A DNA stretch of 64,000 bases from Myxococcales bacterium (lineage in GTDB: Bacteria > Myxococcota_A > Polyangia > Haliangiales > Haliangiaceae). A program made the position numbers and the translations under genes. Positions 1-64,000 of the stretch are shown piece by piece; positions within the stretch are counted from its first letter, which is position 1; every line of letters begins with the position of its first letter. The stretch covers positions 1 through 64,000 of the forward strand of contig JAEUJY010000069.1 of the NCBI GenBank assembly GCA_016794525.1. The letters are read 5' to 3'. The notes beneath the pieces are model-generated. The model searched no databases and was not told where the DNA came from. It saw only the letters and a list, made by a program, of their open reading frames with translations.

Positions 1-1543
1 CTGAGAGCCTGTAAGTATTTCCAGGTCCGGATCGACACGGCCCGCGGCGTGTGATCAGGTCGGTGCATGAGCACCGGCAAGCTCTTCGACGACGACGCGC
101 TGCAAGCTCCGAGCACGGAGGCGACGCTGCCCGAGGAGGACGAGGGGGAGGCGCGGGTCCGGGTACCGGACCGGTCGCAGATGGTGATGGTGACGTACGA
201 CGTCGACGCGCTGATCGGGCCAGAGCATCCGGCGCGGGCGATGTGGGAGTTGCTGGGGCGGATGGATCTGTCGGGGCTGTATGAGTCGATCCGGGCACGT
301 GGCAGCCGGCCGGGGCGCGCAGCGACGGACCCGAAGCTGTTGTTGTGCCTATGGCTGTACGCGACCAGCGAGGGCGTCGGGAGTGCACGTCAGCTGGCGC
401 GCCTCACGACGGCGCACGATGCGTACAAGTGGATCTGTGGCGGCGTGAGCGTGAACCACGATCTGCTGGCGGACTTCCGGGTGAGCCACGAGGCGGTGCT
501 CGACGCGCTGCTGACGCAGTTGTTGACGGTGCTGCTGCAGGCCGGGCTCGTCACGCTCCGCCGAGTCGCGCAGGATGGGGTCAAGGTGCGCGCCAGCGCC
601 GGGGCGGCGTCGTTCCGGACCAAGAAGCGGCTGCGGCAGTTCGAGCTCGAGGCGCAGAGCCAGGTCCGACGCGTCAAGCGCCTGGCCGACGCGGACCCGG
701 GCCGGGTGCGCGAGCGGGCCGCGGAGCGCCGCGCCGTCGAAGAGCGGGCGCAGCGGCTGGAGCAGGCCCTCGACCAGATGCGCCGCCGCGAAGAGAAGGC
801 GCGGCGCAAGGCGGACGCCGAGGCCTCGTCGGAGAAAGTGGCCGCGCCGCCGCCGTCGGGCAAGGCGGCGAAGGAGTTGCGGGTGTCGACGACCGACCCC
901 GAAGCGCGCGTCATGAAGATGCCCGACGGCGGCTTCCGCCCCGCCTACAACGTCCAGCTCGCGACCGACGTCGACAGCCAATTCGTCGTCGGAACGAGCG
1001 TCTCCAACAACGGCACCGACTACGGTGAGCTCGGCCCCATGGTGGCGCAGGTCGAGGAGCGCCTCGCACCCGTGGACGAGGTCCTCGTCGACGGTGGCTT
1101 CGTGAACCTCGCGACCTTCGACGACCTCGAGAAGAAGGGGGTCACGCTCTACGCGCCCGTAACCCGGTCGCGCAGCAAGGATCGCGACCCGCATGCGCGC
1201 AAGCCCAACGACACCGACCACACCTTCGCGTGGCGAACGCGTATGGCGACCGAGGAGGCCAAGACGATCTACAAGGACCGCGCCGCCACCGCCGAACGCA
1301 TCAACGCCGACCTCCGCGAGCACCGGGGACTCACGAAACTACGCGTACGCGGCCTCGACCGCGTCCGCCCCGTCATCCTCCTGATGGTCCTCGCCTACAA
1401 CCTCGGCCACCTGGCCGCGGTGGGTGGTCTCGGCTAGCCCACGGCGCGCCCCAGGCTGACGCGGACGACGACGCCGTCGCCGTCGTCGCGGCAGTGTCCT
1501 GGCCGCACCACGGCGGCAGACCGAAAGACTTACAGGCTCTGAG
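1..1543 (+). mobile_element. IS1182-type insertion sequence
   Basis: One transposase gene is bounded by near-identical terminal inverted repeats. Bases 1-15 read CTGAGAGCCTGTAAG, and the reverse complement of 1529-1543 is the same with one mismatch at the third base; the match runs on to a 16th base. The element is therefore about 1.54 kb. Target duplications cannot be checked because the left end coincides with the window edge. A single intact gene between recognisable ends suggests a recent, possibly active copy. The right end lies about 170 bp before a small zinc-ribbon gene. Confidence 0.85.
67..1437 (+). CDS. IS1182 family transposase
   Basis: DDE transposase of 456 aa that cuts and rejoins the ends of the surrounding insertion sequence. 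The N-terminal part carries family-typical blocks (RAATDPKLLLCLWLYA near 85, KWICGG near 120, LLADFR near 132). Catalytic acidic residues are best read as the Asp in DGVKV (about 170), the Asp in VDGGF (about 342) and the Glu in ATAERINAD (about 409). A charged Arg/Glu-rich helix lies between about 185 and 260, the usual insertion of the family. The ATG at 67 follows the left inverted repeat by about 50 bp. Length and motifs are complete, so the gene looks functional. Confidence 0.93.
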   Translation: MSTGKLFDDDALQAPSTEATLPEEDEGEARVRVPDRSQMVMVTYDVDALIGPEHPARAMWELLGRMDLSGLYESIRARGSRPGRAATDPKLLLCLWLYATSEGVGSARQLARLTTAHDAYKWICGGVSVNHDLLADFRVSHEAVLDALLTQLLTVLLQAGLVTLRRVAQDGVKVRASAGAASFRTKKRLRQFELEAQSQVRRVKRLADADPGRVRERAAERRAVEERAQRLEQALDQMRRREEKARRKADAEASSEKVAAPPPSGKAAKELRVSTTDPEARVMKMPDGGFRPAYNVQLATDVDSQFVVGTSVSNNGTDYGELGPMVAQVEERLAPVDEVLVDGGFVNLATFDDLEKKGVTLYAPVTRSRSKDRDPHARKPNDTDHTFAWRTRMATEEAKTIYKDRAATAERINADLREHRGLTKLRVRGLDRVRPVILLMVLAYNLGHLAAVGGLG

Positions 1544-1712
1544 GTCCTCGAGGGCGCGCGGCGGTGCTCGACCGAAGACGTCCCGGCGCTGGGCCGGCGC
1601 GACACGTCGACCTGATCGAACGATTGCGTCCTGACTTCGACATTGTCGAACTCGGGTGGCGCGCGGATAGTGCCGGGACACCGGTCTCGCGACCTTCACC
1701 CGGAGGACCCTC
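1544..1712. promoter_or_regulatory. Upstream region with a TTCGAC dyad
   Basis: Non-coding stretch between the IS right end and the small gene at 1713. It contains a perfect dyad TTCGAC-ATT-GTCGAA at 1636-1650 and a GGAGGA ribosome binding site just before 1713. The dyad could be an operator, but no regulator is identified. Confidence 0.3.
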
Positions 1713-1901
1713 ATGCGCCACGACCGCCTCGACCACGACGTCAGCCACTGCCAGACCTGCGGCACCACCGTGCCGCGCCCGCGCGGCGCGCGCCCGCGGG
1801 TGGTGGAGTTCTGCGCCGATTGCGCGGCCCCACCGGACGACGAGACGACCGCCGAGCACTACTGGGCGATCGGGGGGAGCGATGACCACCCGCACCCCTG
1901 A
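1713..1901 (+). CDS. Small zinc-ribbon-like protein
   Basis: Predicted 62-aa protein with two CxxC pairs (CQTCG near 13 and CADC near 34) separated by a basic Pro/Arg/Gly loop, as in a minimal zinc ribbon. The C-terminus is acidic and then His-rich. The ATG is preceded by GGAGGA at good spacing, which supports this start over an in-frame overlap with other readings. The stop lies 27 bp before kbl, so the two may be co-transcribed. The function is not recognised, and the short length leaves some doubt that it is expressed. Confidence 0.55.
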   Translation: MRHDRLDHDVSHCQTCGTTVPRPRGARPRVVEFCADCAAPPDDETTAEHYWAIGGSDDHPHP

Positions 1902-1928
1902 CCGGCCCGGCGGCGTATAACCGGCCGC

Positions 1929-3113
<1,185 letters not shown>

Positions 3114-3345
3114 ACGTCCAGGACGGTGTGTCGCCACGTGAGCGTGCGCCACACCTCCACGGCGCCACCGGGCGCGGGCCGCCGCGCTGGACAGCCCGCC
3201 CGTCCGCGCGCGCCGTGGTGCCTCACGCCCGGGGCGCTCCCACAGGACGATCGCGGCCCCGCGCGGCGATCGCAGACAGATTCGCGCCACCGGATTCCCC
3301 TCGGCGCTTGCCGTCGGGCTGCGCCGCCCGCAGGCGTACGCGGCG

Positions 3346-3867
3346 GTGCGGGCCGCGATGATCGCGCTGGTCGGCCGCGCCGACTTCCGCGTCGTCCACC
3401 TGTCGATCCAGCGCCACCACATCCACCTGCTCTGCGAGGCCGACGATCGCCGCGCGCTGGCCAACGGCGTCCGCGCGCTGTGCGTCTCCGCCGCGAAGCG
3501 CCTGAACCGCGCGGTCACCATCGCCGGTGGCGCGCCGCGCCGCGGCCGCGTCTTCACCGACCGCTACCACGCGACGACGCTCGAGAAGCCGCGCCAGGCG
3601 CGCCATGCGCTGGCCTACGTGCTCAACAACTGGCGCCGCCACCGCGAGGATCACGCCGGCCTCGGCCAGCGCCGCGCCCCGCTAGACCGCTACGCCAGCG
3701 GCGTGGCATTCGCCGGCTGGGCCGAGCGCGACGGCGTGCCGTTCGCGTGGCCCAAGGGCTTCGAGCCGATGCCGACGGCGGCGGCGCAGACCTGGCTCAT
3801 GCAGGGCGGCTGGAAGCGCGGCGGCCCGCCGCCCAGCCTGTGGGAGCGCCCGGGTCCGCTGGCGTGA
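3346..3867 (+). pseudogene. Y1 (REP-associated) transposase, 5' end damaged
   Basis: Encodes the core of a small HUH/Y1 transposase of the RayT type. Visible features are the metal-binding HHIHL motif (about 3415-3429), RRGRVFTDRYHA and the helix LAYVLNNWRRHRED, whose Tyr is the likely catalytic residue. The C-terminal WLMQGGWKRGG block is also typical. Similarity-like sequence (RRPQAYAAVRAAM) begins upstream at about 3319, and the frame is open back to 3142, but no ATG, GTG or TTG occurs in it before the GTG at 3346. The 5' end and start codon therefore appear lost, and the copy is probably inactive. Confidence 0.7.
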
Positions 3868-3953
3868 CGGGGAGGCGCGCAGGATGCGCGAGGCGGTCCA
3901 CCCGAGACGCGAGACGCGGCGAACCGAGCGCCCGGCGTGACGCGGCGGAGGTC

Positions 3954-4403
3954 CTAGAACGTCCCGCCGATCGACAGCATCGCCGGCGTCGGCCCGGCCT
4001 CGCCCTCGACGATCACCGCCGGATCGATGATCTGCGCGGCCAGCATGCCGATCGCCGCGCCGACCGCCGCCGAGCCGATGCAGCGCAACAGGCCGGTGTC
4101 GTCGACGCAGATCGCGTCGCCGATCGCGCCGGTCGCGAGCGGCAGCCCGACGCGCACGCCGAGGCTGACGCCGGCCCGCGGCCACTCGTCGTGGGCGGCG
4201 TGGAGGATCGGGCCGCCCAGCGCGTAGCTGGCCAGGCCGGCGTAGATCGGCCACTCGTGGTCGCCGACCATGCCGACGACGATCAGCGTGTCGGCGGTGG
4301 CGTCGATCGCGATCATCCGTTCGGCGTAGCCGCCGTCGGCCCGCGCCGCGGTGGGGCGCGCCGCCAGCGCGGCCAGGACCACGACGCACCCGAGCGTCCG
4401 CAT
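3954..4403 (-). CDS. Secreted or membrane hypothetical protein
   Basis: Predicted 149-aa protein with an N-terminal signal peptide (hydrophobic VVVLAALAARP, then ARADGG) and further hydrophobic, Gly/Ala-rich segments at about 57-70 and 108-125. The middle contains two cysteines that could form a disulfide (CVDDTGLLRC). It is read divergently from bolA across 36 bp. No family was recognised. The signal peptide and regular codon bias support a real gene; an outer-membrane or periplasmic location is inferred. Confidence 0.6.
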   Translation of the reverse strand: MRTLGCVVVLAALAARPTAARADGGYAERMIAIDATADTLIVVGMVGDHEWPIYAGLASYALGGPILHAAHDEWPRAGVSLGVRVGLPLATGAIGDAICVDDTGLLRCIGSAAVGAAIGMLAAQIIDPAVIVEGEAGPTPAMLSIGGTF

Positions 4404-4439
4404 GCCCCGAGCCTACGCGCACCGTGCTAGCACTGCCAC

Positions 4440-4688
4440 GTGACCGCCGATCAGATCGCTGCCAAGATCCGCGAGGCCCTCCCCGACGCCGAGGTGGCGC
4501 TGGAAGATCTCACCGGCACCAAGGACCACTGGAAGCTGCGCGTGGTGTCGGCCGCGTTCGCCGGCAAGTCGCTGATGCAGCGCCACCGGGTGATCAACGC
4601 CGCGCTCGCCGAGGAGCTGAAGGGCCCGATCCACGCGTTGACGATGGACGTCTTCACCCCCGACGAAGTCGCCGCCGCGAGCACCTGA
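4440..4688 (+). CDS. bolA: BolA/IbaG family protein
   Basis: Predicted 82-aa BolA-like protein. The family binds [2Fe-2S] clusters with monothiol glutaredoxins and is used in iron-sulfur trafficking and stress responses. The characteristic block runs from DHWKLRVVSAAFAGKSLM to QRHRVINAALAEEL, including the conserved His in the RHR turn. Length and motif spacing match the IbaG-type subgroup. The GTG at 4440 is used because the reading begins exactly where the fold should start. No glutaredoxin gene is adjacent. Confidence 0.88.
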   Translation: MTADQIAAKIREALPDAEVALEDLTGTKDHWKLRVVSAAFAGKSLMQRHRVINAALAEELKGPIHALTMDVFTPDEVAAAST

Positions 4689-4814
4689 CCGCGCCTGGGT
4701 GGTGGGTCACTGTAGGAGTGACTTCGGGTCACCTCACGCACCTCTATTTTCCGGTTTTTCGTCGCGCATTCGAAACGAGCGCGTGCCAACATCTGCGTCG
4801 CGACCCAACGCGTC
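4689..4814 (+). promoter_or_regulatory. Putative promoter/operator of receptor kinase gene
   Basis: A locally AT-richer leader before the kinase gene. It contains the dyad GTCACT-GTAGG-AGTGAC at 4706-4722 followed by another GGTCACC at about 4727-4733, so three GTCAC half-sites fall within 30 bp. The stretch TATTTTCCGGTTTTTCG around 4744-4760 is unusually AT-rich for this genome. These are signs of a regulated promoter; the regulator is not known. Confidence 0.35.
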
Positions 4815-7472
<2,658 letters not shown>

Positions 7473-7523
7473 CGCAGCGGGCCCGCCTCGCGGGTGGTCG
7501 GGTTTGGCGCTAACCTGCGCGCC

Positions 7524-7904
7524 ATGAAGTTCGCCGTCGTCGCCCTGGCGCTGTGCGCCGTCGTGGCCTGCAAGAAGGCCGAGTCGACCAAGAAGAACAC
7601 CGCCGCGCCGGTGACCGCGGGCACCGTGGCGCCCGACGGCACCCGCGCGATCCCGATCGCGGTCAAGAAGGTCGGCTACGAGCCCGACGCGATCACCGCC
7701 AAGCCCGGCGAGAAGCTCAAGCTGGTGTTCACCCGCGTCGAGGACACCGAGTGCGGCGCCCAGGTGAAGGTCGACGGCGGCAAGGCGGTCGACCTGCCGA
7801 TGAACCAGCCGGTCGAGATCGCGGTCACCGCGCCGGCCAGCGGCAAGCTGACGTTCGTGTGCGGCATGGACATGATGCAGGGCGCGATCATCGTCGGCTC
7901 GTGA
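7524..7904 (+). CDS. Cupredoxin-like lipoprotein
   Basis: Predicted 126-aa lipoprotein with a short hydrophobic leader ending in a lipobox before CKK (ALCAVVAC). The mature part resembles the EfeO-type cupredoxin fold: GYEPDAITAKPGEKLKLVF near the start and a C-terminal FVCGMDMMQGAIIV. The Cys and Met of the last strand, with Cys in DTECGAQV, could bind copper, although the classical first His is replaced. The ATG at 7524 is chosen over an earlier in-frame GTG because the signal peptide begins there. It is convergent with the tetR gene, with only 9 bp between the stops. Confidence 0.75.
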   Translation: MKFAVVALALCAVVACKKAESTKKNTAAPVTAGTVAPDGTRAIPIAVKKVGYEPDAITAKPGEKLKLVFTRVEDTECGAQVKVDGGKAVDLPMNQPVEIAVTAPASGKLTFVCGMDMMQGAIIVGS

Positions 7905-7913
7905 TCGCCGGCG

Positions 7914-8585
7914 TCACGGCGGCGGCTCGCTGAACAGCGCGCGGTCGAGCACCGTGACCAGCGCGGCCTTGGCGTCGGCCGCCGGCACCGCGACCGGGCC
8001 GTGCAGGCCGGCCAGCGCGGCGGCGGTCTCGACCGCGGCGATGTACAGCACCACCGCGGTGGCGGCGGGATCGGGCACGCGGGACCGCGGCGTGATCGAC
8101 GTGATCAGCGCGGTCAGGCGCTCGCGCCCGAGGTCGTCGAAGGCGCGGCGCAGCGCCGCGACCTCGGGGTCGCGCAGCGACATCTCGACGAACACCCGCT
8201 GCATCGCCGGGAACTGCGCGACGTGGGCGCACAGCACGTCGACGGTCAGCGCGATCGTCGCGCGGCGGGCCTTGCCGACGAACCGCTCCGGGGTGAGCCC
8301 CTCCATGATCCGCTCGTAGCCGGCGGCCAGGTGGCGGCGCGACACCTCGATGAACACCTGCCGCTTGTCGTCGAAGTACCGGTAGAAGGTGCCGACCGAC
8401 ACCCGGGCCCGCCGCGCGATGTCGGGGGTGCCGGTGGCGTCGTAGCCGTCGGCGGCGAACGCCGCGGACGCCGCGGCGATCAGCGCCTCGTAGGTGCGGT
8501 GGGCGCGCGCCTGCGCGAACTGCGGCGCGCGGGGATCGACGAACACGGCGGCCGCGCGGGCGGGGGCGGACGTGGCGCGGGACAT
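7914..8585 (-). CDS. TetR/AcrR family repressor
   Basis: Predicted 223-aa regulator. The N-terminal HTH is clear at about 25-70: TYEALIAAASAAFAADGYDATGTPDIARRARVS followed by GTFYRYFDDKR, the usual TetR recognition helix and anchor. The C-terminal half is the variable ligand domain. The ATG at 8585 puts the HTH at the expected position and leaves a shared 76-bp region to the divergent ferritin-like gene, where matching half-sites of a dyad lie. It probably represses that gene and itself; the ligand is unknown. Confidence 0.9.
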   Translation of the reverse strand: MSRATSAPARAAAVFVDPRAPQFAQARAHRTYEALIAAASAAFAADGYDATGTPDIARRARVSVGTFYRYFDDKRQVFIEVSRRHLAAGYERIMEGLTPERFVGKARRATIALTVDVLCAHVAQFPAMQRVFVEMSLRDPEVAALRRAFDDLGRERLTALITSITPRSRVPDPAATAVVLYIAAVETAAALAGLHGPVAVPAADAKAALVTVLDRALFSEPPP

Positions 8586-8593
8586 CGTGAAGC

Positions 8594-8647
8594 CAGTTTC
8601 ACCTTGACGGGGGCCGGGCGCCAAGCTCAAACTGAAATCAGTTTCAC
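8594..8647. promoter_or_regulatory. Operator region between tetR and ferritin-like gene
   Basis: A perfect dyad AAACTGA-AA-TCAGTTT lies at 8629-8644. Its right arm extends to CAGTTTCAC (8639-8647), and the same nonamer occurs at 8594-8602 as a direct repeat 45 bp away. A TTGACG -35-like box sits at 8604-8609 between the sites, so a bound repressor would cover a plus-strand promoter. This fits autoregulation by the adjacent TetR protein. Confidence 0.65.
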
Positions 8648-8661
8648 ATTTGGGAGGCACC

Positions 8662-9702
<1,041 letters not shown>

Positions 9703-9719
9703 CGTTGTAGGCTCGCGGC

Positions 9720-10073
9720 ATGCGCCTCCCCCTGGCCTTCGCCGCGACCTTCGCCACCCTGGCCGCGTTCGGCGGCTGCAAGCCCGCCGCCCCCAACGCG
9801 CCGCCCCGGCCGAGCACGATCGACGAGCGCCAGGCGTGCTCCGTCGATGCCGACTGCGCGGTGGTCGAGCTCAGCTGCTGCGATCACTGCAACGGCGGCC
9901 GGGTGGCCGGCGTCCACCAGGACTTCGCCGCCGAGGTCCACGCCAGCGCCACCGCCGCCTGCGGCGACACCGCGTGCACGCTGATGGCGTGCGTCGCGCA
10001 GCCGACCGCGGTGTGCGCCCAGGGCATGTGCGGCGTGGCGATCGACGGCCAGGTCACGACGCCGTCGCTGTGA
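9720..10073 (+). CDS. Cysteine-rich lipoprotein
   Basis: Predicted 117-aa lipoprotein: the leader ends at the lipobox AFGGC. The mature protein has many cysteines arranged as CSVDADC, SCCDHC, ACGDTAC, MAC and CAQGMC, suggesting a small disulfide-knit extracytoplasmic domain. The CxxDxDC pattern is one seen in several myxobacterial secreted proteins. It starts 17 bp after the ferritin-like gene and may be transcribed with it. Function unknown. Confidence 0.7.
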   Translation: MRLPLAFAATFATLAAFGGCKPAAPNAPPRPSTIDERQACSVDADCAVVELSCCDHCNGGRVAGVHQDFAAEVHASATAACGDTACTLMACVAQPTAVCAQGMCGVAIDGQVTTPSL

Positions 10074-10127
10074 GCGCGGGCGCGCCCGCGGACGTCCGCG
10101 CCGCGTCGCGCGAGCCCTTCCCGTCGC

Positions 10128-12718
<2,591 letters not shown>

Positions 12719-12785
12719 CGGGGTGTCCAGCGGGTGTCCGGCGGGTGTCCAGCCTCGAGCGACAAAGGCGTCCAAACGCTTGGAC
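12719..12785. repeat. Tandem GGGTGTCCAGC repeats and TCCAA dyad
   Basis: Three consecutive 11-bp copies of GGGTGTCC(A/G)GC start at about 12720, directly before the kinase start codon. They are followed by a perfect dyad GTCCAA-ACGC-TTGGAC at 12770-12785. The shared GTCCA core suggests a multi-site operator in the divergent region between the kinase and the sigma factor gene. Confidence 0.5.
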
Positions 12786-12858
12786 AGTGTATAGCCGGCA
12801 AGACGCCGAACGTCTCGATCTTCGGCGTAACTCATCGAGATCGCTTGCGCACACGCGT

Positions 12859-12898
12859 GGAACGGACCTTGCGGATGGGTATGTGCAGGACCTGGAGG
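12859..12898 (+). promoter_or_regulatory. Possible ECF-type promoter and RBS of the sigma factor
   Basis: GGAAC at 12859-12863 matches the common -35 core of ECF sigma promoters. A TATGT sequence 16 bp later (12880-12884) could serve as a -10. GGAGG at 12894-12898 is well placed before the ATG at 12907. If real, the sigma factor may drive its own gene. The call rests on short motifs only. Confidence 0.3.
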
Positions 12899-12906
12899 CC
12901 ACGCCC

Positions 12907-13491
12907 ATGAACGACCGACCGCTGGACACGCCCCGACTCGATGCCGAGGCGCGTTCCTACGCCAAGGCCATCGCGCTCCGCTTCGTGAAGGACGACACCG
13001 CCGCCGCCGACGACATCGCCCAGGACGCGATGCTCCTGGCGCACCGGCACCTGGGCTCGTACCGCGGCGACGCCCGCTTCTCGACGTGGCTGTACCGCGT
13101 CACCACCACCGCGGCGCTGATGCACCTGCGGCGGCAGCGCCGGCGCGCCCGCGAGGTGATGGCGCCCACCGACGAGGGCGCGACCGCGTGGATCGAGGCG
13201 CTCGCGACCCGCGCGCCGTCGAGCGAGGCGCTGGCGTCGGCGCGCGAGCAGTGCGCGCGCGCGCTGGGCGGCGTCGATCGCCTGGGCAGCCGCTACGGCG
13301 AGGTGTTCACGCTGCGCTACGCGATGGGCTGCACCGAGACCGAGATCGCGCGCGCGACCGGGCTGTCCCTGGCCGCGGTGAAGACCCGCGCCCACCGCGC
13401 GAAGCTGGCGGCCAAGAAGGCGTGTCCCGACGCCGACGCGAGCGTGTCTGCCGCCCCACGCGCCCGCGCAACTGCCGGCGATCGCACCTGA
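12907..13491 (+). CDS. ECF-type RNA polymerase sigma factor
   Basis: Predicted 194-aa sigma-70 family factor. Region 2 is visible as ADDIAQDAMLLAHRHLGSYRG then ARFSTWLYRVTTTAA (about 35-75). Region 4 is visible as GEVFTLRYAMGCTETEIARATGLS and AAVKTRAHRAK (about 135-170). Regions 1 and 3 are absent, as in ECF factors. It would direct polymerase to a small regulon. No clear anti-sigma factor is adjacent; the next gene encodes a small secreted protein. A GGAGG site precedes the ATG. Confidence 0.9.
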   Translation: MNDRPLDTPRLDAEARSYAKAIALRFVKDDTAAADDIAQDAMLLAHRHLGSYRGDARFSTWLYRVTTTAALMHLRRQRRRAREVMAPTDEGATAWIEALATRAPSSEALASAREQCARALGGVDRLGSRYGEVFTLRYAMGCTETEIARATGLSLAAVKTRAHRAKLAAKKACPDADASVSAAPRARATAGDRT

Positions 13492-13533
13492 TCGCGGGTG
13501 GCACGCCGGTCGCAGTTACCCGGGGGCGTCACC

Positions 13534-13890
13534 ATGCTCCCCACCTTCCTCCTCCCGCTCGCCGCGCTGCTCACCCCGCCCGCTCCCGCCAGCCCCACCG
13601 CGGCGACCGTCACCGCTGCCCACGCCATCGCCGGCGCGGTCGTGTTCGATCTCGACCGCGGCGAGCAGTGGACGGTGGCCCTCGACGACGACGGCGTCGC
13701 GCTCGCCACGACGATCGATCGCGCGGCCCGCCGGGGCGACCTGGACGGCGCGCGCGACCGCCGCGACGTCCGGCCGACCGCGATCGTCCTGCCCGCGCAC
13801 ATCGAGCGGATCGACGCCTCGGCCGATGGCACGCAGGTGATCGTGCGCGGCGATGGCCGCGCGGTCGCGGTGACGCTCACGGCGGGGTGA
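13534..13890 (+). CDS. Small secreted protein downstream of sigma factor
   Basis: Predicted 118-aa protein with a signal peptide (LPTFLLPLAALLTPPAPAS). The mature part contains a beta-rich stretch with VVFDLDRGEQWTVALDD and a final TQVIVRGDGRAVAVTLTAG. The ATG at 13534 places the hydrophobic segment at the N-terminus; an in-frame GTG at 13498 is less likely. It follows the sigma factor by 42 bp and may be its target or operon partner. No domain was recognised. Confidence 0.6.
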   Translation: MLPTFLLPLAALLTPPAPASPTAATVTAAHAIAGAVVFDLDRGEQWTVALDDDGVALATTIDRAARRGDLDGARDRRDVRPTAIVLPAHIERIDASADGTQVIVRGDGRAVAVTLTAG

Positions 13891-13931
13891 GACGTCGATG
13901 ACGGCATGCGCGCCGGCAGGACGGCGCGAGA

Positions 13932-14004
13932 GCGGGCACGGGCACGGGTACGGGCACGGGGCAGGTTGCCGGCGAAACGCCTGAGGCGTTTCTTGGCAAC
14001 CTGC
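13932..14004 (+). repeat. Composite repeat: GGGCAC hexamers plus long hairpin (copy A)
   Basis: Four GGGCAC/GGGTAC hexamers (13933-13960) run directly into a 44-nt hairpin. Outer arms GCAGGTTGCC (13961-13970) and GGCAACCTGC (13995-14004) pair perfectly, and inner arms GAAACGCC (13974-13981) and GGCGTTTC (13985-13992) pair around a 3-nt loop. The same composite occurs inverted at 54326-54403. It lies 12 bp before a methyltransferase start, so it may act as a terminator or as a REP-like mobile repeat. Confidence 0.75.
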
Positions 14005-14016
14005 TAGGGTGCCGCG

Positions 14017-14844
14017 GTGCGCGCCAAGGTCGATCGAGCCGACGTCGCCGCCGAGCTGTTGCCCGGGGCGCCCGTCGAGCTGCTCCAGGATCTGCATCTG
14101 CTCACCCGCGGCGGCGACCTCAACGCCGACGCGCGCCGCAAGCTGAAGCAGATCCGCCACCTGCTGCAGCTGCTGGGCCCGGCGATCGACGACGTGCTCG
14201 CGCGGTTCCCGAACGCGGCGACGATCGTCGACTGCGGCGCCGGCAAGAGCTACCTCGGGTTCCTGATGTACGTGACCCGGCTGCGCGCGACCGCCGCGCG
14301 GGTGGTGTCGATCGAGAGCCGGCCCGAGCTGGTCACCGCGGGCGCGGCGCGGGCGGCGCGGTTCGAGTGCCCGCACATGGAGTTCGTCGCCGGCACGATC
14401 GCCGCGGCGCCGCTGCCCGAGCGGGTCCACGTCGTCACCGCGCTGCACGCGTGCGACACCGCCACCGACGAGGCGCTGGTGCGCGGCATCACCGCCGGCG
14501 CCGACTGGATCGCGGTGGTGCCGTGCTGCCAGGCCGAGGTGGCGCGGCAGCTGGCCGAGCACAAGCCGGCCGAGCCGGCGCTGGCCGCGCTGGCCGCGCA
14601 CCCGTGGCACCGCCGCGAGTTCGGCTCGCACCTGACCAACGTCGTGCGCGCGCTGGCGCTGACCGCGCGCGGCTACCAGGTCACGGTCACCGAGCTGACC
14701 GGCTGGGAGCACTCGCTCAAGAACGAGCTGATCCTCGCGCGCCGGGTGCAGAAGTTCGATCGCGCGGCGCAGGCGCAGCTCGACGAGCTGTGCGCGCGGT
14801 TCGCGATCGCGCCGGCGATCGTGCGCGGCCTCGCCGCGGCGTGA
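14017..14844 (+). CDS. SAM-dependent methyltransferase
   Basis: Predicted 275-aa protein with a class I methyltransferase core. Motif I reads VDCGAGKSYLGF at about 70-82, followed by an acidic SIESRPEL at the end of strand 2, HVVTALHACDTATDEAL (motif IV region, about 138-154) and VPCCQAEVARQL. The HACDTATD and PCC blocks match the uncharacterised Methyltransf_32-like families rather than a protein with a known substrate. A Leu-rich helical domain precedes the fold. The GTG at 14017 follows a strong hairpin. Confidence 0.8.
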   Translation: MRAKVDRADVAAELLPGAPVELLQDLHLLTRGGDLNADARRKLKQIRHLLQLLGPAIDDVLARFPNAATIVDCGAGKSYLGFLMYVTRLRATAARVVSIESRPELVTAGAARAARFECPHMEFVAGTIAAAPLPERVHVVTALHACDTATDEALVRGITAGADWIAVVPCCQAEVARQLAEHKPAEPALAALAAHPWHRREFGSHLTNVVRALALTARGYQVTVTELTGWEHSLKNELILARRVQKFDRAAQAQLDELCARFAIAPAIVRGLAAA

Positions 14845-14879
14845 CGCAACCGCGCCGCGGCGCCGGTGTCTCGCCGTCG

Positions 14880-15746
14880 ATGCGTTGGTCCGCGCTCGCG
14901 CTGTCGCTGCTCGCGTGCCACGGCGGGGCGACGCGCGCGCCGGTCGCCGCGCGCCAGCCAGCGCTGTGCGACGGGCTGGGCGCCGAGGCGTGCCAGGACC
15001 GGGCGCTGGCGCAGAGCGTCTGCCTGATCGAGCCCGATCACGCGAGCTGTGGGCCGCTGCGCGCCGGCGGCTGGCTCCCGGCGCCCCCACCGCCGCTGGC
15101 GTCGCTGTACGGGTGTCGGCCGGTCCTGGCGCCGCGCGCCGACATCGGGGCCACCTGGTTCTGCCTCGAGCCCGACGCGATCGCGGTGCGGGTCGGCGAC
15201 CGCTGGGACGTGTGGCCGCACGCGGCGTGGACCCGCGAGGACACGCCGGCGGTCGCCGGCTGGCGCGCCGCCGCCGCCGACGGCCGCACGCTGTGGCTGT
15301 CGGTCGCGCCGGTCGCGCCGCCCCGCGTGCACCTCGCCGACGACACCGGCCAGCTGGCGACCTGGCTCGGCGACGGCGATCCCGCGACCCGCGGCGTCGT
15401 CGCGGACGAGCGCGCCGCGCTGCCGACGCCGGCGGCGGTGTGCGCCGCCGCGCGCGCGTGCCGCGCCGCGATCCCGCGCCCGGCGGCGGCCGGCGCCGAG
15501 GACGCGCCCGTCGACGATCCGATCGCCGCCGCGGCCACGCTGCGGCAGTGCCTGGCCGCCTGGACCGACGCGTCCCACGAGCTGGAGTTCCTCGGCAGCC
15601 TGGCCCGCCCGCCGCTGGCCGCCGCGCCGCCGGCGTGCGGCGACCTGACCCGCGGCGCCGACGGCTGGCCGACGACGATCGCGCCGCCGGCGAGCTTCCG
15701 CGGCCTGCGCGGATCGGTATCCTCGACCGCATGGCAGCCCCGCTGA
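14880..15746 (+). CDS. Cys-rich lipoprotein
   Basis: Predicted 288-aa lipoprotein: the leader ends at LSLLAC. The mature part has paired cysteines (LCDGLGAEACQD, VCLIEP...SCG, GC, FC, CAAARACR, CLAA, CGD) and many Trp residues, as in a disulfide-rich extracytoplasmic protein. It starts 35 bp after the methyltransferase gene, and its last codons overlap the start of the GST gene by 16 bp, so the two are translationally linked. No known domain was recognised. Confidence 0.65.
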   Translation: MRWSALALSLLACHGGATRAPVAARQPALCDGLGAEACQDRALAQSVCLIEPDHASCGPLRAGGWLPAPPPPLASLYGCRPVLAPRADIGATWFCLEPDAIAVRVGDRWDVWPHAAWTREDTPAVAGWRAAAADGRTLWLSVAPVAPPRVHLADDTGQLATWLGDGDPATRGVVADERAALPTPAAVCAAARACRAAIPRPAAAGAEDAPVDDPIAAAATLRQCLAAWTDASHELEFLGSLARPPLAAAPPACGDLTRGADGWPTTIAPPASFRGLRGSVSSTAWQPR

Positions 15747-16375
15747 CGCTGTACGCCGAGACCGGGTGGGTGAGCCCGTGGGTGTTCCACGTGATGACCG
15801 CGCTCGAGGAGAAGCGCCTGCCGTACGAGCTCGAGCTGGTGCCGCTGCCGATCCCAGCCGAGACCAAGGCCCGGCTGCGCGCGCGCGCGCTGATCGGCAA
15901 GGTGCCGGTGCTGGCCCACGGCGAGCTGTGGCTCACCGAGTCGCTGGCGATCTCCGAGTACCTGGCCGAGACCTTCCCCGCGCCCGGCTACCCGCGGCTG
16001 TTCCCCGCCGATCTCGGCGAGCGCGCCCGCGCGCGGCAGCTCATGTCGTTCCTGCGCACCGACCTGATGGCGCTGCGCGAGGCGCGGCCGACCTCGTCGG
16101 TGTTCGGCGCCCGCGCCGGCGAGCCGCTCGGCGATCGCGCGGCGATCCAGGCCGCCGAGCTGGTCGCGATCACCGAGCACCTGCTGACGCCGGGGCGCAC
16201 GTCGCTGTTCAGCGAGTGGTCGATCGCCGACGCCGACCTGGCGCTGGCGCTGATGCGGCTGGTGGCCAACGGCGATCCGGTGCCCGACGCGGTCCGTAAC
16301 TACGCCCGCGCGCAGTGGCAGCGGCCGTCGCTGCGCGCGTTCCTCGATCGCGCGACCGCGCCGCAGCCCGCGTAG
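15731..16375 (+). CDS. yfcF: Glutathione S-transferase, YfcF type
   Basis: Predicted 214-aa GST close in pattern to E. coli YfcF. The thioredoxin-like N domain (SPWVFHVMTALEEKRLPYELE, KVPVLAHGELWLTESLAISEYL) contains the cis-Pro and the Glu-Ser pair that hold glutathione. The helical C domain keeps FLRTDLMALREARPTSSVF, FSEWSIADADLALALMRLV and YARAQWQRPS. YfcF has glutathione-dependent peroxide activity, so an antioxidant role is likely. It overlaps the end of the upstream lipoprotein gene. Confidence 0.87.
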   Translation: MAAPLTLYAETGWVSPWVFHVMTALEEKRLPYELELVPLPIPAETKARLRARALIGKVPVLAHGELWLTESLAISEYLAETFPAPGYPRLFPADLGERARARQLMSFLRTDLMALREARPTSSVFGARAGEPLGDRAAIQAAELVAITEHLLTPGRTSLFSEWSIADADLALALMRLVANGDPVPDAVRNYARAQWQRPSLRAFLDRATAPQPA

Positions 16376-16387
16376 GCGCCGCCGCGC

Positions 16388-18160
<1,773 letters not shown>

Positions 18161-18255
18161 AGCTCAGCGTAGCGCCCCGGTCCGCGGCGGGCACGATCGT
18201 CCGGGGGCGAGACGCTCGCGCGCCTGGCCCCGCTCGCCGCGCGCCGCGCGGTCGG

Positions 18256-18675
18256 TCACGCCTTCTTGGCGGCCTTGGCCTTGCGCTCGGTGCTCTTGGC
18301 CAGGTCGTACAGCTTCGGCAGCGAGAACGTGCCGAGCTTGGCGACGTAGTCCTTGTCCTTCGCGCGGCCGAGCGCCTTGATCAGCGTGTCGACCAGCTTG
18401 TCGCGGCTGCCGTAGGCCTTCTTGACCGCCTCGGTGACCGAGGCGAGGCGGAGCAGCTGCGCGTTCGAGGCCTTGGTGAGGCGCTCCTTGATCGAGCCCT
18501 CGTCGGCGCCGTCGTGGGCGAGCGAGCCGGCGATCTTGTCGACCAGCTTGTCCTTGCCGCCGAGCGCCTTCACCTTGGCGAGGGGGCCCGTGGCGGCCGG
18601 CTTGGCCTTCACGGCCTTGCCCTTGGCGGGCGTGGCGGGCTTGGCGGGAGTCTTGGTCGAGGTCTTCTGAGCCAT
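18256..18675 (-). CDS. Small basic protein with Lys/Ala-rich tails
   Basis: Predicted 139-aa protein. The first 35 residues are Ala/Lys/Pro/Thr-rich (KTPAKPATPAKGKAVKAK) and the end is KSTERKAKAAKKA, like histone H1-type tails. Between them is a helical domain with two similar halves, one around KALGGKDKLVDKIAGSL and one around KAYGSRDKLVDTLIKAL. The repeat and the tails suggest a nucleic-acid-binding or nucleoid protein, but no named family was recognised. It ends a minus-strand operon with two lipoproteins, 24 bp after the second. Confidence 0.7.
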   Translation of the reverse strand: MAQKTSTKTPAKPATPAKGKAVKAKPAATGPLAKVKALGGKDKLVDKIAGSLAHDGADEGSIKERLTKASNAQLLRLASVTEAVKKAYGSRDKLVDTLIKALGRAKDKDYVAKLGTFSLPKLYDLAKSTERKAKAAKKA

Positions 18676-18699
18676 GGTCGTGTTCCGTTCTTCGTGCGG

Positions 18700-19749
18700 C
18701 TACGGCCCCGCATCGGGTGCCGTCCCGGGACCGCCGTCGGCCGCGGGCGGGGCATCCTGTCCGCCGTCGCCACCGGTGTCAACCACCGTCAGCACGTCTT
18801 TGAACTCGGCGTCGGTGAGCTGGACCCGGAAATGAACCGTCTTCCCCTCCGCCGCCACCTTCACCTTGGCCACCACCGGGCCGAGGTTCATGGCCTGGGC
18901 GGCCATCGCCCCCAGCGCCAGCTCGCCGGTGGCGAACGTGGTCAGCGCGGTGGCGTCGGCGTCGGAGCGCATCGCGAACGCGGCGTGGGCGGCGAAGCCC
19001 TCGTGCGGATCGAGCTCGGCGTAGGCCGCCGCCGGCGCCGCCTTGACCGCGCCCTTGGTGGTGCGCACCAGCGCGTCGCCGAGATCGCCGTCCATCGCCG
19101 CGACGAACCACAGCGCCCGGGTCTGATCGACCGCCGCCAGGTACGGCGCCAGCGCGGCGGTCGCGACCTTGGGCCCGTCGCCGAGCGCGGTCTCGACCCA
19201 CGCCTCGTCGGGGCCGATCACGACGGTGTCGGCCTGGCCGAAGCCGAAGTAGACGGTGTGGCGGCCCTCGACCAGCCGGTACAGGCTGCGGGCCCCGGTC
19301 TGTTTGACCGTCACGTCGCCGCCGCCGCTGCCGACCGCCGCCTGCAGGCAGCGGGTCAGGCCCGGCTCGTCGAGCCGGCCGGTGGCAACCAGCAGCGCCC
19401 GCCGCGCGGCGCCGCTGCCGCCCGGCGCCAGCGCCAGGTGGACCTGCTTGATCTGATGGGTGACGTCGACGCCGCAGTCGGTGGCCAGGCGCTGGAAGCG
19501 CGCCGCCAGCCCGGGGTCGCGCACGAACATGTCGGCGACCGCCCGCGCGACCATGTCCGACGACGCCAGCCGGTCGACGTCGAGCCCGACCACCACCGTG
19601 GCGTCGGCCGGGATCGCGCCGAGCGCCGCCACCGGCACCGGCACGGGGGGCGGCGGCGGTGGCTTCTTCTTGTCCTTGCACCCGGCGACGCCGACCGCGA
19701 TGACCGCGGCGAGCGCCAGGCCGCGGCGGATGTGGCCGCGCCCGATCAC
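18700..19749 (-). CDS. Lipoprotein, paralogue of upstream gene
   Basis: Predicted 349-aa lipoprotein: the leader ends in VGVAGC, followed by KDKKK and a Pro run. The mature part starts IPADATVVVGLDVDRLASS and later has TRALWFVAAMDGDLGD. The neighbour upstream has the corresponding MPANSEMVIAIDFKQIRAS and GSALWFVMNG, so the two are diverged copies. Its GTG overlaps the stop of that gene by 4 bp, so they are translationally coupled. The C-terminus is Gly/Asp/Pro-rich. Location at the outer membrane or periplasmic face is inferred; the function is unknown. Confidence 0.78.
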   Translation of the reverse strand: MIGRGHIRRGLALAAVIAVGVAGCKDKKKPPPPPPVPVPVAALGAIPADATVVVGLDVDRLASSDMVARAVADMFVRDPGLAARFQRLATDCGVDVTHQIKQVHLALAPGGSGAARRALLVATGRLDEPGLTRCLQAAVGSGGGDVTVKQTGARSLYRLVEGRHTVYFGFGQADTVVIGPDEAWVETALGDGPKVATAALAPYLAAVDQTRALWFVAAMDGDLGDALVRTTKGAVKAAPAAAYAELDPHEGFAAHAAFAMRSDADATALTTFATGELALGAMAAQAMNLGPVVAKVKVAAEGKTVHFRVQLTDAEFKDVLTVVDTGGDGGQDAPPAADGGPGTAPDAGP

Positions 19750-20756
19750 AGCCCGCGCAGGGCCGCGGCCTGGGTCGCCATCGCCTCGAGCTGGGCCGAG
19801 GTGAACTTGAACGAGACGTTCACGTCCTTGCCCTTGGAGTCGATCTTCACGCCCTTGGCGTAGTCGGCGTAGGGCGTGCCCTCGATCTGGCCCATCGACA
19901 TCTGCGCCATCGCCGACACGCCGCTGGCGTCCTTCTCCTCGGCCATGCGCAGCTTGAACACGCCGTCGACGCCGCCGCCGACCCGGACCGAGCCGAAGAT
20001 CGCGACGAACTTGAACGGCATGCCGCTGCCGGCCAGCATCGACGAGCTGCCGTTCATCACGAACCACAGCGCCGAGCCGGTGTCGGTGGCATCGATCAGC
20101 GAGCTGAACGTCGCCGAGCTCATCAGGCCCTCGCCGTCCTTGGCGGCCAGCACCTTCTGCAGCGCGGCCTTGTCGGCCATCGCATCGGTGCCCGGCACTC
20201 GCTGGATCAGGATGGTGTCGTCGTCGGCGAAGATGAACCGGATCGCGTCCTTGCCCGGCTTGGCCAGCTCGACGTAGTCGCCGTCGATGGTGACGGTGCG
20301 GCCGTCGTTCTCGGCCTTCGACTTGTCGGCGGCCTTCTTGATGCAGTCGAGCACCGACGTCTTGTCGAAGCCCTTCACGAACACCGTCATCTCGTCCATC
20401 TGCTTGCCGCGACCCGCCGCCAGCGCGCCCGAGGCCTTGGCGATCGGATCCCAGCCGCACACCGTCTTGAACTCCTCGAGGCCCTTGCCGACCTGCCCCA
20501 TCACCAGGCCCTCGTACTTCTTCCACAGGTCGCTGGCGCGGATCTGCTTGAAGTCGATGGCGATGACCATCTCGGAGTTGGCGGGCATCATCGACAGCGC
20601 CCGCGACAGGCCGCCCTTGGGGGCGACCGCCGACGCGCCGGCCATGCCCTTGCCACCACCGCCCCCGCTCTTGCTGCCCTTGTCACAGGCAGCGGCGGTG
20701 AGCGCGATCATGGTCGCGAGCGCGAGTGCACCAGTACGGCGAGCCGACATCGTCAT
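19746..20756 (-). CDS. Lipoprotein, first of paralogous pair
   Basis: Predicted 336-aa lipoprotein with lipobox LTAAAC, then a Gly/Ser/Lys linker. The ATG at 20756 is chosen because GGGAGG lies 6 nt upstream; a start at 20762 would leave no spacing. The folded part contains VIAIDFKQIRASDLW, MTVFVKGFDKTSVLDCIKKAA and VRVGGGVDGVFKLRMAEEKDAS. Two cysteines (C in KTVCGWDP and LDCIKK) may be disulfide-linked. It is divergent from rnhA across 80 bp. No named family was recognised. Confidence 0.78.
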   Translation of the reverse strand: MTMSARRTGALALATMIALTAAACDKGSKSGGGGGKGMAGASAVAPKGGLSRALSMMPANSEMVIAIDFKQIRASDLWKKYEGLVMGQVGKGLEEFKTVCGWDPIAKASGALAAGRGKQMDEMTVFVKGFDKTSVLDCIKKAADKSKAENDGRTVTIDGDYVELAKPGKDAIRFIFADDDTILIQRVPGTDAMADKAALQKVLAAKDGEGLMSSATFSSLIDATDTGSALWFVMNGSSSMLAGSGMPFKFVAIFGSVRVGGGVDGVFKLRMAEEKDASGVSAMAQMSMGQIEGTPYADYAKGVKIDSKGKDVNVSFKFTSAQLEAMATQAAALRGL

Positions 20757-20769
20757 GAGCATCCTCCCA

Positions 20770-20796
20770 GGTCGGCGCGTTGTAACACGCCCGACC
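20770..20796. promoter_or_regulatory. Dyad between lipoprotein operon and rnhA
   Basis: GGTCGG (20770-20775) pairs with CCGACC (20791-20796). Between them lies a further partial symmetry around TGTAACA (20781-20787). In an 80-bp divergent intergenic region this is a candidate operator, but nothing identifies the binding protein. Confidence 0.3.
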
Positions 20797-20836
20797 ACCG
20801 CTGCAACAGCGACGCCTCGGCGGTGTATACGTCCCC

Positions 20837-21535
20837 ATGCCCTGGAAGCGCCACCGCCTGCGCGACGCCGACGTCTGGGCCGAGGTCGACGCCGCGGGCG
20901 CGCTCATCACCGACGAGGCCGGCCGGGTCGCGGTGGTCTACAAGCGCGAGCCCAACGCCAAGGTCTACCGCGCCGCCGGCCGCAACCTCGGCGCCGCCGC
21001 CGACGCGACGATCGAGCCCGACCTCGGCAGCGCCGCGCCGGCGCCCGCGGCCAAGCCCGGCGCCCACGCCAAGCCGCACGCCGCGCCGCGCGCCAAGGCC
21101 AACGCGCCGGCCAAGCTCGGCGATCGCCTGCCGGCCGACGCGGTCCACGTCTGGACCGACGGCGCGTGCACCGGCAACCCCGGGCCGGCCGGGCTCGGCG
21201 TGGTCGTGCTCGACGGCGCCGGCCGCAAGGAGCACAGCGAGTACCTGGGCCACGGCACCAACAACATCGCCGAGCTGACCGCGGTGCTGCGCGGCCTCGA
21301 CCTCGTCGGCGATCCGGCGCGGCCGGTGCTGGTCTACACCGACTCGAGCTACGCGATCGGCGTGCTGTCGATGGGCTGGAAGGCCAAGGCCAACGTCGAG
21401 CTGGTCGCCGAGATCAAGGACGCGATCCGCCGCTTCGCCGACGTGCGCTTCGTGAAGGTGCCGGGCCACGCCGGCGTGCCCGAGAACGAGCGCTGCGACG
21501 AGCTGGCCCGCACCGCGATCACCCGCCGCCGCTGA
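20837..21535 (+). CDS. rnhA: Ribonuclease HI with N-terminal extension
   Basis: Predicted 232-aa protein that cleaves RNA in RNA-DNA hybrids. The RNase H domain (about 103-228) has the catalytic set D108 (WTDGACTGNPGPAG), E146 (NNIAELTAV), D169 (YTDSSYAIG), H211 (VPGHAG) and D221 (ERCDELA). Ahead of it are about 50 residues of a small extra module (VWAEVDAAGALITDEAG, VYKREPNAKVYRAAGRNL) and a Pro/Ala/Lys linker. The extension does not look like the usual hybrid-binding domain. The enzyme is probably active. Confidence 0.93.
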   Translation: MPWKRHRLRDADVWAEVDAAGALITDEAGRVAVVYKREPNAKVYRAAGRNLGAAADATIEPDLGSAAPAPAAKPGAHAKPHAAPRAKANAPAKLGDRLPADAVHVWTDGACTGNPGPAGLGVVVLDGAGRKEHSEYLGHGTNNIAELTAVLRGLDLVGDPARPVLVYTDSSYAIGVLSMGWKAKANVELVAEIKDAIRRFADVRFVKVPGHAGVPENERCDELARTAITRRR

Positions 21536-21554
21536 CGGCGCGCGCCGCGGAAGC

Positions 21555-22745
21555 TCACCACGCGCCGGCGACGCCGAGGCCGGCGCCGTGCGGCACGCCC
21601 ATCGGCGCGAGCTGCACCATCGGCTGCTGGCGGTAGCGGCGGTCGGTGCGCATGTCGCGGGTCAGGTGCGTCGCGAGCGCGAAGCCGCCCCAGGTGCCGG
21701 CCAGCGTGATGCCAGCGGCCGCGCGCCCGAAGTCGCTGCCGCCGTCGTCGCCGCCGATCAACAGCGAGCCGCCGAACCCGGCGACGCCGCCGAGCAGCGC
21801 GCCCAGCCACACCAGCCGCGCGCGCGCCGACGACCACGTCAGATCCTTCCCCATCACCAGGCCAGCGGCGGCGCCGAGATCGAGGCCGGCGGTCATCGTG
21901 TAGAGCACGGTGTCGGCCGACACGTCGGGGTTGGCGACCACCAGGCCCAGGCCCGCCGACGCGATGCCGAGCGTGGCCAGCGTGCCGACGAAGCTCATCT
22001 GGCCGCGGGTCGGGCGCACCGTGTCGCCGTACAGCATGCCGCCGCCGGCGCCGACGGCCATGCCGACCAGCACCGACATCTGGAACGCCTCGGAGGTGTC
22101 GGCGCCGAGCGGCGACGCCAGCAAGAGGCCGTTGGCGGTGCCGATCAGGAGGCCGTTCGAGTAGCCCTCGGCCATGCCGCCGGTGATCGACCGGCCGCGG
22201 CTGCCGTAGAACGAGCCGAGGAAGCCGGCCGCCGTCGAGCCGAGGATCAGCGCGGCGCCGGCGCGGACCGAGTCGCCGTTGTTGGTGATGTCGATCAGCA
22301 CGACGCCGGCGTACAGCGAGGCCAGCGTGGTGGTCGCGACGAAGCTGGTGCGGCCGTCGGCGGGATCCTCGGCGCCGTCGTCGTGCAGCGCCGCCGCGCC
22401 GAACACCAGCCGCGCCTGCCGCGCGCCGAGCTCGTCGGCCAGCCGCGCCAGCTCGCGGGCGGCGCCGCGCAGCTCGGGATCGACCGCGGTCTCGGCGGCG
22501 GTCGCGAGCTTGGCGCGCGCGGTGGTGAAGTCGCCGGCCACCAGCGCGGCGTACCCTTCGCGGTAGGTCGCCTGCGCCGGATCCTCGACCGGTGGCGGCG
22601 CCGGATCCGCCGGCGGTGGCGCCATCACGGCCGCGCCGGCGCCGGCGGGTTGTGATGGCGATGGCTGTGACGGTTGCGCTGTGGCCATCGCGAGCCCGAC
22701 GACCAGTCCTGCGAGCACCGCCGCGATCCGAAAAACAGGTGTCAT
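21555..22745 (-). CDS. Multi-pass membrane hypothetical protein
   Basis: Predicted 396-aa protein. A signal-like segment (AAVLAGLVVGLAMATA) and a Pro/Ala linker are followed by a TPR-like helical region (about 58-112, YREGYAALVAGDFTTARAKL). Gly/Ala-rich hydrophobic segments then fill the rest (about 130-370), resembling a barrel-like or multi-helix membrane domain. No known family was recognised. The gene is convergent with rnhA and divergent from the merR gene, whose promoter lies just upstream. Confidence 0.65.
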   Translation of the reverse strand: MTPVFRIAAVLAGLVVGLAMATAQPSQPSPSQPAGAGAAVMAPPPADPAPPPVEDPAQATYREGYAALVAGDFTTARAKLATAAETAVDPELRGAARELARLADELGARQARLVFGAAALHDDGAEDPADGRTSFVATTTLASLYAGVVLIDITNNGDSVRAGAALILGSTAAGFLGSFYGSRGRSITGGMAEGYSNGLLIGTANGLLLASPLGADTSEAFQMSVLVGMAVGAGGGMLYGDTVRPTRGQMSFVGTLATLGIASAGLGLVVANPDVSADTVLYTMTAGLDLGAAAGLVMGKDLTWSSARARLVWLGALLGGVAGFGGSLLIGGDDGGSDFGRAAAGITLAGTWGGFALATHLTRDMRTDRRYRQQPMVQLAPMGVPHGAGLGVAGAW

Positions 22746-22789
22746 GTAGCGATCCTATCCCCGAGGCCAAGGCCCTGCACGATTTCGGG

Positions 22790-22818
22790 TTGACACTGTC
22801 ATATGTCAGTGTCATGTT
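22790..22818 (+). promoter_or_regulatory. MerR-type promoter with spacer dyad
   Basis: TTGACA (22790-22795) and CATGTT (22813-22818) form -35/-10-like boxes 17 bp apart. Between and over them lies a dyad, TGACACTG (22791-22798) and CAGTGTCA (22807-22814), centred on CATATG. An operator overlapping the spacer is the usual MerR layout. The predicted transcription start is about 22825-22826, on the GTG at 22826, so the mRNA may be leaderless. Confidence 0.6.
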
Positions 22819-22825
22819 GCAGTTC

Positions 22826-23401
22826 GTGTCGGACTGGACCATCGCCGAGCTGACCGAGCGCTGCGCCGAGGCGCTGGCCGATCGCGACGCGCCCGACAGC
22901 GGCCGGGTCCGCGCCGTCCCCGACGAGCGCGCCATCCGCTACTACACGACGCTCGGGCTGCTCGATCGGCCGACGTTGCGCGGCCGCACCGCGCTCTACG
23001 GTCGCCGCCACCTCGCGCAGCTGGTCGCGATCAAGCGCGAGCAAGCGCGCGGCGCGACGCTCGCCGAGATCCAGCGGACCCTGCCCACGCTCGACGACGC
23101 CGCGCTCGCCGCGCTGGCCGGCGTCGAGGTCGCCCCCGCCCCTCGCCCCACCGGGCGCGCCGAGTTCTGGCGCGCTCGCCCCGCCACCCCCGCCCCGCCC
23201 CCCGTCCCCGCCCCCGCCGCCGCCGCGTCCGCGCTGGCGCTCCGCGTCGAGCTCGAGCTCGGCGGCGGCCTCCGCCTCTCGCTCTCCCCCGACCGTCCCC
23301 TCACCGACGCCGACGTCGCCGCGCTCCACGCCGCGGCGGCGCCGCTCCTCGCCGAGCTCGCCCGTCGCCACCTCGTCACCCCCCCGGAGGCCTCGCCATG
23401 A
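22826..23401 (+). CDS. MerR family transcriptional regulator
   Basis: Predicted 191-aa regulator. The winged HTH has WTIAELTERCAE, then RAIRYYTTLGLLDRPTLRGRTALYGRRHLAQLVAIKR, a clear MerR recognition motif (about 4-75). Next come LAEIQRTLPTLDDAAL, a long Pro/Ala linker (about 110-145) and a short beta segment ending before a C-terminal helix. The start is set at the GTG at 22826 because the predicted promoter overlaps the alternative ATG at 22814. The stop overlaps the VIT/VWA gene by 4 bp, so the two are translationally coupled. Confidence 0.85.
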   Translation: MSDWTIAELTERCAEALADRDAPDSGRVRAVPDERAIRYYTTLGLLDRPTLRGRTALYGRRHLAQLVAIKREQARGATLAEIQRTLPTLDDAALAALAGVEVAPAPRPTGRAEFWRARPATPAPPPVPAPAAAASALALRVELELGGGLRLSLSPDRPLTDADVAALHAAAAPLLAELARRHLVTPPEASP

Positions 23402-25968
23402 TCCCCGTCGCCATCGAACCCGACCTCACCTACGCCCGCCGCGACTGCGGCTGGGGCGCGCTCGACACCGCCATGGGGCGCCTGCCGCTGGCCGCCGTCG
23501 ACATCGACGCGCGCGTCGTCGGCCTGACCTCGACCACCGAGATCCGCCAGACGTTCGTCAACCACCTGCGCGAGGCGCTCGAGGCGACCTACGTCTTCCC
23601 GCTGCCCGATCGGGCCGCGGTGCAGCGCTTCCGCATGGTCACCGGCGATCGGGTGATCGAGGGCGTGCTCGACGAGCGCGGCGCGGCCCGCGCCAGCTAC
23701 GACCAGGCCATCGCCCGCGGCCAGCGCGCGGCGATCGCCGAGGAGGATCGCGCCGGCGTGTTCACGCTGCGGGTCGGCAACGTCATGCCCGGCGAGGTCG
23801 TGACGATCGCGCTGACGCTGTCGGGGCCGGTGCCGATCGACGACGGCGAGGTGACGTGGGTGTTCCCGCTGGTGGTCGCGCCGCGCTACGTGCCGGGCGC
23901 GCCGCTGCCGGGCGAGCAGGCCGGCCTCGGCGTCGTCGCCGACACCGACGCGGTGCCCGACGCGTCGCGGATCTCGCCGCCGGTGCTCCTGCCCGGCATG
24001 CCGAGCGCGGTGCGCCTGGGCGTCCGGCTCAGCGTCGACGGCGGCGGCCTGCCGGTCGCGCAGCTGCGCGCCAACCTCGCCGACGTCGACGCCCGCGCCG
24101 ACGGCCGCGGCTGGCAGATCGCGCTGCGCCCGGGCCAGCGGCTCGATCGCGACCTGGTGCTGCGCTGGCAGCTGGGCGGCGCGGCGCTGGCCTCGAGCGC
24201 GGTGTGGGCGCCCGACGCCGCCGGCGCCGGCGGCACGCTCGCGGTGACGGTGGTGCCGCCGGTCGGCAGCGCCAGCGGCGGGCGCCCGCGCGACGTCGTC
24301 GTCGTGCTCGATCGCTCGGGCTCGATGGAGGGCTGGAAGATGGTTGCCGCCCGGCGCGCCGCGGCCCGCATCGTCGATAGCCTCACCGAGCGCGATCGCC
24401 TGGCGGTGATCGCGTTCGACAACCAGTGCGAGCTGCCGCGGCCGCACGGCGGCGCGCTGGTGCCGGCCACCGATCGCCACCGCTTCGAGGCGGTGCAGTT
24501 CCTGGCCGGCGTCGACGCGCGCGGCGGCACCGAGCTGGCCGAGCCGCTGCGCCGCGCGGCGAAGCTGTTGCGCCGCGACGCCGCCCGCGACCAGGTGATC
24601 GTGCTGGTCACCGACGGCCAGGTCGGCAATGAAGACCAGATCCTCGCGGCGCTGGGGAGCGAGCTGGCGCGGCTGCGGGTGTTCACGCTCGGCATCGATC
24701 AGGCGGTCAACGCGGCGTTCCTGCGCCGGCTGGCCGGCCTCGGCGGCGGCGCCTGCGAGCTGGTCGAGTCGGAGGACCGCCTCGACGAGGTGATGGGCAA
24801 GATCCACCGCCGGATCGCGACGCCGCTCCTGACCGCCCTGGCGATCGACACCCGGTTCGTCGACCCGCACAGCCAGGCGCCGCGGCGGCTGCCGGCGGTG
24901 TTCGCCGGCGCGCCGGTGACCGTCTACCTGCGCGCGGATCGTCCGGATCCCGGACAGACCGTGACGGTCCACGGCCGGCTGCCGGCCGGCACGCCCACCG
25001 CGCTGACGGTCGTGATCGATCCCGCGCCGACGGGGGTCGACCTCGAGGCGGCCTGGGCCCGGGCCCGCATCCGCGATCTCGAGGATCGCTACGCCGCCGG
25101 CGAGAGCACGCCGGCGCTCGAGCGCGAGATCGTCGCGACCTCGCTGCGCCACCGCGTGCTGTCGCGCTTCACCGCGTTCGTCGCGATCGACCGCGCGGTC
25201 GTGAACCCGGGCGGCACGCCGCGCGGGATCGTGCAGCCGGTCGAGCCGCCCGCCGGGTGGGACGCCAAGCCCACGATGCGCACCCAGGCCGGCGTCGCGG
25301 CGCCGATGCCGCGCCCCAGCGCGCCACCGAGCGGCCGCTACGGAGCGCCCGGGCTCGGCGGGATGGTGGGCATGGGCCGTGGCGCCGCGCCGCCCAACCC
25401 GGCCAAGACCGTGAGCGGCAGCATCGGGACGCCCTTCTCCGACTGGGAAGCCGCGATGGCGGTCGAGGCGGAGGAGGCCAGCGAGGCGCCCGCCGACGAG
25501 CGCGCGGCCCCGGCCGCGGTCTACGCGCCGCCTCCCCCACCGCCGGGCCAGCCCCCGGCCCCGGCGCGATCGCGGTCGACCACCGGCGGCCTGTGGCAGC
25601 GGCTCTCCAAGCGCGAGGCGCGCAAGGAGGCCGCCGCGCCGGCCGGCCTCGACGCCCGGCCGTACCACCAGCGGCTGGCGCTGCTCGCCGACGAGCTGGC
25701 CGCCGCCGCCACCCACGCGCAGCCGGCGACCGCCGCGCAGCTGCCGACCGCGCGCCTGCGCGAGCTGGTCGAGGACGCGCGCTCGGTCGGCCTCACCGCG
25801 CTGGCCCAGGCGATCGAGCCGCTGCTCGCGCGGCTGACCGCGGCGCTGACCGCGGCCGATCTGGTCGCGGTGCTGGTCGACGTCGCGACCGCGCTGCGGC
25901 GGATCGCGACCGGCGCGGCGCCGACGCCGACGCCGACGCCGACGGCGCGGCGTTCGTTCTGGAAGTAG
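23398..25968 (+). CDS. VIT and VWA domain protein
   Basis: Predicted 856-aa protein. A vault inter-alpha-trypsin (VIT) domain spans about 20-150 (VDIDARVVGLTSTTEIRQTF). A von Willebrand factor A domain follows at about 298-480, with the MIDAS motif DRSGSMEG (D305) and a later Asp in VTDGQVGNE (D406), so it should bind metal and ligand. After about 600 the chain is Pro/Ala/Gly-rich, and a helical domain (about 750-840) ends it. No signal peptide is seen, so a cytoplasmic role is likely. It is coupled to the MerR gene. A GGAGG site lies in the end of that gene. Confidence 0.9.
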   Translation: MIPVAIEPDLTYARRDCGWGALDTAMGRLPLAAVDIDARVVGLTSTTEIRQTFVNHLREALEATYVFPLPDRAAVQRFRMVTGDRVIEGVLDERGAARASYDQAIARGQRAAIAEEDRAGVFTLRVGNVMPGEVVTIALTLSGPVPIDDGEVTWVFPLVVAPRYVPGAPLPGEQAGLGVVADTDAVPDASRISPPVLLPGMPSAVRLGVRLSVDGGGLPVAQLRANLADVDARADGRGWQIALRPGQRLDRDLVLRWQLGGAALASSAVWAPDAAGAGGTLAVTVVPPVGSASGGRPRDVVVVLDRSGSMEGWKMVAARRAAARIVDSLTERDRLAVIAFDNQCELPRPHGGALVPATDRHRFEAVQFLAGVDARGGTELAEPLRRAAKLLRRDAARDQVIVLVTDGQVGNEDQILAALGSELARLRVFTLGIDQAVNAAFLRRLAGLGGGACELVESEDRLDEVMGKIHRRIATPLLTALAIDTRFVDPHSQAPRRLPAVFAGAPVTVYLRADRPDPGQTVTVHGRLPAGTPTALTVVIDPAPTGVDLEAAWARARIRDLEDRYAAGESTPALEREIVATSLRHRVLSRFTAFVAIDRAVVNPGGTPRGIVQPVEPPAGWDAKPTMRTQAGVAAPMPRPSAPPSGRYGAPGLGGMVGMGRGAAPPNPAKTVSGSIGTPFSDWEAAMAVEAEEASEAPADERAAPAAVYAPPPPPPGQPPAPARSRSTTGGLWQRLSKREARKEAAAPAGLDARPYHQRLALLADELAAAATHAQPATAAQLPTARLRELVEDARSVGLTALAQAIEPLLARLTAALTAADLVAVLVDVATALRRIATGAAPTPTPTPTARRSFWK

Positions 25969-25993
25969 CCGCCGCGCGTGGTACGACCAGCGC

Positions 25994-26812
25994 GTGCGAT
26001 CCCGCGCGCTGGTGCTCGGCCTGATCGTCGCGATCGGCTGCGGTCGCGGCGATCGCGCGCCCGACAAGCCGCCGATCGCGATCGCGGTCGACGGCGGCAC
26101 CGGCGGCACCGGGGCCGCCCCGGTCGACGGCGGCGCGCTCGCCGGGCCCCCCGACGCCGCCGCGCCGGTCGCGATCGCCACGGTCGACGCCGCCGTCGAC
26201 GCGCCGCTGGCGACGATCGTCGACTGGCCGGTGCCGTGGCCGGCCGAGCGCGAGCGGCTGATGCTCGCGTACCGTCGGCTGCACTCCGATCCCGCCGCCA
26301 CCGATCTGACGATCACGCCGCGGATGATCGTCCTGCACTACACCGGCGGCCACTCGGCCAAGGGCACCCACGGCTACTTCAGCCGCACCCGCATCGAGGC
26401 CGAGCGCGCGACCTTGCGCAAGGGCGGCGAGGCCGGCGTGGTCTCGCACTTCCTGGTCGATCGCGACGGCACGATCTTCCGGCTGATCCCCGAGACCCGG
26501 ATGGGCCGCCACGCGATCGGCGTCAACCACGCCGCGATCGGCGTCGAGAACGTCGGCGACGGCGATCGCTACCCGCTGACCGACGCGCAGGTCGCCGCCA
26601 ACGTCGCGCTGATCCGCGACCTCGCCGCGCGGTTCCCGATCGAGCGCGTGCTCGGCCACCACGAGGTCGCGACCCTGCGCGGCACGCCGGCGTACGTCGA
26701 GCTGGTCCGCGGCTACAAGAACGAGAAGGGCGACCCCGGCCCGCGGTTCATGGCCGCGGTGCGCGCCGGCCTCGGCGACTCGCCGCTGGCCGCGCCGCCC
26801 GCGCCGCCGTGA
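25994..26812 (+). CDS. N-acetylmuramoyl-L-alanine amidase lipoprotein
   Basis: Predicted 272-aa lipoprotein (lipobox IVAIGC, C16) with a Gly/Ala/Asp-rich linker up to about residue 80. The rest is an Amidase_2 domain with the zinc site pattern: His115 in VLHYTGGH, the catalytic Glu in IGVEN (E185), and His222/223 in LGHHEVATL, plus SHFLVDRDGTIFRLIPE. It cleaves the lactyl-peptide bond in peptidoglycan or a related fragment, anchored to a membrane. The start is a GTG. It follows the VIT/VWA gene by 25 bp and convergently faces the glycosyltransferase gene. Confidence 0.88.
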   Translation: MRSRALVLGLIVAIGCGRGDRAPDKPPIAIAVDGGTGGTGAAPVDGGALAGPPDAAAPVAIATVDAAVDAPLATIVDWPVPWPAERERLMLAYRRLHSDPAATDLTITPRMIVLHYTGGHSAKGTHGYFSRTRIEAERATLRKGGEAGVVSHFLVDRDGTIFRLIPETRMGRHAIGVNHAAIGVENVGDGDRYPLTDAQVAANVALIRDLAARFPIERVLGHHEVATLRGTPAYVELVRGYKNEKGDPGPRFMAAVRAGLGDSPLAAPPAPP

Positions 26813-26816
26813 TCGA

Positions 26817-27929
26817 CTATCGGCGGCGCGCGTCGAGCGCCTGCTGGTACAGCGCCAGGTAGTCGTCGCACATGCGCTCGGCCGAGTAGCGGCTGAGCGC
26901 CACCTCGCGGGCCCGCGCGCCCATCGCCCGCGCCGCCGCCGGGTCGTCGAGCAGCTTGCCCAGCGCCGCCGCGAACTCGCCGCGGTCGACCGCGGTCAGG
27001 TAGCCGGTGACGCCGTCGTCGATCACCGTCGGCAGCCCGCCGACCGCGGTCGCCACCACCGGCAGCCCGGCCGCCATCGCCTCGGGCACCACCAGCGGCA
27101 GGCCCTCGCTCTTGCTCGACAGCGCGAACACGTCGAACGCCGGCAACAGCCGCGCGACGTCCATCCGCCGCCCCAGCACGTGGGCCGCGGCCCGCGCCGC
27201 CGGCGGCAGCGCCGCGACCGCCGCGTCGAGCCCGGCCCGGGTCGGGCCGTCGCCGACGAACACCACGTGCACCGCCGGCCCGAGCCGCGGCGCGATCGCC
27301 GCCAGCAAGAGCGGCTGGTTCTTGAACTCGTCGATCCGCCCGACCATGCCGACGACCATCGCGTCGGCGCCGATGCCGAGCTCGGCGCGCACCGCCGCGC
27401 GGGCCGCGGCGTCGGGCTTGAACTGCTCGAGCCGGATGCCGTTGGCGATCACCACCAGCTGCGACTCGGCGCAGTCGCGCTGCTCGCGCGCCTGCTGGGC
27501 GGTCACCGTCGACACCGCGACGAACGAGCTGACCAGCCGCGCCGCCTGGCGCCGCAGCATGCGGTGGCCGCGCGAGCCGGGGTTGACGCCGTGCTTGGAG
27601 TGGATCGCCACCGCGCCGATCAGCCGCGCCGCCGGCGCGCCGTAGATCAGCGGCAGCGGGTTGTGGCTGTGCACCACCTGGACCTTGCGCCGGCCGAGCG
27701 CCCACGCCAGCCGCGGCACCAGCGTCACGTCGGTGCCGGGGCCCTTGGGCACGTCGACCACCTCGGCGCCGACCGCGCGGAACTCCTCGGCCAGCGGCCC
27801 CTCGGGCGGCGGCGCCAGCGACACCGCGATCACCGTGTGGCCCCGGGCCCGCTGCGCGGCCGCGAGATCCAGCGCCACCCGCTCCTGGCCCCCGACGCCG
27901 AACGACGACAGCACGTGCGCGATGATCAC
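26817..27929 (-). CDS. GT4 family glycosyltransferase
   Basis: Predicted 370-aa GT-B enzyme. The N domain has FGVGGQERVALDLA and VVHSHNPLPLIYG. The C domain has VGMVGRIDEFKNQPLLLAAI, HVVFVGDGPTRAGL and SSKSEGLPLVVPEAMAAGLPVVAT, including the EX7E-type motif of family 4. It transfers a sugar from a nucleotide donor to a growing surface polysaccharide or lipid. The GTG at 27929 is chosen because it begins at the first strand. It is divergent from the CpsD-like gene and faces the amidase gene with 4 bp between. Confidence 0.88.
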   Translation of the reverse strand: MIIAHVLSSFGVGGQERVALDLAAAQRARGHTVIAVSLAPPPEGPLAEEFRAVGAEVVDVPKGPGTDVTLVPRLAWALGRRKVQVVHSHNPLPLIYGAPAARLIGAVAIHSKHGVNPGSRGHRMLRRQAARLVSSFVAVSTVTAQQAREQRDCAESQLVVIANGIRLEQFKPDAAARAAVRAELGIGADAMVVGMVGRIDEFKNQPLLLAAIAPRLGPAVHVVFVGDGPTRAGLDAAVAALPPAARAAAHVLGRRMDVARLLPAFDVFALSSKSEGLPLVVPEAMAAGLPVVATAVGGLPTVIDDGVTGYLTAVDRGEFAAALGKLLDDPAAARAMGARAREVALSRYSAERMCDDYLALYQQALDARRR

Positions 27930-28000
27930 GCGCCTCGTTACCGCGACCCCGCGGCCAGGCGCAAGCCGGTGCCCAGCGCCTCCGTCGTCTCGCGTCGCGG

Positions 28001-28040
28001 GGAGGCTCGATCCCGGCGTTGCCGGGATCGAGGGAGGCTC
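28001..28040. repeat. Hairpin flanked by GGAGGCTC direct repeats
   Basis: A perfect 11-bp stem, TCGATCCCGGC (28007-28017) with GCCGGGATCGA (28021-28031), has a 3-nt loop and is flanked by GGAGGCTC at 28001-28008 and 28033-28040. It lies between divergent genes and 31 bp before the CpsD-like start, so it may be a 5' leader structure or a short repeat element rather than a terminator. Confidence 0.6.
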
Positions 28041-28070
28041 GGCGACGAGCCCCATGAGGTACAGTCGGGC

Positions 28071-28673
28071 GTGGCCGACGCTCCCGCGCCTGCCGAGGCC
28101 GACCCGCTGGCGGTGCTCGGCCTCACCCTGGCCAGCGACCAGCACGACACCGAGGTGCGGACCGCGTGCATCCGGGTCGCCCGCCGGCTGCACGAGGCCG
28201 GCGCCAAGGCGATCGGGTTCATCCCGTCGGACGACCGGGTGGCGATCCCGCCGCTGCTGGTGCAGATCGGCAACGCGCTGTGCGACCTCACCGGCGGCAC
28301 CGTCGCGGTGGTCGACGCCAACGTGCGCTACCCGGGGCTGGCGTCGCTGGTCCAGCCGGCCGCCGGCGACGAGGTGTTCTCGACCCGGTGGATCGCCGGG
28401 TCGCTCGCGCTGCTCACGCCGGCCAAGGTCGAGCGGGCCGGCGAGGTGGTGCCGGCGCTGGCCCGGCTGCTGCTCGACGGCGCCGATCTGTTCGCCCACA
28501 TCCTGTGCGACCTCACCGGCTTCGAGCTGATCGGCGAGCACGCCAGCGCGGCGGCGTGCATGGACGCGGTGGTGCTGGTCGGCCGCGCCCACCGCACCGA
28601 CGAGGAGCAGCTGATCGCGCTGGCGGCGCTGATGCCCCCCGACCGGTTCCTGGGCGTGCTGCTGGTGGGGTGA
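28071..28673 (+). CDS. CpsD-like protein without a P-loop
   Basis: Predicted 200-aa protein with the outline of a bacterial tyrosine kinase/CpsD fold. AKAIGFIPS stands where the first strand and P-loop should be, but the GxxxxGK[ST] motif is replaced by SDDRVAIPP. The Walker A' strand is kept as VAVVDANVRYPGLASLV (about 78-94), followed by LFAHILCDLTGFE and VLVGRAHRTDEEQL. No C-terminal Tyr cluster is seen. It could be a non-catalytic regulator of the polysaccharide cluster. The GTG at 28071 lies 31 bp after the hairpin. The assignment is a fold-level guess. Confidence 0.6.
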   Translation: MADAPAPAEADPLAVLGLTLASDQHDTEVRTACIRVARRLHEAGAKAIGFIPSDDRVAIPPLLVQIGNALCDLTGGTVAVVDANVRYPGLASLVQPAAGDEVFSTRWIAGSLALLTPAKVERAGEVVPALARLLLDGADLFAHILCDLTGFELIGEHASAAACMDAVVLVGRAHRTDEEQLIALAALMPPDRFLGVLLVG

Positions 28674-28751
28674 ACGCCTACCGCGCGCGGCCTGAATCCG
28701 CATCCAGCGCGCGGGCTTGCACGGGTCTGGCCATCGTGGTTTCCTCCGCGC

Positions 28752-30038
<1,287 letters not shown>

Positions 30039-30042
30039 CCGC

Positions 30043-31062
<1,020 letters not shown>

Positions 31063-31098
31063 CCGCACGCCCCCGGCCGCGCCCCGCGCGCGGAGGGC

Positions 31099-32886
<1,788 letters not shown>

Positions 32887-32899
32887 GACGCCGACGGTA

Positions 32900-34210
32900 C
32901 TACGCCCGGGCCCGGGCCGGGCGGCGCGCGGCCGGCCGCGGCGCGGCCGCGCCCGCGGCCAGGTGGGCGATCGTCGCGTCGACCGCGATCAGGAACGCGC
33001 GGATCGACTTGTCGAGCGCCGGCCGCGGCGTGTCCTCGACCTTGGTGTGCGAGATGCCGGGGCTCGACTGCGCGAACACCATCGCGGTGGGCACGACGCC
33101 GGCCATCTCGGCGGCGTCGTGGAGCGGCCCCGACGGCAGCTCGGGCGCGGCGCCGGTGACCTGCTTGACCGCGGCGCGGACGAAGCCCATCAGCGTCGGA
33201 TCGAACGGCCGCGGCGTGATGTGCAGCAGCGGGCTCCAGCGAACCTCGACGTGGTGGCGGCGCGCGGCCTTGGTCGCGGCCTTGCGGGCGTCGGCCAGCA
33301 TCTTGCCCAGCACCTTGCCGTCGAGCGCGCGCAGGTCGATCGAGATCTCGGTCGAGCCCGGCACCGCGGTGACGAAGTTGGGCTCGACCTTGACGACGCC
33401 GCAGGTCGCGACGACGCGCGTCCGCGGGGTCTTGCCCGAGTACGCGATGCTGATGTCGCGGCACGCCAGCGCGAACTCCGCGGCGGCCAGGAACGCGTCC
33501 TTGCGCAGGTGGATCGGCGCGGCGCCCGAGTGCGCGGCCTGGCCGACGAACGTCAGCTGGTGGCGCTCGACGCCCATCGTGCCGAGCACGACGCCGGTCG
33601 GCTTGCGCATCGCCTCGAGCACCGGGCCCTGCTCGATGTGCAGCTCGAGGTAGGCCGCGGCGTCGAGCCGATCGAAGTACGCGCGCGCGGTGCCCATGCC
33701 CGCCAGCGTCACGCCGTTGGCGGCCAGCGCGTCGGGGAGCTTCACCCCCTGGCGATCGACCAGGTGCGCCAGCTCGGCCTCGGCGTCGAGGGTGCCGGCC
33801 GACGCCGCCGACCCGGCCAGGCTGCGCCCGAACCGCGCGCCCTCCTCGTCGGCCCAGTCGACCAGCCGCAGCGTGATCGGCGGCTTGCCGGACTCGCGCG
33901 CCCGCCGCAGCACCTCGAGCCCCGCCAGCACGCCGAGCACGCCGTCGAGCCAGCCGCCGCCCGGCACCGAGTCGAGGTGGCTGCCGATGATCAGGCTCTT
34001 CGGCGACGCGCCGGGCAGCGTCGCCCACAGGTTGCCGGCGCCGTCGCGCTCGGGCTCGATGCCCAGCTCGTCCTGCAGCTTCGCGGTGAACCAGGCGCGC
34101 GCCGCCTGCCAGGTCGGGCCCCAGGCGACGCGCTGCGCGCCCCGGGCGTCGGTGGTCAGCGCGGCCAGCGCTTCGAGATCGGCGATCACCCGGGCGGACG
34201 TCGGCTTCAT
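32900..34210 (-). CDS. M20-type amidohydrolase (carbamoylase/hydantoinase-like)
   Basis: Predicted 436-aa Zn-dependent enzyme of the carbamoyl-amino-acid/allantoate amidohydrolase branch. Metal-binding and family motifs are GSHLDSVPGGGWLDGVLGV, DWADEEGARFG, LHIEQGPVLE and the dimer-domain FVGQAAHSGAAP, with final HDAAEMAGVVPTAMVF and SHTKVED. It hydrolyses N-carbamoyl or related amide bonds; the exact substrate is unknown. The ATG is at 34210. It lies between DUF2752 and kinase genes in one minus-strand run, with short gaps. Confidence 0.88.
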   Translation of the reverse strand: MKPTSARVIADLEALAALTTDARGAQRVAWGPTWQAARAWFTAKLQDELGIEPERDGAGNLWATLPGASPKSLIIGSHLDSVPGGGWLDGVLGVLAGLEVLRRARESGKPPITLRLVDWADEEGARFGRSLAGSAASAGTLDAEAELAHLVDRQGVKLPDALAANGVTLAGMGTARAYFDRLDAAAYLELHIEQGPVLEAMRKPTGVVLGTMGVERHQLTFVGQAAHSGAAPIHLRKDAFLAAAEFALACRDISIAYSGKTPRTRVVATCGVVKVEPNFVTAVPGSTEISIDLRALDGKVLGKMLADARKAATKAARRHHVEVRWSPLLHITPRPFDPTLMGFVRAAVKQVTGAAPELPSGPLHDAAEMAGVVPTAMVFAQSSPGISHTKVEDTPRPALDKSIRAFLIAVDATIAHLAAGAAAPRPAARRPARARA

Positions 34211-34242
34211 CGGCGCGAGGGTAGCAAGCCGGCGCGCCGGGC

Positions 34243-34626
34243 TCAGCCGATCAGGTTGACGATCCAGATCAGCGACACCACCGCGAGCATCAGGTGCGGC
34301 CGGCGCCCGCGCATCAGCGCGTCGGATCGCCCCCAGACGATCGCCGCGCACGCCGCGATCATCAGCGCCAGCACCACCGGCCCCAGCGGGTGCTCGGCGA
34401 ACGCCGCGCGCACGTCGCCGTGGCCGAGCGCCACCGTCGAGTGGGTCATCCCGCAGAACGCGCACTTCCAGCCGGTCGCGGTGCGGAACGGACAGCCCGG
34501 GCCGTCCTCGACCGCCCACGCCCGGGTCGCGTCCGAGCCGAACGCGCCGATCGCCAGCGCGCCGAACATGAACCCCAGCCACGCCAGCGCGGTCAGGCGC
34601 GCCCACAGATCGTGCGGCGTGCGCAC
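34243..34626 (-). CDS. DUF2752 membrane protein
   Basis: Predicted 127-aa protein matching the DUF2752 pattern: a first hydrophobic helix, then CPFRTATGWKCAFCGMTHSTVALGHGD, then a helix and a final segment (LAVVSLIWIVNLIG). The cysteine/GMT block is the conserved family core, likely sitting in the membrane. Function unknown for the family. The start is a GTG. It follows a DUF4190-like gene by 13 bp. Confidence 0.88.
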   Translation of the reverse strand: MRTPHDLWARLTALAWLGFMFGALAIGAFGSDATRAWAVEDGPGCPFRTATGWKCAFCGMTHSTVALGHGDVRAAFAEHPLGPVVLALMIAACAAIVWGRSDALMRGRRPHLMLAVVSLIWIVNLIG

Positions 34627-34639
34627 CGCGGCCCGCCGC

Positions 34640-35131
34640 TCAGTGGCTCGCGCCGGCGGCCAGCACGAACACGAACAGGATCAGGCCCAGCGAGATGATC
34701 ATCAGGATGCTGGCGATCATCCCGCAGATGCGGCCGGCCGTGACGTTGCCGCGGGTCGACGGATCGACCTCGCCGCGCTCGATCCGACGCAGCTCCTCGT
34801 TGCCCATCGACCAGGCGATCGGCCCGAGGATGCTGCACACCACCAGCGACAGGATGCCGAACACCAGGATGGTGCCGCCGCGGGCTGGCACGGGGAACGC
34901 GCCCCCGTACCCGCCCGGGTAACCGCCGTAGCCGTACGCCGGCGGCGGCGGCGGGTAGCCGTAGCCGCCCTGCCCGCGCAGCCGCGCCAGCTCGGCGTTG
35001 GCCTGCTGGAGCTGCTGGGTCAGGTTGGCGATCGTCGCGGCGTCGGCCTGCTGACCCGACTGCGCGTCGCGGAGCTGCTGCTCCAGCGCGCTGGCCCGCG
35101 CGACCGCGGCGTCCCACTCGTTGCGGTACAT
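34640..35131 (-). CDS. DUF4190-like membrane protein with coiled coil
   Basis: Predicted 163-aa protein. The N-terminal ~55 residues form a coiled coil (ASALEQQLRDAQSGQQADAA, QLQQANAELARLR). A Gly/Tyr/Pro-rich stretch follows, then two hydrophobic segments (about 90-110 and 135-160) flanking NEELRRIERGEVDPSTRG, a DUF4190-type domain. It is one of three neighbouring genes sharing the C-terminal domain; this copy has a coiled coil in place of a zinc ribbon. It is 7 bp from the next copy. Confidence 0.72.
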   Translation of the reverse strand: MYRNEWDAAVARASALEQQLRDAQSGQQADAATIANLTQQLQQANAELARLRGQGGYGYPPPPPAYGYGGYPGGYGGAFPVPARGGTILVFGILSLVVCSILGPIAWSMGNEELRRIERGEVDPSTRGNVTAGRICGMIASILMIISLGLILFVFVLAAGASH

Positions 35132-35138
35132 CGTCGCC

Positions 35139-35540
35139 CTACTTGCTCGACATGATCATGATGCCGAGCAGCATGTTCACGATCGAGATGATGATGCCGG
35201 CGAGCGCGAGGCCGCCACCGGTCTTCATGCCGTTGGAGTTCTTGACCTCGTTGTAGCCGATGATCGAGAAGATCAGGCCGAGCAGCGCGCAGAGGAACGA
35301 CAGCACGAAGCCGGCGACCGCCATGCCCGAGGTGCTGGGCGCCATCTGCATCGGCACGCCGTAGGGCGGCGGGTAGTAGCCCGGGGGCGGGCCCGGCGGG
35401 TACCCCGGCGCCGCGCCCATCGGCGGCGCACCGTACGGCGCCGCACCCGGCGGCGGCGCTGCGGTCGGCAACTGCGCCCCGCAGCTCGAGCACACCACAC
35501 TGCCATCGAGATTGATCGTCGCACACCGGGGACAGTTCAT
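35139..35540 (-). CDS. Zinc-ribbon DUF4190 membrane protein (copy 2)
   Basis: Predicted 133-aa protein: a zinc ribbon (CPRCATINLDGSVVCSSCG), a Pro/Gly/Tyr/Ala linker, and a DUF4190 domain with GMAVAGFVLSFLCALLGLIFSIIGYNEVKNS and a final hydrophobic helix. The ATG at 35540 begins the ribbon. The domain is highly similar in pattern to the gene at 35699-36109, so they are recent paralogues. Function unknown; a membrane-anchored small Zn-ribbon protein is seen. Confidence 0.82.
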   Translation of the reverse strand: MNCPRCATINLDGSVVCSSCGAQLPTAAPPPGAAPYGAPPMGAAPGYPPGPPPGYYPPPYGVPMQMAPSTSGMAVAGFVLSFLCALLGLIFSIIGYNEVKNSNGMKTGGGLALAGIIISIVNMLLGIMIMSSK

Positions 35541-35666
35541 CGCGATTCCTCCGGCGACCAGTGTGCATGGGCGTCCGGGTCGCTGCAACGGCGATCATGA
35601 AAAGATCGAACCGCCGGACCGAGCGGCGCGACGTCGCGATCCCCAGCCGCCGCCCGCCGCCGCGCG

Positions 35667-35693
35667 GGGGAAGGTTTGTCGGCAACCTTCCCC
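35667..35693. terminator. Hairpin after DUF4190 copy 1
   Basis: GGGGAAGGTT (35667-35676) and AACCTTCCCC (35684-35693) form a perfect 10-bp stem around a 7-nt loop, starting 5 bp after the stop of the minus-strand gene at 35699-36109. No clear T run follows, so it may be an intrinsic terminator of weak type or a transcript-stabilising hairpin. The loop contains CGGC, similar to other GGTTGCC/GGCAACC hairpins in the window. Confidence 0.5.
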
Positions 35694-35698
35694 GTGGG

Positions 35699-36109
35699 TC
35701 AGTAGCTGTGGCCGTTGCTGGCGAACGCGATGATCGCGACGATGTAGATCACCTCGATGATCATGCGGATGATGCTGATCACGATGCCGGCGATCGCGAG
35801 GCCGCCGCCGGTCACCGCGCCGCCGCCGCGCTTGACCTCGTTGTGGCCCATGATCGAGAAGATCAGGCCGAGCAGGCCGCAGAACACCAGCGACAGCACG
35901 AAGCCGGCGACCGCCATGCCCGACGTCCGGGTCGGCGGCGGGTACCCGTACGGCGGGTAGTAGCCGGGCGGCGGGTAACCGGCGGGGGGATAGCCAGCGG
36001 GGGGATAGCCCGGCGGCGGATAGCTGGCGGCGAGCGGCAGCGGAGCCCCGCAGCGCGCGCACAGCGACGAGCCCGCGACGTTCACCATCGCGCAACGAGG
36101 GCAGGTCAT
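35699..36109 (-). CDS. Zinc-ribbon DUF4190 membrane protein (copy 1)
   Basis: Predicted 136-aa protein with CPRCAMVNVAGSSLCARCG, a Pro/Gly/Tyr-repeat linker (GYPPAGYPPAGYPPPGY) and a DUF4190 domain (GMAVAGFVLSLVFCGLLGLIFSIMGHNEVKRG) ending in a second hydrophobic helix. The ATG at 36109 begins the zinc ribbon. It is separated from the two paralogues by a hairpin and sits divergent to the gene at 36301 with the foldback element between. Confidence 0.82.
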   Translation of the reverse strand: MTCPRCAMVNVAGSSLCARCGAPLPLAASYPPPGYPPAGYPPAGYPPPGYYPPYGYPPPTRTSGMAVAGFVLSLVFCGLLGLIFSIMGHNEVKRGGGAVTGGGLAIAGIVISIIRMIIEVIYIVAIIAFASNGHSY

Positions 36110-36159
36110 GGGCCGAGTGTGCCGGTGCACATCCTGGGGTGCAACCGGATCCGGCCTGG

Positions 36160-36292
36160 GCTAGCACTACTGCGTCAGGCCATCGCCGGCTGCGACCGTC
36201 GCGGACGTGGGGGCCTCGCGGCGTACGTGCGCCGCGATCCCCCGCACGCCGCTTGGTCTCGCTCGACGCTGACCTGACGCAGTAGTGCTAGC
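36160..36292. mobile_element. 133-bp MITE-like foldback element
   Basis: Perfect 20-bp terminal inverted repeats flank a 93-bp core: GCTAGCACTACTGCGTCAGG at 36160-36179 and its reverse complement at 36273-36292. The core is itself largely self-complementary (about 36205-36250, GTGGGGGCC...CCCCCGCAC with GCGGCG/CGCCGC inside), so the whole element can fold back as one long imperfect hairpin. The ends carry CTAG on both sides, which fits a 4-bp target duplication of YTAR type. There is no ORF, so it is probably non-autonomous. It sits between divergent genes, 8 bp before a start codon. Confidence 0.75.
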
Positions 36293-36300
36293 TTGCAGCT

Positions 36301-37542
36301 GTGCGAGCGACCTCGACCCTCCTCATCCTCCTGTGCGCGTGCGGCGGCGGCAAATCGAACCCGGACGGCGCCAGCGACGGCACGCCCGGCACCGACGGCA
36401 CCGTCGTCGACGCGCCCCCGGCGCCGTTCTGCCAGCCCCGGACGGGCACCGCGCTGCGCCTGCAGCAAGTGGCGACGGCGCTGCGCCAGCCGGTCGGGCT
36501 GGCCGCGCCGACCGGCGACAGCCGCCTGTTCATCCTCGAGCAACCCGGGCGCATCCGGGTGGTGAAGGACGGCAACCTGCTGGCGACGCCGTTCCTCGAC
36601 GTCTCGAACCAGGTCAACGCCACCGACGAGGAGCAGGGCCTGCTCGGCCTGGCGTTCCACCCGCGCTTCGCCGACAACGGCAAGTTCTACATCTACTACA
36701 CCGCCAACGGCAGCAACGTCGTCGTCGCCGAGTACACCGCGAGCGCCGGCGCCGACACCGCGAACCCCACCGAGCGGCGGCTGATCAGCGAGCCCCACCC
36801 CTACGGCAACCACAACGGCGGCACGCTGGCGTTCGGGCCCGACGGGTTCCTGTACATCTCGATCGGCGACGGCGGCGGCTCGGACAACTTCCTGCGCAAC
36901 GGCCAGAACCCCAACTCGAAGCTGTCGAAGATCCTGCGCATCGACGTCGACCAGGGCTCGCCCTACGCGATCCCGCCGACCAACCCGTGGGCCGGCGGCG
37001 GCGGCGTCCCCGAGATGTACGCGTGGGGCCTGCGCAACCCGTGGCGGTTCGCCATCGACGGCGCCAGCGGCGATCTCTACATCGGCGACGTCGGCCAGGG
37101 CTGGTTCGAGGAGGTCGACCTGGTGCCGGCGGGCCAGGCCGGCAAGAACTTCGGCTGGGCGGTGTTCGAGGGCCCCGACTGCTTCACCGCCGATCCCGAC
37201 GGCAACGCCGGGTGCAACAACCCGTCGCCGTACGCGACGCCGCTGCTGGCGATCGATCGGCGCAACAACGGCGAGAACTCGGTGATCGCCGGCGCGGTGT
37301 ACCGCGGCAACTGCATGCCGGCCTACGCCGGCACGTTCTTCTTCGGCGACTACGGCTCGGGCCGGGTCAAGACGCTCAAGGTGGTCGGCGGCGCCGCCAC
37401 CGAGGTCACCGATCGCACCAGCGACGCCGATCCCGACGGCCTCCTGTACCAGCAGCTGGCCAGCTTCGGCGTCGACGGGTTCGGCGAGCTGTACGTCATG
37501 GCCCGCACCGCCGGCCGGGTGTACCGGCTCGAGATCGAGTGA
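36301..37542 (+). CDS. PQQ-type sorbosone/glucose dehydrogenase-like lipoprotein
   Basis: Predicted 413-aa lipoprotein: the leader STLLILLCAC ends at the lipobox before GGG. The rest is the six-bladed propeller of the GSDH/sorbosone dehydrogenase family, with GLLGLAFHPRFADNGKFYIYY, NGGTLAFGPDGFLYISIGDGG, SKILRIDVD and WGLRNPWRFAIDG. It should oxidise an aldose or similar sugar in the periplasm with PQQ and calcium. Starting GTG at 36301, 8 bp after the foldback element, so that element overlaps its promoter region. Confidence 0.88.
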   Translation: MRATSTLLILLCACGGGKSNPDGASDGTPGTDGTVVDAPPAPFCQPRTGTALRLQQVATALRQPVGLAAPTGDSRLFILEQPGRIRVVKDGNLLATPFLDVSNQVNATDEEQGLLGLAFHPRFADNGKFYIYYTANGSNVVVAEYTASAGADTANPTERRLISEPHPYGNHNGGTLAFGPDGFLYISIGDGGGSDNFLRNGQNPNSKLSKILRIDVDQGSPYAIPPTNPWAGGGGVPEMYAWGLRNPWRFAIDGASGDLYIGDVGQGWFEEVDLVPAGQAGKNFGWAVFEGPDCFTADPDGNAGCNNPSPYATPLLAIDRRNNGENSVIAGAVYRGNCMPAYAGTFFFGDYGSGRVKTLKVVGGAATEVTDRTSDADPDGLLYQQLASFGVDGFGELYVMARTAGRVYRLEIE

Positions 37543-37829
37543 GCGACGCGGCCGAGGCCCGGGTGCGGGCCGCGCTGGGCGCCGGCGCCGCGCCGCCGCC
37601 CGACGACGTCGCCGCGGTGCTGGCGCTGCTCGACGCCGCGCGCGCCGAGTCGGCGCAGCGGTGGGAGGCGATCGGGCGCCTGGCCCCGGCGGCCAAGGCG
37701 CAGCGCGGTCGCGCCCAGGACGCCGCGCGGCTGCTCGACGAGCTCAAGGCCGCGCTGGCGGCGCCGCTCGACGACGCAGCGCGCCACGCGTGGCGATCGC
37801 GGATCGATCGGATCGGCCGCGGCGGCTGA
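37539..37829 (+). CDS. Small Ala-rich helical protein
   Basis: Predicted 96-aa protein, mostly helical and Ala/Arg-rich (EARVRAALGAG, QRGRAQDAARLLDELKAALAAPL). The GTG at 37539 overlaps the upstream stop by 4 bp, so it is translationally coupled to the dehydrogenase lipoprotein. No family was recognised, and the composition is close to the genome average, so its reality rests on the coupling. Confidence 0.5.
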   Translation: MSDAAEARVRAALGAGAAPPPDDVAAVLALLDAARAESAQRWEAIGRLAPAAKAQRGRAQDAARLLDELKAALAAPLDDAARHAWRSRIDRIGRGG

Positions 37830-37862
37830 ACTACGCGCGCGGCTCGGCTACACTGGCGCGCC

Positions 37863-38099
37863 ATGGCCGACGACCTTCCCAAGCCCGAGCCGAAAGAGAT
37901 CGACGAGAAGCTGGCGCTGCAGCTGCGCCACATGATCGAGGACAACGTCCTCAAGGGCGTGCCCTACGGGGAGGAGCGCTGCGACAACTGCCTCTACTAC
38001 CTCGATCCCGACGACAAGATCGCGTACTGCTGGCACCCCAAGCTGCGCATCCTGGTCGGCGGGAGCTGGTGGTGCCAGTGGTGGGAGAAGATCGAGTAG
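37863..38099 (+). CDS. HiPIP-like small cysteine protein
   Basis: Predicted 78-aa protein with four cysteines, C40, C43, C56 and C71, in the pattern CDNC-x12-C-x14-C followed by QWW. High-potential iron-sulfur proteins use Cx2C, C and a final aromatic-C pattern near GWC; here it is GSWWCQWW. No Tat or other signal peptide is present, so if it binds a [4Fe-4S] cluster it would do so in the cytoplasm. Zinc binding is the alternative. The ATG at 37863 follows a 33-bp gap. Confidence 0.65.
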   Translation: MADDLPKPEPKEIDEKLALQLRHMIEDNVLKGVPYGEERCDNCLYYLDPDDKIAYCWHPKLRILVGGSWWCQWWEKIE

Positions 38100-38147
38100 C
38101 TCGCGGCCTGGCGTGCTTTTCGGGCAGGTTCCGGCGACAATCCTCGG

Positions 38148-38852
38148 GTGCGCGTCGTCGACGAGCTGACCGAAGAGGAGCTGCTGAAGCTCGAGGAATC
38201 CGAGCGCCAGAACGAGACCGCGGTCAAGGAGGAGGAGGAGGAGGAGCAGGCGGTCGAGGAGGCGCCGCTGGCGGTGCGCCGCTACGGCGCGGTGGTGCGG
38301 ACGGTGCGCGAGCTGCTGGCGGGGCGCTCGGTCGACTTCGACCGGCTGACCGCGCTGAGCGACGACGAGCGCGAGGCGCTGGAGATCTTGCGCGACGTGA
38401 TCAGCGGGCGCCGCAACCAGGCGTTCACCTACGCCGAGGACCGGCTGCTGGCGCTCAACGAGACGCTGGCGCGGCTGGCCCCGATCCTGGCGATCGCGAC
38501 GCTCGACGGCGCCTACGAGCTGCGCGAGTCGTTCGACAAGGTGCGGAACGATCTGACCGCGCTGAAGCGGCACCTGTCGGGGATGGAGGCGGCGGAGGAG
38601 CAGCTGTTCTTCGGTGAGGCGGAGAAGAAGAGCGAGGAGGAGGACGACGACGACGACGACGACGGCGAGGAGGGCGACGGCGGCGACGACGCGGCGGGTG
38701 ACGCGGCCGCGGCCGCGGGTGACGCGACCGGCGCGACCGCCGACGGCGCACCGAAGCCGAAGAAGAAGAAGAAGAAGCCCACGCCCGACGCCGCCGCCCC
38801 CGCGCCGCCGACCGATGCCCCGCCGGCGGGTGACGGCGGAGCCGACGCATGA
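38148..38852 (+). CDS. Acidic protein with Asp run and Lys tail
   Basis: Predicted 234-aa protein. The first 40 residues are Glu-rich (KEEEEEEQ), a helical middle part (about 43-155) lacks obvious membrane segments, and the end has EEEDDDDDDDGEEGDGGDD, then an Ala/Gly stretch and PKPKKKKKKPTP. The tails point to an intrinsically disordered, charged partner protein. Starting GTG at 38148; it overlaps the AAA ATPase gene by 4 bp, so it is made with it. No named family. Confidence 0.68.
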   Translation: MRVVDELTEEELLKLEESERQNETAVKEEEEEEQAVEEAPLAVRRYGAVVRTVRELLAGRSVDFDRLTALSDDEREALEILRDVISGRRNQAFTYAEDRLLALNETLARLAPILAIATLDGAYELRESFDKVRNDLTALKRHLSGMEAAEEQLFFGEAEKKSEEEDDDDDDDGEEGDGGDDAAGDAAAAAGDATGATADGAPKPKKKKKKPTPDAAAPAPPTDAPPAGDGGADA

Positions 38853-40897
38853 GCCTGACGCCCGACCTGGCGGCGCTGGTCGCGATCGTCCGGCTGCGCG
38901 CCGAGGCCGCGTACCTGGCGCAGCTCAACCGCGGCGCCGGCTTCGCCGATCCGCGCTATCCGACGCAGCTCGACCTGCGCGATCCCGGCGGCGCGGCGCG
39001 CCTCGGCATCCTGGCGCTGCGGCCGAGCGACACGCACCAGAAGGCGGCCGCCGCCGTCGCCGCCGCGCTGGCCGCCGCCGAGGCCGCCGCGCCGCCGTCG
39101 CCGCTGGCCGCGCTGGCCGCGCGCGCGCGGCTGACGCCCGCCGAGCTGGCGCTGGCCGAGCTGGCGGTGGTGGTGGCGATCGACGACGACACCCGCGCCT
39201 ACGCCCACGCGCTGGCCGGCAAGCGCAAGGCGGCGCTGTGGCTCGACGTCGCCGGCGCGATCATGCCGGCGCTGGCCTCGGCGAGGGCGCGCGCCGACGC
39301 CAGCCACCCGCGGTCGCCGCTCGTCGACACCGGGCTGATCGCGATCGACGACGCCGGGCTGGTGAGCGCGCACCCACGGCTGGCGGGCTGGGCGCTGGGC
39401 GACGCGCGGCTGCCGGCGCCGCTCGACGAGCTGGCGGCGGTGGTCACCGACGATCCGACGTGGCTGCCGGCCGGCGTCGTCGACGAGGCCGCCCGGGTCG
39501 CCGGGCGGATCGGCGCGGACGCGACCGCCGTGCTGGTGCTGGGGCCGCGCGGCAGCGGCCGGCGCACCGTCGCGGCGCGGATCGGCGCGGCGCTGGGCCA
39601 GACGATCGTCGTCGCCGATCTCGGCGAGCTGATCGCGGCGAGCAAGCCCGACCGCGCGGCGCTGGTGCGGATGCTGCTCGGCGAGTGCTGGCTGCGCGGC
39701 GCGGTGCCGGTCCTGACCGGGGCCGACGCGATGGCCAGCGACGCCGAGGGCGCGCGCGCGGCGCTGGCGGCGATCGCCCGCGGCCCGGCGCTGGTGATCC
39801 TGACCGCCGCCGGCAAGGCGATCACCAGCCTGCCGCTGGGCCGGCCGTTCCACCTGATCCGCATGCCGCGCAGCGATCTCGACGATCGCGAGCGGGCGTG
39901 GGCCGCGGCGCTGACCGCGGTGGGCGGCGCGGTGCCGCCGTCGGACGCCGCCGAGCTGGCCGGGCGCTACGTGCTGGGGCCGGGCGCGATCGCCGAGGTC
40001 GCCGCCGAGGCCGCGCGGTTCTCGGCCGCGCGCGGGGTCGCGCTCGATCGCGTCGCGTTCGAGGACGCGATCGGCCGCCGGCTGTCGATCCGGCTGGGCG
40101 CGTTCGGCTCGCTGGTCAACCGCAAGGCGCGGTTCGACGAGATGGTGCTGCCCGAGGACGTCGTCGCGGCGATGCGCGACATGATCGCGATGGTGCGGCA
40201 GCGCTCGACGATCCTCGAGCGCTGGGGCTACCAGCGCCACCTCGGCATCTCGCGCGGCGTCTCGGCGCTGTTCTCGGGCGAGCCCGGCACCGGCAAGACG
40301 ATGGCGGCGTCGGTGGTGGCCTCCGAGCTGGGGCTGGAGCTGATCCGCATCGACCTGTCGCAGGTGATCAGCAAGTGGGTCGGCGAGACCGAGAAGAACC
40401 TCGGCCGGATCTTCGACGAGGCCCACGACGCCAACGCGATGCTGTTGTTCGACGAGGCCGACGCGCTGTTCGGCAAGCGCACCGAGGTCAAGAGCTCGCA
40501 GGACCGCCACGCCAACCTCGAGGTCAACTACATCCTGCAGCGGATGGAGAGCTTCGACGGCGTCAGCGTGCTGACGACCAACTTCGAGAGCTCGATCGAT
40601 CAGGCGCTGCAGCGGCGGCTCAACTTCCGGGTGCGCTTCCCCGAGCCCGAGGTCGACGAGCGCGCCGCGCTGTGGCAGAAGCTCTTGCCGCCGGCCACCG
40701 GCCTGGTCGAGGCCCCGTTCGACCGGCTCGCCGAGCGCTTCGAGATGACCGGCGGCTACATCAAGAACGCGATCGTCCGCGCCGCCGTCATCGCCGCGCG
40801 CGAGGAGCGGACGCTCACCGTCGACGACCTGTGGACCGGGGCGCACGCCGAGTACGCCGAGATGGGCAAGGTGCTGTCGACCCACACGCGCACGTAG
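38849..40897 (+). CDS. Double-AAA ATPase with degenerate first module
   Basis: Predicted 682-aa protein. The C-terminal AAA+ module has Walker A GEPGTGKT (477-484), Walker B LLFDEAD (about 531-537), sensor TTNFESS and arginine finger-like QRRLNFRVRFPEPE. An earlier segment at 232-240, GPRGSGRRT, resembles a P-loop with the Lys changed to Arg, and a Walker-B-like segment (VPVLTGAD) lacks acid pair, so module one is probably inactive. Sequence style resembles AAA proteins of extracellular contractile injection systems, but no such tail genes are nearby. Coupled to the acidic protein upstream. Confidence 0.85.
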   Translation: MSLTPDLAALVAIVRLRAEAAYLAQLNRGAGFADPRYPTQLDLRDPGGAARLGILALRPSDTHQKAAAAVAAALAAAEAAAPPSPLAALAARARLTPAELALAELAVVVAIDDDTRAYAHALAGKRKAALWLDVAGAIMPALASARARADASHPRSPLVDTGLIAIDDAGLVSAHPRLAGWALGDARLPAPLDELAAVVTDDPTWLPAGVVDEAARVAGRIGADATAVLVLGPRGSGRRTVAARIGAALGQTIVVADLGELIAASKPDRAALVRMLLGECWLRGAVPVLTGADAMASDAEGARAALAAIARGPALVILTAAGKAITSLPLGRPFHLIRMPRSDLDDRERAWAAALTAVGGAVPPSDAAELAGRYVLGPGAIAEVAAEAARFSAARGVALDRVAFEDAIGRRLSIRLGAFGSLVNRKARFDEMVLPEDVVAAMRDMIAMVRQRSTILERWGYQRHLGISRGVSALFSGEPGTGKTMAASVVASELGLELIRIDLSQVISKWVGETEKNLGRIFDEAHDANAMLLFDEADALFGKRTEVKSSQDRHANLEVNYILQRMESFDGVSVLTTNFESSIDQALQRRLNFRVRFPEPEVDERAALWQKLLPPATGLVEAPFDRLAERFEMTGGYIKNAIVRAAVIAAREERTLTVDDLWTGAHAEYAEMGKVLSTHTRT

Positions 40898-41542
40898 GCG
40901 CGCCCGGCGCGGGCGCGGGATTCGCCCGCCCGCGACGCCGGCGCCGGCGCCGACGCCGACTCCGGCTCCGGGGTTGCGGTCCCGGGTTGTGGCCACCCAC
41001 GCTCCGGGGGTGCGGTCCCGGGTTGCTGCCATCCACGCTCCGGGGTTGCGGTCCCGGGTTGTGGCCACCCACGCTCCGGGGTTGTGGCCCCGGGCTGCGG
41101 CCATCCACGCTCCGGGGTTGCGGCCATCCACGCTCCGGGGTTGCGGTCCCGGGTTGTGGCCACCCACGCTCCGGAGTTGTGGTCCCGGGTTGCCGCCATC
41201 CAGGCTCCGGGGTTGCGGTCCCGGGGTTGCGGCCATCCACGCTCCGGGGTTGCGGCCATCCACGCTCCCGGGTTGCTGGCCATCCACGCTCCGGGGTTGC
41301 GGCCCCGGGTTGCTGCCATCCACGCTCCGGGGTTGCTGCCATCCACGCTCCGGGGTTGCTGCCATCCACGCTCCCGGGTTGCTGCCATCCACGCTCCCGG
41401 GTTGCTGCCATCCTGGCTGCGAGACAGCCCGCGGTCGAGGTGTCTGCGAGCTGCCGTCGGCCACCCGGCCCGATCCTCGTCGACGCTTGCGCGGGTGGGC
41501 GCGAGCCCCTATCGTCCGGCCTCGTCAACCGGGGGACCACGC
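40898..41542. other. Non-coding stretch dominated by repeat array
   Basis: The stretch between the AAA gene and the membrane protein holds the 15-unit array and little else: before it is a run rich in GCCGGC, and after it (about 41421-41542) is a plain leader with no clear promoter boxes. Open frames here on the minus strand are artefacts of the repeat. Confidence 0.7.
40965..41420 (+). repeat. Tandem array of 13-bp modules (15 units)
   Basis: Fifteen units, each starting GCTCCGGGGTTGC (or a one- to two-base variant such as GCTCCCGGGTTGC). Short units are 23 bp: the 13-mer plus a spacer near GGCCATCCAC. Long units are 36 bp: the 13-mer, a second related 13-mer near GGTCCCGGGTTGT, and the 10-bp spacer. 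Units of 23 bp break the reading frame, so no protein is encoded. The 13-mer is the same family as the copies flanking the transposase at 43273-44163. Confidence 0.85.
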
Positions 41543-42154
41543 ATGTACGCCGACCAGTCGCAGATGCTCGCCAAGAAGAAGCAGACCGCCTCGATCCTGG
41601 CGATTGTCGCTGCGGTGCTCCTGGCCGTGTCGCTGTTCTTGCCGTGGCTCAAGTCGAAGGACAACAAGTACGTCAGGGCGTCGATGACGTTGCGGTCGCT
41701 CGAGGTGTGCCAGAACCAGGGCGACGGCTGGGAGTGCGAGTCGCGGTCGAACTTCGAGCTGGCCAAGGAGATCAAGAAGCTGAACGAGTTCGCGTCGAAG
41801 AAGCAGGGGACCACGTTCCCGTACTTCGGCATGATCACGTTGATCATCTGCCTGGGCGCCGCGGCGGCGATGCTGGCCGGCGGCGTGCTCGGCCTGCAGG
41901 GCAAGTTCGTGCGGTCGCCGATCGCGATCACGACCGTGGGCCTGCTGGGCGCGTGCCTCGGGCTGATCACCGGCTGCATCTTCGTGGCGGTGAAGCCGGG
42001 CGGCGTCGGGGCGATCGGCGTCAGCTGGCCGTTCTTCGTTTTCGGAACTGCGATCGTGATGGGGGTGGCGGCGTGCCAGATGCTGGCCAAGGCGTTCGGG
42101 CCGCCCGAGTACGATCCCTACGCGGATCCGATGGCGCCGCAGCCGCCGATGTGA
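41543..42154 (+). CDS. Four-helix membrane protein
   Basis: Predicted 203-aa protein with hydrophobic segments at about 16-35 (ASILAIVAAVLLAVSLFLPW), 98-120, 130-155 and 165-185. A soluble loop between the first two contains two cysteines (VCQNQGDGWECES) that could form a disulfide outside. The tail is Pro-rich. No named family recognised. The ATG at 41543 begins just before the first span. It lies after the repeat array and 11 bp before the SDR gene. Confidence 0.75.
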   Translation: MYADQSQMLAKKKQTASILAIVAAVLLAVSLFLPWLKSKDNKYVRASMTLRSLEVCQNQGDGWECESRSNFELAKEIKKLNEFASKKQGTTFPYFGMITLIICLGAAAAMLAGGVLGLQGKFVRSPIAITTVGLLGACLGLITGCIFVAVKPGGVGAIGVSWPFFVFGTAIVMGVAACQMLAKAFGPPEYDPYADPMAPQPPM

Positions 42155-42165
42155 ATGATCGGGGC

Positions 42166-42999
42166 ATGACGACCTCTGCCCCGCCGCTCCGCGGCAAGAC
42201 CCTGTTCATCACCGGCGCCAGCCGTGGCATCGGGCTCGCCATCGCGGTGCGTGCCGCGCAGGACGGCGCCAACGTGGCGATCGTGGCCAAGACCGCCGAG
42301 CCTGACCCGCGCCTGCCGGGGACCGTCTACACCGCGGCCGCCGAGGTCGAGGCGGCCGGCGGCAAGGCGCTGCCGTGCGTGGTCGACATCCGGTCGGAGG
42401 AGGCGGTGGCGGCGGCGGTCAAGAAGACCGTCGAGACCTTCGGCGGCATCGACATCCTGGTCAACAACGCGTCGGCGATCCACTTGACCAACACGGTGTC
42501 GACGCCGATGAAGCGCTACGACCTGATGCACCAGATCAACACGCGCGGCACGTTCGTGTGCTCGCAGGCGTGCGTGCCGTACCTGAAGCAGGCCGCCAAT
42601 CCGCACGTGCTCAACCTGAGCCCGCCGCTCAACATGGAGGCGCGCTGGTTCGCGCCGCACGTCGCGTACACCATGGCGAAGTTCGGCATGAGCATGTGCG
42701 TGCTCGGCATGGCCGAGGAGTTCCGGCGCGACGGCATCGCGTTCAACGCCCTGTGGCCGCGCACCGCCATCGCCACCGCCGCCGTCAAGAACCTGCTCGG
42801 CGGCGACGCCGCCATGAAGGGCTCACGCTCCCCTGCCATCATGGCCGACGCCGCGCACGCCATCTTCGCGCGCCCCAGCCGCACCTGTACCGGCAACTTC
42901 TTCATCGACGACGAGGTCCTCGCCGCCGAAGGCGTCACCGACCTCGCCAAGTACGCCATGGTCCCCGACGCCAAGCTGATCCCCGACTTCTTCATCTGA
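42166..42999 (+). CDS. Short-chain dehydrogenase (HSDL2-like)
   Basis: Predicted 277-aa NAD(P)-dependent oxidoreductase. The Rossmann motif GASRGIG lies at about 17-23, NNASAIH near 105, a Ser in NLSPPLN and the YTMAKFG catalytic Tyr/Lys near 162-166. The block IAFNALWPRTAIATAA and the long insertion near PDPRLPGTVYTAA are typical of the HSDL2/citronellol-dehydrogenase-like branch. The substrate is unknown. The ATG at 42166 follows the membrane protein gene by 11 bp. Confidence 0.88.
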   Translation: MTTSAPPLRGKTLFITGASRGIGLAIAVRAAQDGANVAIVAKTAEPDPRLPGTVYTAAAEVEAAGGKALPCVVDIRSEEAVAAAVKKTVETFGGIDILVNNASAIHLTNTVSTPMKRYDLMHQINTRGTFVCSQACVPYLKQAANPHVLNLSPPLNMEARWFAPHVAYTMAKFGMSMCVLGMAEEFRRDGIAFNALWPRTAIATAAVKNLLGGDAAMKGSRSPAIMADAAHAIFARPSRTCTGNFFIDDEVLAAEGVTDLAKYAMVPDAKLIPDFFI

Positions 43000-43272
43000 G
43001 CCGCCCCGCCCCGCACCGGGGTTGCTGACCGCCGCACCGGGGTTGCCACTGCCACACCCGCGTCGCTCCGGGGTTGCGCTCGTCAGCGTCGCGGTGCCTG
43101 GGGCCCGCCGAGCACCGCCTCCGGTACCGCACGGAACGGATGGCGCGGCTCCGACGGCTCCGGGGCCACGCGGCGCGGCGGCGACGGGGCAGAGCGACGG
43201 GCTCGCGTGGGCACCGAGCCACGCCGCGACGGCGCGCTCAGCGAGCGCGCGTCGCGTACCAGGCGGGCGTCG
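43000..43272 (+). repeat. Left flank: 13-mer copies before RayT-like gene
   Basis: Convergent intergenic stretch. Three copies of the 13-mer lie at 43013-43025 and 43034-43046 (GCACCGGGGTTGC) and 43065-43077 (GCTCCGGGGTTGC), all in plus orientation. The rest shows short GC-rich repeats (GGCTCCGACGGCTCCGG) but no ORF with support. Confidence 0.75.
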
Positions 43273-44163
43273 TCACGCTTCGGCGACGGGCACGAACGCG
43301 AAGCGACTCAACCAGTACGTACCGGCGGGGAAGAGCACGGGCTCGCCCTTGCGCCAGCGCTCGCGCGCAGCGCGATACGCGTCGAGGAAGACCCGGTACT
43401 GCGCGATCGCCTTGATGCGGGAGACCAGGCTGCGCGCGGCGATGGTCGGGCGGATGGCGCTGACCTCCCGCGGCGACTCAGGAAGCGCGTGCCACGGCTG
43501 TCGCAGGATCGCTGCCCGCCCCAGCACCGGCTTGCCCGCACGGCGGCGCTCCGCCCCGTAGGCCGCCTCGGCGTCGGCGCACAACGCGCGGAGCCGTGCA
43601 CGGAACTCGTCCGCCGGGCCGAGGGCCGCGGGCACGACCATCTCGAGCGTGGCCCGCTCGGGCATCGTCCCATCGGCAGCGAAGAAGTACTTCGGCCGGG
43701 TCGTTTCGATCGCGCGCCCGTCGAGGAGCGCACCGAGCGTGTTCACACCGGGCCACTCCTCGACCTTCGCGACCAGGCCATCCTTGACCGGATTGGTCGC
43801 GGCGTACACCAGCTTGGCGAGCACGTCCTCCGCGTCGACGAGCCTCACGAGCGACAGCGCTTCGCTGGACCACAGGTTCTCGCGTCGGCCGCGCAGCGCG
43901 TTCGTCGCCTTGGCGACCAACCGATGCAGGTACTCGCAGAACTCCGAGATGTTGCCCTCCGGGTCGAAGACCACGGTGTGGTGGTGGTTCGACATCACGC
44001 AGCTCAAGATGACCAGGATCCCGTATCGGGCCGCCGCGACCGCGAGGCAGTACTCGAACAGGGCGTTGAACTCGGCGTCGGGCCGCAGCAACAGCATCCG
44101 CTGGGTGCAGCTGCGAGTGATCATGTAGAACTCGTTCGGGAGGATCTGGCGAGGTAGCGACAC
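43273..44163 (-). CDS. Y1 (RayT-like) transposase
   Basis: Predicted 296-aa HUH transposase. The N-terminal region PRQILPNEFYMITRSCTQRM is typical; the metal site is SNHHHTVVF and the likely catalytic Tyr is in LVYAATNPVKDG, followed by W-x-GVNT. A C-terminal extension continues to a basic end with WRKGEPVLFPAGTYWLSRF. RayT proteins bind and move REP repeats. This gene is flanked by inverted 13-mers on both sides and two hairpins upstream, so it may be their partner. The GTG at 44163 is used because the family-typical start follows. Confidence 0.85.
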   Translation of the reverse strand: MSLPRQILPNEFYMITRSCTQRMLLLRPDAEFNALFEYCLAVAAARYGILVILSCVMSNHHHTVVFDPEGNISEFCEYLHRLVAKATNALRGRRENLWSSEALSLVRLVDAEDVLAKLVYAATNPVKDGLVAKVEEWPGVNTLGALLDGRAIETTRPKYFFAADGTMPERATLEMVVPAALGPADEFRARLRALCADAEAAYGAERRRAGKPVLGRAAILRQPWHALPESPREVSAIRPTIAARSLVSRIKAIAQYRVFLDAYRAARERWRKGEPVLFPAGTYWLSRFAFVPVAEA

Positions 44164-44508
44164 GCTCGCGCCATGAGCAAGCGCCGGGCCGACGCCAACC
44201 CCGCGTCTCGACACGACCGTGCTGTCCGGAATGTCCGGCCGCCGGCCGTTCTTGGCCGGATTCCGGACGAAGCCGGACAAACCCGGACAGAGGCCAACGG
44301 CCCTCTCTGTCCGAAATCCGGACACGACGGCAACCCCGGTTCGAGGTAGGCGGGCTGCAACCCGGGTGCGGCGCCACCACTGTGCAACCCCGGTGCGGCC
44401 AGGCGCGGCAATCCGGCAACCCCGGTGCGGGGGCGCGCGTGTGACCCGCATCGCCCGTGCCAGCGCCGATGCGCGCGAGGCCATCGAGCGCGTGATACAA
44501 CGCCGGCC
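44164..44508 (-). repeat. Right flank: hairpins and inverted 13-mer copies
   Basis: Non-coding 345 bp. Hairpin one has arms GTCCGGAAT (44224-44232) and ATTCCGGAC (44260-44268) with an inner CCGGCC/GGCCGG; hairpin two has CGGACAGAG (44284-44292) and CTCTGTCCG (44305-44313). Then come four 13-mers in minus orientation: 44330-44342, 44357-44369, 44384-44396 and 44416-44428 (GCAACCCCGGTGC and variants), the reverse of those on the left of the transposase. The layout resembles a REP-RayT unit. Confidence 0.75.
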
Positions 44509-46110
44509 ATGCGTTCGCTTCGTGTTGCCCCGGGGCTCGGGGTCTTGATCGCGCTCGGCGCCTGCGTCGACAAGACGCCGCCGGCACCGGCCGTCGACCC
44601 GGCGCTGGTGGCCGAGAACCTGCTCCCGGCGCCCCCGACCGACATCGCCAACCGCGTCGATGCCACCTTTGGCACGGGCGTGGTCTACCTCGGCAACACG
44701 ATCGAGTCGGGGCACCAGGGTCCGCTGGTCCCTGGGGACAAGATCTCGATCGTCCACTACTGGCAGGTCAACACCGCACCGCCGAAGGGATTTCGCGTGT
44801 TCTCGCACCTCCAGGGCGCGGGCGGCGACTACGCCAACGTCGACCTGACGGACATGCGCAAGGGCCATCCTCCCGACACCTGGCGCGCGGGCGAGGTCAT
44901 CCGCGATCGCCAGACCTTCATCCTGCGGAAGGACTGGCGCTCACCGACGGCGACGTTGGTGGTCGGCCTCTACAAGAAGGGCAGCCCCAAGGTCAGCGAT
45001 CGCCTGCCGGTCAGCGGCGCTACCAGCAAGGACGGCGCCGTCCCCGTGGCGACGTTCACGATCGACCTCAGCAAGCTGCCGCCGCCACCCGGCACCGTGG
45101 TCGTGAAGAAGGCCACCGGGCCGATCACGATCGACGGCAAGGCGGACGAGCCCGACTGGCAGACCGCGGCGTCGACATCGGGCTTCGCGACGGCCGAGGG
45201 CGGCGCGGAGCCGAAGGGGCCGACGGCTGGCAAGATGATGTGGGACGATCAGTATCTATACGTGTTCGTCTCGGCCACGGACGATGACGTGGCGTCGACG
45301 TACACGAAGACCGACGAGCCGATCTGGAAGGCCGACGTGGTCGAGGTGTTCGTCGACGCGGACGGAAATGGAAAGGGGTACGTCGAGTTGCAGGTGTCCC
45401 CGACCAACGTGCAGTTCGACACGTGGTGGCCGACGGGGCGAAGCGCCCCCGACGACAAGGCGTACTCGGCGGGGATGAAGACCGCGGTCAACGTGCGCGG
45501 CACGGTCAACGCGGGCAACGCCGACGATCAAGGGTGGGACGCCGAGTTTGCGATCCCGCTGGCCGCGGTCAAGGGGCAGGATCCATCGATGGCAGTGCGG
45601 TTGCCGCCGCAGCTCGGTGATGCCTGGCGCGTGAACGTCGTGCGGGTGGACTTCCCCAAGGGGAGCCCGCAGGCCGGCGCCGCGTGGAACCGGATCCGGG
45701 CCAGCGACTACCACTCGCTGGACCGCATGCTCACGGTGAAGTTTGGCGATTCCGCGGGGAATCTCACGGCCGTTGCGCCCACGGAAGCCAGCGGCGCGGC
45801 GCCGGTGCTCGCGCCGATGCCGGCGACGGTTCCCGGGGCCGCCGGGAGCAAGCCCGGAGCCCCCGCCAGCAACCCCGGAGCCCCCGCCGGCAACCCCGGA
45901 GCCCCCGCCAGCCCCGCCAGCAACCCCGGAGCTCCCGCCGGCAACCCCGGAGCCCCCGCCGGCAACCCCGGAGCCCCCGCCAGCAACCCCGGAGCCCCCG
46001 CCAGCAACCCCGGAGCGGGGACCGCGGCTGGCGCCCCGACCCTGCAGCCGGCCAAGCCGAGCGTGCGCGCCCCGTCGCCGGGGCCGATGGCGCCGCCGGC
46101 GACGCGCTAG
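44509..46110 (+). CDS. CBM9-like lipoprotein with 7-residue repeats
   Basis: Predicted 533-aa lipoprotein: the leader ends at ALGAC. An N-terminal beta domain (about 30-190) is followed by a CBM9-type domain (about 200-440) with ITIDGKADEPDWQTA, DDQYLYVFVSATDDDV, ADVVEVFVDADGNG and YVELQVSPTN. From about 447 to 510 it carries seven- to eight copies of [S/G]NPGAPA, then a Pro/Ala tail. The DNA of the repeat contains GCAACCCCGGAGC, the 13-mer family of the region. The gene has visibly more A and T than its neighbours. It likely binds a carbohydrate outside the cell. Confidence 0.82.
   Translation: MRSLRVAPGLGVLIALGACVDKTPPAPAVDPALVAENLLPAPPTDIANRVDATFGTGVVYLGNTIESGHQGPLVPGDKISIVHYWQVNTAPPKGFRVFSHLQGAGGDYANVDLTDMRKGHPPDTWRAGEVIRDRQTFILRKDWRSPTATLVVGLYKKGSPKVSDRLPVSGATSKDGAVPVATFTIDLSKLPPPPGTVVVKKATGPITIDGKADEPDWQTAASTSGFATAEGGAEPKGPTAGKMMWDDQYLYVFVSATDDDVASTYTKTDEPIWKADVVEVFVDADGNGKGYVELQVSPTNVQFDTWWPTGRSAPDDKAYSAGMKTAVNVRGTVNAGNADDQGWDAEFAIPLAAVKGQDPSMAVRLPPQLGDAWRVNVVRVDFPKGSPQAGAAWNRIRASDYHSLDRMLTVKFGDSAGNLTAVAPTEASGAAPVLAPMPATVPGAAGSKPGAPASNPGAPAGNPGAPASPASNPGAPAGNPGAPAGNPGAPASNPGAPASNPGAGTAAGAPTLQPAKPSVRAPSPGPMAPPATR
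45847..46017 (+). repeat. Coding 21-bp repeats containing the 13-mer
   Basis: About eight 21-bp units within the CBM9-like gene, near GCAACCCCGGAGCCCCCGCC, encode the [S/G]NPGAPA repeats. Seven contain an exact GCAACCCCGGAGC and one has GCAAGCCCGGAGC. This is the reverse complement of the array unit at 40965-41420 (GCTCCGGGGTTGC), so the coding and non-coding repeats share one 13-bp sequence. Confidence 0.85.
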
Positions 46111-46119
46111 CATCTACCG

Positions 46120-47787
46120 ATGTCGCGCACGCTCGTGCTGGTGGCTCTGGCGGCGGTGGCGTGCGGCCCCGGGCCGCGCAAGGTCGGCGGTCAGCCGAGC
46201 TGGCGGCGGCCGGCGAGCCCGACGACCGAGGCGGCGATACCGGCCGCGGGCGTGCTGCCAGCGCCGCCGCCGCTGCGGCTGGCGCCGGCGACGGCGTCGG
46301 TCGCGGCCTACAACGATCCGCCGCAGCTGCCGGCGCCGTCGACGCCGCTCGGCGACGCGATCGCGGCGGAGATCACGGCGCTGGCGCCGCCGACGGCGCG
46401 GCCGATCGCCGACGGGCGGCTCTACGCGGCGGCCAGCTCGCTGGCCGCGGTGATCCCGGCCGAGGGCATCCTGCCCTACCCGCTGGTCGAGTTCGCGCTG
46501 TGGCACCGCGGCATCGTCGAGCCGTCGCCCAACATGCTGGTGGTGTGGGGCCCGGTCGATCAGCCGCAGCTGATCGTCGAGCACCTGCGCGCGCGCCTCG
46601 CCGAGATCCTCCATGGCGAGCCCCAGCGCCGCTTCGGCGTGGGCACCGCGGCGCGCGGCGATCGCGCGGCGATCATCGTCATGCTGCAGGCGTCGTTCAT
46701 CGAGCTCGCGCCGGTGCCGCGCGCGCTCGCGGTCGACGGCCAGGCGCCGCTGACCGGCCGGGTCGCCGCCGGCTTCGTCGAGCCCGAGGCCTTCGTCACC
46801 GCCACCGACGGCGTCGTCCACCGCGTGCCGCTGACGGTCACCGCCGACGGCGCGTTCGCCGGCCGGCTCGCGTGCGCCGGCCACCCCGGGCGGCTGCAGG
46901 TCGAGGTCGCCGCCAGCGACCGCACCGGCTCGACGGTGCTGGCCAACTTCCCGCTGTGGTGCGGCGAGCGCCCGCCGACCGAGCTGACCGCGGTGGTCGA
47001 TCCCGAGGACACGACGATGGTGACCTCGGCGACCGACGCCGAGGCGCGCCTGCTGATCTTGCTCAACCGCGATCGCGCCGCCGCCGGCCTGCCCGCGCTG
47101 GCCGCCGATCCCGCGGCCGCCGCGGTGGCCCGCGCCCACAGCCAGGACATGCGCGACAACGGCTTCGTCGGCCACGTCTCGCCGACCACCGGCACCGCCG
47201 CCGATCGCGCCGCCGCCGCCGGCATCCGCTCGGGCGTGATCCTCGAGAACATCGCCCGCGCCTACGGCCCCGCCGAGGCCGACAACGGCCTGATGAACAG
47301 CCCCGGCCACCGCGCCAACGCGCTGTCGCGGAGCGCGACCCACGTCGGCATCGGCGTCGTCCTCGGCGCCGAGGTCGGCGGCCGCCGCGAGCTGTTCGTG
47401 ACCGAGATGTTCACCCGCGTGCCGCCGCCGCTCGACCCGATCGCGGCCCACGCCCGCGTCGCCGCGCTGCTCGGCGCCGACGACGGCCCCGTGGTCGACG
47501 CGGCGCTCGACGCGATCGCCGGCGAGTTCGCGGCCGCGCTGGCCCGCGGCGTGCCTCGCGCCGACGCCAAGCGGGTCGTGGCGCGCCGCCTCGACGAGGT
47601 CAGCGCCCGCTACCGCCAGGCCGCCAGCGTCGTCACCGCGGTCACCGATCTCGACGCGCTGGTCGCCCGCGAGCTGCTGGGCGACATGGCCGCCGACAAG
47701 GTCGGCATCGGCCTGGCCCAGGGCCCGCACCCCGAGCTGGGCGACGGCGCCTACTGGGTCGTGCTGGTGCTCGCGCGCACGCGCTGA
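46120..47787 (+). CDS. CAP-domain lipoprotein
   Basis: Predicted 555-aa lipoprotein: leader ALAAVAC then GPGPRKVG. The first 290 residues are beta-rich with no recognised family. A CAP/SCP domain spans about 300-430, with ARLLILLNRDRAAAGLPAL, ARAHSQDMRDNGFVGHVSP, LENIARAYG and MNSPGHRANALSRSATHVGIGV, keeping the His and Glu residues of the CAP cavity. A helical region and a last domain follow. Such proteins are secreted and bind sterol-like or other ligands; the role here is unknown. It is 9 bp after the CBM9-like gene. Confidence 0.85.
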   Translation: MSRTLVLVALAAVACGPGPRKVGGQPSWRRPASPTTEAAIPAAGVLPAPPPLRLAPATASVAAYNDPPQLPAPSTPLGDAIAAEITALAPPTARPIADGRLYAAASSLAAVIPAEGILPYPLVEFALWHRGIVEPSPNMLVVWGPVDQPQLIVEHLRARLAEILHGEPQRRFGVGTAARGDRAAIIVMLQASFIELAPVPRALAVDGQAPLTGRVAAGFVEPEAFVTATDGVVHRVPLTVTADGAFAGRLACAGHPGRLQVEVAASDRTGSTVLANFPLWCGERPPTELTAVVDPEDTTMVTSATDAEARLLILLNRDRAAAGLPALAADPAAAAVARAHSQDMRDNGFVGHVSPTTGTAADRAAAAGIRSGVILENIARAYGPAEADNGLMNSPGHRANALSRSATHVGIGVVLGAEVGGRRELFVTEMFTRVPPPLDPIAAHARVAALLGADDGPVVDAALDAIAGEFAAALARGVPRADAKRVVARRLDEVSARYRQAASVVTAVTDLDALVARELLGDMAADKVGIGLAQGPHPELGDGAYWVVLVLARTR

Positions 47788-47809
47788 TCGCGCCGCGGTC
47801 CCACCGCGC

Positions 47810-50101
47810 TCAGCCCGCCGCCGCGACCACGCTGGCCCGCAGGTGCGCGACCTCGAGCGCGTCGGCCCACGCGTACAGCGCCGCGCCGGTGTCGCGCGGC
47901 AGCGCCCGCAACCGCGCGCGCTCGCCGGCCGGGACCGCCGCCGCCAGCGCCGCGATCACCGCCGCCGCCGGATCCGCCGCGTCGCCGCCGGTCAGCGCCC
48001 GCGCGGTGATCGCCAGCACCGCGGCGACGTCGTCGCGCGCCGCGGCGCCCGGCCGCGGCCCGACGCCGGCCACCATCACCGTCGGGATCGTCGCCTCCGC
48101 CAGCACCACCGTCGCGCCGCCGATGCCGCCGTGGATCGCGCCCTGCTCGTGGATCACCACGCACGCGCGCGCCAGCCGCTTCAGCAGCCGCAGCGCGTCG
48201 TCGATCGCCGCCGGCTCGGTCGCCGCCGCCACCGGCGCGCCGGCCGGCGCCTCGAACACCGCGGTGCGGGTCGCGCGATCGAACGCCAGCGCGCGCTGCA
48301 CGAACGGCGTCGCCACCCGCGCCAGCGCGGTCATCCACGCGATCGCGCGATCGCCGACCTCGCCCTCGTCGAACCGCTCGATCACCACCGAGCGATCGAG
48401 CCCGGCGTCGACCGCCCGCGACAGCCGCGACCAGCCGGTGGCCCCGAGCGGGCTCTCGAACCGGTAGCGCCCCTCGGCCGGCGCCGGCTCGTCGACCGCC
48501 AGCTCGGCGATCGAGTGCGGGCGGGTGTCGCGCCGCCGCCGCGGCACCGCCAGCGCCGGCCCGGCGCGCTCGCCGAGATCGATCGCCTCGAGATCCGCGC
48601 GCACCGCCGCGATCGACGGGTAGCGCTCGGCCGGGCTCTTGGCCAGGAGCCGCGCCAGGATCGCGTCCCAGCCCGGCGCCACGCCGGCGGCGACGGCGGT
48701 CGGCGCCGGCGCCGCCTCGCCGAGGTGCTGCGCGACGAAGTCGGGCCCGAGGAACGGCAGGCGCCCGGTGAGCGCCTCGAACAGCGTCACGCCCAGGCCG
48801 TACAGATCGGCGGCGATCGTGATCGGCGCGCCGGTGATCTGCTCGGGCGACATGTACGCCAGCGAGCCGATCAGGCCGCCGGTCTGGGTCTGGCCGAGAT
48901 CGACCAGGTGCGCGACGCCGAAGTCGCCGAGCTTGGCCGAGCCGCGCCCGTCGAAGAACACGTTGGCCGGCTTGAGATCGCGGTGGACGACGCCGCGGTG
49001 GTGGGCCAGCTCGAGCCCGCCCAGGAGCTCGATCCCGAGCCGCCGCACCTGCGCGCCGGTCAGCCGCTCGCCGGCCGCCAGCCGCTGCGCCAGCGAGCCG
49101 CCGCCCAGGTACTCCATCACCAGGAAGCCGTGATCGAGCGACGCCTCGTAGACCTCGACCAGCGCCGGGTGCTTGAGCCCGGCGGCGATCCGCGCCTCGC
49201 GCACGAACCGCTCGTAGGCCGCGCTGCCGCGCGCCGCCGCGGCGAAGTACATCTTGATCGCGACGGTGCGGCCGCTGGTCTCGTCGATCGCCCGGAACAC
49301 CCGGCCGCTGGCGCCGGCGCCGAGCAGGCCGTCGAGCCGGTAGCGCCCGGCGACGATCTCGCGCTGGCGATCGACGACCGTCGGCCGCGCCGCCTGCGCC
49401 GCGCGCAAGAACTCGGACAGCTCCGGCGTCACGCTGGCGTCGTCGGCGCGCAGCCGGGCCAGCGCCGCCCGCGCCGCGTCGGCGAGGCCCAGGCCGGCCA
49501 GCGCCACCACCAGGTGCCGTCGCGCCTCGCCGGCGGTCGCGGCGTGCTTGCTGGCCTCTTGCAGGTAGCGCACCGCGACGTCGTAGCTGGCCCGCGCGGT
49601 GAGGATCCGCCCCAGCCGCAGCACGATCGCCGCGCGCTCGTCGGCCAGCGCCAGCTCCAGCGCGCGCTCGAGCAGCCGCACCGCCTCGCGATCGCGGCCG
49701 GCGGCCTCGAGCAGGCGGGCCGCGTCGAGATCGCGGTGGGCGCGCTGGTACAGCTCGATCGCGCGGTCGCGCTGGCCGAGGCGCTCGGCCAGCTCGGCGG
49801 CCGGCCCGTGGCGGCGGTGGCGCGCGTAGACGTCGAGCGCGATCGCCGCGCCGGCGTCGTCGGCCACCAGCCGGGCGTGCAGCGCGGCGATCGTCGCCTC
49901 GGCCTTGCCCTCGAGCGCGGCGCCCAGCGCCCGGCCCAGCTCGCCGGCCGCCGCCCACGCCGCGGCCGCCGCCTCCCACTCCCAGATCTGCTCCCACACC
50001 CGCGCCGCGCCGACGTGATCGCCGGCCGCCGCCGCCGCCGCCGCCGCCTCGGCGTGCCGGCCCGCGCGCAACAGCGGGTCGTTGTCGTCATTGATCGCCA
50101 C
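47810..50101 (-). CDS. TPR-Ser/Thr kinase-pseudokinase fusion
   Basis: Predicted 763-aa soluble protein. The first 240 residues form TPR-like helical repeats. A Hanks kinase follows (about 253-505) with LGAGASGRVF, Lys283, HRDLKPAN with Asp375, DFG at 393 and SPEQ. A second domain (about 546-745) shows the outline of a kinase without its catalytic residues: LGATGWSRL, VVIERFDE, then IHGGIGGATVVL where HRDLKPxN should be, and VAGVGPRPG in place of DFG. It is therefore a pseudokinase. The start is a GTG at 50101, 27 bp from the divergent PfkB gene. Confidence 0.88.
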   Translation of the reverse strand: MAINDDNDPLLRAGRHAEAAAAAAAAGDHVGAARVWEQIWEWEAAAAAWAAAGELGRALGAALEGKAEATIAALHARLVADDAGAAIALDVYARHRRHGPAAELAERLGQRDRAIELYQRAHRDLDAARLLEAAGRDREAVRLLERALELALADERAAIVLRLGRILTARASYDVAVRYLQEASKHAATAGEARRHLVVALAGLGLADAARAALARLRADDASVTPELSEFLRAAQAARPTVVDRQREIVAGRYRLDGLLGAGASGRVFRAIDETSGRTVAIKMYFAAAARGSAAYERFVREARIAAGLKHPALVEVYEASLDHGFLVMEYLGGGSLAQRLAAGERLTGAQVRRLGIELLGGLELAHHRGVVHRDLKPANVFFDGRGSAKLGDFGVAHLVDLGQTQTGGLIGSLAYMSPEQITGAPITIAADLYGLGVTLFEALTGRLPFLGPDFVAQHLGEAAPAPTAVAAGVAPGWDAILARLLAKSPAERYPSIAAVRADLEAIDLGERAGPALAVPRRRRDTRPHSIAELAVDEPAPAEGRYRFESPLGATGWSRLSRAVDAGLDRSVVIERFDEGEVGDRAIAWMTALARVATPFVQRALAFDRATRTAVFEAPAGAPVAAATEPAAIDDALRLLKRLARACVVIHEQGAIHGGIGGATVVLAEATIPTVMVAGVGPRPGAAARDDVAAVLAITARALTGGDAADPAAAVIAALAAAVPAGERARLRALPRDTGAALYAWADALEVAHLRASVVAAAG

Positions 50102-50128
50102 CGCTGGCAATGGTACACGGCCCGCGCG

Positions 50129-51051
<923 letters not shown>

Positions 51052-51067
<16 letters not shown>

Positions 51068-52203
51068 CCGCGGGCGCTGCCGCCGGCCGCGGGCGACGTC
51101 GCGGGCAGCCGCGGCACGACCAGGTGCACGTACAGGCCGGCCAGGCCGACCGCCAGCCACGCCGCCGCCGGGATCGTCGCGATCAGCAGCCGCACCCGGC
51201 CGAAGAACAGCGCGGTCGTGAACTTGTCCCAGTCGTAGTAGCCCTTGTCCCACCGGACCCAGTCGTAGCCGCTCCAGCCCATGATGTTGAGCGTGTAGAG
51301 CGCCAGCGAGGCCGGCAGCCAGAACACCGTCACCCAGCCGATCGGCCGCAACACCAGGCCGTGGCGATCCCACGGCCCGGTCGACATCGACACCGCGAAG
51401 CCGGCGGCCAGGCCGACCAGCGCGAACAGCCCGAGGTGCCACAGCGAGATGAACCGCACCATCGGCTCGGCGTCGAAGCCCTCGAGCGACGCCGACGCGA
51501 CGCTGCTGTCGATCAGCTCGCGGCCGCGCAGGAACAGCGTGTACTCGCCCGGCAGCGCCACCCGGCTGTCGGTGTACGGCACCAGCATGCCGATCACCGC
51601 CAGCGCGGCGCCGCCGACGACGATCCACCGCGCGTAGGGATCGCGGCGGCGCAGGATGCGGATGATCAGCCCGGCGCCGACGATCGACGCGCCGAACCAC
51701 GGCCCCCACCACGTGCGGGTCGACAGCGCCGCGGTGCTGCCCTGGCGCGCCACGACGAAGCCGATCGTCAGCGCGCCGCCCAGCGCCAGCGCGCCGGCCA
51801 CCACCGCCGGCGGCAACGCCTTGCCGGCCGGGGTCGCCAGCACCAGGCCGATCACCGCCAGCAGCATCGGCACCACCAGCGCGAAGGTCGGCCCGTCGCC
51901 GAGCACCGACCACACGCCGCGCACGTGCTGCAGGTCGACCGCGATCGGCACCACCGACGCCAGCGCGAACGCCAGCCCGCCCAGGAGCGCCACCCGGCGC
52001 AGGTCGCCGCCGACCTCGAGCCCGATCCAGCGCACGCCGAGGTAGCGATCGCCGGTCAGGTTGGGCTCGTCGTCGTCGACGCCGCCGGCGCCTTGCGGCC
52101 GCACCAGCTGCGCGGCGATCTCCGGATCCTCGAAGTCGGCGCCGCACGCCTTGCAGCGGCGCGCGTCGGCGTCGTTGTCGCGATCGCAGATCGGGCAGAG
52201 CAT
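51052..52203 (-). CDS. Zinc-ribbon multi-pass membrane protein
   Basis: Predicted 383-aa protein. The N-terminus is a zinc ribbon (CPICDRDNDADARRCKACG). After a short acidic linker about seven to eight hydrophobic segments follow (about 70-350), including LVVPMLLAVIGLVLA and WLAVGLAGLYVHLVV. No named family was recognised. The ATG at 52203 begins the zinc ribbon. Its stop is inside the last 16 bp of the PfkB gene, convergent. Confidence 0.75.
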
Positions 52204-52208
52204 CGCCG

Positions 52209-52637
52209 CTACTCCGCGGCGGCGTCGGCGTCGCCGTCGGCCCGCGGCGGCGCGTAGAACTCGGCGATCAGCTTGTCGTCGAAGTCGTCGGCGAACCGCC
52301 CGACGCCGGATACCAGCGTCGCCAGCTCGTGGGCGTCGAGGCCCTTGCGCGAGCGGCCGGCGTGCAGCACGACCCAGCCGTCGGGCTGCACCGCGAACGC
52401 GGCCATGCCGCCCATGAACGCGTTGTGCTCGAGGAGCTTCTGGAAGAACGCCTCCTTGCGCTCGGCCGGCGGCGCCTTGAACAGCGGCGCGATCGCCACC
52501 ACCGCCGAGCCCGAGGCGCCGACCATCACGATGGCCGAGCCCCACTGCATGCGGAACAGACCCTCGCCGTGCGGCTCGGCCTTGTCGCGCAGGCCGGCCT
52601 CGGTGAGGAGCGAATCGATCGACGGGAACTCCGACAT
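52209..52637 (-). CDS. YbjN/CesT-like small protein
   Basis: Predicted 142-aa alpha/beta protein with the pattern of YbjN or CesT-type chaperone-like domains: IDSLLTEAGLRDK, FRMQWGSAIVMVGASGSAVVAIAPLF, ERKEAFFQKLLEHNAFMGGMAAFAVQPDGWVVLHAG and an ending helix. Such domains bind other proteins and have no enzyme activity. It is 5 bp before the membrane gene and probably co-expressed. The acidic tail (DGDADAAAE) is noted. Confidence 0.7.
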   Translation of the reverse strand: MSEFPSIDSLLTEAGLRDKAEPHGEGLFRMQWGSAIVMVGASGSAVVAIAPLFKAPPAERKEAFFQKLLEHNAFMGGMAAFAVQPDGWVVLHAGRSRKGLDAHELATLVSGVGRFADDFDDKLIAEFYAPPRADGDADAAAE

Positions 52638-52705
52638 GGCGCGAGCTTACAGCGCCACCCCGGTGGCAGGGCGGCCGGGGCGCGCGATCGTGGTACGACC
52701 CGACG

Positions 52706-54337
52706 GTGACCGCGACCAAGAGCCTGTGGGCCTGGGGCGACGCCGCCCGCTTCCCCAACGACGCGGCCCGCCGCCGCCTGGCCCAGGCGGCCCGCGCGCT
52801 GACCGGCGGCGCCGAGCCGACGCTGCGCCCGCTGCCCGCCGACGACGACGCCCGGATCCCGACCGGCCGGCTGGCCGCCGCCGCCGCGCCGGCGCCGCTG
52901 CAGCCGCTGCTCTCGGAGCTCCCGCGCGATCGCGCGGCCCACGCCTACGGGCGCGGCTACCCCGATCTGATCCGCGGCTTCGCCGGCGACTTCGCGGCGG
53001 CGCCCGATCTGATCGCGCGGCCGCGGACGGCGGCCGACGTGGCCGCGCTGCTCGACTGGTGCAGCGCCGCGCGCCTGGCCGCGATCCCGTACGGCGGCGG
53101 CACCAGCGTGGTCGGCGGCGTCGAGCTGCCGCTCGCGGCGCGCGGCGACTTCGCCGGCGTGGTGACGCTCGATCTCGAGCACCTGGCGGGCGTCCTCGAG
53201 CTCGACGCGACGTCCCTGTCAGCCCGCATCGGCGCCGGCATGCGCGGCCCCGACCTCGAGGCGGCGCTGGCGCCCCACGGCTTGACCCTGCGCCACTACC
53301 CGCAGTCGTTCGCGTTCTCGACGCTGGGCGGCTGGCTCGCCACTCGCGCCGGCGGCCACTTCGCCACCGGCCCGACCCACATCGACGACTTCTGCCAGGC
53401 GCTGACCGTGGTCACGCCGCGCGGCACCGTCGCGACCCGCCGGCTGCCGGCGTCGGGCGCGGGGCCGGCGCCCGAGCGGCTGTGGCTCGGCTCCGAGGGC
53501 GCGCTCGGCGTGATCACCGACGCGTGGATGCGCGTGCAGCGCCGCCCGCGCTGGCGCGCCGGCGCCACCGTCAAGTTCCGCTCGTTCACGGCCGGCGCGA
53601 CCGCGGCCCGGGCGCTGGCGCAGTCGGGGCTGCAGCCGGCCAACTGCCGCCTGCTCGATCCCGCCGAGTGCCTGCTGCACCAGGTCGCGTTCGACGGCAC
53701 CGCGGTGATGATCCTCGGCTTCGAGTCGGCCGATCACCCGTTGGGCCCGTGGCTCGAGCGCGCCCTCGAGCTGGTGCGCGACGCCGGCGGCACCGTGGCC
53801 TCGGGCCCGACCTACGCCGACGCCACCGCCGACGCCGAGGAGCCGGGCCGCGCCGCCGAGGCCGGCAGCTGGCGCAAGGCCTTCGTCGACGCGCCGTACC
53901 TGCAGAGCGCGCTGGTGTCGCTCGGCATCCTCGCCGACACCTTCGAGACCGCGTGCACCTGGGATCGCTTCGACGAGTTCCACCGCGCGGTCACCGCCGC
54001 CACCACCGAGGCGCTGCGCCGCACCGTCGGCGGCGGCCTGGTCGCGTGCCGCCTGACCCACGTCTACCCCGACGGCGCCGCGCCGTACTACACGTTCGTC
54101 GCGCCCACCCGCGTCGGCGACGAGCTCGCCGTGTGGCGCGAGGTCAAGGCCGCCGCCTCCGCGGCCCTGCTCGCCGCCGGCGGCACCATCACCCACCACC
54201 ACGCCGTCGGCCGCGTCCACCACCCGTGGTACCAGCGCGAGCGCGACCCGCTGTTCGGCGCCGCGCTCGCCGCCGTCAAGCGCGACCTCGATCCCGCCGG
54301 CGTCCTCAACCCCGGCGTCCTGGTCGCAGGTTGCTGA
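52706..54337 (+). CDS. Alkylglycerone-phosphate synthase-like FAD oxidase
   Basis: Predicted 543-aa FAD-binding protein of the VAO/AGPS branch, starting with GTG at 52706. The FAD domain has RPRTAADVAALLDWC and IPYGGGTSVVGGVE; the substrate domain contains LPASGAGPAPERLWLGSEGALGVI, and the end has the His motif ITHHHAVGRVHHPWY. AGPS exchanges the acyl group of acyl-DHAP for a fatty alcohol in ether lipid synthesis. Myxobacteria make ether lipids, so this role is plausible, but no acyltransferase gene is adjacent. Its last codons lie inside the downstream hairpin. Confidence 0.86.
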   Translation: MTATKSLWAWGDAARFPNDAARRRLAQAARALTGGAEPTLRPLPADDDARIPTGRLAAAAAPAPLQPLLSELPRDRAAHAYGRGYPDLIRGFAGDFAAAPDLIARPRTAADVAALLDWCSAARLAAIPYGGGTSVVGGVELPLAARGDFAGVVTLDLEHLAGVLELDATSLSARIGAGMRGPDLEAALAPHGLTLRHYPQSFAFSTLGGWLATRAGGHFATGPTHIDDFCQALTVVTPRGTVATRRLPASGAGPAPERLWLGSEGALGVITDAWMRVQRRPRWRAGATVKFRSFTAGATAARALAQSGLQPANCRLLDPAECLLHQVAFDGTAVMILGFESADHPLGPWLERALELVRDAGGTVASGPTYADATADAEEPGRAAEAGSWRKAFVDAPYLQSALVSLGILADTFETACTWDRFDEFHRAVTAATTEALRRTVGGGLVACRLTHVYPDGAAPYYTFVAPTRVGDELAVWREVKAAASAALLAAGGTITHHHAVGRVHHPWYQRERDPLFGAALAAVKRDLDPAGVLNPGVLVAGC

Positions 54338-54403
54338 GAAACGCCGGAGGCGGTTCGAAGTCAACCTGCGCCGTGCCCGTGCCCGTGCCCGTGCCCGTGC
54401 CCG
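54326..54403 (-). repeat. Composite repeat (copy B), hairpin plus hexamers
   Basis: Inverted second copy of the element at 13932-14004. Outer arms GCAGGTTG (54326-54333) and CAACCTGC (54362-54369) enclose GAAACGCC-GGA-GGCGGTTC with one mismatch. Then follow GTGCCC hexamers (54373-54402, five copies). The hairpin begins within the last codons of the AGPS-like gene, so the TGA stop is inside its left arm. Confidence 0.72.
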
Positions 54404-54471
54404 ATCTCAAACTCGATTCCGCGATCGTTGTTGGAGCGGAAGACGCGGAGAAGAACCGCGGAGAAGAACCG

Positions 54472-54505
54472 GGCACGGGCACGGGCACGGGCACGGGCAC
54501 GGGAG
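54472..54505 (+). repeat. Second GGGCAC hexamer block, opposite orientation
   Basis: Five GGGCAC hexamers near 54473-54503 face the GTGCCC block at 54373-54402 across about 70 bp. The two blocks are inverted repeats, so transcripts could form a stem of about 30 bp. This region between convergent genes could serve as a two-way terminator. Confidence 0.7.
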
Positions 54506-54551
54506 CAGCCCCGCCGAGAAGACGTCGCTTCGCGCCGCTTCTCGCGGGCTG

Positions 54552-55793
<1,242 letters not shown>

Positions 55794-55882
55794 GGAGACT
55801 CCCTGGCGAACCTCGGCAGTATACACGTGCGGCCGGGCGGTTCGGGTGCACATCCGAGCGCGAAATCACGCCGCGCGGTAGT

Positions 55883-57436
55883 GTGACCTCCGTGGCGTTG
55901 ACCGCCGGTCGCACCCTGTCGTCACGGGTCCTTGCGGGCTTCGTGGTGCTGATCGTGGTCTTCACCGCCACGATGGTGTGGATCGTGTCGTACATGAACG
56001 ATCTCCGCTCGGAGATCGCGCTGATCCGCACCAGCTACCTGCCCCTGACGGTCACGTCGAAGAACCTGGCGGTCCAGCAGCGCGACCTGCTCGGCTACCT
56101 GAAGGAAGAGCTCCCCGGCGAGGCCACCCCGACGGTGGTCGCGCGCCGCCTGGGCCGGATGCGCACCAACCGCCAGGGCCTGCTCGACCAGCTGCACGGG
56201 ACGCTGGTGGGCATGCGCGCCATGCCGCGCGGCCACGGCCCGGCGGCCCAGCGCCAGCTCGACAAGCTGGCCGGGATCGAGCGCGCCGTGGTCGCCCTCG
56301 ACTCGCCGTATCAGCGGCTGCTGCTGTCGCCGCCGCTCGACCGCACGGTCAAGTCCGACCCGCCCCGGGCCGACCCGGTCAAGCTGACCGAGGCGATCCG
56401 CGCCCGCGACAGCCTGCTCGAGGCCGAGGCCCGGCTGATCGTGTCGCTGACCGAGCTGGCCGACAGCCTGCGCATGCGCACCGAGCGCATCGCCGGCAAC
56501 CTCGAGCACAACGCGCGGCGGCTGCGGCTGTTCACCGGCGTGATGGGCGTCATCGCCGTGGCGATCGGCCTGCTGATCACGACCTGGGTCATCCTGTCGC
56601 TGCGGCCGCTGGGCCGGCTCAACAGCGCCGCCCGCCGCATCGCCGCCGGCGACTACGCCAGCCGCATCGACGAGCGCGGCCCGGCCGAGGTGGCCGACCT
56701 GGCGCGCGAGTTCAACGCGATGGGGCGCGCCGTCGAGGAGCGCCAGCGCGAGGTGGTGCGGGCGGAGCGCCTGGCGGCGGTCGGCAAGATGGCCGCGATG
56801 ATCACCCACGAGGTGCGCAACCCGCTGTCGTCGATCGGCCTCAACGCCGAGCTGCTCGAGGAGGAGCTGGCCGCGCTCAACGCCGGCGACGAGGCCCGCC
56901 AGCTGTGCCACGCGATCGGCCGCGAGGTCGACCGCCTGACGGCGATCACCGAGGAGTACCTGACCTTCGCCCGGCTGCCGACGCCCCGGCTCGCCGCCGG
57001 CTCGGTGGTGGCGCTGGTCGACGACCTGGCCCGCTTCGTCAAGGACGACCTGGCCAGCCGCGGCGTGGCGCTGAGCGTCGACCACGCCGCCGAGGTGCCG
57101 CCGGCGCGGCTCGACGAGGGCCAGATCCGGCAGTCGCTGATGAACCTGGTGCGCAACGCCGCCGAGGCCGTCGGCAGCCGGGGCGGCGGCCACGTCTGGA
57201 TCCGCACCCGGGCCGACGACGATGGCGTCGTGATCGAGGTCGCCGACGACGGGCCCGGCATCGCGCCCGAGCTGCGCGACCGGCTGTTCGATCCGTTCGT
57301 GTCGACCAAGGACGGCGGCACCGGCCTGGGCCTGGCGCTCAGCCACCAGATCGTGCGCGACCACGGCGGCGCGCTGACCGTGGCGTCCCCGCCCGGCGCC
57401 GGCGCGACCTTCACGATCCGCCTGCCGCGCGCCTGA
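55883..57436 (+). CDS. Sensor histidine kinase with HAMP
   Basis: Predicted 517-aa membrane kinase. Two spans (about 15-38 and 215-237) enclose a helical sensor of about 175 residues; a HAMP domain follows (RPLGRLNSAARRIAAGDYASR). The H box is ITHEVRNPLSSIG with His309, then the N box (LMNLVRNAAEAV), G1 (VADDGPGI), F (FDPFVSTK) and G2 (GTGLGLALS), all intact. The start could also be the GTG at 55892. It precedes the PilZ-receiver gene by 96 bp, so they may form a pair. A homodimer with a periplasmic signal is inferred. Confidence 0.88.
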   Translation: MTSVALTAGRTLSSRVLAGFVVLIVVFTATMVWIVSYMNDLRSEIALIRTSYLPLTVTSKNLAVQQRDLLGYLKEELPGEATPTVVARRLGRMRTNRQGLLDQLHGTLVGMRAMPRGHGPAAQRQLDKLAGIERAVVALDSPYQRLLLSPPLDRTVKSDPPRADPVKLTEAIRARDSLLEAEARLIVSLTELADSLRMRTERIAGNLEHNARRLRLFTGVMGVIAVAIGLLITTWVILSLRPLGRLNSAARRIAAGDYASRIDERGPAEVADLAREFNAMGRAVEERQREVVRAERLAAVGKMAAMITHEVRNPLSSIGLNAELLEEELAALNAGDEARQLCHAIGREVDRLTAITEEYLTFARLPTPRLAAGSVVALVDDLARFVKDDLASRGVALSVDHAAEVPPARLDEGQIRQSLMNLVRNAAEAVGSRGGGHVWIRTRADDDGVVIEVADDGPGIAPELRDRLFDPFVSTKDGGTGLGLALSHQIVRDHGGALTVASPPGAGATFTIRLPRA

Positions 57437-57532
57437 CCCACCGTGACCCACCTGTGCCCCGCCTGGCGCCCCGGCCGGGTGCGAGTTGCATCGGCGGGCG
57501 CTCCCGGGCGACAATTTCGCGCGCGCCCACGC

Positions 57533-58279
57533 ATGTCGACCGAACCACCTCCTGACAGCGACTCCCCGGGCGACAAGCGCCGTCACCACCGCGCCGGCGT
57601 CACGCTCCTGGTCGAGTACGAAGGCGCGGACGAGTTCCTCGTCGACTACACCGACAACCTCTCGACCGGCGGCACGTTCGTCGCGACCGCGCGCGAGCTG
57701 CCGGTGGGCAGCGCGGTGCGGCTGGCGCTGTCGTTCCCGGGCCTGGTCGAGGCGATCACGATCGACGGCGTCGTCCGCTGGGGCCGGGCCGGCGACGAGC
57801 CCGGCGTCGGCATCGAGTTCCTCGCCACCGAGGGGCAGAAGCGCCTGGCCTCGCTGATCGAGCGGATCCGCGCCCGCGATCCCAAGGTCGTCGCGCGGGT
57901 GGTGCGGGTGCTGGTGGTCGAGGACAACCCCCACGTCGCCGCGCTGATCGGCGAGGGCCTGGCCGGCTCGAGCCGCCGCTCGGCCGACGTCTCGTTCGCG
58001 GTGCGCACCGCCACCAACGGCAAGGACGCGCTGGCGCTGCTCGAGCAGGAGCGGTTCGACGCGCTGCTGATCGACGTCTACCTGCCGGTCATCGACGGCG
58101 CCAACGTGATCGAGCAGGTCCGGCAGCGCCTCGGGCTGCGCGACCTGCCGGTGATCGCGGTGTCGGCCGGCGGCGAGGCCGCGCGCACCGCCGCGCTGAC
58201 GGCCGGCGCCAACATCTTCATCGACAAGCCGATGCGGCTGCGCCAGGTGATCGAGACGATGCGGACGTTGCTGCCCTGA
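57533..58279 (+). CDS. PilZ-receiver response regulator
   Basis: Predicted 248-aa protein. An N-terminal PilZ-type domain of the myxobacterial TIGR02266 style (about 15-115, HHRAGVTLLVEYEG, VDYTDNLSTGGTFV, GVGIEFL) is followed by a receiver domain (123-248) with the acidic pair VVED, phosphoacceptor Asp181 in LLIDVYLP and Lys in FIDKPMR. The early RxxxR of c-di-GMP-binding PilZ is not clear. It is probably phosphorylated by the histidine kinase upstream and acts by binding a partner. The ATG at 57533 begins just before the Pro-rich leader. Confidence 0.85.
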   Translation: MSTEPPPDSDSPGDKRRHHRAGVTLLVEYEGADEFLVDYTDNLSTGGTFVATARELPVGSAVRLALSFPGLVEAITIDGVVRWGRAGDEPGVGIEFLATEGQKRLASLIERIRARDPKVVARVVRVLVVEDNPHVAALIGEGLAGSSRRSADVSFAVRTATNGKDALALLEQERFDALLIDVYLPVIDGANVIEQVRQRLGLRDLPVIAVSAGGEAARTAALTAGANIFIDKPMRLRQVIETMRTLLP

Positions 58280-58313
58280 TCGACCGCCGGGAGCGCGTGG
58301 TAGGTTGCGCGCC

Positions 58314-59465
58314 ATGCTCTCACCCAAGCCCACGTACGACGTGGTGGTGCTGCCCGGCGACGGCATCGGCGTCGAGGTCGCCGGCGACGCCCGGGCGTTG
58401 CTCGACGCGCTGGCGCCCAAGCTCGGCGTCCAGCTCGCGATCACCGAGATCCCCTGCGGCGGCCGCTACTACGTCGAGCACGGCGAGCGCGACTGGCCGG
58501 CCGGCAGCGAGGAGCGCTGCCGCGCCGCCGACGTGATCCTGCTCGGCGCGGTCGGCTGGAACGGCCCCGACGGCCAGCCGGCGACGATGAAGGACGGCAA
58601 GATGGCCGGCTGGTCGCCGGTGATCGGCAACCGCATCAAGCTGAACCTCTACGCCAACGTCCGGCCGATCAAGCTCCTGCCCGGCGTGCGCCACGGCCTG
58701 TCGGGGCGGTTCCTCCAGGCCTGGGAGCCGGGCCAGGTCGACATGATCTTCGTCCGCGAGAACACCGAGGGCCTGTACAGCGGCATCGGCGGCCGGGCCG
58801 GCGACGCGGCGATCGACACCCGCGTGATCACCCGCGCCGCGTCGCGCCGGGTCATCAAGAAGGCGTTCGAGCTGTCGCGGGCCCGCGGCACCGGCGCGCC
58901 GCTCGACGGCAAGAAGCGCGTGACCTGCGTGGTCAAGCACAACGTCCTGCACGGCTGCAAGCTGTTCCTCGACGTCTACCGCGAGGTCGCGGCCGAGTTC
59001 CCCGACGTCGCGCAGGACGTCGCGATCGTCGACTCGTTCGCGATGTTCATGCTGCTGCGCCCCGAGAGCTACGACGTCGTCGTCTCGACCAACATGTTCG
59101 GCGACATCCTGACCGACCTCGGCTCGGTGCTGCAGGGCGGCATGGGCATGGCGGTCGGCTGCAACGTCGGCGACGACCACGCGATGTTCGAGCCGATCCA
59201 CGGCAGCGCGCCGCCGATGGCGGGCAAGGACGTCGCCAACCCGCTGGCGATGCTGGGCGCGACCGCCGAGGCGCTGCGCTGGCTGGGTCGCCGCCACGGC
59301 GACGAGCGGCTGGTGCGCGGGGCGCGCGCGGTCGACGAGGCGATCGCCGCGATCGTCGCGCGCGGCCAGCCGCTGACCGGCGATCTGGTCGGCCCCGATC
59401 GCGCCGCGCCGCGCTCGGTGGTGACCGCGGCCGTGATCGCCGAGGCCGTCGCCCGGGTGAGCTGA
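58314..59465 (+). CDS. Isocitrate/isopropylmalate dehydrogenase family
   Basis: Predicted 383-aa NAD(P)-dependent beta-decarboxylating dehydrogenase. Motifs are LPGDGIGVEVA, RENTEGLYSGIGG, VKHNVLHGCK (catalytic Lys), DSFAMFMLLRPE and the signature STNMFGDILTDLGSVLQGGMG, with EPIHGSAP at the cofactor site. The sequence does not clearly fix leucine synthesis (leuB), isocitrate or tartrate as substrate. No leucine genes are adjacent. The ATG at 58314 gives the family N-terminus. Confidence 0.88.
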   Translation: MLSPKPTYDVVVLPGDGIGVEVAGDARALLDALAPKLGVQLAITEIPCGGRYYVEHGERDWPAGSEERCRAADVILLGAVGWNGPDGQPATMKDGKMAGWSPVIGNRIKLNLYANVRPIKLLPGVRHGLSGRFLQAWEPGQVDMIFVRENTEGLYSGIGGRAGDAAIDTRVITRAASRRVIKKAFELSRARGTGAPLDGKKRVTCVVKHNVLHGCKLFLDVYREVAAEFPDVAQDVAIVDSFAMFMLLRPESYDVVVSTNMFGDILTDLGSVLQGGMGMAVGCNVGDDHAMFEPIHGSAPPMAGKDVANPLAMLGATAEALRWLGRRHGDERLVRGARAVDEAIAAIVARGQPLTGDLVGPDRAAPRSVVTAAVIAEAVARVS

Positions 59466-59478
59466 GGCCGGCGTCGCG

Positions 59479-60163
59479 ATGAGCTACCGCGACGATCGCG
59501 ACGCCGATCAGGCGCGGATCGCGGCGCTCGAGGCCGACCTGGCGCGGGCCGAGGCCAAGATCGCCGAGCTCGAGGGTCGCCGCGCGGTGGCGCTGGTGCC
59601 GGCCGGCGGCGGCGCGCTGGCCCGCGCGACGCCGGGCCCGTCGGCCGCGGCGCGGTGGATGGGCGCGCCGCTGCGCCTCGAGCTGCGCCGCGAGTTCGCG
59701 CACGCGTTCCCGACCGATCAGTTCGAGCGGTTGATCGAGCGGATCCGCGCGGTGACCGGCGAGCCGGGCCGCAGCGAGCTGCTGCGGTCGTCGCTGACCT
59801 GGTCGGCCACCTCCAGCGATCGCGGCACCGGCCCGTTCATCACCGTGATGGTGATGGTCAGGCCGCCGGCGCCGGGCGCCGATCCCGGTACCGGCCGGAC
59901 GACGCTGACCGTGAGCGATCGCCTCGGCCAGCTCGCCGGCGCGGTGTTCGGCGGCGTCGGGGGCGGGATCGGCGGCGGCGCGCTGGTCGGGCCGATCGCC
60001 GCGGCGGCCGGTGCTCGCGCCGGTGTTCGTGCTGGGCTGGCTCGGCGGCGTCTACGGCCTGACCCGCGGGCTCTACCGCCGCGCCGCCCGCCGCCGCGCC
60101 GAGGCGGTGCAGCGGCTGTTCGACGCGCTGGTCGAGGAGCTCACGCCGGCGCCGCCGCCCTGA
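59479..60163 (+). pseudogene. Membrane protein gene with a +1 frameshift
   Basis: Starts at the ATG 59479 with a coiled coil (ARIAALEADLARAEAKIAELEGR), then an alpha/beta part. At about 59995-60008 the frame changes: reading frame one gives an Arg/Ala-rich run, while the +1 frame gives PVLAPVFVLGWLGGVYGLTRGLYRR, a convincing membrane segment, and ends EELTPAPPP at TGA 60161-60163. One extra base near 59998-60008 (GCCGCGGCGGCC) would explain it. This may be a real mutation or a sequencing indel. The frameshifted product would lack the membrane segment. Confidence 0.75.
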
Positions 60164-60212
60164 GCGCGCGTCGTCGTTGACAGCGCCGCCGCGGGGATGG
60201 CGTAGTGTCGAC

Positions 60213-60767
60213 ATGCGCACCCCCGCCGTCGTCGTCGCCGTCGCGCTCGTCGCGCTCCCGCTGGCCGCCCGCCCCGCCGCGGCGGGCGTCACCCTGGTCC
60301 GCGGCAGCGGCGCGATCGCCAGCGTCTCGCACACCTCCGCCGACGGCTGCGTCCACACCGTCGCCGAGATCGCCGCGCTCCAGGGCTCGGGCGGCGAGCT
60401 GGCCAGCGGCGTCTACGTCACCGGCTCGCAGGAGGACGTCTGCGCCGGCACCGGCAACGGCTTCGCCGGCTTCAGCCCGGGCGGCGTCACCGCGCTCGGC
60501 CTCTTGTTCGGCCGGGTCCACGCCACCGTCGTCGCGCCGTCCTACTCGGGCGGCGCCGACGTCACGTTCGCGATCGATCTCACCTGGCTGGGCACCGGGC
60601 CGGTCAGCCGCAGCCACGACGTGTGGGACGACGGCAGCGCGATCAACGTGCAGTGGAACGCCAGCCGCGCGGCGATCACCGCCGGCGCGGTGGTGGCCGA
60701 CGGCGTCGCGCTCGACGTCGACAGCGCGCTCCTGGCGCGCGAGCTCAGCGCGACGATCACGCGCTGA
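60213..60767 (+). CDS. Secreted hypothetical protein
   Basis: Predicted 184-aa protein with a signal peptide (VVVAVALVALPLAARPAAA). The mature part has SVSHTSADGCVHTVAEIAAL and a paired Cys (C50 and C in EDVCAGTG), then beta-rich stretches (DVTFAIDLTWLGTGPVSR). No family was recognised. The ATG at 60213 places the signal at the start. Its end overlaps the convergent gene by 11 bp. Confidence 0.68.
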   Translation: MRTPAVVVAVALVALPLAARPAAAGVTLVRGSGAIASVSHTSADGCVHTVAEIAALQGSGGELASGVYVTGSQEDVCAGTGNGFAGFSPGGVTALGLLFGRVHATVVAPSYSGGADVTFAIDLTWLGTGPVSRSHDVWDDGSAINVQWNASRAAITAGAVVADGVALDVDSALLARELSATITR

Positions 60768-61542
60768 CCGGCCGCGGCGGCACGCTCACGGCGACGCCCT
60801 GGCCCTCGGCCTCGCGCTCGACCACCTCGCCGATCCGACGCGCCAGCTCGTCGCGATCCTCGCGCGCGATCCACGGCAGCGCGACCCGCGCCCGATCGTC
60901 GCCGGCGGCGGTCGAGAACCGCAGGTAGTCGCCGAACACCGACACGCAGAACCGCGACCGGCAGGTGATCGTCAGGTCGCCCTTCTTGCCGGCGATCACC
61001 ACCTGGCCGTCGGCGCTGGCCTCGAGCACGCGCTCGGCGCGGTGGCGGAACAGCGACCGGCGGTAGACCGTGAGGCGGTGGCCGTCGTCGATCACCAGCA
61101 CCTTGTCGAGGCCGTGGGCGCCCGGCGGACCGATCTCCAGGGCCGAGCGAGCGCCGCGGCCGAGGTCGGCCACCGCCTGCCCGAGGCGCCGGGCCAGCCG
61201 GTCGAGCTGGCGCAGCGCGGCCAGCCCGTCGTCGGTGATCAGATCCCGCGGCTCGACGCCGAACACCCGCTCGACCTGCCCCGGCGCCGCCTCGTGCCAC
61301 AGCCCGACCGCCTCGCGCGGCAGGCCGCGAGCCACCACCACCCGGCCGCGGATCGGCGACACCACCCGGCGCACGCCGCGGCGCACCGCCCGCGACAGGA
61401 TCAGCGTGCCGTCGGCGATCGCCAGCTGCAGGTCGGCCAGGCGCAACGCGACGTGGCGGGGCGCCACCTCGAGCGACAGCACGCCACGCGAGGTGGGAGA
61501 CGTCAGCAGCTCACCGCTGACGGTGCTGCGAAACGGCGCCAT
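60757..61542 (-). CDS. Hypothetical protein with regulatory-like halves
   Basis: Predicted 261-aa soluble protein. The first half has alternating strands (GVLSLEVAPRHVALRLADLQLAI) and the second FRHRAERVLEASADGQVVIAGKKGDLTITCRSRF. Hydrophobic segments are absent, so it is cytoplasmic. No named family was recognised. The ATG at 61542 starts at MAPFRSTV. A structured stretch upstream (about 61543-61719) may contain its promoter. Confidence 0.6.
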   Translation of the reverse strand: MAPFRSTVSGELLTSPTSRGVLSLEVAPRHVALRLADLQLAIADGTLILSRAVRRGVRRVVSPIRGRVVVARGLPREAVGLWHEAAPGQVERVFGVEPRDLITDDGLAALRQLDRLARRLGQAVADLGRGARSALEIGPPGAHGLDKVLVIDDGHRLTVYRRSLFRHRAERVLEASADGQVVIAGKKGDLTITCRSRFCVSVFGDYLRFSTAAGDDRARVALPWIAREDRDELARRIGEVVEREAEGQGVAVSVPPRPVSA

Positions 61543-61675
61543 GAGACCAGGATAGCGCAAACCGGCAGGAGCGAGACACCCCCGATCGGCGCCGGTTGCG
61601 GCGCGTCAGAGCCGGTGACGCGTTCGTTCGAGCACCGCCCCACGGACCAGGCGGTTCGCGTCCTGGGCGGGGCCT

Positions 61676-61695
61676 CGTCGGGGCATGACCCGACG
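61676..61695 (-). terminator. Hairpin after the SirB1-like gene
   Basis: CGTCGGG (61676-61682) and CCCGACG (61689-61695) form a 7-bp stem with a 6-nt loop, extendable by 3 bp with one mismatch. It lies 25 bp after the stop of the gene at 61720, on the transcribed side, so it is a candidate terminator. No T run follows. Confidence 0.4.
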
Positions 61696-61719
61696 GGGCG
61701 AGTGGCGACACGCCCTCCC

Positions 61720-62379
61720 TCAATTCAGGGTCGGCGCCTGGCCGGCGCGCTCGACCGCCGCCGCCAGCGCGACCACCTCGGCCAGCTTGTCGGCCCGCCC
61801 GCGCCGGCGGTAGCTGCTGGCCAGGTTGCGCAGCATCCGCGCCGCGATCGCCGCCGGCGTCGCCGGGGCCAGCATCGCCGGCGTCACCGTGGCGCCGGCG
61901 CGGGCGGCGATCGCGTCGAGATCGCCGGCGGTCAGGATGCGCGCGTCCTCGAAGGGATCGATCACCACCAGCCCGCCCGGCGGCAGCCGGTAGCCGACGA
62001 CGAAGTGCCCGGGCAGCGCCAGGCCGAACAGCGGCAGCCCGGCCCGCCGCGCCACCTCGAGGTACACCACCGCCAGCAGGATCGGCAGGCCGCGGCGGCG
62101 CGCCACCACCCGCGGCAGGAAGCTGTTGTGCGGGTGATCGTAGTCGTCGCGATCGCCGGCGAAGCCCAGCCGCCGCGCCAGCAGGCCCTCGAGCGCGTCC
62201 ATGCCGGCGTAGCTCGAGCCGCCGGCGCGGCGCGCGACCTCGGCGCCCCAGTCGTCCAGCGTCGCCAGCGGATCGCCGGCGTCGGCCGGCTCGTCGTCGA
62301 GCGTCGCGATCGCCAGCGCCACGTGATCGAGCCGCGGCGCCGTCGCCGCCAGCGCCGCCTCGAGCGCCGCCGCGCTCAC
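61720..62379 (-). CDS. SirB1-type transglutaminase-like protein
   Basis: Predicted 219-aa protein of the SirB1 N-terminal transglutaminase-like family. Motifs are DDYDHPHNSFLPRVVARRRGLPILLAVVYLEVARRAGLPLFGLALPGHFVVGYR and VVIDPFEDARIL, the usual core. A TPR-like helical end (RMLRNLASSYRRRGRADKL) follows. The Cys typical of transglutaminases is not seen, so it is probably non-catalytic. The start is a GTG. It lies 46 bp after the O-antigen polymerase gene. Confidence 0.85.
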   Translation of the reverse strand: MSAAALEAALAATAPRLDHVALAIATLDDEPADAGDPLATLDDWGAEVARRAGGSSYAGMDALEGLLARRLGFAGDRDDYDHPHNSFLPRVVARRRGLPILLAVVYLEVARRAGLPLFGLALPGHFVVGYRLPPGGLVVIDPFEDARILTAGDLDAIAARAGATVTPAMLAPATPAAIAARMLRNLASSYRRRGRADKLAEVVALAAAVERAGQAPTLN

Positions 62380-62425
62380 GCCGGCCTCCCCGCGGTCGCG
62401 CCGTGACCACGGCCCGGCACGCGCC

Positions 62426-63799
62426 TCACTCGCCCTTCGAGCGCAGGTAGAGGGGCAGCACGACCAGCGCGTAGAGCGCGCACCCGATCGCGATGAACGC
62501 GAAGTCGCGCACGGTCAGCTTCACCTCGAAGTCGGGCTTGTGGGTGCGCACCACCGACACCCAGGCGCCGCCCAGCCCGAGGAAGATCCACAAGACCGAG
62601 TGCCAGCAGAACGACAGCGTGTTGATCGAGAACATCATCCCGACGAACGACGCCAGGATCCCCAGCGCCCAGGCCTGGGCCGGCTTGGCGCCCGGCACGC
62701 GATCGAGCTCGCGCACCCCGATGACCAGCGTCTTGACCGTCAGCACCAGCATGCTGATGAACAGCGCCATGCCGACCAGCCCGAGCTCGGCCAGGGACAG
62801 CACGTACGAGTTGTGCGCGGTCATGTAGTGGTGCTCGATGAACTGCCGCTGCCCGACGCCGAACACCGGGCTCTGCTTCCACATCTGCAGCCCCGACGCC
62901 CACGCCTCGTAGCGCAGCTGCGTCGACTGGTCGGCCTTGTCGCCCGAGCGCCCCGCCACCGCCAGCACCGGCGCCGCCATCGCCGCGCCGGCGATCAAGC
63001 CGGCGATGCCGAACCGCCGCGCGAAGTACACCGCGCCGACCAGCGCGAAGACGACGATGCCGCCGCGCGACTGCGTGGCCAGCACGCACCAGAACACCAG
63101 CCCGCTGCCGAGCGCCGCCACCAGCATCGTGCCGCGCCGTCGCCGCTGGTTGGCGAAGGCGATCAGCATCGAGAAGCCGCCGATGCAGATCGTCAGGCCC
63201 AGCTCGTTGGGATCCTGCAGCTCGCCGCGGTAGCGCACGCGGTCCTCGATCGAGAACGTGTCGAGCAGGCCGCCCTTCTCGCAGCGGTACTCGCTGCCCG
63301 GCTCGGCGTCGTCGCCGAAGCAGTCCTCGGCCATCTCGCACGGCCGGCCGTCGGGCGTGCCCTCGCCGCCGTGCTCCTCGTCGAGCACGATGCAGGTGCG
63401 CTCCTGCAGCCCCTGGTGGACGCCGAGCGCGGCCAGGCCGAGGCAGGTGAGCAGGAGCGTGCCGGCGACGATGCGCAGCGTGCGCAGCCGCTGGACGCCG
63501 TGGGCGATCGTCGCGAACAGCACGAACAGGATCGCCAGCTCGATCGAGCTCTGGACCAGGTGCTGCCCCGCCATCATGACGTTGCACACCGTCGTCCACG
63601 CCATGAACACCAGCACCAGCTTGAGGATCGGCGTGCCGCGCAGCTCGAGCAGGCGCAGCCGCACGTCGAGCATGAACCCGCCGGCCGCCGCCGCGACGAA
63701 GATGTAGAGCAACGGCAGCTTCTGCAGCACCAGGAAGTACTCCTGGGGCCGGGCGAGGATGAAGAACAGCAGCCCGCAGATGCCGAAGATCGCGAACAC
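62426..63799 (-). CDS. O-antigen ligase/polymerase family protein
   Basis: Predicted 457-aa membrane protein with about ten hydrophobic segments. The family core is GELQDPNELGLTICIGGFSMLIAF and SRGGIVVFALVGAV, with a large outer loop GVGQRQFIEHHYMTAHNSYVLSLAELGLVGMALF that includes the conserved Asn/His. An earlier loop (about 137-178) has four cysteines (RTCIVLDEE, RPCEMAEDCFGDD, YRCEKGG), which is unusual in the family. The start is a GTG. It may polymerise or ligate the polysaccharide made by the 26.8-31 kb cluster. Confidence 0.88.
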   Translation of the reverse strand: MFAIFGICGLLFFILARPQEYFLVLQKLPLLYIFVAAAAGGFMLDVRLRLLELRGTPILKLVLVFMAWTTVCNVMMAGQHLVQSSIELAILFVLFATIAHGVQRLRTLRIVAGTLLLTCLGLAALGVHQGLQERTCIVLDEEHGGEGTPDGRPCEMAEDCFGDDAEPGSEYRCEKGGLLDTFSIEDRVRYRGELQDPNELGLTICIGGFSMLIAFANQRRRRGTMLVAALGSGLVFWCVLATQSRGGIVVFALVGAVYFARRFGIAGLIAGAAMAAPVLAVAGRSGDKADQSTQLRYEAWASGLQMWKQSPVFGVGQRQFIEHHYMTAHNSYVLSLAELGLVGMALFISMLVLTVKTLVIGVRELDRVPGAKPAQAWALGILASFVGMMFSINTLSFCWHSVLWIFLGLGGAWVSVVRTHKPDFEVKLTVRDFAFIAIGCALYALVVLPLYLRSKGE

Positions 63800-63815
63800 C
63801 GGCGACGATCCTACG

Positions 63816-64000
63816 CTACCCCGGTCGCGGGTTCGAGCTGCGGGCGAGCGCGACGACCAGGATCACGTAGTGCGCCACCAGCTGGGCCACCAGCAAGAGC
63901 TCGCCGATCAGCAGGCCGCCCTCGACGCGCCGGTCGATCGCGCGGTGGAGGACGAAGACGTCGCCCCACCACACGTGGTGCAGCCCCGACGTCAGCCCGG
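63816..64000 (-). CDS. Partial membrane protein, cut by window edge
   Basis: The last about 61 codons of a gene read from the right edge: HHVWWGDVFVLHRAIDRRVEGG, then LLIGELLLVAQLVAHYVILVVALA and ARSSNPRPG before the TAG at 63816-63818. The hydrophobic segment makes it a membrane protein. It precedes the O-antigen polymerase gene by 16 bp, so it is in the same polysaccharide operon. Confidence 0.7.
   Translation of the reverse strand, partial: GLTSGLHHVWWGDVFVLHRAIDRRVEGGLLIGELLLVAQLVAHYVILVVALARSSNPRPG

Follow-up and report, generated by a model that had tools for sequence, protein, structure and literature searches.

A 133-bp foldback sequence separates two divergent genes in the 64,000-nucleotide stretch of Myxococcales DNA analysed here (hereafter, the window). 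Its symmetry could reflect a mobile element or a conserved regulatory structure and, if it is mobile, the question follows of which transposase moves it.

Structure of the element and its position between two genes

The original prediction described a foldback with perfect 20-bp ends, CTAG at both ends and a self-complementary core, and this description was confirmed by an inverted-repeat listing and by folding. The ends, GCTAGCACTACTGCGTCAGG and CCTGACGCAGTAGTGCTAGC, were perfectly complementary over 20 bp, with 82% complementarity over 38 bp, and the core was self-complementary. Folding as single-stranded DNA gave -62.9 kcal/mol, compared with -42.1 +/- 3.3 kcal/mol for dinucleotide shuffles (z = -6.3; 0 of 200 shuffles as good), and a perfect 20-bp pair within 150 bp was present in none of 60 Markov-1 random windows. 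The element is short and non-coding and carries terminal inverted repeats, as a MITE does, and the CTAG ends are better read as TA flanking a 125-bp element that ends in G...C (Table 1). No other perfect inverted repeats of at least 20 bp were listed in the window, except for arms inside a tandem repeat near 54.4 kb, where a CCGTGC array (54369-54516) faces its own inverse and forms long perfect inverted repeats.

Table 1. Features of the element and its flanking genes (window coordinates)
Feature	Position	Strand	Remark
Zinc-ribbon / DUF4190-like small protein gene	35699..36109	-	ATG start 36109
Foldback element as first reported (perfect 20-bp ends and core)	36160..36292	.	133 bp
Left arm / terminal inverted repeat	36160..36179	+	
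Left TA, read as target duplication (C-TA-G)	36162..36163	.	from end table of copies; alternatively part of the ends
Element proper, G...C	36164..36288	.	125 bp; inferred from end table
Conserved asymmetric core	36182..36270	+	match to covariance model R1 (model includes the window copy)
Right arm / terminal inverted repeat	36273..36292	-	
Right TA, read as target duplication	36289..36290	.	from end table of copies
Glucose/sorbosone-dehydrogenase-like gene (413 aa, PF07995)	36301..37542	+	GTG start 36301

The placement of the element in a divergent promoter, 8 bp ahead of a GTG start, was likewise correct, and such a position makes an effect on the two neighbouring genes plausible. The right arm, read outward, contains TGCTAG, which may serve as a -10 box for the gene at 36301; TGCTAG upstream of gene starts in the window had too few cases for an enrichment count to bear on this role. 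The DUF4190-like assignment of the zinc-ribbon gene scored just under the Pfam cut-off. Tandem paralogues of this gene occupy 34679-36109 on the minus strand, with matches of 66% and 40% identity beside the first.

Copies with a conserved core and matched arms

Next, we used a covariance model of the core, with the window copy among its sequences, to search 30 genomes of Kofleriaceae, and obtained 66 matches in 12 of them. The most copies were found in the congeners G006 (22), G003 (13) and G004 (9), and the own genome (G000; 9.8-Mb assembly in 177 contigs) contained three, including the window copy. The census scored the best candidates of each genome only, and fragments are therefore under-counted. 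A DNA query in the own assembly returned four clear fragments of the window end type, comprising a right half (L002, 88%), a left half (L003, 96%) and two left ends (L004 and L005). Copies in relatives have the core with a longer loop than the window copy, and the whole element is mostly about 176 bp. The foldback in the window is one of the copies of a small mobile element, non-coding and dispersed in Kofleriaceae genomes. A second subfamily in G006 (L229, L231, L237-L239 and L241) is embedded in a longer repeat whose flanks, GTTTTGGGAGGGGG ... GCATTCGCG, are conserved, perhaps as a larger composite unit.

A single conserved asymmetric core was common to subfamilies with unrelated ends, namely TAGCACTACTGCG (the window type, which L080 carries imperfectly), TAGARCACCGAACGG, TAGAGCGCATCTC, TAGGGGCTGTCCC, TAGCCCGGATAATTC and TAGCTCGCACTATTC. 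Among eight copies from G003, the between-copy difference was 21% at arm sites, compared with 6.7% in the core and 7.3% in the loop, and within copies only 2 of 144 arm pairs (1.4%) were mismatched. When right arms were shuffled among these copies, equally few mismatches arose in 6 of 100,000 trials; the eight copies had been picked because their lengths were equal and their arms aligned, and common descent inflates the shuffle test, so that the result is a strong description of arm matching and not a probability. Weaker-scoring copies in G004 and G006 carried unmatched arm mutations, indicating that pairing was not maintained following insertion in these two genomes. Most simply, the arms would be matched when the element transposes, and the transposase would tolerate or ignore part of the arm sequence.

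Target sites and sites lacking the element

An end table of the copies showed C-TA-G on both sides of most intact copies. Two others kept the TA with different neighbours (L089, T-TA-G/C-TA-G; L094, G-TA-G/C-TA-A), and L081 and L085 had TG on both sides. The pattern is consistent with a 2-bp duplication and a preference for CTAG, although the TA could alternatively belong to the ends. Frames longer than 100 codons on each side ended in the terminal TAG in seven copies (L236, L242, L246, L248, L264, L194 and L090); the element lies between convergent genes there and supplies or preserves both stop codons, unlike the window copy, which lies at promoters.

The original prediction proposed looking for relatives' sites that lack the element, and such sites were found. 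In the nearest relative, G006 (L067, a Kofleriaceae MAG), the orthologous gap retains both divergent neighbours and lacks the element. About 75 bp lie there between two TA pairs aligned by eye with the element ends, which is no clean empty site, and the gap appears to have diverged or been replaced. This gap holds an imperfect inverted repeat that would suit a stem-loop-replacing insertion, a point that we do not press, as divergent promoters are symmetric anyway. At two other sites (L194 compared with G005, and L249 compared with G003), the arms and the core were missing together in the relatives, indicating that the arms belong to the element. The L248 site contains one CTAG in G006, and the element plus CTAG in G000.

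These sites bear on the possibility that the core had inserted into pre-existing hairpins, the arms being leftover target stems. IS1272 and TnSha1 cut within target hairpin stems (PMC4923244, PMC5678879), and arms that vary between copies and match within a copy are what such insertion would leave. However, the arms are absent at the two element-free sites, no orthologous site holding arms without the core was seen, copies of one genome have arm sequences in common, and the arm of the commonest subfamily is an IS end (see below). We rejected this explanation as highly improbable.

The original prediction also held that a single copy at the same position in all relatives would favour a conserved RNA or regulatory structure. 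The copies are instead dispersed, and the orthologous promoter of the nearest relative lacks the element, so the MITE reading stands. The compensated arms in G003 and the location of copies at stop codons or promoters would agree with a conserved RNA, bidirectional promoter or terminator that is not mobile. Against this are the absence from the orthologous site, near-identical dispersed copies at non-orthologous sites, the unmatched arm mutations in older G004 and G006 copies, and the lack of any credible match to a curated RNA family in Rfam. Such a structure in place of a mobile element is highly unlikely; a regulatory by-effect of a mobile element is conceivable.

Search for the mobilizing transposase

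A family-wide search with the commonest arm, GARCACCGAACGGTTTGA, found pairs of matches spaced as in the element, hairpins of very short length (L360, L362 and L363), unrelated cargos (L372; L364-L366), and, in G000, G002 and G021, matches lying 100-180 bp from a contig end. The cargo-bearing hits in G002 (L372) and G020 (L364-L366) are small elements with the same IS1182-type ends and unrelated contents, and in some of them tandem repeats of a short unit, (GGCGTA)n or (GAC)n, make up most of the sequence. The same search also found, in G026, an element of 1.74 kb that encodes a broken transposase and has the family's commonest end, TAGARCACCGAACGGTTTGA, at its boundaries; the ends of the commonest subfamily are those of an IS1182-family transposon. 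Searched in pieces, the frames of this transposase matched DUF772, DDE_Tnp_1 and DDE_Tnp_1_6, and the NCBIfam IS1182 matches were partial (best 3.7e-22, below the curated whole-protein cut-off). Neither end of the G026 IS showed the family core. In G000, four contigs (L354, L367, L368 and L370) run from TAGARCACCGAACGGTTTGA into identical inner sequence, as expected of a collapsed multicopy IS. These contig ends were read as transposase termini from position and by-eye resemblance; three short contig-end pieces gave no hit in the family scan, and one of the three, the longer N-terminal piece, which had been lengthened in part by guesswork from the G026 frame, was not used as evidence.

Comparable ends occur on Nostoc plasmids: the start of an IS1182-like element reads CTAGAACACCGA, IS1182-type elements have the ends CTAGAACACCGATTCAG and CTAGAGAGGCAGTCC (the latter that of an annotated Nostoc IS1182), and CTAGAACACCGATTCAGTAATC is the end of an element with a related transposase frame. 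CTAG followed by variable sequence therefore occurs at such ends elsewhere. For the window copy, a search of its own assembly, whose contigs break off at repeats, yielded no autonomous element with the ends TAGCACTACTGCGTCAGG. That this copy, whose end type is different, owes its movement to the enzyme class of the commonest subfamily is therefore an inference.

Members of the IS630/Tc1-mariner family insert at TA, and CTAG is also a target of theirs, so that the TA or CTAG at both element ends, together with IS630-type genes in some family genomes, would be compatible with a MITE of this family. We rejected IS630 as the partner, and consider it very unlikely: PF13358 was not found in the copy-richest genomes (G000, G003, G004 and G006), the inverted repeats at IS630 genes (TAGTCCCC... 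or GTACGCCGTCGCAGCGG) are unlike every arm type, no IS630 transposon with matching ends was found, and an IS1182-type element has the commonest arm as its end.

As originally noted, the window contains no transposase with matching ends; the sole transposase-like frame seen there, at about 3.3-3.9 kb, is RAYT-like (Y1) and of a different class. This frame (about 3285-3867, plus strand; PF01797, 28.5 bits in a genome search) is one of 17 in the genome, and the 194-aa fragment, scanned by itself against Pfam, returned nothing at 0.001. RAYT genes are common in these genomes, the element forms long hairpins in intergenic gaps, and its arms covary as if read as a fold, all of which would suit a REPIN-like element mobilized by a RAYT through a single-stranded hairpin. 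Yet 20 RAYT loci had neither core nor arms in their flanks, and in REPINs the ends are conserved whereas the middle varies (PMC3116915), the reverse of the family here. With many RAYT genes and none of those 20 loci flanked by the family's repeats, this partner was rejected, and we give it scant credence. RAYT genes of the own genome (L115 753-1067 and L110 2436-2494) are flanked by short hairpins of their own, TGAAGAACGGCGC / TGAATCGCGGCGC, which are a separate REP family.

Collectively, these observations favour the reading that the element is a non-autonomous MITE of an IS1182-type DDE transposon, to which we assign a probability of about 0.75. Weighing against it are the lack of an autonomous element with the window copy's ends, the missing core at the G026 IS ends, the partial NCBIfam matches, the fragmentary state of the window-type copies in the own genome and the unclean gap of the nearest relative. 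The MITE-like character originally proposed agrees with a multicopy, dispersed element that is absent from the nearest relative's orthologous site and whose commonest end type matches a transposase-bearing element. A transposase acting in trans would recognize C-TA-G and roughly the next 15-20 bp at the two complementary ends and would insert the element at sites resembling CTAG. Such sites often lie where one of two convergent genes, or both, use the TAG as stop codon. The window copy would have been inserted into the promoter gap of two divergent genes, and its right end would now give the flanking gene a -10-like box.

Comparison with known systems

ERIC, Correia and RUP are TA-flanked bacterial MITEs of 100-170 bp that are palindromic and intergenic and include truncated copies. 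By description, the family here resembles them in size, palindromic form, TA flanks, intergenic location and truncated copies; the partner class differs where known. The IS1182-family MITEs of Methanosarcina acetivorans, which have ISMac2 as partner (PMC3852290), were compared by description and not by sequence. Both families are multicopy with long terminal inverted repeats and an IS1182-type partner, the sizes being 160-169 bp compared with mostly about 176 bp here, and the repeats 25-26 bp compared with about 20 bp. One end type per partner is reported in M. acetivorans, whereas here several unrelated end types share a core and the arms covary.

IS1272 and TnSha1 (PMC5678879, PMC4923244) likewise have an IS1182-family transposase and insertions at gene ends and hairpins, but IS1272 replaces target stem-loops without target duplication, whereas the ends here suggest TA duplication at CTAG. 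REPINs and their RAYTs (PMC3116915, PMC3733652) share the long intergenic hairpins, many beside convergent stop codons, but differ in their conserved ends and variable middle, and no RAYT linkage was found for the conserved middle and variable ends described here.

Implications of the covarying arms

IS1182-type MITEs are already known, and what is new is the covarying arms. The transposase might recognize the folded shape of the ends and not their full sequence, the foldback core travelling with any complementary pair of arms; we regard this as doubtful. It is conceivable by analogy, since IS1272, an IS1182-family member, is reported to select hairpin targets by structure (PMC5678879, PMC4923244). 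If it were true, arms could drift provided that both sides change together, and one core could pass between transposases with unrelated end sequences. A conserved core with ends that change in matched pairs would offer natural substrates for asking whether IS1182-type enzymes recognize their own ends by structure. For Kofleriaceae genomes, a class of long hairpins at stop codons and promoters is explained as insertions and not as regulatory RNAs.
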